A stretch of DNA of 47,190 nt from Candidatus Oleihabitans oleiphilus (lineage in GTDB: Bacteria > Atribacterota > Phoenicimicrobiia > Phoenicimicrobiales > Stramentimicrobiaceae). Location of the stretch: NCBI GenBank assembly GCA_018054125.1, contig JAGPKD010000002.1, positions 14,186 to 61,375 of the forward strand. Direction: 5' to 3'. The notes beneath the pieces were generated by a model. The model did not search any database. It had not been told where the DNA came from and saw only the letters and a program-made list of their open reading frames with translations. A program made the translations under genes and the position numbers. Shown in pieces: positions 1 to 47,190 of this stretch. Each line of letters starts with the position of its first letter. The stretch's first letter is position 1.

Positions 1-926
1 GTGATTTCAGTAATTTTTTTCTCCTGCACCAAGTTAGCTATATCTTCAACCAGACTTGCTTTATTGACCTGATAAGGTAGTTCTTTTACCACCAACACTG
101 AGGCATTTTTACTTTTCTTCTCAAAATTTTCAGACACTACTTTGGCCTGTAAGGTAATGATTCCCTTCCCCGTTTGGTAAGCCTCTTTAATTCCAGATAC
201 CCCATATATGGTAGCACCGGTAGGAAAGTCTGGCCCAGGTAATACGGTCATAATTTCTTCTAATGTTGCCTCTGGATTTTCAATGAGCAACACACAGGCA
301 TCAATAACTTCCCCCAGATTGTGAGGAGGAATATTAGTAGCCATACCCACTGCTATACCGGAAGAGCCATTAATCAATAATTGAGGAATGGGGGCGGGCA
401 ATACCGATGGTTCCTCCAGAGAATTGTCAAAATTGGGAATAAAATCAACAGTATCCTTTTTAATATCAGCAAGCATTTCCTGAGCAAGGGGAGACATCCT
501 GATTTCGGTATAACGCATGGCTGCAGCTGCATCACCATCAACCGAACCAAAATTCCCTTGACCATCCACCAGGGGATAACGGTAGGAAAAATCCTGAGCC
601 ATTCTCACAATAGTATCATAGACCGCCATATCACCATGAGGATGGTACTTTCCTAAAGTATCTCCTACAATCCTGGCTGATTTTTTATAGGGCTTATCGG
701 GAGTATTTCCCAGCTTATACATAGAATAGAGAACACGCCGGTGTACTGGCTTTAAACCATCCCGCACATCAGGAATAGCCCTGCCCACGATTACACTCAT
801 AGCATAATTCAGGTAGGAGGTCTTAATCTCATCAGTAATATCAGTAGGCAATTCCTGAGGTCCTGTTACCTTTATTATTTCTCTTTCTTCCTGATTTTCT
901 TTATTTTTATCAAAATCATTACTCAC
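1..926 (-). CDS. gyrA: DNA gyrase subunit A, N-terminal part (runs off left edge)
   Basis: Reading leftward from a GTG at 926, the frame is open for 308 codons to the window edge. It encodes the breakage-reunion (winged-helix/tower) part of the type II topoisomerase A subunit. The catalytic tyrosine sits in [10 protein letters not shown] (about residue 139), and the quinolone-pocket segment [11 protein letters not shown] is at about residues 94-104. Met occupies the position usually held by Ser or Thr (E. coli Ser83). Together with GyrB, just upstream on the same strand, it forms the A2B2 enzyme that introduces negative supercoils. Adjacency to gyrB and dnaA argues for GyrA rather than ParC. 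The GTG start fits the charged, non-conserved N-terminus; the C-terminal pinwheel domain is outside the window. Confidence 0.95.
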
Positions 927-976
927 TTTTTATTAACCTGACTTTTAATTTTACTTTTTACTATTTCCTAAAATTA

Positions 977-3046
<2,070 letters not shown>

Positions 3047-3147
3047 TTATGATCTTAAAGGAAAATATCGTTTTATAATTTTAGTAATTTTATTATTATT
3101 TATATAAATATAACTTTATATATAATATCATTAATATTTTTATTGTA

Positions 3148-3468
3148 TTATTTATTATTCATGAATTGTTTTAAATTTATTCTAGTAATAACATTAGTGA
3201 TCACAATCTTACCTATTTTTTTATTTATAATATTTATGATTTCGCCCTTTCTTAGATTAATTTCCTGAGCCCAAATATGATTCTTTACCACTAAAAAAAG
3301 AGTATCGTTTTGTATTTTAACAGGCTTAGTGTTTAAGGCAATTTTAGGGGGGAGAATATCATCCCAGTAATCAAAAAGATTATACCCATCAATTCTCTGC
3401 TCCCAATTACGTTCTTTAAAAAACTGTTGCATAATTTCTTCAATATGTTTTGGTTGATTATTGTTCAT
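3148..3468 (-). CDS. DUF721 / DciA-like protein (putative replicative helicase operator)
   Basis: A 106-residue protein with the DUF721 pattern: an N-terminal helical part (EIMQQFFKERNWEQRI), a W-x-x-I region (FDYWDDILPPKIA), then a KH-like beta-alpha core with LFLVVKNHIWAQEINLRK. Family members called DciA help recruit or load the DnaB helicase in bacteria that lack DnaC or DnaI. Its start overlaps the end of recF by 11 bp, so the two are translationally coupled. The position between recF and gyrB matches the classic DUF721 neighbourhood in several phyla. The loader role is inferred from the family; no experimental residue is visible. Confidence 0.82.
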   Translation of the reverse strand: MNNNQPKHIEEIMQQFFKERNWEQRIDGYNLFDYWDDILPPKIALNTKPVKIQNDTLFLVVKNHIWAQEINLRKGEIINIINKKIGKIVITNVITRINLKQFMNNK

Positions 3469-4618
3469 TTCCTTCTACTGTTCCATTTCTTACCCGGAAT
3501 ACTTTCCTATTTTTAATATTAATATTCTTCACTTGTGTTAAATCATCGAGATTAATACTGGTAATAAAAGTTTGCAGCGGCTTTTCAGTAATCAATTGCA
3601 TTAAAAATCTTCTTCTTTCTAAATCAAGTTCTGAGGTGACATCATCTAATAATAAGGGAGGATATTCATTCTCTTTTTCTTTTAAAATTTCTAATTCCGC
3701 CATTTTCAGAGCTAATACCGCAGTACGTTGTTGTCCTTGAGAACCGTAAATCCCTAAATCGATCTTATTGTTGATAATAAGATAATCATCTCTATGCGGT
3801 CCAATAGTGGTTACTTTAAGCCTAAAATCTCTTTCTTGGGCACTATTAATTTTTTGTGCTAAAATTTTCCTGATTTCTTCCTTATCTTCCGTAAAAGAAG
3901 TTAATACATTACTATTATATTTCAGTTTTAGATTTTCTTTATTTTCGGTCATCATTTGGTGTATATCTTTTACTTTTTGGTTTAATAGTTGTAGGGTTTT
4001 AATTCTATATAAAATAATTAAGGTTCCTAATTCTATTATTTTCTCATTCCAAATACTCAGTTGCCTAATTAAATTATTACTATTCTTTTCATTTTTTAAC
4101 AATATATTTCTCTGAAATAAAATTCGATTATAATCTTTTAAATATTGGTCATAAATTGGGTTAAGGTTAATAATTACCTCGTCTAAAAATTTTCTTCTCA
4201 CAGTAGGTGAACTTTTAACTATTTGCAGGTCTTCTGGGGTAAAAACAACTGGTTTAAATCTCTGTAAAAGCCAGGATTTTTTCTGATATTTTTTATTTAC
4301 TTTAATAATTTTTTTAGTTTTGGGGAATAGATGGTCTTGTGGATTAATATTTTGTAACAAAATATTAATCTGGAAACATTCCTTGTTATCTTTTTGCACT
4401 TCTCCTAAAAGATAACTTTTCTTTTCCTGCCAGCTAATTAAGTTATCATCGTCTTTAGTACGATATGAAGAACCTCTTAGTAAGGTATAAACGGATTCTA
4501 TAATATTTGTTTTGCCCTGAGCATTATTACCGATAAAAACATTAAGGGAAGAATGAAAACCAAGAGAGACATCCCCAAAATTTCTAAAATGAATCAACCT
4601 AATTTTGTTAACATTCAA
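3458..4618 (-). CDS. recF: RecF, DNA replication and repair ATPase
   Basis: A 386-residue SMC-like ATPase that helps load RecA at gaps together with RecO and RecR. Its N-terminus (MNVNKIRLIHFRNF) is typical. Walker A is GNNAQGKTN (about residues 31-39). The ABC signature is YGSQGQQRTAVLALKMAE, and Walker B is LLLDDVTSELD near the C-terminus. Length is normal for the family. It sits 22 bp downstream of dnaN and overlaps the DUF721 gene, giving an operon dnaN-recF-DUF721-gyrB-gyrA, probably also with dnaA upstream. Confidence 0.96.
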   Translation of the reverse strand: MNVNKIRLIHFRNFGDVSLGFHSSLNVFIGNNAQGKTNIIESVYTLLRGSSYRTKDDDNLISWQEKKSYLLGEVQKDNKECFQINILLQNINPQDHLFPKTKKIIKVNKKYQKKSWLLQRFKPVVFTPEDLQIVKSSPTVRRKFLDEVIINLNPIYDQYLKDYNRILFQRNILLKNEKNSNNLIRQLSIWNEKIIELGTLIILYRIKTLQLLNQKVKDIHQMMTENKENLKLKYNSNVLTSFTEDKEEIRKILAQKINSAQERDFRLKVTTIGPHRDDYLIINNKIDLGIYGSQGQQRTAVLALKMAELEILKEKENEYPPLLLDDVTSELDLERRRFLMQLITEKPLQTFITSINLDDLTQVKNINIKNRKVFRVRNGTVEGNEQ

Positions 4619-4640
4619 GTGATTTTTCCTTCCTAGAACT

Positions 4641-5813
4641 TCAATCCATTCTTATCGGCATTAAGACATAAATATACTGTGCTTCTTTTTCCACTGGCTT
4701 AATTAAGGCTGGACTTAAATTTTCGTTTAAACCTATTTCGGTATGGTCGGTTTTAATAATTCTTAAAACATCTATAATATAGCGAGAGTTAAAGGTAATC
4801 TCCACATATTCACCTTCCACCAGGCAGGGAATCTGTTCATAAGCCTCACCAATATCTGGAGTATTTACCTTAAGGATCAATTCTCCCCTATTCTCTCCTT
4901 CCTGTTGGTTATAAAGATGAACTTCCATTTTGATGGTATTTAAATCTTCTTTGACAAATAAGGTAATTCTTTCCATTTTCTGTCTAAATTCTGCAGTATC
5001 AATTTTTATTCTGGTTTGGAATTGAGTAGGTATAATTTGATAATAATCAGGAAATTGACCTTCAATGATCCGAGAAAATAATCTAATCTTGTTTTTCTCC
5101 CCTTCTGGATTTAAAATAAAGACCACCTGTTTTTCACCTATACCTATTTCTACTATACTATCATCTTCAAAAGTAAGTAATTTAAATAATTCAGATAATG
5201 TTCTTTGAGGAATAATAACCTCAAACTGAGTATCATTTTCTATTTTATTCTTGCCGACTAATTTAATCTTCTTTAAGGCTAATCGATGACTGTCAGTGGC
5301 AGCAACTTCCAATCCTTTTTCTACTTTTTTCCATAATACCCCATTTAAAAAAGAACGGCTTTCATCTTTGGAAGAAGCAAAAATAACCTCCTGAACAGTA
5401 TCCTTTACAATCATGTGTGTTAATTTTACTTTTACTTTACTTTGAATTTCAGGAAAAGGAGAAAATTCTTCCGCAGAAAAACCAAGAATCTTATAACTTG
5501 ATAAATCTTCTTCCTTAATATGAATAATATTATCTTTATCTACTTCCAGCTCTATATTTCCTTCTGGAAATTTTCTAATCAAATCAATAAAAATTTTACT
5601 GGGTATAACTACTGAACCGTGTTCTATAATTTGAGCCGGGATATAATAATCAATACCAATTTCTAAATCAGTAGCAAAGAGATGAATTCTATCATCATTG
5701 GTTGTCTCAAAAAGAATTCCACTATATATTGGTAGACCAAGTTTAGTAGATATCGCTTTTTGTACTATTTGCGTACCATTTTCTAAACTTTTCTGAGAGC
5801 AGATAACTTTCAT
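4641..5813 (-). CDS. dnaN: DNA polymerase III beta subunit (sliding clamp)
   Basis: A 390-residue clamp that encircles DNA and tethers polymerase III. The three-fold repeated clamp architecture is recognisable from MKVICSQKSLENGTQIVQKA at the start, the ATDSHRLALKK segment in the second domain, and the C-terminal YIYVLMPIRMD that ends the peptide-binding pocket (usually MPMRL or MPIRL). The ATG at 5813 has GGAAAGGG just upstream. The length, about 20 residues above the usual 365-375, comes from small loop insertions. It lies directly downstream of the dnaA-dnaN intergenic spacer. Confidence 0.97.
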   Translation of the reverse strand: MKVICSQKSLENGTQIVQKAISTKLGLPIYSGILFETTNDDRIHLFATDLEIGIDYYIPAQIIEHGSVVIPSKIFIDLIRKFPEGNIELEVDKDNIIHIKEEDLSSYKILGFSAEEFSPFPEIQSKVKVKLTHMIVKDTVQEVIFASSKDESRSFLNGVLWKKVEKGLEVAATDSHRLALKKIKLVGKNKIENDTQFEVIIPQRTLSELFKLLTFEDDSIVEIGIGEKQVVFILNPEGEKNKIRLFSRIIEGQFPDYYQIIPTQFQTRIKIDTAEFRQKMERITLFVKEDLNTIKMEVHLYNQQEGENRGELILKVNTPDIGEAYEQIPCLVEGEYVEITFNSRYIIDVLRIIKTDHTEIGLNENLSPALIKPVEKEAQYIYVLMPIRMD

Positions 5814-6050
5814 TATTTTTTTCCCTTTCCAAAATTTTAATTTTTTGACTTATTAAAAATAAATTTTCTTTTTCCTAAGAACCTAAGAGGTAAATCTTGT
5901 TAGAGTTATGCAATCTTAAAATCTAACTTAGTATACTTAGCATATATTGTTTTTTATTTAAGAAAAATATTTAATAGTATCGGTATTTTTTGTAATTATA
6001 ATACTATTAAATAAATATATTAGTAATAATAGTATTAATAATGTTAATTA

Positions 6051-6059
6051 TGTGGATAA
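6051..6059 (-). promoter_or_regulatory. DnaA box (TTATCCACA on the minus strand)
   Basis: TGTGGATAA on the plus strand is the exact reverse complement of the strongest DnaA box, TTATCCACA. It lies between dnaA and dnaN and is the only perfect TTATCCACA I found in the scanned intergenic regions. Confidence 0.75.
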
Positions 6060-6133
6060 CAATTAGACCTTCTTATTATACAATAACGAATCATGTGCAA
6101 ATATGTCTTAATAACTATTATTTTTTCTTAACA

Positions 6134-6142
6134 TTATTCACA
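6134..6142 (+). promoter_or_regulatory. DnaA box (TTATTCACA)
   Basis: TTATTCACA matches TTATNCACA exactly, 17 bases beyond the dnaA stop codon and in opposite orientation to the box at 6051. Confidence 0.6.
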
Positions 6143-6159
6143 TTCTCATTATTTCTTAA

Positions 6160-7524
6160 TCAAGGACTATTTTGAATTTTATTAATCAAGCGGTCAAGGT
6201 GATATTTTAGTTTTTTATCTGTTTTTAATTGTTCTTTAATTTTATTACAGGAATGAATAACTGTAGTATGATCTTTTCCTCCAAAAAAATCACCGATCAT
6301 GGGAAGGGAATAGTCTGTTAATTCCCTGGAAAGAAACATAGCAATATGACGAGCTGTTACTATATTTTTAGTCCTTTTTTTAGATAATAGGATACCCGGC
6401 TTTAAATTAAAGTATTCCGCTGTGTGTTTTTGAATTAATTGAATGGATATTTCTTTTTCTTCAATAGGAATAAAATCTTTTAAGATTTGTTTAGCTAAAG
6501 TAATATCCACTTCTCTTTGGTTCGTTAAAGTGATATAAGCGTTTAACTTATTTAAGGCCCCTTCTAATTGGCGAATATTAGAAGGTATTTTATTGGCAAT
6601 GTAGTGAATAATTTCATCTGATAATTCTAATTGATAATTTTCTGCTTTTTTTTGTAAGATGGCAATTCTAGTCTCTAAATCAGGCGGTTGAATATCAGTA
6701 ATAAGTCCCCATTCAAATCTGGAAATTAAACGGTTTTCTAAATTAGTAATTTCCTTAGGGGGACGATCAGAAGTAATAACAATCTGTTTACTGGCATTAT
6801 AGAGAGAGTTGAATGTATGAAAAAATTCTTCCTGTGTTCTTTCTTTGCCAGCCAAAAACTGGATATCATCTATCAATAAGATATCAAAATTACGATATTT
6901 TTCCCGAAAAATTTCAGTTGTATCATCCTTGATGGCATTAATTAATTCATTGGTGAATTTTTCAGAAGAAATATAGGCAATATTAGTAGAGTGAGTAGAA
7001 TTTTTATTAATAATATAATTTCCAATACCGTGCATCAAGTGTGTTTTCCCCAGGCCAACTCCTCCATAAACAAAGAGAGGGTTGTAAGATTTTGCTGGAG
7101 ATTGAGCTACAGCAAGGCAGGCTGCATGAGCAAAACGATTACTATCTCCTACCACAAAATTAGAAAAAGTATATTTGGAATTTAAAAAAGTCTTATCGTA
7201 TCTTTTTTGAAAAATATCTTGATTTACTCTTTCTTTTTTTTCTTTAGAGGGATTTTGATTTTGAGTTGCATTAATCTCAAATTTAATTAAAATATTATCA
7301 TCAAAGCCAAACTGTTCCATAATAATCTTCTTAAGAAACTGATAGTGGTTTTTTTCCAGCCAATTTTTACAAAAGATATTGGGTACTGCCAAAATTAATT
7401 CATTGTTTTTGAAATCAATATATTGAATTTGAGAAAACCAGGTATTATAAATCTGGGGACTTAGTTTCTCTTGAATAATTTTAAGAACATTTTCCCATTC
7501 TTGGTTAAGTTGATAATAGCTCAT
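6160..7524 (-). CDS. dnaA: Chromosomal replication initiator DnaA
   Basis: A 454-residue initiator. Domain I (residues 1-90, MSYYQLNQEWENVLKIIQEK start) is followed by a short linker. The AAA+ domain III has KYTFSNFVVGDSNRFAHAA, Walker A GGVGLGKTHL, Walker B ILLIDDIQFL, and the sensor region ENRLISRFEWGL. The C-terminal domain IV carries the DnaA-box-recognition signature GGKDHTTVIHSCNKI. Length and order are normal. It is the first gene of the leftward replication operon. The minus-strand sequence before the ATG (AAGGAAAATT) is only a weak ribosome binding site. It is transcribed away from rpmH, so the origin probably lies between them. Confidence 0.98.
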   Translation of the reverse strand: MSYYQLNQEWENVLKIIQEKLSPQIYNTWFSQIQYIDFKNNELILAVPNIFCKNWLEKNHYQFLKKIIMEQFGFDDNILIKFEINATQNQNPSKEKKERVNQDIFQKRYDKTFLNSKYTFSNFVVGDSNRFAHAACLAVAQSPAKSYNPLFVYGGVGLGKTHLMHGIGNYIINKNSTHSTNIAYISSEKFTNELINAIKDDTTEIFREKYRNFDILLIDDIQFLAGKERTQEEFFHTFNSLYNASKQIVITSDRPPKEITNLENRLISRFEWGLITDIQPPDLETRIAILQKKAENYQLELSDEIIHYIANKIPSNIRQLEGALNKLNAYITLTNQREVDITLAKQILKDFIPIEEKEISIQLIQKHTAEYFNLKPGILLSKKRTKNIVTARHIAMFLSRELTDYSLPMIGDFFGGKDHTTVIHSCNKIKEQLKTDKKLKYHLDRLINKIQNSP

Positions 7525-7574
7525 AATTTTCCTTATAAAATAGTTTTCAGTTAACAGTTCTTAGTTTTTAGACC

Positions 7575-7775
7575 AAAGATACAGGTATAATAGTATGAGA
7601 TTGCCACGCCTGCCCCTAAACTAATGTTTAGAGGCAGGCTCGCAATGACATTTTGCTTTGGTAGTTTATCTTATAGTATCAAAATTGCTTGGCAATTACG
7701 ATATTTAAGGGGGAGAATTCCCCTCTTGAGAGAGGTGTCCCGAAGGGACGGGGTGTTCCCCTTGAGAATCCCTTT
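7575..7775. repeat. about 200-bp intergenic repeat, copy 1 (partner at 21755-21957)
   Basis: This stretch runs from AAAGATACAGGTATAATAG through GAGATTGCCACGCCTGCC, a hairpin with CTAAAC/GTTTAG arms, CTCGCAATGACATTTT, GGTAGTTTAT, and ends with CGAAGGGACGGGGTGTT. The same order recurs at 21755-21957 with scattered changes. Both copies keep the central palindrome although its arms differ. The outer TTGC/GCAATGACA parts are shared with the repeats at 11059, 15126, 21590 and 31016. Confidence 0.8.
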
Positions 7776-7874
7776 ATTTTCATCTCAATCTTATCATTCT
7801 TACTAAGCAAAGAAAATATATTTCTTTTAACATCTATCTTGTCTTTCTAAATTTTTTATAACAAAACAATTCCT

Positions 7875-7919
7875 TATCTTGAGGTATCAGAATTATTGAA
7901 ATTCCTATACCTCAAGATA
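7875..7919. repeat. hairpin A, extended form 1
   Basis: TATCTTGAGGTAT pairs with ATACCTCAAGATA around an AT-rich centre. Two related copies at 8001-8046 and 21507-21552 have changed the AGG segment to TAG and CAG, with matching changes in the opposite arm. Confidence 0.85.
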
Positions 7920-8056
7920 TTCAAGGGGAATCCTTCCCCTTGAGATCCCCTGGATTAAAAGCAAAATATATTGTTAATTATTTAGTAATAATATTTATAT
8001 TATCTTGTAGTATCGAAATTTTTTGAAATTCCGATACTACAAGATAATCAGGGGAC
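7914..8056. repeat. about 140-bp repeat block, copy 1 (partner near 21418-21562)
   Basis: Begins with AAGATATTCAAGGGGAATCC, holds hairpin B at 7922-7942 and GGATTAAAAGCAAAATATAT, and ends with hairpin A at 8001-8046 followed by AATCA. The block is nearly identical to one near 21418-21562. Between the two loci this block and the 200-bp element occur in swapped order. Confidence 0.85.
8001..8046. repeat. hairpin A, extended form 2
   Basis: A 46-base palindrome: TATCTTGTAGTATCG pairs with CGATACTACAAGATA, with inner AAATT/AATT(C) pairs and a short T loop. It lacks a clear T tail, so it may be structural rather than a terminator. Confidence 0.85.
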
Positions 8057-8141
8057 TTCGCTCCCTGAAACTCCCTTAAATTAACACTTAGGCAATAAAG
8101 GTAATATTTTATAATTGATTAAAATAAAAAAGATATTAACA

Positions 8142-8165
8142 TTATTAACAATTAATTGTGGAAAA
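8142..8165. promoter_or_regulatory. DnaA-box-like pair 1 (TTATTAACA ... TGTGGAAAA)
   Basis: A near-consensus forward box (8142-8150) and a reverse TTTTCCACA-type box (8157-8165) face each other. The same arrangement recurs at 8285-8304 with a shorter spacer. Confidence 0.45.
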
Positions 8166-8284
8166 CAGTCTATATGCTATTTTGTCAATATTGAATATGC
8201 TTTTGAAACAATATTTATCTAATTTAAAAAATATTAAATTTAAAGTATTGAATTATAATAAAGGGTTTTCATTTAATTCACAGC

Positions 8285-8304
8285 TTATTAACAATTGTGG
8301 AAAA
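8285..8304. promoter_or_regulatory. DnaA-box-like pair 2 (TTATTAACA ... TGTGGAAAA)
   Basis: Second copy of the facing pair, 143 bases after the first, preceded by the near-consensus TAATTCACA at 8274-8282. Confidence 0.45.
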
Positions 8305-8533
8305 AAGAAATTAAAGAGAAATTGGGACCCATTAGTATATAGCATAATTATATAAACCATTCCAAGGAAGTTTTTTAGTATGGATATAGACCTTTTGTCC
8401 AAATAATAAGCTAATGCACCTAATTTTTCAAGAGGCTTAAACCAATATTTTTTCGTAGCCAATTTATAGATTCACTAAAACTAAAAAAGGTTACTTGCCA
8501 TAGCAGTAAAAATAGGTTAGACTATTACATTAT

Positions 8534-8563
8534 TTGACATATTAATAATATAATAGTTATAAT
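8534..8563 (+). promoter_or_regulatory. sigma-70-type promoter for rpmH
   Basis: TTGACA (8534-8539) and TATAAT (8558-8563), both perfect, are separated by 18 bases. Transcription would start near 8570 and give a leader of about 70 bases before rpmH. Confidence 0.75.
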
Positions 8564-8640
8564 TTAAAATCGTAATTATTTTTTAGTATCTTAATTTTCA
8601 TAAAATTTCGATATAATTGGGCAAAGGAGAATAAGCATAC

Positions 8641-8781
8641 ATGAAGCGTACTTATCAGCCAAATAATCGTAAAAAATTAAAAGTGCATGGGTTTCGCAGT
8701 CGTATGAGTACTAAAAGTGGAAGATTAATTTTGAAAAGGAGAAGGCAGAAAGGAAGGAAGAGATTAACCGTTTCCGGTTAG
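8641..8781 (+). CDS. rpmH: 50S ribosomal protein L34
   Basis: A 46-residue very basic protein, too short for many gene callers. It begins [18 protein letters not shown] and ends [14 protein letters not shown], the L34 signature; 44-47 residues is normal. AAAGGAG lies about 13 bases before the ATG. It is the first gene of the conserved rpmH-rnpA-yidD-yidC-jag-mnmE block and is read divergently from dnaA. Confidence 0.97.
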
Positions 8782-8790
8782 AAAAACAGC

Positions 8791-9132
8791 TTGACTAATC
8801 AGACGTTAAAAAAAAATAATGAATTTAAACAAGTCTTTAGCAAGGGAATTAGAAAATCAGGGAAATATGCAATAGTATTTATATTATCTGGCAAAAGACA
8901 AAATAATAGAGTTGGTATTATTGTTAAAAAGAGTATTGGTAATGCAGTCAAGCGGAATAAAATTAAACGAAGATTGAGAGAAATTTGGCGAAAACAAGTT
9001 AGCCAGTTACTTCAAGGGTCTGATGTTGTTATTATAGCCAGAAAAGAAATAGGAGAAGCTTCTTTTAAAGAAATCGAAAATGACTTGCTCGAATTATTAC
9101 TAACAGGAAAAAGTTCAGAAGAGTTCTCATAA
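8791..9132 (+). CDS. rnpA: Ribonuclease P protein component
   Basis: A 113-residue basic protein that assists the RNase P RNA in tRNA 5'-end maturation. The conserved N-terminus LKKNNEFKQVFSKG and the RNP helix signature AVKRNKIKRRLREIWR (about residues 52-67) identify it. The start is a TTG only 9 bp after the rpmH stop, with no strong ribosome binding site, consistent with coupling to rpmH. Length is typical. Confidence 0.95.
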   Translation: MTNQTLKKNNEFKQVFSKGIRKSGKYAIVFILSGKRQNNRVGIIVKKSIGNAVKRNKIKRRLREIWRKQVSQLLQGSDVVIIARKEIGEASFKEIENDLLELLLTGKSSEEFS

Positions 9133-9153
9133 TTTCTATATCCTAGGCAGATA

Positions 9154-9396
9154 ATGAAAAAAATTTTAATTATAATCATAATTTTTTATCAAAAATATAT
9201 TTCCCCCTTAAAACCTGCAACTTGTAGGTTTTATCCTACTTGTTCAGATTATACTATTCAAGCCATTCAAAAATTTGGCTGTTGGAAGGGAAGTTTTCTC
9301 GCTCTTAAGAGAATATTGCGATGCCATCCCTATAATATCGGTGGTTATGATCCTGTACCAAAAGATGAAAAACCATCTAAATTAAGTATCATTTGA
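9154..9396 (+). CDS. yidD: YidD, membrane protein insertion efficiency factor
   Basis: An 80-residue protein with the YidD (UPF0161) pattern: hydrophobic N-terminus, [33 protein letters not shown], then [17 protein letters not shown]. It assists YidC-dependent insertion and has three conserved cysteines, all present. It lies 21 bp after rnpA and upstream of yidC, with a 413-bp repeat-filled gap between it and yidC. Confidence 0.95.
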
Positions 9397-9404
9397 TAAA
9401 TTCA

Positions 9405-9610
9405 TAGTATCGGAATTTCAATAATTCCGATACCTAAATATAAAGGATTGATTTGTTATAAAAAATTTAGCAAAACAAGATATGCATTTCTTGAAAAGGA
9501 ATTTTTCTTTATTTTTTAACTGAAATTTACACTATATACTAAATTACTAGATACTCAATACTAATAATTCAGAGGTTCTCAAGGGGAAGGATTCCCCTTG
9601 AATATCTTGT
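9405..9610 (+). repeat. about 200-bp repeat, plus-orientation copy (hairpin A to hairpin B)
   Basis: Begins with hairpin A (GTATCGGAATT/AATTCCGATAC, 9407-9433), continues through AAAGGATTGATTTGTTATAA, ACAAGATATGCATTTC, TTTTTCTTTATTTTTTAACT and ATACTAGATACTCAATACT-like blocks, and ends in hairpin B plus ATCTTGTT. The same order is at 10861-11058 and, inverted, at 31225-31413; shorter parts recur at 11330-11425 and 27350-27505. Confidence 0.85.
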
Positions 9611-9775
9611 TGGTAAAACAAGATAGATTTTCTTGGAATTGTATTTTCTTTCAGGGGATCTCAAGGGGAAGGATTCCCCTTGAATATCTTGTTGGTAAAA
9701 CAAGATAGATTTTCTTGGAATTGTATTTTCTTTCAGGGGATCTCAAGGGGAAGGATTCCCCTTGAATATCTCTGT
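9577..9775 (+). repeat. 82-bp tandem repeat, about 2.4 copies
   Basis: Hairpin B (CAAGGGGAAG centred on GGA) starts at 9580, 9662 and 9744, exactly 82 bases apart. Each unit continues GAATATCTTGTTGGTAAAAC, AAGATAGATTTTCTTGG, AATTGTATTTTCTTTCAGGG. The first two units are essentially identical, indicating recent duplication. The third is truncated just before yidC. Confidence 0.92.
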
Positions 9776-9809
9776 TTTGTAACGTTTTATAAAAAAGGAG
9801 AGTAATGTT

Positions 9810-10760
9810 TTGGGAATTTGGAGTTCACTAATTAATTTTGTAGGCCAGCTTTTGGAGTTTTTATATGGGTTTACTCACGATTATGGGTTAGCTATAATTT
9901 TATTGACTATCATTATTAGAGTTCTACTGTATCCGTTGATGCAAAAACAGATGACCTCCATGCGAGAAACCCAGAAGATACAGCCTCTCATGCAAGAAAT
10001 TCAGAGAAAATATAAAAATGATAAAGAGAGAATGAACCAGGAATTAATGAGGTTGTATAAAGAACACAAGGTAAACCCAATGGGAGGTTGTTTACCTCTT
10101 ATAATTCAAATGCCGATTTTAATTTTATTTTTTCAGGTTTTAAGAGATTTTGAATATTTAGATCCTTTGACTAATCAAGTTGCTGGTGGTTTTTTATGGA
10201 TTAAAAATGAGGTTATGTATAAAGGGGAAATGTTGGCTGGTTTAGCTGCACCAGATCAATTATTTGGTATTGTTCCGGAAACAGTACCCTTAATCGGAGG
10301 AGTTCCTATTGGCATATTACCTTTCTTAGTAGGTGCCTCCATGTATGTTCAACAAAAGCTTACCACTCCAGCAATACCGGCAAGCAGCCAAAACAACAAT
10401 ACACCCAATCCTGCTGCTAATACCCAGAAGATAATGAATACCGTTATGCCCATTATGATTACCTTTATCAGTTTTAGCTTGCCTTCTGGATTGAGTTTAT
10501 ACTGGTTTACCTCAACTCTTTTTGGCATTGGACAGCAGATCTTGATTAATAAGAAAGAACCGAACATTAAGCAAGAAGCAGATATTGCAAAAGAAAAAAC
10601 GGAAAAAGAGGTAAAAACAATACAGAAGGAAGAGACAGTTAATAAACCAAAAGAAAAAGAGGAGATTCCCTGGATACCTGGCTATGAAAAGCCAACTCCT
10701 AATCCAAGCAAAAAGGCTGGGAAGCAAGGAAAGAAAAAAGGGAAAGTAAAGAAGAATTAA
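9810..10760 (+). CDS. yidC: YidC/Oxa1 family membrane protein insertase
   Basis: A 316-residue insertase of the short form without the large periplasmic domain of E. coli YidC. Seen in order: an amphipathic start, TM segment LAIILLTIIIRVLLYPL with the conserved groove arginine, a cytoplasmic hairpin (MRETQKIQPLMQEIQRKYKN), NPMGGCLPLIIQMPILILFF, further TM segments around residues 165-180 and 210-235, and a Lys-rich C-terminal tail suited to ribosome contact. The start is TTG at 9810 with AAAAAAGGAGAG 9 bases upstream; the ATG at 9805 opens a frame that stops at once. It works with YidD. Confidence 0.95.
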   Translation: MGIWSSLINFVGQLLEFLYGFTHDYGLAIILLTIIIRVLLYPLMQKQMTSMRETQKIQPLMQEIQRKYKNDKERMNQELMRLYKEHKVNPMGGCLPLIIQMPILILFFQVLRDFEYLDPLTNQVAGGFLWIKNEVMYKGEMLAGLAAPDQLFGIVPETVPLIGGVPIGILPFLVGASMYVQQKLTTPAIPASSQNNNTPNPAANTQKIMNTVMPIMITFISFSLPSGLSLYWFTSTLFGIGQQILINKKEPNIKQEADIAKEKTEKEVKTIQKEETVNKPKEKEEIPWIPGYEKPTPNPSKKAGKQGKKKGKVKKN

Positions 10761-10860
10761 ATTGGGGTTCTCAATTAAGGGGGATTCTTCCCTTGAATAT
10801 CGGAATTTCAAAAAAATTCTGATACTATAAAATACTCTTTTTAGATAAGAAACAATATAT

Positions 10861-11250
10861 TTAGGTATCGGAATTTCAATAATTCCGATACCTAAATATA
10901 AAGGATTGATTTGTTATAAAAAATTTAGCAAAACAAGATATGCATTTCTGGAAAAGGAATTTTTCTTTATTTTTTAACTAACGTTTAAACTAAATACTAG
11001 ATACTCAATACTGATAATTGAGGGGTTTCAGGGGGCGAAGCTCCCTGATTATCTTGTTACACCATCTCTCTAATCCCCTCCCTTAGAAGGGAGAGGTAAG
11101 GATGAGGTTGATAAATAGTTATCAGTTTGCAGTTAACCGTTTTCAGATAAAAGATGCGGGTATAAGTGGATGAGATTGCTTCGTCGCTTTGCTCCTCGCA
11201 ATGACAAAATAGTATATCGTTTAAATACAGTTGCTAGTCGGAAGTTATTT
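10861..11250 (+). repeat. 390-bp composite repeat, plus-orientation copy
   Basis: From a perfect hairpin A (TTAGGTATCGGAATT with AATTCCGATACCTAA) through the 200-bp element, hairpin B (11029-11047), ATCTTGTTACACCATCTCTC, CCTTAGAAGGGAGAGGTAAG, ATAAATAGTTATCAGTTTGC, GAGATTGCTTCGTCGC, CTCCTCGCAATGACAAAAT, and GTTGCTAGTCGGAAGTTATT. The whole arrangement recurs inverted at 31016-31413. Confidence 0.9.
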
Positions 11251-11259
11251 CAGGGGTTT

Positions 11260-11425
11260 CAGGGGAAACCTCCCCTGATTAAATTATGTTAATAATTTAA
11301 TGAATTTCTGATTTATACAATTAAGACCTTATTTTTAAGCTGAAATTTACTATATACTAAGTACTATATACTCAATACTAGTAAGAGGGGGTTTCAGGGG
11401 GCGGAGCCCCTTGAATATCTTGAGG
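11260..11425 (+). repeat. hairpin B plus partial 200-bp repeat before jag
   Basis: Contains hairpin B at 11260-11277 (CAGGGGA/TCCCCTG), then the right part of the 200-bp element (ATATACTCAATACTAGTAAG) ending in another hairpin B at 11395-11413 (CAGGGGGC/GCCCCTTG). It ends about 18 bases before the jag start and supplies most of the jag leader. Confidence 0.75.
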
Positions 11426-11442
11426 TAAAGAAAGAGGGTTTT

Positions 11443-11976
11443 TTGTTAACTTCTGGGAATAAAGATAGAGAAATAAAATTAAATAGCAAAGATGAAAAAG
11501 CTTATCAGGTTCTTTCCAAAATTGTTAATGGCATTAATGCTGGTGCGGAAGTGAGTATGACCTATACTAATCAAGATTATACTATATTTGAGATTAGTAA
11601 AGCAGATCCAGGTATTATCATTGGAAAGCATGGTCATACCCTTGATGCCATACAATATTTACTTAATTTGGTAGTTAATAAAGAAAAAGACCATCAAAGT
11701 AATAAAATTTATCTAGTTGATATTAATGGATATCGAAAAAGAAGAGAAGAAACTTTTAAAAAATATGCTAAAGAAAAAGCGGAAATTGCGAAAAGAAAGG
11801 GCTGTACAGTAGCCCTTTATTATATGAATAGTATAGAGAGAAAGTTAGTTCATATGGCTCTTAAAGAAGATCCAGAGGTAATTACTTATAGTGAAGGAAG
11901 AGAGCCTTACCGTAGAGTCATAATTAAACCAACTTCTCAAACTGAGGCCGGTGTTAATAAAAAAGATGAATATTAA
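11443..11976 (+). CDS. jag: Jag/KhpB-like RNA-binding protein (KH-R3H), lacking Jag_N
   Basis: A 177-residue protein. The KH domain has PGIIIGKHGHTLDAIQYL (about residues 57-74). The R3H domain is MNSIERKLVHMAL followed by SEGREPYRRVIIKP. Jag/KhpB binds RNA and affects cell elongation and division in Firmicutes. Many homologues begin with a Jag_N domain; here only about 25 residues precede the KH region. The start is TTG at 11443 with AAAGAGGG about 6 bases upstream; the frame is open upstream to a stop at 11341 but that DNA is repeat and has no good start. Its place between yidC and mnmE is standard. Confidence 0.92.
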   Translation: MLTSGNKDREIKLNSKDEKAYQVLSKIVNGINAGAEVSMTYTNQDYTIFEISKADPGIIIGKHGHTLDAIQYLLNLVVNKEKDHQSNKIYLVDINGYRKRREETFKKYAKEKAEIAKRKGCTVALYYMNSIERKLVHMALKEDPEVITYSEGREPYRRVIIKPTSQTEAGVNKKDEY

Positions 11977-12084
11977 TCTTAAGTATAAGATTAAATAAAT
12001 TTATAAAAATTAAACAAAAAAATATTTAAGTAAATCCTTCCTCTTGAAAGCTCCCAGAAATAATCTTAAGATAATAATTTATCA

Positions 12085-12199
12085 CCTCTTCCTTCCTTTC
12101 CCATCGAAAGGAGAGGGTTAGATGAGGATGTCAAAATATATATTGCTCCCTATTTAAAAAAATTTGGTAATATCGAAATTTCCAAGAAATTTCGATACC
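12085..12199. repeat. repeat fragments and hairpin A before mnmE
   Basis: The jag-mnmE gap (11977-12223) holds a diverged fragment of the CTCTCCCTT/AAGGGAGAG repeat (about 12085-12127) and hairpin A at 12166-12199 (TATCGAAATTTC with GAAATTTCGATA). The hairpin ends 24 bases before the mnmE ATG, so it would be the last structure in the leader. Confidence 0.7.
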
Positions 12200-12223
12200 C
12201 TTAAATAAAAAAAAGGAATCCAG

Positions 12224-13657
12224 ATGAAATGCTATCAATTAAAAGAGAATAATAGAGAAGATGATACTATTGTTGCTATTTCCACACCGCCAGGCATGGG
12301 CGGTATTAGTATTGTACGATTGAGTGGTCCCCAATCTATTGAAATTGCCAGTAAAATATTTCTTTATAAAGGAAAGGCAAAAAAGAACCCAAACGAATAT
12401 CGTTCCCATTGTCTTTATTATGGAACAATTGTACAACCATGGGATGATAGGGTAGTAGATGAAGTATTATTGACTATTATGCGAAAACCAAAAACATATA
12501 CTAGAGAGGATGTAGTGGAAATCAATTGTCACGGGGGATTTTTGGTGGTAAATAAAGTTTTGGAGATCGCATGTAAACTGGGAGCAAGGATTGCCGAGCC
12601 TGGAGAATTTACTAAATTAGCATTTTTAAATGGCAGGATAGATTTGAGTCAGGCAGAGGCTGTTATTGATATTATTAAGTCAAGCAACGAAAAAAGTTTG
12701 CAATCTTCTCTTTATCAACTTTCTGGTGGTCTCAAAGAAAAGATAAATCATTTAAAAAATAAGATAGTTGATTTAAACGTAAGAATTGAAGCCCCTCTGG
12801 ATTTTCCGGATCAGGGTATTGCTGAGATTAAGAAAGAAGAGATTAAAAAAATTATAAATGAATGCTCAAGTGAAGTAAATAAATTATTAGATACAGTGCA
12901 ATATGGTCAGATAATTAAAGAAGGGATTAATGCCATAATTCTGGGGAAAACTAATGTTGGTAAATCGAGTCTCTTTAATCTATTATTAAAGAGAAACAGA
13001 TCTATTGTCACCTCTTTACCAGGAACTACTAGGGATTTAATTGAAGAGTCTATTAATATTAATGGTATTACCTTTCATCTGATTGATACTGCAGGAATGA
13101 AAATCCCAGAAAATATAGTTGAGCAAATTAGCCTGAAGAGAGTAAGGGAATACATGGAATTTGCACAATTGTTTATAGTAATGTTTGATAATAGCCGTCC
13201 CATAGATTCTGATGATATAAAACTGATGAAAAAAATAGAAAGTTACCATAATCGTAATATAAATATAATTTTGGTAATAAATAAAATAGATTTACCACCT
13301 GGGATGGATATATCAGAATTGCGCTCTAGATTTAGCCAGAATGATTTTGTCACTATGTCTATCAAGAAAAAGATTGGCATCGATACTCTGTTAGAAAAGA
13401 TGACTAATCTGATTCTCTCTGATATAAATATTCCGGATGAGGAGCTTATTATCAATAATAAAAGACATCTGAATTGTTTACTCCAAGCAAAAAATTGTTT
13501 AAATAAGCTTAGAAGCAGTTTAGAAGAGGGGATACCGCTTGATTTCGTAGCAATGGATTTAAAATATATTGCTAATCAACTAGCAAATATTACTGGAGAA
13601 TCTTGCGATGAAGAGATTATCAGTGGTATATTTTCGAAGTTCTGTATCGGTAAATAA
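12224..13657 (+). CDS. mnmE: tRNA modification GTPase MnmE
   Basis: A 477-residue GTPase that, with MnmG, installs cmnm5 or nm5 groups on wobble uridine of certain tRNAs. The folate-binding N-terminal domain has IVAISTPPGMGGISIVRLSG. The helical domain follows. The G domain (about residues 215-380) has ILGKTNVGKSSLFN (G1), the G2 threonine region SLPGTTRDLIEE, DTAGM (G3) and NKID (G4). The C-terminal CIGK motif is intact. AAAAAGGAATCCAG precedes the ATG. Its obligate partner mnmG is not next to it, unlike most genomes with this gene order. Confidence 0.97.
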   Translation: MKCYQLKENNREDDTIVAISTPPGMGGISIVRLSGPQSIEIASKIFLYKGKAKKNPNEYRSHCLYYGTIVQPWDDRVVDEVLLTIMRKPKTYTREDVVEINCHGGFLVVNKVLEIACKLGARIAEPGEFTKLAFLNGRIDLSQAEAVIDIIKSSNEKSLQSSLYQLSGGLKEKINHLKNKIVDLNVRIEAPLDFPDQGIAEIKKEEIKKIINECSSEVNKLLDTVQYGQIIKEGINAIILGKTNVGKSSLFNLLLKRNRSIVTSLPGTTRDLIEESININGITFHLIDTAGMKIPENIVEQISLKRVREYMEFAQLFIVMFDNSRPIDSDDIKLMKKIESYHNRNINIILVINKIDLPPGMDISELRSRFSQNDFVTMSIKKKIGIDTLLEKMTNLILSDINIPDEELIINNKRHLNCLLQAKNCLNKLRSSLEEGIPLDFVAMDLKYIANQLANITGESCDEEIISGIFSKFCIGK

Positions 13658-13817
13658 AAAACTAATTATTAGTTGAAGGTTTCTAGTTGATATTTATGTA
13701 GCAGAATATCAAAAAAATTCTTTTTTAAATAAGAACGATATATATTAAGATAGATTTTAAGGTAAACTATAATTTACATAATTATTATAACTTGAGATAA
13801 AAATAGGATTTTATTAT

Positions 13818-13845
13818 CAACAATGTTCCACGTGGAACATTGTTG
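13818..13845. promoter_or_regulatory. parS centromere site with extended 28-bp palindrome
   Basis: The core TGTTCCACGTGGAACA (13824-13839) matches the conserved ParB-binding parS palindrome. It is extended on both sides by CAACAA and TTGTTG into a perfect 28-bp palindrome. ParB loads here as a CTP-dependent clamp. Confidence 0.92.
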
Positions 13846-13865
13846 AGTTAAAAGCTGGAGAAGCA

Positions 13866-13927
13866 GGTAAAGTATTCTGCCAGAATTTATGAGAGGTATA
13901 AATTATATATAAATCAAATACTTTACC
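13866..13927. repeat. long inverted repeat next to parS
   Basis: GGTAAAGTATT (13866-13876) and AATACTTTACC (13917-13927) are perfect 11-bp arms around a 40-base AT-rich centre. A related TTACTTTACC follows at about 14013-14022. Confidence 0.6.
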
Positions 13928-13977
13928 AGAAAAACAATAACCAGGAAAATCAGGGAGAAATTACTGTTATTTTTCTT

Positions 13978-13997
13978 TGTGAATAAACTGTGGAAAA
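13978..13997 (-). promoter_or_regulatory. DnaA-box doublet 1
   Basis: TGTGAATAA (exact DnaA box in reverse) and TGTGGAAAA lie in the same orientation with starts 11 bases apart, about one helical turn. The 20-base arrangement recurs at 14183-14202. Confidence 0.6.
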
Positions 13998-14182
13998 ATA
14001 GAATCATATTATTTACTTTACCAATAAAGGCCAATGACAGAAATAATAACAATGCTAATTAAGGAAGAAATAGGGAATTACTATTTATAAAAGCCTATTA
14101 TTCTTTATGTTTTCTTTAAAGGCAAGGGTAGGCAATTTCCCTGGTCTTTTTTCAATGCAGTCAAAATGGATAAAAAAGAGGT

Positions 14183-14202
14183 TGTGAAAAAACTGTGGAA
14201 AA
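14183..14202 (-). promoter_or_regulatory. DnaA-box doublet 2, overlapping the rsmG start
   Basis: TGTGAAAAA and TGTGGAAAA, again 11 bases apart; only one base differs from doublet 1 across 20 positions. The GTG start codon of rsmG (14195) lies inside the second box, so DnaA binding could block rsmG expression. Confidence 0.5.
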
Positions 14203-14974
14203 AGATAAAATATCTTTTCATATGGAAAGTGACATCCAACAACATATAGCCATAGGTTCTCTTGCTTTAGGATTAAATTTAACCAAAGACAATATTGAAA
14301 AATTTATAATTTATTTAAAAATGATTAATTCTTATCAGAACAGGATAAATATAACCTCCATAACAGAACCCTACGATATTATTAGCAAACATTTTTTGGA
14401 TTCACTCTCTTCGCTAAAACTTATTAACCAGGAGTTGTTAAATTATAACCAGGAGAAAAGAAAAAAAATAATTGATGTCGGCAGTGGTGCAGGGTTTCCC
14501 GGATTGCCTCTTAAAATTGTTTTACCTCAAGTAAGCATGTTTTTATTAGAAGCCAGAGGGAACAGGGTAATGTTTTTGAATGATGTTGTCAATAGCTTAG
14601 AGTTAAAGGATACCAAAATAATTAAAGATAGAGCAGAAAATATAGGGAAGATGGCAGAGTATCGGGAAAAATTTCATATTGTTTTATCAAGAGCAGTTGC
14701 CCCTCTTGCTGTTTTATGTGAATATTGCCTTCCTTTATGTAAGGTTAAAGGTGCCATGATTGCCTTTAAAGGTAGTTCCTATTGTCAGGAATTATCGAGT
14801 AATAATAAAGTAATTGAAAAATTGGGAGGCTCATTAGAAAGCGTAAACATGATAAAAATTCCTTATTCTAATCATGTTCGTTACATTATAGTTATCCGCA
14901 AAATAAGTTCAACTCCAGAAAATTATCCTCGAAAAAATGGAATTCCTCAGAAAAGACCTTTGTATTTTGCGTAA
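14195..14974 (+). CDS. rsmG: 16S rRNA m7G527 methyltransferase RsmG
   Basis: A 259-residue Rossmann methyltransferase using S-adenosylmethionine. Key segments are RINITSITEPYDIISKHFLDSL-like substrate region, the SAM-binding IIDVGSGAGFPGLPLKI (about residues 93-109), FLLEARGNRVMFL, and LSRAVAPLAVLCEY. The C-terminal PRKNGIPQKRPL tail is typical of Firmicutes-type RsmG. The GTG at 14195 has AAGAGG about 13 bases upstream; an in-frame ATG at 14222 lacks a ribosome binding site, so I chose the GTG. It follows the parS/DnaA-box spacer and precedes a repeat-rich gap and parA. Confidence 0.94.
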   Translation: MEKDKISFHMESDIQQHIAIGSLALGLNLTKDNIEKFIIYLKMINSYQNRINITSITEPYDIISKHFLDSLSSLKLINQELLNYNQEKRKKIIDVGSGAGFPGLPLKIVLPQVSMFLLEARGNRVMFLNDVVNSLELKDTKIIKDRAENIGKMAEYREKFHIVLSRAVAPLAVLCEYCLPLCKVKGAMIAFKGSSYCQELSSNNKVIEKLGGSLESVNMIKIPYSNHVRYIIVIRKISSTPENYPRKNGIPQKRPLYFA

Positions 14975-15046
14975 AAATTTGTTAATATTAGTTTATAATT
15001 CATTATTATCTATAATAAGAGGTTCTCAAAGGGAAGAATTCCCCTG

Positions 15047-15079
15047 GAATATTGGAATTGCCAGGCAATTTCAATATTC
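15047..15079. repeat. 33-base hairpin (GAATATTGGAATTGCC type)
   Basis: GAATATTGGAATTGCC pairs with GGCAATTTCAATATTC around a single A. A copy at 27208-27240 is the same except for one T-A to C-G pair exchange. It is preceded by a degenerate hairpin B (AAAGGGAAGAATTCCCC). Confidence 0.85.
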
Positions 15080-15125
15080 TTAAAAAACAATTATCTAAAA
15101 TAAGTATAGTAATATTAATATTCTA

Positions 15126-15450
15126 ACACTCCCACTCTAATCCTCTCCCTTAGAAGGGAGAGGTAAGGTGAGGGTGATAAATAGTTATCAGTTTACAGTT
15201 AACTGTTTTCAGATAAAAGATGCGGGTATAAGTGGATGAGATTGCTTCGTCGCTTTGCTCCTCGCAATGACAAAATCGTATACCGTATTACGTATAACGT
15301 ATATCGTTAAAATTAGTCGTTGGTCGTTAGTATCTGGCATTTAGTTTGCCTATTACTTATTACTGAATTGGCTCCTCGCAATGACAAAATGGTATACCGT
15401 ATTACTTATAATGTATATCGTTTAAATACAGTTGCTAGTCGGAATGTAAT
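15126..15450 (+). repeat. composite repeat, two tandem partial copies
   Basis: The first part (about 15126-15315) matches the right two thirds of the 390-bp element, including CCTTAGAAGGGAGAGGTAAG and GAGATTGCTTCGTCGC. The second (about 15365-15450) restarts at GCTCCTCGCAATGACAAAAT and runs to GTTGCTAGTCGGAATGTAAT, followed by a degenerate hairpin B. TATACCGTATTACGTATAAC-like AT palindromes occur in both. Confidence 0.8.
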
Positions 15451-15525
15451 TCAGGGGTTCTCAAGGGGAAGGATTCTCCTTGATAATCTTAGATTTTTAA
15501 GTGATTAGGTTTTTCCCGAACAATA

Positions 15526-15541
15526 TGTTCCACGTGGAACA
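15526..15541. promoter_or_regulatory. parS centromere site before parA
   Basis: A second perfect TGTTCCACGTGGAACA, 30 bases before the parA ATG. Together with the site at 13818-13845 it brackets rsmG. The position lets ParB bind in the parAB leader and possibly autoregulate. Confidence 0.92.
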
Positions 15542-15570
15542 TTGAATTTTAAAAAAAGGATCTATTAAAA

Positions 15571-16332
15571 ATGAATAAAATAATAGCTATTAGTAATCAA
15601 AAAGGGGGTGTAGGAAAGACAACCACTGCAATTAATTTAAGTGCTTTTTTAGCAATTGAGAAGAAAAAAGTCTTATTGGTCGATATTGATCCTCAGGGGA
15701 ATGCCAGCAGTGGAATAGGTATAGAACGTTCTAAAATAGAAAAAAATATATATGATTGCCTTATTAACCAGACTCCTGTGACGGAAGTTCTTGTTTCTAG
15801 CCAGATTGAAAATTTAGATGTACTGCCTTCTACCTTACAGTTAGCAGGAGCAGAAATAGAATTGGTAAATTACATTTCTCGGGAAAATCGCTTAAAACAG
15901 CTTATCCGCCCTATAAAAGAAAAGTATGATTATATCATTGTTGATACCCCTCCTTCCTTAGGATTACTTACTTTAAATGCTCTGAATGCTGCTGATTCGG
16001 TTATAATTCCAGTACAATGTGAATATTATGCTCTGGAAGGGATTGGTCAATTATTAAATACCATTACCCTGGTAAAAGAAAATTTAAATCCCAATCTATC
16101 GATCGAAGGAATTTTATTAACTATGTATGATCAGAGAAATAATTTATCGAAAGAAGTAGCTGAAGAGATTGATAGACATTTTCACGGTAGTATTTTTCAG
16201 TCCATTATTCCTCGCAATGTTCGTTTAAGTGAGGCACCCAGTTATGGTCAACCGATTGTTCTCTATGAAGCAAAATCTAGAGGTTCCCAGGCTTATCATA
16301 AGTTAGCACTGGAGGTGATTGCTCATGGCTAA
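15571..16332 (+). CDS. parA: ParA/Soj chromosome partitioning ATPase
   Basis: A 253-residue deviant-Walker ATPase that drives origin segregation with ParB. Walker A is KGGVGKTTTAINL (about residues 10-22) with the signature first lysine; Walker A' is VDIDPQGNASSGIG; Walker B is YIIVDTPPSLG. Length is typical of the short chromosomal form (Soj) that lacks an N-terminal HTH. AAAAGGATC precedes the ATG. It overlaps parB by 8 bp. Confidence 0.97.
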   Translation: MNKIIAISNQKGGVGKTTTAINLSAFLAIEKKKVLLVDIDPQGNASSGIGIERSKIEKNIYDCLINQTPVTEVLVSSQIENLDVLPSTLQLAGAEIELVNYISRENRLKQLIRPIKEKYDYIIVDTPPSLGLLTLNALNAADSVIIPVQCEYYALEGIGQLLNTITLVKENLNPNLSIEGILLTMYDQRNNLSKEVAEEIDRHFHGSIFQSIIPRNVRLSEAPSYGQPIVLYEAKSRGSQAYHKLALEVIAHG

Positions 16333-17167
16333 AAAAGGCTTAGGCAAAGGTCTAGAATCAATTATACCTATTTCTAATATTAAAGATCGGTCTTATGTAA
16401 TGGAAATAGATGTGGATCAATTGACTCCTAATCTCTATCAACCAAGACAAGATTTTGACCAGGAGAAATTGGATGAATTAAAAGAATCAATCAAAGCCCA
16501 TGGTATTATTCAACCAATTATTGTTCGAGAATCATCCCAGGGCTATGAAATTGTAGCCGGAGAAAGAAGGTTTAAGGCAGCCAGAGAACTGGGAATAAAA
16601 AAAATTCCTGTTATTATCAAACAATTCAACAATCTTAAGACTTTTGAAGTGTCTTTGGTAGAAAACTTGCAAAGAGATGACCTTAATCCTATTGAACAAG
16701 CGTTTGCCTTTAAAAGATTGGTTGATGAATTTAGCCTTACTCACCAGGAGTTAGCTGAAATTACTGGAAAGAGTAGAACTTTTATAAGTAATACTATTCG
16801 ATTACTTAATTTAGATGAGTGGGTTAGAGAAAGAGTTGCTTCAGGGAAAATAAGTTTTGGCCACGCTAAAGTTTTATTGAGTTTGGATGATAAACAGATG
16901 CAGCAAGAATTCGGACAAAAAATCATCGAGCATGATTTATCGGTAAGGGATTTAGAACTAATAGTCGAGCGATGGAAAAAAAGAAAAGAAAAAGATTCAT
17001 TAACTAAGAAACGGAACGTGCAATATTTTCCAGAGCTTGAGAAAAAACTTATGGCTAAATTTGGAACTAAAGTAAATATTAAATTCAGTGGGAAAAGAGG
17101 GAAGCTGGTTATTGAATTTTATAGTAATGAGGATTTAAATAGGATTGCTAACCTTTTATTAGATTAA
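16325..17167 (+). CDS. parB: ParB/Spo0J chromosome partitioning protein
   Basis: A 280-residue CTP-dependent DNA clamp. It starts MAKKGLGKGLESIIP (the ParA-stimulating peptide). The CTPase domain carries QPIIVRESSQGYEIVAGERR with the GERRFKAA box and ENLQRDDLNPIEQA. The central HTH (LAEITGKSRTFISNTIRLL) recognises parS. The C-terminal dimerisation region follows. The ATG at 16325 lies inside the parA stop region, so translation is coupled. Two parS sites are within 3 kb. Confidence 0.97.
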   Translation: MAKKGLGKGLESIIPISNIKDRSYVMEIDVDQLTPNLYQPRQDFDQEKLDELKESIKAHGIIQPIIVRESSQGYEIVAGERRFKAARELGIKKIPVIIKQFNNLKTFEVSLVENLQRDDLNPIEQAFAFKRLVDEFSLTHQELAEITGKSRTFISNTIRLLNLDEWVRERVASGKISFGHAKVLLSLDDKQMQQEFGQKIIEHDLSVRDLELIVERWKKRKEKDSLTKKRNVQYFPELEKKLMAKFGTKVNIKFSGKRGKLVIEFYSNEDLNRIANLLLD

Positions 17168-17247
17168 TCTGTTAATTACAAGTTTTGTTAAATTACCATA
17201 TCTTTTAGTATGGTAAAACTGAAAAAATATAGTTAAAGAGGTTTAAT

Positions 17248-17796
17248 ATGAAAGAAAAAATATTTAATAATATTATCTTTATCCTTTTTACAATTTTATT
17301 ACTACTATTTTCTTTAAAATGTTTTTTAGTATCCTTTGGTATTATTAAAGAAGAGTTTCTCTTAAATATGGTAAATGAGAAGCTACACATAATTTACTCC
17401 ACATTTATATATCAAGTAATTCTAGCCTTAATAGGTTTTTTATTACTTTTCCTTGCTCTTTATCTGATATGGTTAAAACAAAAAATAGCTCAACAATTAC
17501 CACATGTTAAGATAGTTAACGATTTAGGTGAAATAAAAATTTCAACATCTTCTTTGGAACAGATTATTTTAAACATACTAAGTGGTGTGGAAGGGGTAAA
17601 ACAAATTAAACCAGAAATACAGGTACAAAAAGGGGAAAATATTAAAACCATATTGCACCTTATTGTTAACAAAGGCTGTAATATTCCAGAAACTGCTCGT
17701 TACCTTCAACAAAAGTTAAAAGAAGATTTGCCTAAACTAAGTGGAATTGAGGTAAAAGAAATTAAAATTAACGTAGATAAGATTGATTATGAGTAA
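17248..17796 (+). CDS. amaP: AmaP-like alkaline-shock membrane anchor protein
   Basis: A 182-residue protein with two N-terminal membrane segments (about residues 8-30 and 55-75), then a cytoplasmic domain ending in NVDKIDYE that resembles the Asp23-like fold of AmaP. In Staphylococcus, AmaP anchors Asp23 to the membrane. The adjacent asp23-like gene 44 bp downstream supports this. No catalytic residues are expected. It follows parB in the same direction. Confidence 0.8.
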   Translation: MKEKIFNNIIFILFTILLLLFSLKCFLVSFGIIKEEFLLNMVNEKLHIIYSTFIYQVILALIGFLLLFLALYLIWLKQKIAQQLPHVKIVNDLGEIKISTSSLEQIILNILSGVEGVKQIKPEIQVQKGENIKTILHLIVNKGCNIPETARYLQQKLKEDLPKLSGIEVKEIKINVDKIDYE

Positions 17797-17840
17797 TAAG
17801 TAATATAAGAAAAATCCCAAAATAAGGAGGTTTTAGATTT

Positions 17841-18317
17841 ATGGCTGTGACAGAAAATGAAATGAAAGACAAAAAATCGAGCACAGACAACCAAGATTTA
17901 GAATTAGGAAATATCACAGTTTCTAAAGATGTAGTGGCCATCATTGTGGCAATGGAGGCGACCAAAATAAAAGGAATAGTGGGTTTAACAGCAGGGAGAA
18001 AAGGTATGTCTGCACCTATACTGGATAAGAATAATTTGACCAAGGGAGTTGAGGTGATAATGAATCAGAATCAGAAAGAAGTTGCCATTACCATCTCATT
18101 GGTAGCAGACTATACAGTTGGTATTTACCAGACCGCCAGGGAAACTCAGAAAAATGTTAAAAAAGCGGTTGAGACGATGACTGGTTTAAAGGTTACCAAA
18201 GTGGATGTAAATGTTCTTGATGTAAAGTTTAAGGAAGATTTGGAAAAGGAAGAGGCTAAAGAGGAAGTTCAGGTGGAAGAAAAAGAAAAACCTGATACTC
18301 AAAAAAATAAGGAGTAA
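17841..18317 (+). CDS. Asp23/Gls24 family envelope stress protein
   Basis: A 158-residue DUF322 protein. The core runs from LGNITVSKDVVAIIVAMEA through TKIKGIVGLT, VAITISLVADYTVGIYQTA, and VNVLDVKF. The C-terminus (about residues 135-158) is a charged Glu/Lys tail. AAGGAGG precedes the ATG. Members coat the inner face of the membrane in Firmicutes and respond to envelope or alkaline stress; here the partner is the upstream AmaP-like gene. Confidence 0.9.
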   Translation: MAVTENEMKDKKSSTDNQDLELGNITVSKDVVAIIVAMEATKIKGIVGLTAGRKGMSAPILDKNNLTKGVEVIMNQNQKEVAITISLVADYTVGIYQTARETQKNVKKAVETMTGLKVTKVDVNVLDVKFKEDLEKEEAKEEVQVEEKEKPDTQKNKE

Positions 18318-18342
18318 ATTAAGATATCAAGGTCAGGATATT

Positions 18343-18363
18343 CAAAGGGAATCCTTCCCTTTG
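18343..18363. repeat. hairpin B, A-T-substituted form
   Basis: CAAAGGGAA pairs with TTCCCTTTG around TCC. Compared with CAAGGGGAA/TTCCCCTTG at 7922-7942, one G-C pair has become A-T on both sides. It lies 26 bases after the asp23-like stop and may act as a weak terminator. Confidence 0.8.
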
Positions 18364-18432
18364 AATATATTGGTAAAATTAACTAAGTTTTAAAAAATTA
18401 TTTCAAATATAGGAGGGGTGATTGTAGTTATT

Positions 18433-20103
18433 GTGAAAATACATTTTTGGGGTGCTGCCCAGGTGGTAACAGGTTCTAACTTCTTATTGGAAATTGGTGA
18501 TAAAAAAATACTATTTGATTGTGGTATGTTTCAAGGGAGTCGACAACTAAACCGCCTTAATTTTAAGCCATTCCCCTATAAACCTGAGGAGATTGATTTA
18601 TTAATATTATCCCATGCTCATATTGACCATAGTGGTCGTATTCCTAGTTTAATAAAAGCGGGATTTAAGGGTAAAATATATTCTACTCAAGCAACATATG
18701 ATTTATGTTCTATTATGCTTCCTGATAGTGGTTATATTCAGGAGATGGAGACTGAATGGGATAATCGCAAGAGGATTCGGGCTGGTAAACCTTTACGCAA
18801 ACCTCTTTATACAGTTGAAGAGGCAAATGATAGCCTAAAATATTTTTCTCCAGTTTTATATAACCAGAAAATTGCCTTATATGATAACTTATCTATTTGT
18901 TTTCAGGATGCTGGTCATATCCTTGGTTCAGCTATTGTAGAACTTTGGATACAAGAAGAAGGTAAAAATCTAAAGATAGTTTTTAGTGGAGATTTGGGAA
19001 GAAAAAACAAACCGATTATTAGGGACCCAGCAATTATAGAGGAAGCAGACTATCTTATACTTGACTCCACTTATGGTCATAAATTCCATCCCTCTCTGGA
19101 TAATGAGTCTGCCAAATTGATTCCTATTATGATAGAGACCCAAAAAAGAGGTGGTAATGTGGTAATACCTTCTTTTGCTATACAGCGTGCCCAGGATATT
19201 ATCTATGAATTAAATAAATATTACGATCAAGTTATTGCTGTTAAAGATAAAAATTATTTAGATATCCCAGTTTATGTTGATAGTCCACTTGCTATTTCTG
19301 CTACCGAAATATTTAGAAGAAATCCAGATTGTTTTGATCAAGATGCTCTCGCCTTAATAAAAGAGGGCTATAATCCCTTAGATTTTCGCAATCTTCATTT
19401 TTCCAGGACTACTAAAGAATCTAAAGAGTTGAATGTCTCTCCAGAAAGCAAAGTGATTATTTCTGCTAATGGCATGTGCACTGCAGGCAGAATAAAACAT
19501 CACCTAAAGCATAATTTATGGAGGAAGGAATCCAGTATTGTGTTTGTTGGTTATCAGGCGGAGGGTACCTTAGGTCGAAGAATTAAAGAGGGAGCAAAAG
19601 AAGTAAAAATATTTGGAGAAGATATCAGAGTAAACGCTCAGATACATGCCTTAGAAGGATTTTCAGCCCATGCTGACCAGGCTGAAATTATGCAGTGGTT
19701 AAGGAACTTTAAAAAGAGACCGAAAAAAGTTTTTTTAGTTCATGGAGAACAGGAAGCTTTAGCTACTTTATCGGATTTGATTCAGCATGAGTTGAACATG
19801 GATACCATTGTACCTCAAATAGGAGATCATTTTCTGTTAAAAGGCACCGATGAAGTTATTTCGATTGAAGAAGGGGAAGAAAAAATTAAAAAAGAGCAAC
19901 AATTATTGGAAGAAGAAACTGAGCGGCTAAGGGAATTAATGACTTTTGTTTTAGAGCAGATAGAACAGAAGAGTAAGGAAGAATTGCCTATCGAAGAGGT
20001 TGCTAAATTGAGAAATAAGATAATGGAATTGAGAAAAGAGGGTTTAGAATTAAGTTTATTATTGACTACTAAGAGTAATAGAAATCTAGAAGGGAAACTA
20101 TGA
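18433..20103 (+). CDS. beta-CASP metallo-beta-lactamase RNase-like protein
   Basis: About 556 residues. The metallo-beta-lactamase part has SHAHIDHSG, DAGHILGSA, SGDLGR and LDSTYG. The beta-CASP part has SFAIQRAQDI, SANGMCTAGRI, and FSAHADQ (motif B/C), then LVHGEQEAL. This is the RNA-specificity-domain type related to archaeal and bacterial RNases, not RNase J. A charged, probably coiled-coil C-terminal extension covers the last 80 residues. AGGAGG at 18411-18416 is too near the GTG at 18418, so I chose the GTG at 18433, which gives the conserved KIHFWGAAQVVTGSN start. Substrate unknown. Confidence 0.88.
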   Translation: MKIHFWGAAQVVTGSNFLLEIGDKKILFDCGMFQGSRQLNRLNFKPFPYKPEEIDLLILSHAHIDHSGRIPSLIKAGFKGKIYSTQATYDLCSIMLPDSGYIQEMETEWDNRKRIRAGKPLRKPLYTVEEANDSLKYFSPVLYNQKIALYDNLSICFQDAGHILGSAIVELWIQEEGKNLKIVFSGDLGRKNKPIIRDPAIIEEADYLILDSTYGHKFHPSLDNESAKLIPIMIETQKRGGNVVIPSFAIQRAQDIIYELNKYYDQVIAVKDKNYLDIPVYVDSPLAISATEIFRRNPDCFDQDALALIKEGYNPLDFRNLHFSRTTKESKELNVSPESKVIISANGMCTAGRIKHHLKHNLWRKESSIVFVGYQAEGTLGRRIKEGAKEVKIFGEDIRVNAQIHALEGFSAHADQAEIMQWLRNFKKRPKKVFLVHGEQEALATLSDLIQHELNMDTIVPQIGDHFLLKGTDEVISIEEGEEKIKKEQQLLEEETERLRELMTFVLEQIEQKSKEELPIEEVAKLRNKIMELRKEGLELSLLLTTKSNRNLEGKL

Positions 20104-20167
20104 CTTTTGATATTTTGTTTTTTTATTTTTTATCTAAGCACCTTTAAGAGCATCAAAATTGCTTGGT

Positions 20168-20212
20168 AATTCCGATAACCAAGGGAAATTCTCTCCCTTG
20201 GTTATCGGAATT
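20168..20212. terminator. bidirectional terminator made of nested hairpins A and B
   Basis: A perfect 19-bp stem: AATTCCGATAACCAAGGGA with TCCCTTGGTTATCGGAATT, loop of 7. It lies between the convergent beta-CASP gene and trxA and has T-rich flanks. Sequence-wise the B palindrome (CCAAGGGA/TCCCTTGG) sits in the centre of an A palindrome (AATTCCGATA/TATCGGAATT). Confidence 0.8.
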
Positions 20213-20249
20213 TTATAAGAGATTTTGCTTGATTTACTTTCTGAAAAAA

Positions 20250-20579
20250 TTAGAGGATTTTATCCAGCTTTGCTTGAATAACTTGAGGGGGCACTGCTCC
20301 AACAATACGATCGTATTCTTTTCCGTCTTTAAAGATTAAAAGAGCTGGAATCCCTTGAATATTATAACGAGCAGCAATGTTCTGATTATTATCAACATTA
20401 AGCTTACATACTTTAATTTTATCGGCATTATCTCTGGCAATCTTTTCCACCGCAGGTGCTACCATTCTGCAGGGCATACACCAGGGTGCCCACATATCTA
20501 CCAACACGGGAAGAGGAGAGTCAAGTACTTCCTCTTTAAAATTACTTTCATTCACTTCGACTAAAGTTTTTTCGGACAT
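20250..20579 (-). CDS. trxA: Thioredoxin with WCMPC active site
   Basis: A 109-residue single-domain thioredoxin. The active site is WAPWCMPCRM (about residues 30-39), with Met where most thioredoxins have Gly; the cis-proline loop GIPALLIF and the final GAVPPQVIQAKLDKIL helix are normal. It would reduce disulfides in the cytoplasm; no signal peptide is visible. It begins 9 bp after a MarR-type regulator on the same strand, so the two form an operon and the regulator may be redox-controlled. No thioredoxin reductase is in the window. Confidence 0.94.
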   Translation of the reverse strand: MSEKTLVEVNESNFKEEVLDSPLPVLVDMWAPWCMPCRMVAPAVEKIARDNADKIKVCKLNVDNNQNIAARYNIQGIPALLIFKDGKEYDRIVGAVPPQVIQAKLDKIL

Positions 20580-20588
20580 AATTTTTTT

Positions 20589-21026
20589 TTAACTCCTTTT
20601 GGTGTGATTTTCTATTAAATTTTCTAATATTTTTAATCCTTTTTCTATTAATTCAATATCCTCTTGGTCAAGTTCTGAACTTAGAAGTTGTTCGAATTTT
20701 TTTTGTTCTTGATTTATATTTTTTTTTATTTCTGCCCCTTTTTTTGTTAAACAAAGCCAGGTAGTTCTACGGTCATGGTCTTTTATCTTTCTAGTTAAGA
20801 GGCCTTTTCTGACTAAATTATCGATAATTCTGCTACCACGAGAAGGAGAAAGATTGATTTTTTCCGAAAATTCAGAGCAGGTAATGACCTCTTCTTCCTC
20901 AATAGCCTGGATACCCTTTAATTCAGCCAGACTAATATGACAAGTTGAGCTGATTCTGTTTTCATTACAGTTACAAAAGTATTTTAATTTTAATATTATC
21001 TCATAAATATCTTTCATATCATTCAT
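20589..21026 (-). CDS. MarR-family transcriptional regulator with Cys cluster
   Basis: About 145 residues from the ATG at 21026 (a second ATG is at 21017). A winged HTH is visible: CHISLAELKGIQAIEE, ITCSEFSEKINLSPSRGSRI (recognition helix), DNLVRKGLLTRK and the wing DHDRRTTWLCLT. The N-terminal helix holds FCNC and a third Cys 9 residues later, plus two more further on; this could be a redox switch. The frame stays open to a TTG at 21110, but those 28 residues come from the tandem repeat and I exclude them. No clear ribosome binding site precedes either ATG. Confidence 0.82.
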   Translation of the reverse strand: MNDMKDIYEIILKLKYFCNCNENRISSTCHISLAELKGIQAIEEEEVITCSEFSEKINLSPSRGSRIIDNLVRKGLLTRKIKDHDRRTTWLCLTKKGAEIKKNINQEQKKFEQLLSSELDQEDIELIEKGLKILENLIENHTKRS

Positions 21027-21028
21027 AT

Positions 21029-21230
21029 CAACAAGATAATCAGGGGAAGTATCCCCTGAAACCCCTCCAAGAAAATACCTTAATAAAGAAAATCTATCTT
21101 GTTTTATCAAACAAGATAATCAGGGGAAGTATCCCCTGAAACCCCTCCAAGAAAATACCTTAATAAAGAAAATCTATCTTGTTTTATCAAACAAGATAAT
21201 CAGGGGAAGTATCCCCTGAAACCCCTCAAT
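21029..21230 (-). repeat. 80-bp tandem repeat, about 2.6 copies, in the marR leader
   Basis: CAGGGGAAGTATCCCCTG (hairpin B) starts at 21041, 21121 and 21201, exactly 80 bases apart. Each unit begins ACAAGATAAT and ends ATCTTGTTTTATCAA, so it is bounded by ACAAGAT/ATCTTGT inverted ends. The units are identical. It is related to, but inverted relative to, the 82-bp array at 9577. Confidence 0.93.
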
Positions 21231-21506
21231 TAAGATTGAGATTCAATATTTATTTGTATTAATTTATCTGTATTTAATATTTTGATTTATTACCTTATCT
21301 TTTATTTTTTAATAATTATCTTAATTTCAAAAAAATTAAGATATTCAAGGACAATCCCCCCCCTTGAAATCCCCTTGAAGAAAATACAATTCTAAGAAAT
21401 GCTATCTTGTTTCATAAACAAGATATTCAAGGGGAATCCTTCCCCTTGAGATCCCCTGAATTAAAAGCAAAATATATTGTTATTTATTTATTAAATAATT
21501 TTATAT

Positions 21507-21552
21507 TATCTTGCAGTATCGAAATTTTTTGAAATTCCGATACTGCAAGATA
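21507..21552. repeat. hairpin A, extended form 3
   Basis: TATCTTGCAGTATCG pairs with CGATACTGCAAGATA. Compared with 8001-8046 the T-A pair has become C-G; otherwise the 46 bases are the same. Confidence 0.88.
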
Positions 21553-21589
21553 ATCAAGGGCAATTCTTCCCTTTGATAACACCTGAATT

Positions 21590-21705
21590 ACATTCCGACT
21601 AGCAACTGTATTTAAACGATATAAGTTATACGTAATACGGTATACCATTTTGTCATTGCGAGGAGCGAAGCGACGAAGCAAACTCATTCACTTATACCCA
21701 CAGAA
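21590..21705 (-). repeat. composite-repeat fragment, minus orientation
   Basis: Reverse complement of the right end of the 390-bp element: CATTCCGACTAGCAAC, TTTAAACGATATAAG, CCATTTTGTCATTGCGAGG, AGCGACGAAGCAAACTC. It ends near CACTTATACCCAC and lacks the CTCTCCCTT part. Confidence 0.8.
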
Positions 21706-21754
21706 TTAATAGCGAAAGATGGTTTTTCAGTCATTAGTTCTCAGTTATAAGATT

Positions 21755-21957
21755 AAAGATACAGGTATAATAGCATGAGATTGCCACGCCTGCCCCCTAA
21801 ACATTAGTTTAGGGGGCAGGACTCGCAATGACATTTTACTTTGGTAGTTTATTTTATAGTATCAAAATTGATTAACAATTCAGATAATCAAGGAAAAGAA
21901 TTCTCCTTTTGAGAGGGGTGTCCGAAGGGACGGGGTGTTTCCCTTGAAACCCCTTTA
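21755..21957. repeat. about 200-bp intergenic repeat, copy 2
   Basis: Partner of 7575-7775. Its central hairpin is CCTGCCCCCTAAAC with GTTTAGGGGGCAGG, longer and more regular than in copy 1. Confidence 0.8.
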
Positions 21958-22366
21958 AGAAAAATATCATTTATACACAATCTATCTTTTAAATTAAAAT
22001 CAAGCTCAATATTTATTTTATCTTACTTGATATAATACTTTCTCTTAAATATTTTTTATTGTAAATCCTGATTTTTACTTGATTATAAAAATCATGGTAG
22101 TTATACTCTATCTTAAAATCTAACTTAGCATATATTTGTTACTTATATAAAAAAGAATCTTTTTAATATCGAAACTTCTTTAAAATTCCAATACTAAAAA
22201 GATTGCCTATAACAATTATTCCTATTAGCAATAATATCATAGTTATAAAATTTGTCAAGTATTTATTATTTAATGTCATAAAAAAATTTGTATTCCTAGT
22301 TAGATATAAATAGAATTATAAATATAAAGAATTGGAAAGTAAAAATAAAACGGACAGGAGAAAAAA

Positions 22367-23692
22367 ATGACCATATCTCCTAATAGAAAAATCAAGATTG
22401 ATAAAAACGATATTCCAGATGATGTTCTATTAGTATTGAAGAAGATAGAGGAGGCAGGTTTTTTATCGTTTCTGGTAGGGGGATGTGTAAGAGACCTGTT
22501 GTATAAAAAAATTGGAAAGGATTGGGACATTGCTACTGAGGCAAAACCAGAGCAGATTAAGGAAATATTCTGTGATTGTAAAACATTACTAATTGGGGAA
22601 AATTTTCAAACAATAACTCTTATTATGGATTCTAAAATTTATCACATTTCCACCTTTCGATATTGTAATAATAAAAACCTTTTGGCTAATAAAGTTAATA
22701 AAAAGAAAAAAAATTATGCCTTAATTACAGATTTACTATGCCGGGATTTTACTATTAATGCTATAGCCTGGAGCAATGATAGAGGGTTGGTGGACCCAGC
22801 TGCCGGGTTAAGAGATTTGCAGGAAAAAGTGGTACGCAGCCTAAAGCCTGATCTTAGATTCAAAGAAGATCCCCTTAGAATGTTAAGAGCAATTCGTATT
22901 GCCTGTGAGTTAAGTTTTACTATAGAGAATCAGACCAAAAGAAGTATTATTAAACATGCTTTTTTAATTCGTCATGTTAGCCCAGAGCGAATAAGAGAAG
23001 AGATAAGTCTTATTTTAAAGAGTCCTGAGGCAAAAAGAGGTGTCTTATTGTTACGCCAGTATGGTCTGGAGAGACATATTTTTAGCATAGATGGAGTGAA
23101 AAAGGAACTGTTAGCTAAAAAAAGAAAGAGGCCAGAATTTCTCTCAGGGTTGGATGAGTTCAGGGGAGATTTATCTGTCCAGTTAGCACTTTGGGGTAGA
23201 CTATTTTTCGGTTCAAGTAAAGTCGCTCGTATTTTTTATTTACCGATTATAAAAAAGTTAAGATTCAAGAAAAAGATTGTTAATAAAGTACAAATATTGC
23301 TGAGGAGGGAATGGCAAGATATTGATTTTAGCTCCAGGGAAAATATTCGTTTTCTAATGGCTGAGTTGGGCAAAGAAAATATCAATCAGATATTTTTTTT
23401 AAAAAAACTAATACTATTAGGTGAATATAATACTACTAAATTGAATCAATTAAAGAAAGAAGAAAGGCTGCTTAAAGAGGAATTGGAGAAGAATCCCCCT
23501 GTGAAATTAGCTGATTTAGCCATTAAGGGAGATGATCTTATAGAAATTGGGATTCCGGAAGGAAAAGACATAGGAGAAATTCTCAGGTTGCTAACACAAA
23601 AAGTACTGATTTCTCCAGAAAGTAATCAAAAAGATTACCTGATAGGAACTGCTAAAGAAATATGGAAAGATTTGGGTAAATTAAATAAGTAA
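22367..23692 (+). CDS. CCA tRNA nucleotidyltransferase / poly(A) polymerase family
   Basis: A 441-residue class II nucleotidyltransferase. Motif A is FLVGGCVRDLL with KDWDIAT (catalytic aspartates, about residues 36-60). RDFTINAIAW and DPAAGLRDL follow, then FKEDPLRMLRAIRIA and HVSPERIREE. Enzymes of this family add CCA to tRNA 3' ends or poly(A) tails; without clear discriminating motifs I leave the choice open, CCA addition being likelier in a single-copy context. The C-terminal part (residues 260-441) is helical and poorly conserved. AGGAG is 7 bases before the ATG. Confidence 0.9.
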   Translation: MTISPNRKIKIDKNDIPDDVLLVLKKIEEAGFLSFLVGGCVRDLLYKKIGKDWDIATEAKPEQIKEIFCDCKTLLIGENFQTITLIMDSKIYHISTFRYCNNKNLLANKVNKKKKNYALITDLLCRDFTINAIAWSNDRGLVDPAAGLRDLQEKVVRSLKPDLRFKEDPLRMLRAIRIACELSFTIENQTKRSIIKHAFLIRHVSPERIREEISLILKSPEAKRGVLLLRQYGLERHIFSIDGVKKELLAKKRKRPEFLSGLDEFRGDLSVQLALWGRLFFGSSKVARIFYLPIIKKLRFKKKIVNKVQILLRREWQDIDFSSRENIRFLMAELGKENINQIFFLKKLILLGEYNTTKLNQLKKEERLLKEELEKNPPVKLADLAIKGDDLIEIGIPEGKDIGEILRLLTQKVLISPESNQKDYLIGTAKEIWKDLGKLNK

Positions 23693-23705
23693 GGGTTTCC
23701 CTTTC

Positions 23706-24377
23706 CTATAATATAGTCAATTCAATATTTTTTATTTCTAAAGGTTCTTTCGAGAGAAATGCTTCACCAAATTTCTTGCTGATCAACATACCATAGTAAC
23801 GGTTTAGGTTCAGAATATTTTCAAATAACTGACTGCCTTGAATATTCCCCCCAAATTGTGATTCATAGCATTTTAATGCTTCTACCTTCATCTCAATTTC
23901 TTTACTTATGTCCATGATCAAAGATGGTTTTTGATAATAATTAGCAGGTGAGGCAAAATAATAAAAGATTTTACTCTTAGAGAAACTAAGATTGTCTCGA
24001 GGAAGGTAGTTTAAAGCTGAATAACATATATCCGCTACAATTTTAGTTTCTGGATTAGTATCCGCCGGATAAGGAATAAATACTATATCTGGTGAAGTAT
24101 TTTGGTAAATTTCAGAGATTTCTTCTCTGGTCTCCCGATTATTTTCCAATTCAGGGAAGTGATAATCTAAAGTAATTCTTTCATCAATGCCCAGGATACG
24201 GCTGGCTTTAATAGCTTCTTTCTTAAGATGTTCAGATGGGTGTTTATTCAGAAATTTTCCATTAGTTAGATCAACAATCGTGACCTGGTGTTCTGACGCA
24301 CTTAGTTTTAATATGGTTCCTCCCATACCTGATTCCACTTGATTAGGTTGTGCTCCAAAGGCAATAACAATTGCCAT
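23706..24377 (-). CDS. PIG-L/BshB1-like protein lacking catalytic residues (pseudoenzyme)
   Basis: A 223-residue protein clearly of the LmbE/PIG-L deacetylase fold, closest in pattern to BshB1. Its start MAIVIAFGAQPNQVESGMGG matches the usual AFGAHPDDVEIGMGG, but the zinc and catalytic HPDD is QPNQ. The second site, normally RHPDH, reads TNPET in FIPYPADTNPETK. VDLTNGKF, EAIKASRILGIDER and the C-terminal CYESQFGG region are preserved and the frame is intact. Known relatives release acetate from GlcNAc derivatives; this protein probably cannot, and may bind a sugar or a partner. A ribosome binding site (AGAGGAG) precedes the ATG. Upstream on this strand lies the Na/Pi gene, 51 bp away. Confidence 0.85.
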   Translation of the reverse strand: MAIVIAFGAQPNQVESGMGGTILKLSASEHQVTIVDLTNGKFLNKHPSEHLKKEAIKASRILGIDERITLDYHFPELENNRETREEISEIYQNTSPDIVFIPYPADTNPETKIVADICYSALNYLPRDNLSFSKSKIFYYFASPANYYQKPSLIMDISKEIEMKVEALKCYESQFGGNIQGSQLFENILNLNRYYGMLISKKFGEAFLSKEPLEIKNIELTIL

Positions 24378-24428
24378 TATTCATTATCTCCTCTTTAATT
24401 AAGAAAATTATTTATGTACTAGATTTAT

Positions 24429-26039
24429 TTACATATTCATTAAAACTGTTTCGGAAATTAAAGAAGCATGTTCACTAATTTGTTTTAGAATATTAATCAT
24501 ATCGAAATAAATTGAACTGGTATACCGAGATAGTTCTATACCTTGATGGAGGCGGTCAATATGACTTTTTCTCATTTTCGCTTCAGTTTCTACAATTATC
24601 TTTTTTTGTTGCAAAGTTTTTTGGGCCAGACGTTTGTCACCAAGGGCAAAAGCCCCTAAAGTCTGATAAAAATTCTTATAAACCATTTTATAGAGTTTGT
24701 TAATTTCGGAAACACCTTCTTCTGAAAGCTTTAACTCATTATCAATCTGTTTTTCAATGATTGGTATAATGTCTTTATCAATTAAATCACCAATATGCTC
24801 TAAATCATTAACAATATTTAATAAGCCATATGCTTCTCTGGATTGTTCTGGGGTCAAGACATCGAATTTCATCTCAGTAAGATAGTGAATTATGGCATTG
24901 GATAAATTATCAACTATTCTATCCATTTTGCACAATTTGTAAAGTAAAATTTCATCCTGATTAAAAAAGACTTTCATAATTCCTACTAACATATCATCTA
25001 CAGTGTTAGCCATACGTACCAATTCTTTTTTTGCTAAATATAAGGCTAAGTCAGGAGAGCTAAGTACATTATAATCTAAGAATTTAGGGTAATAAAGAGT
25101 TTCTTCCTGTTTTGCTTTGGGAAATAATTTCTGCAACAGATAAATAAATTTAGTCAAAAATGGATATACCAGCAAGGCATTGCCTAAAATAATTATGGTA
25201 TGAGCAACGGCAATTTGTCTTGGTAAGTGTGGAGTAAAAATGGTGACCAGGTCAGAAAGAGGATTAATTAAAAAGAAAAACACAACAACACCCACCAACT
25301 TATATATTAAATTACCAAAAGTAAGGGTTTTAGCCTGGCTTGTTTTTCCTAATCCTACAAAAAGTACAGTGGTACAGGAACCCAGATGTGAGCCGAGAAT
25401 GATAGGGATAGCCAATTCTATGGAAATGATACCCTGGGAAGATAAGGAGATGGTTAAGCCCATTAGAGCAGTACTACTTTGCAGGATGCTGGTTAACAGA
25501 GTAGCTAACAGTAAAGCAAGAATAGGGGTTCCCTGTAAATGAGATATTAAATCTAATAAAGAAGGATTATTTTTTAAGGGTTCAGTAAAATCTGCGATAA
25601 TTTTCATGCCTAAAAAAATGAAACCAATACCTAATAATACCGATCCCAGGAACTGATAACGACGCTTTCTACTAAGTATATTGATTAGGTAGCCTAACAA
25701 AATTAGTATAAAAGAATATTGGGCAATATTAAAAGTAATGATTTGGGTAGTGATAGTAGTACCAATGCTGGTACCGATTAAAATTTGAAGACCTTGAGTG
25801 AGATTCATAATGCCAGTATTGATTAGTCCGACCAGTAATGAGGTAGAAGCAGTACTACTTTGCATGATAAAAGTAAGGAATATACCAAAAAAAATAGCAA
25901 GTGAGTGATGATGAGTAATCCTTTCTATCCAGTTCTGTAATTTATTACCAAAAACTTGTCTTAGATTTAAGTTTACTTTTTGCAATCCATATAAAAAAAT
26001 AGCTAAGCCCCCAAAGATGCCCATAATATTAATAAACAT
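24429..26039 (-). CDS. Na/Pi cotransporter family protein with PhoU-like domain
   Basis: A 536-residue inner membrane protein. The two inverted transport repeats carry the signature MQSSTASTSLLVG (about residue 60) and LQSSTALMGL (about residue 190), each between hydrophobic segments. Around nine TM segments end near residue 310. The C-terminal 220 residues form a helical PhoU-like domain. Members import phosphate with sodium, or export it. It begins just downstream of the divergent FMN-riboswitch/ribU unit and is probably cotranscribed with the PIG-L-like gene below it. Confidence 0.93.
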   Translation of the reverse strand: MFINIMGIFGGLAIFLYGLQKVNLNLRQVFGNKLQNWIERITHHHSLAIFFGIFLTFIMQSSTASTSLLVGLINTGIMNLTQGLQILIGTSIGTTITTQIITFNIAQYSFILILLGYLINILSRKRRYQFLGSVLLGIGFIFLGMKIIADFTEPLKNNPSLLDLISHLQGTPILALLLATLLTSILQSSTALMGLTISLSSQGIISIELAIPIILGSHLGSCTTVLFVGLGKTSQAKTLTFGNLIYKLVGVVVFFFLINPLSDLVTIFTPHLPRQIAVAHTIIILGNALLVYPFLTKFIYLLQKLFPKAKQEETLYYPKFLDYNVLSSPDLALYLAKKELVRMANTVDDMLVGIMKVFFNQDEILLYKLCKMDRIVDNLSNAIIHYLTEMKFDVLTPEQSREAYGLLNIVNDLEHIGDLIDKDIIPIIEKQIDNELKLSEEGVSEINKLYKMVYKNFYQTLGAFALGDKRLAQKTLQQKKIIVETEAKMRKSHIDRLHQGIELSRYTSSIYFDMINILKQISEHASLISETVLMNM

Positions 26040-26191
26040 AAGACAAGTTCTCCCTATTTGTTATTTGGTAATTATAAATATACCTGTTTCCCCCTCAATT
26101 GTAAATGAAAAGTACAAAGACAGTATTCTTTGAAGAAAAGATTTACATCGACATAATTAATATTTTTTATGATATTCTTGACTGAAGGTTG

Positions 26192-26197
26192 TATAAT
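26192..26197 (+). promoter_or_regulatory. -10 element for the FMN riboswitch-ribU transcript
   Basis: TATAAT, 15 bases before the riboswitch P1 stem. The best-spaced -35 (ATGATA at about 26169) is weak; a TTGACT at 26178 is too close. Transcription would start near 26204. Confidence 0.5.
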
Positions 26198-26212
26198 ATA
26201 AAAAATAGTGAA

Positions 26213-26384
26213 CTTCTTCGGGGCAGGGTGAGGTAATTCTTGGCAATTACCAATTCCCGATCGGTGGTAATTTGTTTTCTGAGATTTAAAGATTAAAGGA
26301 TCAGAAACAAAAAGCCCACGCGTCATTTTGACTGATCCGGTGCAAATCCGGAGCCGACAGTTACAGTCTGGAGGAAAGAAGAAG
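26213..26384 (+). ncRNA. FMN riboswitch (RFN element) with an extra hairpin in P2
   Basis: The conserved core is present in order: CTTCTTCGGGGCAGGGTG, AATTCCCGATCGGTGGTA, AGCCCACGCG, TGATCCGGTGCAAATCCGGA, GCCGACAGTTACAGTCTGGA and the closing AAGAAG. It senses FMN and controls the ribU gene 126 bases downstream. Between GGGTG and AATTCCC, where there are usually only a few bases, there is an additional hairpin (GGTAATT, loop CTTGGC, AATTACC). The remaining core looks intact, so function is expected. Confidence 0.95.
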
Positions 26385-26408
26385 AAAAAAGATTAGCATA
26401 TAAAATAG

Positions 26409-26440
26409 AAGCCCCGAAGAAAATTCGAGGGCTTTTTTAT
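26409..26440 (+). terminator. riboswitch-controlled terminator before ribU
   Basis: AAGCCC and CGAA pair with TTCG and GGGCTT (one bulged A), followed by a run of T. It lies between the FMN aptamer and ribU, so ligand binding would favour termination and low FMN would allow uptake. Confidence 0.85.
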
Positions 26441-26510
26441 TTTTGGGAAATTACTGAATTATAAAATTAAAATTTTAAATTTATATATAAAGAAGAAAGG
26501 GAAAAAATAA

Positions 26511-27056
26511 ATGAGTACCAGACATATTAGTTATTATGCTATTTTTATTGCTTTAGCGGTGATTACCGGTTACCTGATTCATTTCCCAATTTTACCTCAG
26601 GCTCCTTTTTTGTTATATGATCCAGGTCATGTTTTTCTGTTAATTGCCGCCTTTAAATTTGGACCACGAGCTGGTATGACTATGACCCTGGTTTATGCCA
26701 TTATTTTTGCCCTGATTACCGGTCAGGGAGGGCCTTACGGGGCATTTATGAATTTTCTTTCTACCAGTGCTTTTGTGTTGGTCTCTTCCTGGATTTATTT
26801 AAAAAAACATGACCGAAATGGGGCTATAATTGGTTTAATTTTAGGTACCTTAGCCATGACCGCCATTATGATTCCCGCTAATTTAATAATTACTCCCTTA
26901 TACCTCGGGGTAGAAAGACCAATAGTATTAAAATTGCTTGTGCCAGCCATTATTCCCTTTAATTTCTTAAAAGGGCTTATCAGTAGTGTCCTAACCTTGC
27001 TAGTCTATAAAAAAATTTCTCTCTTTTTAGATAAACAGGACCTGGTAATGATATAG
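26511..27056 (+). CDS. ribU: RibU, riboflavin-specific ECF transporter S component
   Basis: A 181-residue integral membrane protein with five to six TM segments and the S-component pattern: ISYYAIFIALAVITGYLIHF, the LLYDPGHVFLLIAAFKFGP segment with riboflavin-binding features, GGPYGAFMNFLSTSAFV, and KLLVPAIIPFNFLKGLISS. It works with a shared EcfA/A'/T energising module, absent from this window. Regulation by the upstream FMN riboswitch confirms riboflavin as substrate. AAGAAAGGG precedes the ATG. Confidence 0.94.
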   Translation: MSTRHISYYAIFIALAVITGYLIHFPILPQAPFLLYDPGHVFLLIAAFKFGPRAGMTMTLVYAIIFALITGQGGPYGAFMNFLSTSAFVLVSSWIYLKKHDRNGAIIGLILGTLAMTAIMIPANLIITPLYLGVERPIVLKLLVPAIIPFNFLKGLISSVLTLLVYKKISLFLDKQDLVMI

Positions 27057-27111
27057 AATGATTTGATAACTTTTATATAGTATTTAGGTGGTGGTTAATT
27101 TGAGTATAAAT

Positions 27112-27505
27112 ATTTAGTATCGAAATTTTTTAGGGATTTCGATCCTAAATGATTTCTTTTTTAAATAATGATATAATAAAAAAAGATTTCCAGGAAAGAT
27201 TCCACTTGAATATCGGAATTGCCAGGCAATTTCGATATTCTTAAATATACCAAGATTAGATATCAAAAATAAGATATTAAAGAGAATAATGTATATTAAA
27301 TATTGACTTTTATTTAGTATTTTTTCAGGGGTTGTCAAGGGGAAGGATTCCCCTTGAATATCTTGCTGATAAAACAAGATAGCACATTTCTTGAAAAGGA
27401 ATTTCTCTTTATTTTTTAACTAATATTTAGACTATATACGTCATATATTATTATATTATACGGTATACTTATTTCATTTGAGGGTTTCAGGGGAAACCTC
27501 CCTGA
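27112..27505. repeat. repeat cluster between ribU and the UPF0182 gene
   Basis: The 480-bp gap (27057-27536) holds hairpin A at 27112-27150, the 33-base hairpin at 27208-27240 (compensated partner of 15047-15079), hairpin B at 27336-27356, a partial 200-bp element, and a final hairpin B at 27488-27503 that ends just before the UPF0182 ribosome binding site. No gene is evident. Confidence 0.8.
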
Positions 27506-27536
27506 TTGTCTCAATGAAAAAAAGGAGGAAGAGTAA

Positions 27537-30311
27537 TTGGAAGATAAATCAAAGGATTCTAAGAAGAGAAAAATCATAGCTGGCTTGATTATTCTTATCA
27601 TTCTAGTAATAGTTTTTATTGGCCGATTTTACATACCACTGATCTGGTTAACCTCAGTAAATTATGTCTCAGTATTTTGGAGAATATTGCTTAGCCAGTT
27701 CTGGGTTGGTCTTTTCTTTGCCCTGCTGTTTTTTATCCTCAGTTTTATCAATTTTAATTATGCTCGTCGCTATGCGCCGGCTATTGAGGTAGAATTGACT
27801 GAGCAGGATGCAGATAGACCTGAAATGCAACTATACAAAAGCCTACAAAGATTTCCCATCAGTAAAAGATTTGTGTTAGGTTTTTCAGTAATTATTTCCA
27901 TCTTAATGGGTATTTCTGAGTCAGTAAATTGGGAAAAGATATTGATGTATTTTAATCAAGTATCTGTAGGTATGAATGATCCTATTTTTGGGAAAGATAT
28001 CGGTTTTTACTTATTCAGCCTTCCTTTTCTGGAATATTTTAGAAATTGGTTAGGCTTTGCTATTGGTCTTATCCTGGTAATTGTTTTTTTAGTTTATTTA
28101 GCGAAGAGAGCCATTCGATTTGAGTTTAATAAAATAATTATCGATCCACCAGTAAAATTCCACCTCTCTTTATTGTTAGGGGCTTATTTACTTTTACAGG
28201 CTGCTGCCTTTTGGATTAATAGTCGTAAAATACTCTATTCCACCCAAGGTGTAGTTTATGGAGCAGGTTATACCGATATTCAGGTCAATTTATTGGCTTT
28301 GCGAATTTCCATGATACTATGTGTTATTGCTGCTCTGGTAATCTTTGTGACTTCGCGACAGGAAAATATACGTTTAACAATAATCAGTATTGTTTCTGTG
28401 ATAGCTGTCTATCTAATTCTGGCCGGATTTTTACCAGGAATTATCCAGAGAGTGGTGGTATCACCCAATGAATTAGCCAAAGAAAGGCCTTATCTTTCAA
28501 ATGAGATTGAATTCACCAGAACAGCATATGGTTTAGATAAAATAGCAGAAAAGGATTTTCCTTTTAAAGAGCAGATAACTTATGAAGAAATATTAAAAAA
28601 TCCCGAAACAATCAGTAATATTCGTTTATGGGACTGGCGTCCCTTGACACAGACCTTCAACCAGATTCAAGCTATTCGTTTGTATTATGAATTTGTAGGG
28701 ATAGATGTTGATCGTTATTATCTAAATGGAGATTATCAACAGGTTATGGTTGCCGCCCGAGAATTGAACAGTAAAAAATTAGCTCGTGAGGCGCAAACCT
28801 GGGTAAATGAACGTCTTACCTTCACCCATGGATATGGTGTGGTCATGAGCCCGGTAAACAGAGTGGAGCCAGATGGATTACCCCACCTGGTCATTAAGGA
28901 TATTCCTCCAATTTCAACAGTCGATTTAAAAATTACTAGACCGGAGATTTATTTTGGTGAAAAAACAGAACAATATGTCATTGTAAATACGGAAAACCGG
29001 GAATTCGATTATCCTCTTGGTGATGAAAACGTATATACTCACTATGAAGGCACCGGTGGAGTGCCCATTTCTTCTTTCGGGCGTCGATTGTTATTGGCTA
29101 TCCAGTTTAGAGATGTCAATATATTGCTAACCGGGAGCTTTACTGAGGATAGCCGTATCATGTTATATCGTAATGTCATTGACCGGGCCAGGAGGATTGC
29201 TCCATTTTTAATTTATGACCATGATCCTTACATAACTATCTCAGATGAGGGGAAACTATACTGGATTCTGGATGCCTATACTATCTCAAACCGGTTTCCC
29301 TATTCCAGGCCTTATAGTAAATCGTTTAATTATATTCGCAATTCGGTGAAGGTAATTATTGATGCCTATAATGGTAATGTTGATTTTTATATTGTGGAGC
29401 CCGAAGATCCAGTTATTCGTGTTTATCAGAATATCTTCCCTGGCTTATTTAAGACTATTGAAGATATGCCTGAAGATTTGCACAGACATATTCGCTATCC
29501 TATTGACCTTTTTAAGATACAAGCTGAAATGTATTCCACCTACCATATGCAAAGCCCGGATGTTTTTTATAATAAAGAAGATTACTGGAATATTCCCAAT
29601 GAAATTTATGCTGCAGAAGAGATTAAATTAGAGCCTTATTATATCATTGCCAAATTACCTGGTTTTGAGAAAGAAGAGTTTATTTTAATTACCCCTTTTA
29701 CTCCCACTAATAAGGACAATATGATTTCCTGGCTGTCCGTTCGTAATGATGGAGAGGAATATGGAAAGATGATGGTCTATAAATTCCCCAAGGATAGACT
29801 GGTCTATGGTCCTATGCAAATTGAAGCCTTAATTGACCAGGATTCTGAAATCTCTCAGCAGATAACTTTATGGAGTCAGAGTGGCTCCACAGTTATTAGA
29901 GGTAATTTATTGGCTATTCCTATTGAAGACTCAATTCTCTATGTCGAACCCTTGTATCTCAGAGCTGAAAAAGGAGAGATACCACAACTTAGAAGGGTTA
30001 TTGTATCTGATGGTTCAGAAGTAGTCATGGCTGAGGATTTAGAAACTTCTCTCAGAAAACTTTTTGGTAGAACTGTGGAGGAAGAGAGAAAGGTTGTTTT
30101 AGAAGAAGGAGTTACTGTTAAGAATCTAATTGAAAATGCTTTACAGTTTTATCGGGAAGCCCAAGATGCTATTCGGGAAGGTGATTGGGCTAAATATGGA
30201 AATTGTCTAAATCAGCTGGAGAATACCTTGAAATCATTACAGGGCTTGATTCAACAGGATGAATTACCGGAATTACCGGAGAGTATTGAGGAAGAGATCG
30301 AGCAAGAATGA
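27537..30311 (+). CDS. UPF0182 family large membrane protein
   Basis: A 924-residue protein. Seven TM segments occupy about the first 300 residues (around 13-35, 48-72, 108-126, 163-190, 208-226, 250-272, 278-300). A long soluble domain follows, beginning QRVVVSPNELAKERPYL with conserved-looking NIRLWDWRPL, YYEFVGIDVDRY and GYGVVMSPVN. The last 60 residues are acidic and helical. The family is widespread but of unknown function; the soluble part is expected outside the membrane. The start is TTG at 27537 with AGGAGG 8 bases upstream. It stands alone between repeats and its own terminator. Confidence 0.9.
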   Translation: MEDKSKDSKKRKIIAGLIILIILVIVFIGRFYIPLIWLTSVNYVSVFWRILLSQFWVGLFFALLFFILSFINFNYARRYAPAIEVELTEQDADRPEMQLYKSLQRFPISKRFVLGFSVIISILMGISESVNWEKILMYFNQVSVGMNDPIFGKDIGFYLFSLPFLEYFRNWLGFAIGLILVIVFLVYLAKRAIRFEFNKIIIDPPVKFHLSLLLGAYLLLQAAAFWINSRKILYSTQGVVYGAGYTDIQVNLLALRISMILCVIAALVIFVTSRQENIRLTIISIVSVIAVYLILAGFLPGIIQRVVVSPNELAKERPYLSNEIEFTRTAYGLDKIAEKDFPFKEQITYEEILKNPETISNIRLWDWRPLTQTFNQIQAIRLYYEFVGIDVDRYYLNGDYQQVMVAARELNSKKLAREAQTWVNERLTFTHGYGVVMSPVNRVEPDGLPHLVIKDIPPISTVDLKITRPEIYFGEKTEQYVIVNTENREFDYPLGDENVYTHYEGTGGVPISSFGRRLLLAIQFRDVNILLTGSFTEDSRIMLYRNVIDRARRIAPFLIYDHDPYITISDEGKLYWILDAYTISNRFPYSRPYSKSFNYIRNSVKVIIDAYNGNVDFYIVEPEDPVIRVYQNIFPGLFKTIEDMPEDLHRHIRYPIDLFKIQAEMYSTYHMQSPDVFYNKEDYWNIPNEIYAAEEIKLEPYYIIAKLPGFEKEEFILITPFTPTNKDNMISWLSVRNDGEEYGKMMVYKFPKDRLVYGPMQIEALIDQDSEISQQITLWSQSGSTVIRGNLLAIPIEDSILYVEPLYLRAEKGEIPQLRRVIVSDGSEVVMAEDLETSLRKLFGRTVEEERKVVLEEGVTVKNLIENALQFYREAQDAIREGDWAKYGNCLNQLENTLKSLQGLIQQDELPELPESIEEEIEQE

Positions 30312-30368
30312 TTTCTGATTAACTTTAAAAGGATTAAGGTAAAATTAAGATAAAGTAAAACAATAATG

Positions 30369-30420
30369 CAAGAGTTAGATAATAAGTGTTGAAAAGATTT
30401 ATCTAACTCTTGTTTTTCTT
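30369..30420 (+). terminator. terminator after the UPF0182 gene
   Basis: A 14-bp perfect stem (CAAGAGTTAGATAA with TTATCTAACTCTTG) followed by TTTTTCTTTT. It ends at the convergent phosphodiesterase gene. Confidence 0.88.
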
Positions 30421-30906
30421 TTATAGATCAATGAAACGCACCTGTAAATCAGGCAGTTTAAGAAGGGCAATTGTGCTTTTCTCAGTTAGCCATCCGCCAC
30501 ATTCCCCGGGATTTAATACAGTAGTTCTGCCTTCAGTATAATAGTCTATCTTATGGGTATGTCCATAGATAATAAGGTCATACTGCTGGCTCTTGGCTAA
30601 ATCGGCAATAACCTCGTTCTTATGAAACATGATGATTTTTTTACCATCAAGGTCTGTTTTGTAAGGCTCTGGATAGATTGGTCCAATTTGTTGAAATCGA
30701 TTAATCAATAAAGGTTTATCACCATCATTATTACCAAATACGCCAGTAAAAGGGCACTCAATATTCTTTAGTTCCCTTACCGTAAAAGGTGAAACAAAGT
30801 CTCCGGCATGAAGCAGTAAATCAATTTTTTCTTTATTAAAAATTTCCACTGCTTTTTTAATATTAGTAAGATTATCATGAGTATCAGCCATAATCCCAAT
30901 TTTCAT
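30421..30906 (-). CDS. YfcE/MJ0936-type metallophosphoesterase
   Basis: A 161-residue calcineurin-like phosphodiesterase. All metal-ligand motifs are present: MADTHDN (D-x-H, about residue 7-11), HAGDF, GVFGNNDGD, HKNEV and YGHTHK. Small enzymes of this group hydrolyse phosphodiesters with Mn or Ni; the natural substrate is generally unknown. The ATG is at 30906. It is a single gene between the terminator at 30369-30420 and a large repeat region. Confidence 0.9.
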   Translation of the reverse strand: MKIGIMADTHDNLTNIKKAVEIFNKEKIDLLLHAGDFVSPFTVRELKNIECPFTGVFGNNDGDKPLLINRFQQIGPIYPEPYKTDLDGKKIIMFHKNEVIADLAKSQQYDLIIYGHTHKIDYYTEGRTTVLNPGECGGWLTEKSTIALLKLPDLQVRFIDL

Positions 30907-30981
30907 GTTATTAACCCCCCTAAAATTATTATAACTATAAAAAAAATATTTTTTTCTAATTTTCCTTTAATTCAAGATAAT

Positions 30982-31002
30982 CAAGGGGAATGCTTCCCCT
31001 TG
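30982..31002. repeat. hairpin B
   Basis: CAAGGGGAA pairs with TTCCCCTTG around TGC, preceded by TTCAAGATAAT. It abuts the inverted composite repeat. Confidence 0.85.
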
Positions 31003-31015
31003 ACCACCCTTAAAT

Positions 31016-31413
31016 AACTTCCGACTAGCAACTGTATTTAAACGATATACGTTATACGTAATACGGTATACCATTTTGTCATTGCGAGGAGCAAAGCGAC
31101 GAAGCAATCTCATCCACTTATACCCGCATCTTTGGTCTGAAAACAGTTAACTACAAACTGATAACTATTTATCACCCTCACCTTACCTCTCCCTTCTAAG
31201 GGAGAGGATTAGAGAGATGGTGTAACAAGATATTCAGGGGGCTTCGCCCCCTGAAACCCCTCAATCGTTAATCTAGTATTTAGTATTTAATTTAAATGTT
31301 AGTTAAAAAATAAATAAAAATTCCTTTTCCAGAAATGCATATCGTGTCTTGCTAAATTTTTTATAACAAATCAATTCTATATTTAGGTATCGGAATTATT
31401 GAAATTCCGATAC
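31016..31413 (-). repeat. 390-bp composite repeat, minus-orientation copy
   Basis: Reverse complement of 10861-11250 in full order: AACTTCCGACTAGCAACTG, CATTTTGTCATTGCGAGGAG, TATCACCCTCACCTTACC, CTCTCCCTTCTAAGGGAGAG, GAGATGGTGTAACAAGATA, hairpin B at 31235-31253 (CAGGGGGC/GCCCCCTG), the AT-rich 200-bp element, and hairpin A at its right end. The remaining 220 bases to proS hold nothing I recognise. Confidence 0.9.
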
Positions 31414-31631
31414 TATAAAATATCATTGAATAATGCTGAATCATATTAGCATGAATTTTTCTTAGCCTCTTTTTTCAATTAGCACTGCTTTTTGATTTTT
31501 GAGGATTTTATATAACAACATTCAGTGATTATACATTTATTATAGCTAATTTTTAGACAATTGTATTAAAATATGATAAAATTTTGGCAATCACAATTCC
31601 TTTTTGTATTTTATAATTAAGGAGAACAATA

Positions 31632-33074
31632 ATGAATGAGACAGAATTTGTAAAAGAAATAGCATCTAAGGAAGAAGCTTTTTCTCAATGGTACATTGAT
31701 GTGGTTAAGAAAGCAGATTTAGCAGATTACACTGTAGTAAAGGGATGTATGGTTATCAAACCCTATGGATATGCTTTGTGGGAAAATATGCAGCACTGTT
31801 TGGATCAAAGAATCAAAGCCACTGGTCATAAAAATGCTTATTTCCCCATCTTTATCCCGGAGAGCTTATTAAAGAAGGAAGCTGAACATGTAGCAGGATT
31901 TGCACCAGAGGTAGCCTGGGTTACTCAGGGGGGAAATCAAAAATTAGAAGAACGATTGGCAGTAAGACCCACTTCTGAAGCCATTATTGGTAGTCTCTAT
32001 TCTAAATGGATTCACTCCTGGCGGGATCTACCAATTTTAATCAATCAGTGGGCTAATATTGTGAGATGGGAAAAGGTAACCCGTCCTTTTTTAAGAACTA
32101 CGGAATTTTTATGGCAGGAAGGTCATACTGCTCACCAAACTCAGGAAGAAGCTGAAGAAGAAACTTTAAAAATATTAGCTATCTATAAAGATTATATAGA
32201 AAGGGATTTGGCTATCCCGGTAATAATTGGGAAAAAGAGTAATACTGAAAAATTTGCCGGTGCTATGCATACCTATACCTTAGAGGCTTTGATGGGTGAT
32301 GGTAAAATTTTACAGACTGGAACCTCTCACAATTTAGGACAAAACTTTGCCAAGGCATTTGATATTCGTTTTTTGGATGAAAATCAAGAAGAGCAGTTTG
32401 CCTGGACTACTTCCTGGGGGACTTCCACCAGATTGGTGGGGGGAATAATTATGGTTCATGGTGATGAACGTGGTTTAAAATTGCCTCCTAAAGTTGCCCC
32501 TCTACATATTGTTATTGTCCCTATTTTTTTTGATCAATCTAAACAGGAAGTCTTAAACAAGGCTCAGCAATATAAGATATTACTATCCGAAAAATTTAAT
32601 GTTGAGCTGGATGATCGTGATAACTATACACCAGGATGGAAGTTTAATGAATGGGAGATGAAAGGAGTTCCGGTTCGCTTGGAAATAGGACCTCGTGACC
32701 TTGCTCATAATCAAGTTATTGCCGTAAGAAGAGATAAAGGAAATAAGGTTATTATCCCTGAAAATGAACTGGTTTCCACTATGGAGAGGTGGATGACCGA
32801 AATTCAAAATAATCTATATATGCAGGCTAAATCACGTTTAGAAGAAAACATTAGATTCTGTGAAAACTATGATCAGTTTAAAGAAATAATGGCAGAGAAG
32901 CGTGGTTTTATAAAAGCCTACTGGTGTGGTAATGAAAAATGTGAGGAAGAGATTAAAAGAGATACCAAAGCAACTATTCGCTGTATACCGTTGGATGAGA
33001 ATAGAGAAAAAGGAAAGTGTATTTTTTGTGGTGCAGAATCCTCATCCCTAGTTTATTTTGGTAGGGCTTATTAA
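31632..33074 (+). CDS. proS: Prolyl-tRNA synthetase, archaeal/eukaryotic type
   Basis: A 480-residue class II aminoacyl-tRNA synthetase that charges tRNA-Pro. It belongs to the type without the editing insertion domain and with a C-terminal zinc-binding extension. Motif 2 region: LAVRPTSEAIIGSLYSKW and VTRPFLRTTEFLWQEGHTAH. Motif 3: LVGGIIMVHGDERGL. The anticodon-binding domain begins about residue 285. The C-terminus has YWCGNEKCEEEI and KCIFCGAESSS, supplying the zinc cysteines, and ends in the conserved FGRAY. AAGGAG precedes the ATG. The small EF-Tu-like gene follows after 30 bp. Confidence 0.97.
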   Translation: MNETEFVKEIASKEEAFSQWYIDVVKKADLADYTVVKGCMVIKPYGYALWENMQHCLDQRIKATGHKNAYFPIFIPESLLKKEAEHVAGFAPEVAWVTQGGNQKLEERLAVRPTSEAIIGSLYSKWIHSWRDLPILINQWANIVRWEKVTRPFLRTTEFLWQEGHTAHQTQEEAEEETLKILAIYKDYIERDLAIPVIIGKKSNTEKFAGAMHTYTLEALMGDGKILQTGTSHNLGQNFAKAFDIRFLDENQEEQFAWTTSWGTSTRLVGGIIMVHGDERGLKLPPKVAPLHIVIVPIFFDQSKQEVLNKAQQYKILLSEKFNVELDDRDNYTPGWKFNEWEMKGVPVRLEIGPRDLAHNQVIAVRRDKGNKVIIPENELVSTMERWMTEIQNNLYMQAKSRLEENIRFCENYDQFKEIMAEKRGFIKAYWCGNEKCEEEIKRDTKATIRCIPLDENREKGKCIFCGAESSSLVYFGRAY

Positions 33075-33104
33075 AATTAAAATAAAGAAAGGAGGATTTT
33101 AGAG

Positions 33105-33362
33105 ATGGAGAAGGTATTAATCGGTCGGGTCATTGATTATTTTGCCAGAATTGAAGTAGCAGCTATCGGTATTGATTCAGGAGAACTTAAGGTAGGGGAT
33201 AAACTTTATTTTAGTGGTCATACTACTGATTTTGAGCAGGAGATAGAATCAATGCAAATTGACAAAAGGCAGGTAAATTTAGCCAAGACTGGGGATTCGG
33301 TTGGGATTAAAGTGAAAGAAAGAGTTAGAGATGGGGATCAAGTATACAAGGTAATTGATTAA
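33105..33362 (+). CDS. EF-Tu domain 2-like small protein
   Basis: An 85-residue protein resembling the beta-barrel domain II of translation GTPases, without a G domain: IGRVIDYFARIEVAAIGI, LKVGDKLYFSG, EIESMQIDKRQV, AKTGDSVGIKV. Such stand-alone barrels are annotated as translation elongation factor-like proteins; their job is unknown. AAAGGAGG lies 9 bases before the ATG. It is probably cotranscribed with proS and ends facing slipin. Confidence 0.85.
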   Translation: MEKVLIGRVIDYFARIEVAAIGIDSGELKVGDKLYFSGHTTDFEQEIESMQIDKRQVNLAKTGDSVGIKVKERVRDGDQVYKVID

Positions 33363-33444
33363 TATAATAAACAATTAATTGATTTATTAGAGAACTTATT
33401 CAGTTCTATTATCTCTTGTGAAAAATTACAAATAGTAAGGATTT

Positions 33445-33466
33445 TCAGGGGAGTTACCTCCCCTGA
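33445..33466. terminator. hairpin B used as convergent terminator
   Basis: TCAGGGGAG pairs with CTCCCCTGA around TTAC, between the convergent EF-like and slipin genes. A T-rich tail (TTATTTTTG) follows on the plus strand. This is the rightmost hairpin B in the window. Confidence 0.65.
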
Positions 33467-33471
33467 TTAGG

Positions 33472-34278
33472 TTATTTTTGGGGCTTCTCTTCAGGCTTGG
33501 AACTGTACTCTTTCTGTTTTTCATAAAAATCTAAAAGGGGTTTAACAAATTCCATAGGGAAGGGGAAGATGGTAGTGGTATTTTTATCAGCAGCGATAGT
33601 ACTCAGAGTTTGTAAGTACCGTAATTGTAAGGATAATGGTTGAGTACTCATTTTTTCGGCAGCCTGCACCAGTTTTTCTGCCGCTTGGAATTCCCCTTCA
33701 GCATGTATCACTTTTGCCCTTCTTTCTCTTTCTGCTTCCGCCTGCTTAGCCATTGCCCGCCTCATATTTTCAGGTAATTCTACTTCTTTTGTTTCTACAG
33801 CAGTAACTTTAATTCCCCAGGGGTCGGTCTGTTCATCCACAATTTGTTGCAAGGTTTGGTTTATTTTTTCTCTTTGGGATAAAAAGGTATCCAGGTCTCT
33901 TTCTCCCAAGACACTTCTGAGAGTAGTTTGGGCTATCTGAGAGGTAGCAGAGATATAGTTTTCCACTGAAATAACTGCTTTAACCGGGTCAATTACCCGA
34001 AAATAGATGACAGCATTAACTTTAATGGGGACTGTATCTCTGGTTATGACTTCCTGAGCTGGCACATCTAAATTAATAGTTCTCAGGCTTACTTTTACCA
34101 TTTGATCCACAATTGGTATAATTACAATGAGACCGGGTCCCTTAGCCCCAACTACTCTTCCCAAGCGGAAGATAACACCCCTTTCATATTCTCTAACGAT
34201 TCTTATGGCTTGCGATAGGATTATCAATATTATGATAATCATACCAATATAGAGACTCGTTGAGCTAATAAGATTCAT
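33472..34278 (-). CDS. Slipin / stomatin-like SPFH protein
   Basis: A 268-residue membrane-anchored SPFH (band 7) protein. One N-terminal TM segment (about residues 7-25) is followed by [21 protein letters not shown], the core domain with [33 protein letters not shown] and [18 protein letters not shown], and a helical coiled-coil part. Members form ring-like scaffolds in the membrane. The frame extends to 34326, but the ATG at 34278 has a strong AAGGAGGAG and is used here. It starts 1 bp after the stop of the protease gene, the classic NfeD-slipin operon. Confidence 0.93.
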
Positions 34279-34279
34279 T

Positions 34280-35620
34280 TTACTCCTCCTTTTTATCAGT
34301 TTTTTTAACAATGAGACGAAGTCCATCTAAAGCTTCTACGGTTACTTGTTCTCCTTTTTTTACAGGTTTCTCGTCTGAAGTAGTTGCCTGCCATAGTTCT
34401 CCATGAAGAAAGACTTGACCGTTAGGATTTAAATCAGTTCTGGCGGTACCAATCATTCCAATCATGCTCTCTTTACCAGCGATAGGTTTTTTCCACTGTA
34501 TTTTGATACCTTTGGTTACCGCAAAGATAAAGAATGCTGCCGTAGCAATGATCATGGTAAGAATAATACCAGTAGAAATTTTTAAGAAAGGAGCCAAGTC
34601 TTTGGTTAACATGAAAGAACCTAAGGTTAAAGAGATAACTCCACCAGCAGTTAGTAAACCAAAAGTAGGAGTATAAATTTCAAAGATAAAAAAGATAATT
34701 CCCAGAGCAATTAGTATGAAGCCTGCAAAATTAATTGGAATCATCTGAAAAGAAACAAAAGCAAGAATTAAACAGATACTACCAAATATACCGGGAAACA
34801 AAGCACCTGGATTACTAAATTCCCCCAGGATACCATAAATACCCAAGAATAAAAGGATATAAGCGATATTAGGGTTGGTGAGGGAATGAAGAAATAAATC
34901 CTTTACGGACATTTTGTATTCTATAATTTCTTTTCCTAAGGTATTTAGTTTTTTATCTCCCTCCGAAGTGGTGACTTTCACACCATCTATCATAAAAATT
35001 AATTCATCCACACTATTGGCGATAAATTCAATAATGTTATTCTCTAAAGCTTCCTGTTCGGTAATGGAGAGACTATCTCGGACAAATTTTTCAGCAATTT
35101 CCTCATTTCTATTTCTACTGTTGGCAATTGATTTGATATAGGCAGCAGCATCATTTACTATTTTTGCTTTTGTTTCTTCGTCAATTTGTCCTTCGCCCAT
35201 GGCCACTGGATGAGCTGCCCCGATATTGGTTCCAGGAGCCATAGCAGCAATATTGGCAGCCATGGTAATAAAAGCACCAGCAGAAGCAGCTCTAGCGCCC
35301 TGAGGGGCAATATAAATTACTACTGGTACTCTGGAATTCAACATTTCTTTGATAATATTGCGCATGGACTCGTCTAAACCACCGGGAGTGTCCATCTGGA
35401 TGATGACACATTCAGCCTGGTTATCATCTGCCTCTCTTATTCCTTCTATCATATATTGTGCGGTAATAGGATCAATGGTCCCTTCTACATTTAAAAGGTA
35501 AATTACCGAAGTAGGCTGAGCAAAGGTTGTGCTGGTAGAAAATATTAGGAAAGACAGCATTAGGAATACTATGAAAATATATTTTTTCCCATACTGGATT
35601 TTTTGATTTAGGAATAGCAT
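34280..35620 (-). CDS. NfeD-family membrane serine protease (ClpP class)
   Basis: A 446-residue protein of the long NfeD type. A signal peptide or TM segment (about residues 14-34) is followed by a ClpP-like protease domain with [15 protein letters not shown], the nucleophile region [11 protein letters not shown] and [10 protein letters not shown]. Four to five TM segments lie between about 245 and 370, and a C-terminal OB-fold NfeD domain ends [11 protein letters not shown]. Homologues cleave the C-terminus of slipin partners, and the slipin gene follows immediately. The start ATG is at 35620. Confidence 0.93.
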
Positions 35621-35719
35621 AATTTTTCTTTCTTAATATATTATTTATGATAATATTATTTATTATAATTTATTATAACATAAGATTTAAATAATTTGCT
35701 GAAATCAAGGTTAAAATAG

Positions 35720-36832
35720 ATGATAGTTAACTTAAATTTTGGCCAAGAAGGGTTAATGATGCCTGGGGATTGGATGTCTATTGCCCAAAAAATACTTTCT
35801 CAGAGTGGCACCGTAATGGTTTTGGGTAAAAGTGATTCCGGTAAGACCAGTTTTATTAAAATATTAGCACAATATCTGGCCAGAAGAAATCGAAAAGTTG
35901 GTATAATTGATTTAGATATTGGGCAATCTACCCTGGGTCCTCCTGGCACCATAAGCATGGGCGTTTTGGATAAAGAGAGATTAAAAAAGAAGATTATCTC
36001 TGTTTGTTATACAGTCTTTATTGGTACTACCTCCCCTGGAAAATGTGTAGATAGATTTCTTGCGAGAGCTTATCACCTCTATTGCCTAGGCCAGAGAGAA
36101 AAAGTGGATATCCTATTAGTTGATACCACTGGATTGATTCTGGGAAGCCTGGGAGTTTATTTGAAATGTAATTTAGTTGAAAAAATTGATCCTACTATTA
36201 TAGTGGCATTACAATTTGGCCAAGAATTAGAACCAATTTTAGAAGTATTTAAATCACAATCTTCCAGGCAAATATTTCGTATCAAGCCATTTCCAAATAT
36301 CTCTGAGAAAAACTGGATTGAGAGAAAAAAAAGAAGAGAGAGGCAGTTTAAGATATATTTTAGAGACTCACTAATAACAGATATTGATTTTACTACTTTA
36401 CCAATAACAGGTATCTATTTTGATTCTAATTTTTTAGCTGATACCAAAATAGTAACCCAATTAAAGGAGAAATATCAGTTAGAGGTAATATCAGGAGATA
36501 TAATTGATAGTAAAATGATTTTAATTTTGCCAGGACCACCAACCATAATTAGTCAGGATATAATCACCGATATCAAGAAATGTTATAAACTAAAACAGAT
36601 TATTTTATTATTTCCTGATTGGTTTTCCTATCTGTTAGTCTCTTTTAATAATAAAGAAGGGCTTAGTAATGGTTTAGGAATAATCAAGGAGATTGATTTT
36701 AAACAGAAGAAGATGACCGTTTATCTACCAGCCTCTATTTCCCTTGAAAATCTGGCTCAAATTGAGATAGGTCAGCTGAAAGTTAAACCAGATGGATCAG
36801 AATTACCTTATATTGAGCCAGCGGAATATTAA
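35720..36832 (+). CDS. Clp1/Grc3-like polynucleotide 5'-kinase
   Basis: A 370-residue P-loop protein of the Clp1/Grc3 group (CLP1_P), better known from eukaryotic and archaeal RNA processing. Walker A is LGKSDSGKTSF (about residues 36-46), followed by IIDLDIGQSTLGPPGTISM, the CLP1 lid-region-like VDRFLARAYHL and VDTTGLILGSLGVYLK. Members phosphorylate the 5'-OH of RNA or DNA. An ATG at 35756 with AGAAGGG upstream is an alternative start. The last 120 residues form a domain I do not recognise. It precedes the EamA gene by 39 bp and is divergent from the NfeD gene. Confidence 0.85.
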   Translation: MIVNLNFGQEGLMMPGDWMSIAQKILSQSGTVMVLGKSDSGKTSFIKILAQYLARRNRKVGIIDLDIGQSTLGPPGTISMGVLDKERLKKKIISVCYTVFIGTTSPGKCVDRFLARAYHLYCLGQREKVDILLVDTTGLILGSLGVYLKCNLVEKIDPTIIVALQFGQELEPILEVFKSQSSRQIFRIKPFPNISEKNWIERKKRRERQFKIYFRDSLITDIDFTTLPITGIYFDSNFLADTKIVTQLKEKYQLEVISGDIIDSKMILILPGPPTIISQDIITDIKKCYKLKQIILLFPDWFSYLLVSFNNKEGLSNGLGIIKEIDFKQKKMTVYLPASISLENLAQIEIGQLKVKPDGSELPYIEPAEY

Positions 36833-36871
36833 ATAATTATTAAAATAATTAAAGTTAGAAAGAGAAAATTT

Positions 36872-37765
36872 ATGGATAACAAAGAAAAAGAAGGTATTAT
36901 CCTGGTTATCATCTGTGTCTTTATTCATGGTAGTCAACCTATTTTAGGGAAATATGGTGTTTCTTTAGTACCACCACTTTTTTTTGCCAGCTTAACCAAT
37001 CTAATTGCAGCAGTCTTTCTTATCTTGCTTATCTTGGCAAGAAGAGAAAACATTTTTTTATTGCTAAAAGCGAGATATTTTCTTATTCTATTATCTATTG
37101 GATTTTTTGGAACCACCTTATCTAATATTCTATTTTTTTATGGAGTTAGATTAACCAGTGGTATCAATTCCGCTATTCTATTACAGATAGAACCTCTATA
37201 TGCCCTTTTGATTGGTTATCTTCTACTCAAAGAAAGAATAAACTCCAGACAAATTATTGCTACCTTGTTTATTATTTTAGGAACGATACTGGTGGTCTAT
37301 CAGGGCACCTCTAAATTGAATTGGGGTGATATTTTAGTTTTGCTAACCCCTCTCTGCTATCAAATTAGTCATTTTTTTAGCAAAAAGTTGCTGAATAAAA
37401 CTGATTTAAGTCCACTTTTTATTGCTACCGGGAGAACTTTATATGGTGGGATTTTTCTATTTTTATTAAGCCAGTTAGCCGGTATCCATGAATGGTCAAT
37501 TTTAGCTAAACATAATATGCTGAGTCTTTTTATATTTTATGGTATTGTGGTCTATGCCTTAAGTTATTTAACATTCTATGAGGCAATTAAACGAATAAAT
37601 CTGTCTAAAGCCAGTGCCATTATCTCAGTTTACCCAGCTATATCTATTCTTTTAGCCTGGTTTATTTTAAGGGAAGTTCCTGATGTATATCAATTAACTG
37701 GTTTTTTCATTATCCTGCTGGGCATTTTCCGTTTATCGCAAGTGCAAAGTGAGTTGCGTATTTAG
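36872..37765 (+). CDS. EamA (DMT) family transporter
   Basis: A 297-residue membrane protein with ten predicted TM segments in two EamA repeats. Repeat 1 ends in LLQIEPLYALLIGYLLLKERI, repeat 2 in ISVYPAISILLAWFILREVP, both the hallmark segment before the last helix of each repeat. The family exports metabolites or amino acids; the substrate cannot be told from sequence. It is probably cotranscribed with the kinase-like gene. The ORF stops 271 bp before the inositol transporter. Confidence 0.92.
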   Translation: MDNKEKEGIILVIICVFIHGSQPILGKYGVSLVPPLFFASLTNLIAAVFLILLILARRENIFLLLKARYFLILLSIGFFGTTLSNILFFYGVRLTSGINSAILLQIEPLYALLIGYLLLKERINSRQIIATLFIILGTILVVYQGTSKLNWGDILVLLTPLCYQISHFFSKKLLNKTDLSPLFIATGRTLYGGIFLFLLSQLAGIHEWSILAKHNMLSLFIFYGIVVYALSYLTFYEAIKRINLSKASAIISVYPAISILLAWFILREVPDVYQLTGFFIILLGIFRLSQVQSELRI

Positions 37766-37865
37766 ATATAATTTCTCATAATCTCATAATATTATTGTTT
37801 AATCCCAAATACGAATATCAAAGATAAGATTAATTTTCATTGCCAAAAGATGTTTTCTATGTTAA

Positions 37866-37888
37866 TATAATAAATGCAACCGATTGCA
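37866..37888 (+). promoter_or_regulatory. promoter -10 and LacI-type operator for the inositol operon
   Basis: TATAAT at 37866-37871 is followed by TGCAACCGATTGCA (37875-37888), a near-perfect palindrome with central CG as in LacI-family operators. A TTGCCA lies 20 bases before the -10. The operator covers the expected start site. The LacI-type regulator at 41990 is the likely ligand. Confidence 0.7.
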
Positions 37889-38036
37889 GAAATTTTAGCG
37901 TAAATTGGTAGGCTTGTTTTTAGCTTATTAGTAAAAAACTGGTTAGGGAGGTGATATTAAAGAAAAGAGAAGTTGAGAATTTATAAAAGTAGTTTTTTTG
38001 TTTGGTAATTTTTAAAAAATTTAAGGAGAATTAAAG

Positions 38037-39023
38037 ATGAGAAAATTTATCAGTAATAAGCAGATTTGGTTAGTGGCTTTCTTGCTAGTTTTCATTTTAG
38101 GTGCTGGAAGTATTGTTAGTGCTAAGACCTTTAATTACTATGTTGTTTCCCATGGCGGACCGGGAGATCCCTTCTGGGGAGTAGTTATGAAAGGAATGGA
38201 AGATGCAGCCGCTTTTATTACTAAGGGCACTGGTGATACCATTAATGCTACCTATTCTGGACCCGCAAAATATTCAGTGGAAGAATTAGTTAATATGCTC
38301 AACAGTGCTATTGCTACCAGACCGGATGGGATTGCGGTAACTATTACTGATCCAGCAGCAGTAGATGGACCGTTACGGAGAGCTATTGATCTGGGAATCC
38401 CTATAATTGCTATAAATGTTCCAGACCCGAGACCCAAAAATGAGGCAATTCCCTATTTATTTTATGTAGGTGGTGATGAATACCTATCTGGAAAGCGCGC
38501 TGCAGAAAGAATTTTGGCTTACAAGAAACCCACTCGTGCACTGGTAACTATTCATGAAATTGGTCATATGGGCTTAGAGTTGAGAGCTCAGGGATTTATT
38601 GAAGTAATGAATGAAGCTGGTGTGCCTGCTGAAAAATTAGCTACTTACCTCGATCCAACTCAGGCTATTGAGATATTAAAGGGTTATTTCTCTAGAAATC
38701 CAGAAACAGATGCCATTTTTACTTTGGGATCTATCGATAGTTCTTATGTCATTAGTTTCCTAAATGAGCAGGATTTGGTTGGGAAAGTAATTCACGGAGC
38801 TTTTGATGTTTCTGATGAAGTAGTAAGATCTATTCAAAAAGGAGATACCCTATTTACTATTTCTCAACAACAGTACCTGCAAGGCTATTTACCAATTCAT
38901 TTCTTTTATCTCTTAAACAATTATAATTTTTTACCAGCAAATGATATTTTAACAGGTCCAGGGTTTGTTGATGCCGATAATGTGGACAGTGTGGTAGAAC
39001 TGGTTGAACAGAAGTATTGGTAA
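38037..39023 (+). CDS. Sugar/inositol ABC transporter substrate-binding protein
   Basis: A 328-residue periplasmic-binding-protein-like (type 1) lipid-free binding protein. Residues 1-30 form a signal peptide (WLVAFLLVFILGAGSIVSA cut near ASA-like VSA). The mature part starts KTFNYYVVSHGGPGDPFWG and has RPDGIAVTITDPAAVDG, VPDPRPKN, VGGDEYLSGKRAAERIL and QQYLQGYLPIHF, the ribose-binding-type layout. The operon context makes inositol the likeliest ligand, but this is inferred. AAGGAG precedes the ATG. Confidence 0.9.
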   Translation: MRKFISNKQIWLVAFLLVFILGAGSIVSAKTFNYYVVSHGGPGDPFWGVVMKGMEDAAAFITKGTGDTINATYSGPAKYSVEELVNMLNSAIATRPDGIAVTITDPAAVDGPLRRAIDLGIPIIAINVPDPRPKNEAIPYLFYVGGDEYLSGKRAAERILAYKKPTRALVTIHEIGHMGLELRAQGFIEVMNEAGVPAEKLATYLDPTQAIEILKGYFSRNPETDAIFTLGSIDSSYVISFLNEQDLVGKVIHGAFDVSDEVVRSIQKGDTLFTISQQQYLQGYLPIHFFYLLNNYNFLPANDILTGPGFVDADNVDSVVELVEQKYW

Positions 39024-39057
39024 TTTTAAATCCTTGCTAACTATTTATTATCTGGGG

Positions 39058-39090
39058 AAAAGGCAGGAAGCTTTAATCTTCCTGCCTTTT
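39058..39090 (+). terminator. intra-operon terminator after the binding-protein gene
   Basis: A 13-bp perfect stem (AAAAGGCAGGAAG with CTTCCTGCCTTTT) in the spacer to the permease. Such hairpins commonly lower downstream transcription or stabilise the upstream mRNA, so the binding protein is made in excess. Confidence 0.85.
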
Positions 39091-39135
39091 AGCTAATTGA
39101 AAAGAAAATAGGAATTAAGAACAAGGAGAGGAATA

Positions 39136-40113
39136 ATGAATGATAGGAAATCCCTCACTTCCTTAGTAGGAAAATATTTTCGGCAACACCCGGAATGCGG
39201 TGCATTGGTTGGCTTAATTGTGGTATTTATAGGTTTTTCTTTTACTGCAACTAGATTTTTGACTGCTGATTCCTTTGCTGGTATTGTAACTGTTGCTTCA
39301 GAACTGGGTATTGTGGCAACAGGAGTAACTTTTTTAATGATTTCTGGTGAATTTGATCTCTCGGTAGGTTCAGTATTTGGATTTTCGGCAATGTTATTTG
39401 CTATTGCTGCCGTGAATGGTATTCCTCTTATAGTAGGATTATTGTTAGCCTTATTAGCGGCAGCAGGGATTGGGCTAATAAATGGTTATATTACGGTACG
39501 TTTTCAGATACCTTCTTTTATTACTACTCTTGGTGCTCTTATGTTATGGCGAGGGGTACTGTTAGCCATAACTGGTGGTTTTCCAGTACGTTTTTGGGAA
39601 TCATCTCAAATTTTAGATTTCTTAAATGGTAACTTATGGGGAGAATTTAGGGCTTCAGCTATTTGGTTTTTTGTCATCATCCTTTTACTGAATTTCATAC
39701 TTTTGCGAACCAGATATGGGAATGCCACTTATGCTACCGGTGGTAACAAGGATGCTGCTCGCCTGTTGGGAATATCTGTTGATCGAGTAAAAATTGGAAA
39801 TTTTGTCATCTGTTCAGTATTGGCTGGGTTTGCTGGTTGTATTCAATTTGCCCGCTTTTGTTCTGTTGATCCAGTAAGAGGTCAGAATATGGAGTTAGAG
39901 GCAATTGCGGCAGTGGTAGTAGGAGGTACGTTAATGACCGGGGGATACGGTAATTTAATCGGGACCTTACTGGGAGTATTATTGATAGGAATGCTTCGTT
40001 CTGGACTGGTAATGGCCGGCGCTCCAGCCTATTGGTATCAGGCCTTCGTTGGATTAATCTTAATAATTGCAGTTATCCTGAATACCTATATAAAGAGGTG
40101 GTCATTAAAATGA
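39136..40113 (+). CDS. Sugar/inositol ABC transporter permease, RbsC type
   Basis: A 325-residue permease with about nine TM segments. MISGEFDLSVGSVFGFSAML is the conserved BPD_transp_2 segment, and EAIAAVVVGGTLMTGGYGNL is the coupling region typical of RbsC/XylH. It pairs with the binding protein upstream and the ATPase, whose ATG overlaps this stop by four bases (ATGA). AGGAG precedes the ATG. Confidence 0.93.
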   Translation: MNDRKSLTSLVGKYFRQHPECGALVGLIVVFIGFSFTATRFLTADSFAGIVTVASELGIVATGVTFLMISGEFDLSVGSVFGFSAMLFAIAAVNGIPLIVGLLLALLAAAGIGLINGYITVRFQIPSFITTLGALMLWRGVLLAITGGFPVRFWESSQILDFLNGNLWGEFRASAIWFFVIILLLNFILLRTRYGNATYATGGNKDAARLLGISVDRVKIGNFVICSVLAGFAGCIQFARFCSVDPVRGQNMELEAIAAVVVGGTLMTGGYGNLIGTLLGVLLIGMLRSGLVMAGAPAYWYQAFVGLILIIAVILNTYIKRWSLK

Positions 40114-40880
40114 AAAAAAATTTCAATCTAATTGAAATGAAAGAGATTAATAAGCGTTTTGGGACTGTGATTGCCTTAAAAAATGTTAATTTTAACGTCC
40201 AGCCTCAAGAAATCGTAGGCTTGGTTGGTGATAATGGAGCTGGTAAGTCTACTTTAATAAAAATATTAACTGGTGTGTTCCCCGCTGATAGTGGAGAAAT
40301 ATATTTTGAAGGTAAACCTATTAAACTCGATTCTCCTAAAATGGCTCGAGATTTGGGAATTGAAACAGTATATCAGAATCTGGCCTTAATTGACCTGATG
40401 AGTATCGCTCGAAATTTCTTCTTAGGCCGAGAACCAGTACATCCTTGGGCTGGAGTTATTAAAGTGTTAGATAAACCAAAAATTAATAGTATCACAGAAG
40501 AGGTGCTAAAAGATATTGGTATCAAAGTTCGATCAGTGGAGGAAGAAGTAGCTATTCTTTCTGGTGGGGAAAGACAATCGGTGGCTATAGGGCGGGCAAT
40601 ATATTTTGGGGCAAAGTTACTTGTTCTGGATGAACCTACGGCAGCCTTATCAATCAAGGAATCCCATAAAGTTTTGGATTATGTTTTAGAAGCAAAAGAG
40701 AGAGGACTATCGGTTATTTTTATTACTCATAACATTTATCATGTCTATTCGGTAGCTGATCGCTTCACTATACTGGAACTTGGGGAGAAGTTAGGGGATT
40801 TTAAAAAAGATGAAGTGAGTACAGAAGATATAATCGAAGTGATACGAACAGGTCGGAAGATAGAAAAGGAAAAAACTTGA
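40110..40880 (+). CDS. Sugar/inositol ABC transporter ATPase, single domain
   Basis: A 256-residue ATPase with one nucleotide-binding domain: Walker A VGDNGAGKSTLIKIL, signature ILSGGERQSVAIGRAI, Walker B LLVLDEPTAAL and switch ITHNIYHV. Ribose-type ATPases are usually about 500 residues with two fused domains; this one is the short form, so it must dimerise. The frame continues 26 codons upstream, but the ATG at 40110 overlaps the permease stop (ATGA) and starts the conserved sequence. No second ATPase gene is near. Confidence 0.94.
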   Translation: MKKNFNLIEMKEINKRFGTVIALKNVNFNVQPQEIVGLVGDNGAGKSTLIKILTGVFPADSGEIYFEGKPIKLDSPKMARDLGIETVYQNLALIDLMSIARNFFLGREPVHPWAGVIKVLDKPKINSITEEVLKDIGIKVRSVEEEVAILSGGERQSVAIGRAIYFGAKLLVLDEPTAALSIKESHKVLDYVLEAKERGLSVIFITHNIYHVYSVADRFTILELGEKLGDFKKDEVSTEDIIEVIRTGRKIEKEKT

Positions 40881-40922
40881 ATATTTCCTTATGTAGATTA
40901 GTATTGGGGAGGTAAGCAAAAA

Positions 40923-41936
40923 ATGAAAAGAGAAATTAAGGCAGGAGTAATTGGCTTAGGTAGAATTGGTAAATTACATGTTCATAATATAATGGCTCAA
41001 ATTGATGAGGTAAAATTAGTTGGCATCTCAGATGTTTTAGAAGAATCTCTCAAAGATACTGCTGAAAAATATGAGATTCCTTTAGCAGAAAAGGATTATC
41101 GTTATTTATTGGATAATAAACAAATCGAGGCGGTAATTATTTGTTCTTCCACTGATACTCATGCCCAAATTATAAGAGAGGCGGCTCAAGCTGGCAAACA
41201 TATTTTCTGTGAAAAACCTATTGCCTTGGATAGAAATGAGATTGACCTGGCCTTAGAAGAAGTAAAGACGGCAGGGGTTAAGCTTCAAATAGGCTTTAAT
41301 CGGCGCTTTGATCCCAGTTTTAAAAAAGCCAGAGAAATGGTGAAAGAAGGTAAGATTGGCAACCCTCATCTAGTCAGGATTACCAGCCGTGACCCTGCCC
41401 CACCTCCAGTAGAATACATTAAAGTATCTGGCGGTATTTTTCTGGATATGATGATTCATGATTTTGACATGATTCGCTATCTTCTGGATGATGAGGTAAA
41501 AGAACTTATGGCGGTAGGAAGCTGTCTGGTGAATCCAGAGATTAGTAAATATAATGATATTGATACTGCCCTGGTTACTTTGCAATATAAAAATGGTGCC
41601 TGGGGAACTATTGATAATAGTAGAAAAGCTGTTTATGGTTATGACCAGCGAATTGAAGTTTTCGGGTCAGAAGGTTGCATACAGGTGGGAAACAAGAAAC
41701 CGACTGAAGTTATCTGGTATGGAGCAGAAGATACCAGAAGTGATAAACCATTATACTTCTTTTTAGAAAGGTATAATGAATCTTATCTAGCAGAAATAAA
41801 ACACTTTGCTAGCTGTATTAGAGAAGATAAACAACCTATGGTAGACGGATATGATGGCCAGATGGCTGTAATAATGGGCTATGCAGCCCGCGAATCATTA
41901 GCCAGCAGAAAATGGGTAACGGTAGCTGAAAAGTAG
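40923..41936 (+). CDS. iolG: Inositol 2-dehydrogenase-like oxidoreductase (Gfo/Idh/MocA)
   Basis: A 337-residue NAD(P)-dependent dehydrogenase. The N-terminal Rossmann motif GVIGLGRIGKLHVHNI, the catalytic lysine in FCEKPIALD, and the GGIFLDMMIHDFDMIRYLL segment carrying the catalytic Asp/His are all present. IolG oxidises myo-inositol to 2-keto-myo-inositol (scyllo-inosose). Its position between the transporter and IolM/IolN/IolO-like genes supports this over other Gfo/Idh substrates. GGGAGG lies 10 bases before the ATG. Confidence 0.85.
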   Translation: MKREIKAGVIGLGRIGKLHVHNIMAQIDEVKLVGISDVLEESLKDTAEKYEIPLAEKDYRYLLDNKQIEAVIICSSTDTHAQIIREAAQAGKHIFCEKPIALDRNEIDLALEEVKTAGVKLQIGFNRRFDPSFKKAREMVKEGKIGNPHLVRITSRDPAPPPVEYIKVSGGIFLDMMIHDFDMIRYLLDDEVKELMAVGSCLVNPEISKYNDIDTALVTLQYKNGAWGTIDNSRKAVYGYDQRIEVFGSEGCIQVGNKKPTEVIWYGAEDTRSDKPLYFFLERYNESYLAEIKHFASCIREDKQPMVDGYDGQMAVIMGYAARESLASRKWVTVAEK

Positions 41937-41989
41937 GATTAGTTTTTTTGAAATTACTTTGATTTATTCCAGTATAGGAAAATAGGAAT

Positions 41990-42991
41990 ATGAGAACAAC
42001 TATAAAAGATGTAGCGAGAGTAGCAGGAGTACATTCTTCAACCGTCTCTCGGGTAATCAATGGGAAACCATGTATCAGTCAGGAAACGGCAAAAAGAGTC
42101 TTTTCTGCTATTGAGCAACTTGATTATACACCCAATGCCCTGGCCAGGAGTCTAAAGACTAAAAAGATACAGACCTTAGCCATGCTAATTCCCGATATTT
42201 CCAATCCCTTTTTTGCTGAATTAGCCAGAGGGGTGGAAGATACAGCCAATCAATATGGATATAATGTGATTCTATGTAATACCGATGATTGTTTTGAAAA
42301 AGAAGTTACCTATTTAAAATTGCTGGCCGAAAAACGTGTGGAAGGTTTAATTGTGGCAACAGCTCAAATCAGGGATAAGAGTATCTTAGAGTTAGGGAAA
42401 ACGGGCTGTCCTTATATACTGCTTTCTCGCAACATTAAAGGTTTACAGGAAAATTCCATTTCTATTGATGATATTGCTGGCGGTTATCTTGCTACTGAGT
42501 ATCTGATTAGTTTGGGACACCGAAACATTGCTCATATCGCTGGACCTTATAATACTACAACTGCCTTAGATAGAATTAAGGGATTTAAAAAAGCATTACT
42601 CACTTACGGAGTTCCCTTTCAGAAACAGTATATTGGGGAAGGAGATTTTAGAATTAAAGGTGGATACCAGGTTATGAAACAATTTTTAGAACTTGATAAT
42701 CCTCCCACAGCTGTATTTACAGCCAATGATTTGTTAGCAGTTGGTGCCATTGAGGCGATTCGTGAGAATGATTATGATGTTCCTGCTGATATTTCTATTA
42801 TCGGATTTGATGATATTAAATTAGCTTCTTATTTCTCACCACCTCTTACTACGATTCGCCAGCCTATGGTAGAGATGGGCTCTTTAGCGATTATCAAATT
42901 ATTAGAAAGAATTGAGCATAACTTAACTCACCCTAATATACTTATAAAACCGGAATTAGTGGTGAGAAAGTCATGTCGAAGAATTAACTAA
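41990..42991 (+). CDS. LacI-family transcriptional regulator
   Basis: A 333-residue repressor-type protein. The N-terminal HTH starts TIKDVARVAGVHSSTVSRVI, the hinge helix is in PNALARSLKT, and the periplasmic-binding-like effector domain runs from IQTLAMLIPDISNPFFAELA to DDIKLASYFSPPLTTIRQP. It lies within the inositol operon, so it probably senses inositol or an intermediate and binds the operator at 37875-37888. The preceding gap has no similar palindrome. Confidence 0.94.
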   Translation: MRTTIKDVARVAGVHSSTVSRVINGKPCISQETAKRVFSAIEQLDYTPNALARSLKTKKIQTLAMLIPDISNPFFAELARGVEDTANQYGYNVILCNTDDCFEKEVTYLKLLAEKRVEGLIVATAQIRDKSILELGKTGCPYILLSRNIKGLQENSISIDDIAGGYLATEYLISLGHRNIAHIAGPYNTTTALDRIKGFKKALLTYGVPFQKQYIGEGDFRIKGGYQVMKQFLELDNPPTAVFTANDLLAVGAIEAIRENDYDVPADISIIGFDDIKLASYFSPPLTTIRQPMVEMGSLAIIKLLERIEHNLTHPNILIKPELVVRKSCRRIN

Positions 42992-43067
42992 GATGATATA
43001 AAGATAACATAAATCTTATATTTTTATAATTCCTATTTAAAATAATAAATTAAAGGAGAAGATAAAT

Positions 43068-44264
43068 ATGTCAAAAAAAATGAAGACCGTTGTTTTGGAG
43101 GCTACCTGGGATCCGAAGCCCGATTTTATACTTGGTGCTAAAGATATAGAGGGTAAGTTAACTTATTTAGGAAGTAAGGTCTGGCGGAATCCCAGGTTAA
43201 AGATTGTAGAAAAAGATATTCCAGAGATAGCCCCGACTGATGTTTTAATCAAAGTTAAGGCTTGCGGTATCTGTGGTAGTGATGTGCATATGGCTCAACC
43301 TGATGATGATGGTTATATCTGGTATCCTGGTCTTACTGCCTTCCCGGTTACCTTGGGGCACGAGTTTTCCGGAATTGTAGTTCAGGCTGGAGAGAAGGCC
43401 TTTAATAAACGGACCGGGAAAAGATATGAGGAAGGGGAGGCAGTTACTGCAGAGGAGATGTTCTGGTGCGGAACTTGCCGTCCCTGTGTAGATGGGTATC
43501 CCAATCATTGTGAAAAATTACAAGAGATTGGCTTTAGTGTTGATGGCGCCTTTGCCGAATACGTGAAGGTTGATGCCAAATATACCTGGAGTTTGGAAGA
43601 ACTTCGAAAGGTGTACCAAGGTGATGATTTATTTCTGGCCGGTAGTTTGACTGAGCCCACTTCAGTTGCTTATAATGCAGTGATTGAGCGAGGGGGTGGA
43701 ATTAGACCGGGAGATAATGTAGTTATTCTCGGTGGTGGACCAATTGGGCAGGCGGCAGTAGCAATATTAAAAAGAGCAGGAGCGGCCAGGGTAATACTTT
43801 CTGAACCTTCAGAAGACCGGGCCAAATTAGCCAGAAAAATGGGAGCTGATTATATCATTAATCCCAGTAAAGAAGATTTTACTAAACGTGTTTTGGAAAT
43901 TACTGGTGGATTAGGTGCCAAATTATATCTGGAGGCTACTGGATTACCTGATAAGGTCTGGCCGGGAATCGAACAATGTATCTGGGAAGGCAAGATGATT
44001 AACAGCACTGTGGTGATTGTAGCCAGGGCTGATAAAAAAATTCCTTTAACCGGAGAGGTTTTCCAGGTAAGAAGGGCTGAGATTGTTGGTTCGCAGGGAC
44101 ATTCTGGTCACGGCACCTTCCCTAGAGTAATCAGTTCTATGGCTACCGGTATGGATATGACTCCTCTTATTACTAAAAAGATAAAATTAGAAGAAGTTCC
44201 CGACCATATTGTATTGCTCAGGACCTGCCGGGAAGAATGTAAGATTACCTGTGTGTTTGATTGA
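43068..44264 (+). CDS. iolM: Zinc dehydrogenase, scyllo-inosose 3-dehydrogenase-like (IolM)
   Basis: A 398-residue medium-chain zinc dehydrogenase. Catalytic zinc: CGICGSDVH and LGHEFSG. Structural zinc: four cysteines in WCGTCRPCVDGYPNHC. Cofactor fold: VVILGGGPIGQAAVAILK. The length, about 45 residues above the usual form due to an N-terminal extension, matches the Thermotoga IolM (TM0412) type. There it oxidises 2-keto-inositol to a diketo-inositol, the substrate for IolN, which is encoded next. AAAGGAG precedes the ATG. Confidence 0.82.
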   Translation: MSKKMKTVVLEATWDPKPDFILGAKDIEGKLTYLGSKVWRNPRLKIVEKDIPEIAPTDVLIKVKACGICGSDVHMAQPDDDGYIWYPGLTAFPVTLGHEFSGIVVQAGEKAFNKRTGKRYEEGEAVTAEEMFWCGTCRPCVDGYPNHCEKLQEIGFSVDGAFAEYVKVDAKYTWSLEELRKVYQGDDLFLAGSLTEPTSVAYNAVIERGGGIRPGDNVVILGGGPIGQAAVAILKRAGAARVILSEPSEDRAKLARKMGADYIINPSKEDFTKRVLEITGGLGAKLYLEATGLPDKVWPGIEQCIWEGKMINSTVVIVARADKKIPLTGEVFQVRRAEIVGSQGHSGHGTFPRVISSMATGMDMTPLITKKIKLEEVPDHIVLLRTCREECKITCVFD

Positions 44265-44349
44265 TCTCTATTTTTAAAAATATTACCTATGAGTGAAATT
44301 GAAAGATATAAGATATACTTATCCTTAAGATATACAAAGGAGAAAGATA

Positions 44350-45459
44350 ATGGAAAATCAATGGTTAACTACGGACTATCCCAATATTTTCTTTGAAAAT
44401 AATAAAGTAGGGCAACTGAAGAAGAAAATTTTTGATGCCTCAAAGATGGAGATTGAGGATATTTTAAAGGAATATAACATTCCTTCCCCCTCTGAATTAG
44501 GCAAAGCAGGTAGCTATATCCAGAATACACCTAGAAGGCGGGTAATTGAAGAGCGACGAAAGAATGATATTGTCTTTGTTCCAGTCGGTTGTACCGAATG
44601 TCATGGTGATTATGCCAATTCTGGTCTGGATACCTTTATGGTGACTCAAATTTGTGAAGGAATTAGAAGATATACCAGCAAGAGAGGTTATCCAGTTGGC
44701 CTGGCCTTACCCCCTTTAAATTATGGTGCTCATCCCTATCATCATTGTGGTATGGCTGGTACTGTCATTATGCCTGAGGATGTAGTTCGAGAAACTATGA
44801 TCAATGTTATGCTGGGACTCTGGAATGATGGTTTTAGAAAACAAATCTGGGTTAATAATCATGGACAGTTATGGGTATTGGAATCAGCATTACAGGAGTT
44901 TTGTAAACGCTATCAATTACCAGGTATTTATCGGGTTATTGACTGGCATCGTGCCATCAGAGAGTTTTTTATTCCTATAACAAGAGAGGACAGTTTATCT
45001 ACTGATTTTATACATGCTGATGAAGCCGAAGCCTCTGTGGGATTATTACTCTTCCCAGAAATGTTAGACCTGAAATATGCCGTTGATACTGAGGGAGAGT
45101 CCTTGTTGCCTGGTGGACACTTTGATACCTCTGTTGATCCATATCGGCGACCACAGCAGTGGCAACAGGGAGAAGGTCATTCTGCTATCGAAAGAGCAGC
45201 TGTACCGGAGGGTGTGGTGGGTAAACCCACCAGAGCGAGTGCGGAAAAGGCTAAAAGACCTGTTGCTGCCATTTTGAAATATCTAACTCTAGTTCATGAT
45301 GAGATTTTGGCAAACTATCCCTCGGGTAAATTACCACCGGTGGAAAAAATTAGTTTGAGAGATCCGATTGAGATGGAACCTTTCTTGAGAGAACCCATGA
45401 GTAAAGGTTGGAAATCGGTCTTTGAATTACCATATATTGGCCAGATAAATAGTCTATAA
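44350..45459 (+). CDS. iolN: Creatininase-fold diketo-inositol hydrolase (IolN-like)
   Basis: A 369-residue creatininase/creatinine amidohydrolase-fold protein. Metal-binding elements are VPVGCTECHGDYAN (Glu, His), SGLDTFMV (Asp) and WVNNHGQLWVLESAL. It is longer than creatininases (about 250), with an N-terminal 60-residue part and a C-terminal 70-residue part. In Thermotoga, the same gene order iolM-iolN occurs; IolN opens the diketo-inositol ring to 5-keto-L-gluconate. AAGGAGAAAG precedes the ATG. The function is inferred from the family and context. Confidence 0.8.
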   Translation: MENQWLTTDYPNIFFENNKVGQLKKKIFDASKMEIEDILKEYNIPSPSELGKAGSYIQNTPRRRVIEERRKNDIVFVPVGCTECHGDYANSGLDTFMVTQICEGIRRYTSKRGYPVGLALPPLNYGAHPYHHCGMAGTVIMPEDVVRETMINVMLGLWNDGFRKQIWVNNHGQLWVLESALQEFCKRYQLPGIYRVIDWHRAIREFFIPITREDSLSTDFIHADEAEASVGLLLFPEMLDLKYAVDTEGESLLPGGHFDTSVDPYRRPQQWQQGEGHSAIERAAVPEGVVGKPTRASAEKAKRPVAAILKYLTLVHDEILANYPSGKLPPVEKISLRDPIEMEPFLREPMSKGWKSVFELPYIGQINSL

Positions 45460-45482
45460 TATTCAGTCGTGTGCAATGAGTA

Positions 45483-45538
45483 TTGACTATTGCCTGACCA
45501 GAATAAAATTTCAGTAAGGGCAAACCTTGTGTCTGCCC
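45483..45538 (+). promoter_or_regulatory. possible internal promoter and small hairpin before iolO
   Basis: TTGACT (45483-45488) and TAAAAT (45504-45509) are 15 bases apart, short for a promoter. GGGCA and TGCCC (45518-45538) form a 5-bp stem around ACCTTGTG, resembling short repeats seen in other genomes. Weak support. Confidence 0.3.
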
Positions 45539-45597
45539 GAGATAGCCTCAGTATGATATTATAGTATCAATTGTAATGATTGCCAGAGGATTTAGTT

Positions 45598-46410
45598 ATG
45601 AAAAAAAGTATTGTTGTTTCTACACAACAAACCAATTTTTCTGCACTGGCTTTTAAAGAGGATTTAGAAATAAATGTCAAAAAAATTTCTGAATTTGGCT
45701 TTGATGGGGTTGAACTGGCTATTAGAGATCCAAAATATTTGGAAAAAGAAAAAATAATACAATTGATTAAGGATTGCCATCTAGAGGTTCCGGCCATTGG
45801 CACAGGGCAGGCCTGGGGAGAAGAAGGGTTAAGTTTTTCTGATCCCAATGAGATTATCAGAAAAATGGCTGTGGAAAGGATAATTGAGCAAATCAAATTT
45901 GCCTCTTATTTTGGTTCCCAGGTGATTATAGGTTTAATTAGAGGAATTGTGAAGGAAGGGGTTGCCAGAGAAGATGCCGAGGCATGGGCTACATCCTGTC
46001 TAAGAGAATGTGCCAGATTTGCCCAGGAAGAAAATGTTAAATTGATACTTGAGCCAGTAAATCGTTATGAGAGTAATTTTATCAATTCATTGGAAGAAGG
46101 TGTAGAGTTTATTAGAAGGGTAGAAGTGCCTAACCTTGGCTTGCTGGCAGATACCTTTCATATGAATATTGAAGAACCTTCCATTTATGAAAGTCTAAAA
46201 CAGGCTAAAGAATATATTACTCATGTTCATTTTGCCGACAGTAACCGCTGGGCTCCAGGTTATGGTCACCTTGATTTTCCAAAAATAGTAGACACTTTAA
46301 AAGAGATTGGATATCAAGGATACGTTTCGGCAGAAATACTTCCCCTCCCTAACCAGACTGCTGCTACAGAGATGACTATAAAAACTTTACATCGATTGAA
46401 TATTTGTTAA
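45598..46410 (+). CDS. iolO: Sugar epimerase/isomerase, 5-keto-L-gluconate epimerase-like (IolO)
   Basis: A 270-residue TIM-barrel enzyme of the xylose-isomerase-like (AP endonuclease 2) family. Metal ligands are visible: Glu in LILEPVNRYE, Asp and His in ADTFHMNIEE, His in HVHFADSNRWAPGYGHLDF, Glu in YVSAEILP. In the Thermotoga pathway this family member (TM0416) epimerises 5-keto-L-gluconate to D-tagaturonate. The frame opens at 45580, but the ATG at 45598 follows AGAGGA and begins the conserved sequence. It closes the catabolic cluster. Confidence 0.82.
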   Translation: MKKSIVVSTQQTNFSALAFKEDLEINVKKISEFGFDGVELAIRDPKYLEKEKIIQLIKDCHLEVPAIGTGQAWGEEGLSFSDPNEIIRKMAVERIIEQIKFASYFGSQVIIGLIRGIVKEGVAREDAEAWATSCLRECARFAQEENVKLILEPVNRYESNFINSLEEGVEFIRRVEVPNLGLLADTFHMNIEEPSIYESLKQAKEYITHVHFADSNRWAPGYGHLDFPKIVDTLKEIGYQGYVSAEILPLPNQTAATEMTIKTLHRLNIC

Positions 46411-46829
46411 GATTGGATAAATCTTATAAAATGTAAAATAACTGCCATTATATTTTTGAATTTTAGATAATAAATAAACGAAATCAGAAAATGGATTAAT
46501 AATTTTAGGAAGAAATTAGATAATGAGTAAATATGGGAAGAATATCATTGAGAAGAATCTGGCTTGAATAAAATGACTGAGCCGTAAAGATTAAAATGTA
46601 CCCAAACTTGATATTTTTGATAGAATCCCTGAGTAAGTGGTAAAATTGCTTTCACAGATTAACTAGAATGCTAATTAAGAGATGAAGTAAAGAGAACATA
46701 GAAAAATAATTGGCTAATAACTAATAAAAAGTAAAAATTAGCCACATTTAAAGCATTTTAAGCCATCCGCTAGCTTACGGGTTTGTTTTTTGCTGGTTAA
46801 AATGAAATACAAAATGGAGAATGTTAAAC
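46411..46829 (+). other. gene-free 419-bp spacer
   Basis: No open frame of interest, no repeat of the A, B or composite types, and no recognised RNA motif. It is AT-rich with a small CCG/CGG hairpin near 46767-46780. I see no basis for a function beyond a leader for the gene downstream. Confidence 0.4.
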
Positions 46830-47190
46830 ATGAAATCTTGGGAACTGGTTGCTAATATAATCAAGGAACAGGGCGTTGAACATGTTTATGGTATAGGGGA
46901 TACCGACTTACACTGGTATGCCCATCAAACAGAGGGTCTTAAGAGCATTAATTTAAGGTATGAAGGCTCTGCTCCTTTTATGGCTATGGCTTATTCTCGG
47001 CTAACCGGGAATCCGGGAGTATGCAGTGCCAGTTCGGGTCCCGGAGTGGCCAATCTAATCCCAGGTGTGCTGGAGGCTCATTCAGGATGTGTACCTCTGC
47101 TTATTTTTGCCCCCTCGGTCAATCAAAAAACAGAGGGTATGGGAGAATTTCAAGAATGTAATCAGAGAAAGATGATGGAACCAATTACTA
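46830..47190 (+). CDS. TPP-dependent enzyme, N-terminal part (runs off right edge)
   Basis: The first 120 residues of a thiamine diphosphate enzyme of the acetolactate synthase type. It starts MKSWELVANIIKEQGVEHVYG; the TPP-activating glutamate is in LRYEGSAPFMAMAYSRLTG, and SSGPGVANLIPGVLEA is the following conserved turn. GGAG is 11 bases before the ATG. It may be IolD-like, but the Thermotoga-type route needs no IolD, so it may belong to another pathway. The rest is outside the window. Confidence 0.85.
   Translation, partial: MKSWELVANIIKEQGVEHVYGIGDTDLHWYAHQTEGLKSINLRYEGSAPFMAMAYSRLTGNPGVCSASSGPGVANLIPGVLEAHSGCVPLLIFAPSVNQKTEGMGEFQECNQRKMMEPIT

Follow-up and report, generated by a model that had tools for sequence, protein, structure and literature searches.

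DnaA-binding sites outside oriC are known mainly from model organisms, and the Atribacteria phylum is mostly uncultured.

According to PMC4447404 and PMC8203912, the Bacillus subtilis DnaA protein occupies a site between jag and trmE (mnmE) and acts as a repressor of the trmE-noc operon, which includes rsmG; Table 1 of PMC4447404 gives about four boxes for this jag-trmE cluster. Passages in PMC5295017, PMC13220808 and PMC5742627 treat oriC-proximal clusters of the same species as titration sites (Okumura 2012), the deletion of six of which leads to early initiation, and say of comparable clusters, both there and in Streptomyces, that they restrain initiation. At datA, boxes are conserved and spacers variable among E. 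coli strains (PMC4585315), DnaA is described as a head-to-tail oligomer (PMC5742627), and both sources report a requirement for IHF and for a defined spacing between boxes and IHF site. In the DARS core, box I runs opposite to boxes II and III (PMC5742627). We found no description of an rsmG-linked doublet pair in the open-licence literature searched on Atribacterota DnaA boxes and on DnaA with gidB/rsmG.

Results

The window, by which we mean the whole stretch of 47,190 nucleotides that was analysed, comes from a Candidatus Atribacteria MAG (1.67 Mb, 88% complete). The closest named relative of its RsmG belongs to Candidatus Atribacteria UBA6794 (93%), and a scan of named-relative contigs returned three loci, one of them a weak match at 25%. 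An earlier note on this DNA had described a 20-base arrangement that occurs twice with one difference, each copy holding two DnaA boxes in phase at 11 bases, and the sequence agrees. Doublet 1 (TGTGAATAAACTGTGGAAAA, 13978-13997) is made up of predicted boxes TGTGAATAA (13978-13986) and TGTGGAAAA (13989-13997), and doublet 2 (TGTGAAAAAACTGTGGAAAA, 14183-14202) of predicted boxes TGTGAAAAA (14183-14191) and TGTGGAAAA (14194-14202). The doublets lie 205 bp apart, and all four boxes are on the + strand. The similarity between the doublets extends over 27 bp at 89% identity and not beyond; the spacer that separates them (13998-14182) is AT-rich (71% AT) and unconserved in sequence. The boxes match the DnaA consensus, and the genome encodes a canonical DnaA (6160-7524, - strand; Bac_DnaA_C, 2e-29), the presumed binder.

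The pair sits between mnmE (12224-13657, + strand) and rsmG (GidB, PF02527, 1.2e-47; 14195-14974, + strand), with parA/soj (15571-16332, + strand) and parB/spo0J (16319-17167, + strand) downstream. Doublet 1 starts 139 bp past the end of a perfect parS (TGTTCCACGTGGAACA, 13824-13839), itself the centre of a 30-bp perfect palindrome (13817-13846). As previously claimed, the second doublet covers the GTG of rsmG: this codon (14195-14197), the inferred start and the one that opens the longest ORF, falls within the last box, and an ATG at 14222 provides an alternative start. The claim that the site lies about 6 kb from the presumed origin and beside parS is likewise borne out, with 5.3-6.5 kb separating the doublets from the dnaA-rpmH region (7525-8640), the probable oriC, on the dnaA side to the left. 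This region carries two single TGTGGAAAA boxes at 8157 and 8296 (8157-8304, + strand), 139 bp apart, and the GC skew of the window changes sign near 6-8 kb.

Three further observations concern the neighbourhood. Upstream of dnaA, 14 of 15 f1 and f2 loci (we denote families by f numbers) have two boxes of the same orientation 137-140 bp apart; this tightly spaced pair is probably an oriC feature, distinct from the doublets at rsmG. The gene mnmG is absent between mnmE and rsmG (13658-14194), and a strong PF01134 match occurs on contig C102 of the same genome. Intergenic DNA next to the origin (7690-7930 and 9590-9770) holds CAAGGGGAAGGATTCCCCTTGAATATC-type repeats, similar letters being found past rsmG in one relative (G001). 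A search against Rfam returned no family above threshold, its two matches (E 0.56 and 0.6) scoring far below the gathering score.

How specific is the arrangement? Across the 1.67-Mb assembly, only the two doublets match TGTGRAWAANNTGTGGAWAA with at most one mismatch; a reversed control doublet has no match in the same assembly at the same tolerance. When three mismatches are allowed, the window contains four matches where 1.0 is expected, a count reached in one of 100 shuffles. In 51 genomes (50 in-phylum and one outside), a relaxed doublet occurs 97 times, compared with 11 times for the reversed control. These near-doublets fall at rsmG (59, in 37 genomes), upstream of dnaA (18, in 17 genomes) or elsewhere (20), so that doublets concentrate mainly at two places, the rsmG element and the dnaA region. 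Six of the 20 found elsewhere are the pairs of G003, G009 and G049, the last at a contig end beside mnmE. Five of the 51 genomes (G008, G023, G034, G045 and the outside genome G050) lack the relaxed doublet, and these five have no rsmG match either.

We searched sixty relatives for rsmG and examined 39 in-phylum loci (the window's own included) and 10 out-of-phylum loci. Contig ends truncate three in-phylum loci (G011, G038 and G048), leaving 36 with enough upstream sequence. The earlier note had treated absence of the doublets from sister genomes as fatal to its reading; instead, two same-strand DnaA sites lie upstream of rsmG at all 36 scorable in-phylum loci and at none of the 10 outside, with one site each at the contig-edge loci of G011 and G048. 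Under a stricter rule that counts doublets, 30 of the 39 in-phylum loci have two, against 0/10 outside, where one genome has a single doublet. One doublet was counted at eight of the 39, which comprise contig-edge cases and loci of f6, a family that often has a lone consensus box at one of the sites (of its seven scorable genomes, five have a single consensus box as the upstream site and two a weakly paired one). Only G038, with 27 bp of upstream sequence, has none. No doublet on the reverse strand was found at the 39 in-phylum loci, and the TGTTGATAA boxes grouped in the out-of-phylum genome G056 are unrelated.

Conservation is confined to the boxes. Within family groups, doublets are 75-94% identical and spacers 63-74%, compared with 62-65% for shuffled spacers; f2 spacers exceed the shuffled level (74% versus 65%), and those of the other families are at or near it. 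Start-to-start distances are 116-245 bp in most relatives and 400 and 411 bp in two f2 genomes. We considered a fixed helical phasing between doublets and discarded it, no common phase being apparent by eye across 116-411 bp. A parS lies within 1.2 kb of the doublets in 4/6 f1 genomes, in most f2, in f4 and in most or all f6 genomes with enough sequence, but in no f5 genome, so that parS is not an obligate partner. One genome of another family (G022:C7, locus L106) holds a second rsmG fragment 97% identical to that of the window, probably on a misbinned contig.

Could the similarity have arisen by chance, or from a constraint on the start region of rsmG, where a ribosome site and the coding of an MDNLW-type N-terminus might preserve these letters? 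Doublet 2 does encode VDNLWK in some f5 genomes. However, doublet 1 is non-coding yet equally conserved, doublet 2 is itself non-coding in f2 and in G003 and G009, and two doublets never arise when the sequence upstream of rsmG is simulated with a first-order Markov model (0/200 copies for each of 49 genomes). We therefore give this explanation almost no weight.

The most informative genomes are two members of family f1, G003 and G009, where doublet pairs are present and rsmG has no match. At the locus, tblastn found no rsmG between mnmE and parA; genome-wide, the best PF02527 score is 20.8 bits in G003 (cut-off 27), and G009 returned nothing. The assemblies are 98% complete (G003) and 89% complete with 7% contamination (G009). 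Of rsmG (L168 of G003, around 6492-6840, and L169 of G009), only the final codons and a conserved element at its 3' end are left. This element, AAAAGACCTTTG...GATAATAT, looks like a parAB promoter.

Both doublets are intact in these genomes, 208 bp apart in G003 and 207 bp in G009. Imagine that the boxes were maintained for rsmG only: they should then have followed the gene into decay. This is not observed in either genome. Between the two, the doublets are 90% identical and the spacer 55% (65% when shuffled), while their DnaA proteins, which form one group (support 0.998) in a tree of eight proteins, are only 72% identical. This argues that the doublets were retained by selection without rsmG, and that switching rsmG is not their sole function. 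Because parA lies directly downstream of the doublets in G003 and G009, a role in par regulation is possible there.

These genomes bear directly on the earlier suggestion of a direct DnaA-controlled switch for rsmG. One may picture a DnaA operator acting on the downstream gene, rsmG in most genomes and parAB where rsmG was lost, with DnaA at doublet 2 blocking the start region and doublet 1 assisting, possibly by looping. Outside f2, doublet 2 contains a start codon in frame with rsmG in all 25 genomes (GTG, once ATG); for 22 of these no earlier in-frame start exists. Where the segment is locally inverted relative to mnmE, the doublets follow rsmG and keep their orientation toward it, and there is a precedent in the repression of trmE-noc by DnaA in B. 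subtilis, as reported in PMC4447404 and PMC8203912. Yet because the doublet offers GTG in two of its three frames, the in-frame start is suggestive but weak evidence of start usage. In f2, moreover, the RsmG alignment begins 77-563 bp downstream of doublet 2, which contains an in-frame start in only 1/13 genomes. Nor did we find a consistent promoter between the doublets in the window and the 36 genomes scanned: best matches were at shuffle level, with p <0.05 in 2/36, both exceptions (G025 and G039) belonging to one genus. Given also that G003 and G009 retain the doublets after losing the gene, part of the idea survives, namely the start inside doublet 2 outside f2 and its B. subtilis precedent, but a switch for rsmG is not the whole function, and we regard the operator, the strongest of the rival accounts, as unlikely to be the correct one.

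A second origin module had been suggested as well. Here, the test rests on two complete genomes of more distant relatives within the phylum, each a single contig (3.10 Mb for G032, 2.27 Mb for G025), in which dnaA and rsmG are 232 kb and 237 kb apart (7.5% and 10.5% of the chromosome). To take out coding bias, we computed skew at fourfold sites for each gene strand separately. Minus-strand genes of G032 have a skew of about 0.09 up to 840 kb and of 0.24-0.33 past it; in G025, skew moves from about -0.04 before to 0.18-0.29 after 2120 kb. In both genomes the step falls within about 10 kb of dnaA and no strand-resolved step is present at rsmG, which argues that the doublet site is not the main origin. 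In f1 and f2, dnaA and rsmG lie within about 8 kb of one another, and gene-specific skew biases are too large to tell the two loci apart.

An auxiliary or second origin, or even the true oriC, would be in keeping with box clusters that adjoin parS, with an AT-rich spacer, and with the position of the coding-strand bias pivot, which is at rsmG in G025 and within about 20 kb of it in G032. Across the stretches scanned (560 + 549 kb, covering the whole dnaA-rsmG interval), parS occurs only beside rsmG. Against this stand not only the skew steps but also the conserved boxes that the dnaA-rpmH region carries in its own right and, in f1, a spacer no richer in AT than its flanks. An origin at the doublets is thus highly unlikely, and the suggestion of a second origin module is not supported.

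The interval between the two pivots (840-1072 kb of G032:C1; 2122 kb to 91 kb of G025:C1) consists of about 235 kb of mostly head-on genes, and reciprocal best hits show that parts of the dnaA-rsmG interval are common to both genomes. We read the distance between dnaA/oriC and the par locus as an old separation, and the mismatch of pivots in two families is possibly a relic of a moved origin. One might go further and take the doublets themselves for a functionless relic of an ancestral oriC, given that in f4 and f6 the doublets share their position with parS and the coding-strand pivot, the skew origin being about 235 kb away. If the boxes had no function, however, we would not expect them to be some 90% identical beside a spacer that is saturated with change, even where rsmG is gone. 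This pattern argues for present selection on the boxes and makes a functionless relic very improbable.

Discussion

Having weighed these alternatives, we favour, at a probability of roughly one half, a control site near the origin that binds DnaA, is autonomous and portable, and would titrate or inactivate the protein; it may also influence transcription of rsmG or par on the side. Since the doublets stay even where rsmG is lost, their role probably lies in the control of chromosome copying rather than in rsmG alone. Judging from sequence comparison, titration is the best supported of the three proposals in the earlier note because the boxes persist without rsmG, stay origin-proximal and are separated by non-conserved spacers.

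Mechanistically, DnaA would bind both head-to-tail doublets, which are in direct orientation, cooperatively. The bound site may then withdraw or inactivate DnaA locally; it would be duplicated soon after initiation, and the two copies might damp re-initiation, by analogy with datA and with oriC-proximal DnaA-box clusters. Where the downstream doublet overlaps the rsmG translation start, as in most families, DnaA occupancy may lower rsmG transcription, either as a by-product or as a second function.

Several observations sit uneasily with pure titration. A sink needs neither doublets that track rsmG through an inversion nor an in-frame start in 25/25 non-f2 genomes; four boxes are few for a sink; and in G003 and G009 the site lies just upstream of the par promoter-like element, so that it may act as an operator there. 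The architecture is not uniform either, the upstream site of f6 often being a single box. A tentative elaboration, which we hold to be somewhat doubtful, is that the two-doublet module marks an ancestral origin and segregation centre: in two families, dnaA and the skew origin would have moved by about 235 kb while module, parS and coding-strand pivot stayed, so that initiation and segregation centres became separated and DnaA would act at both.

Three features make the locus interesting: its phylum-wide conservation, the test provided by rsmG loss, and a parS that lies apart from the skew origin. One site conserved throughout a phylum and kept after deletion of its host gene is strong comparative evidence of selection for its own sake, and the distance of about 235 kb between origin and parS in G032 and G025 makes these genomes a natural experiment on whether DnaA-control and segregation sites must accompany oriC.

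Among known systems, the element compares best with non-oriC DnaA-box clusters: its consensus-like boxes lie outside oriC and close to the origin (about 6 kb in the window), and in G032 and G025 the site is not the origin itself, the replication-strand skew pivot that marks oriC being absent from the doublets. It differs from DARS1 and DARS2, likewise non-coding DnaA-box elements, in that all its boxes run in the same direction, with no box I inverted relative to II and III. Like datA, it is origin-proximal, only its boxes are conserved, and all of them point one way, as in a head-to-tail complex; datA depends on IHF and a defined box-IHF spacing, and the spacer here varies in sequence and, by family, in length. 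The titration clusters of B. subtilis are also non-oriC boxes, but several are dispersed there where one locus besides dnaA dominates here, and the analogy with those clusters is itself debated, as PMC5295017 indicates. With the jag-trmE cluster of B. subtilis, for which direct repression is reported, the element shares about four non-oriC boxes in an origin-proximal mnm-rsmG-par/noc block. In B. subtilis, however, the site is upstream of trmE, whereas the Atribacteria site is upstream of rsmG, consists of a pair of doublets on one strand, extends over the rsmG start and is still there in genomes that have lost rsmG.
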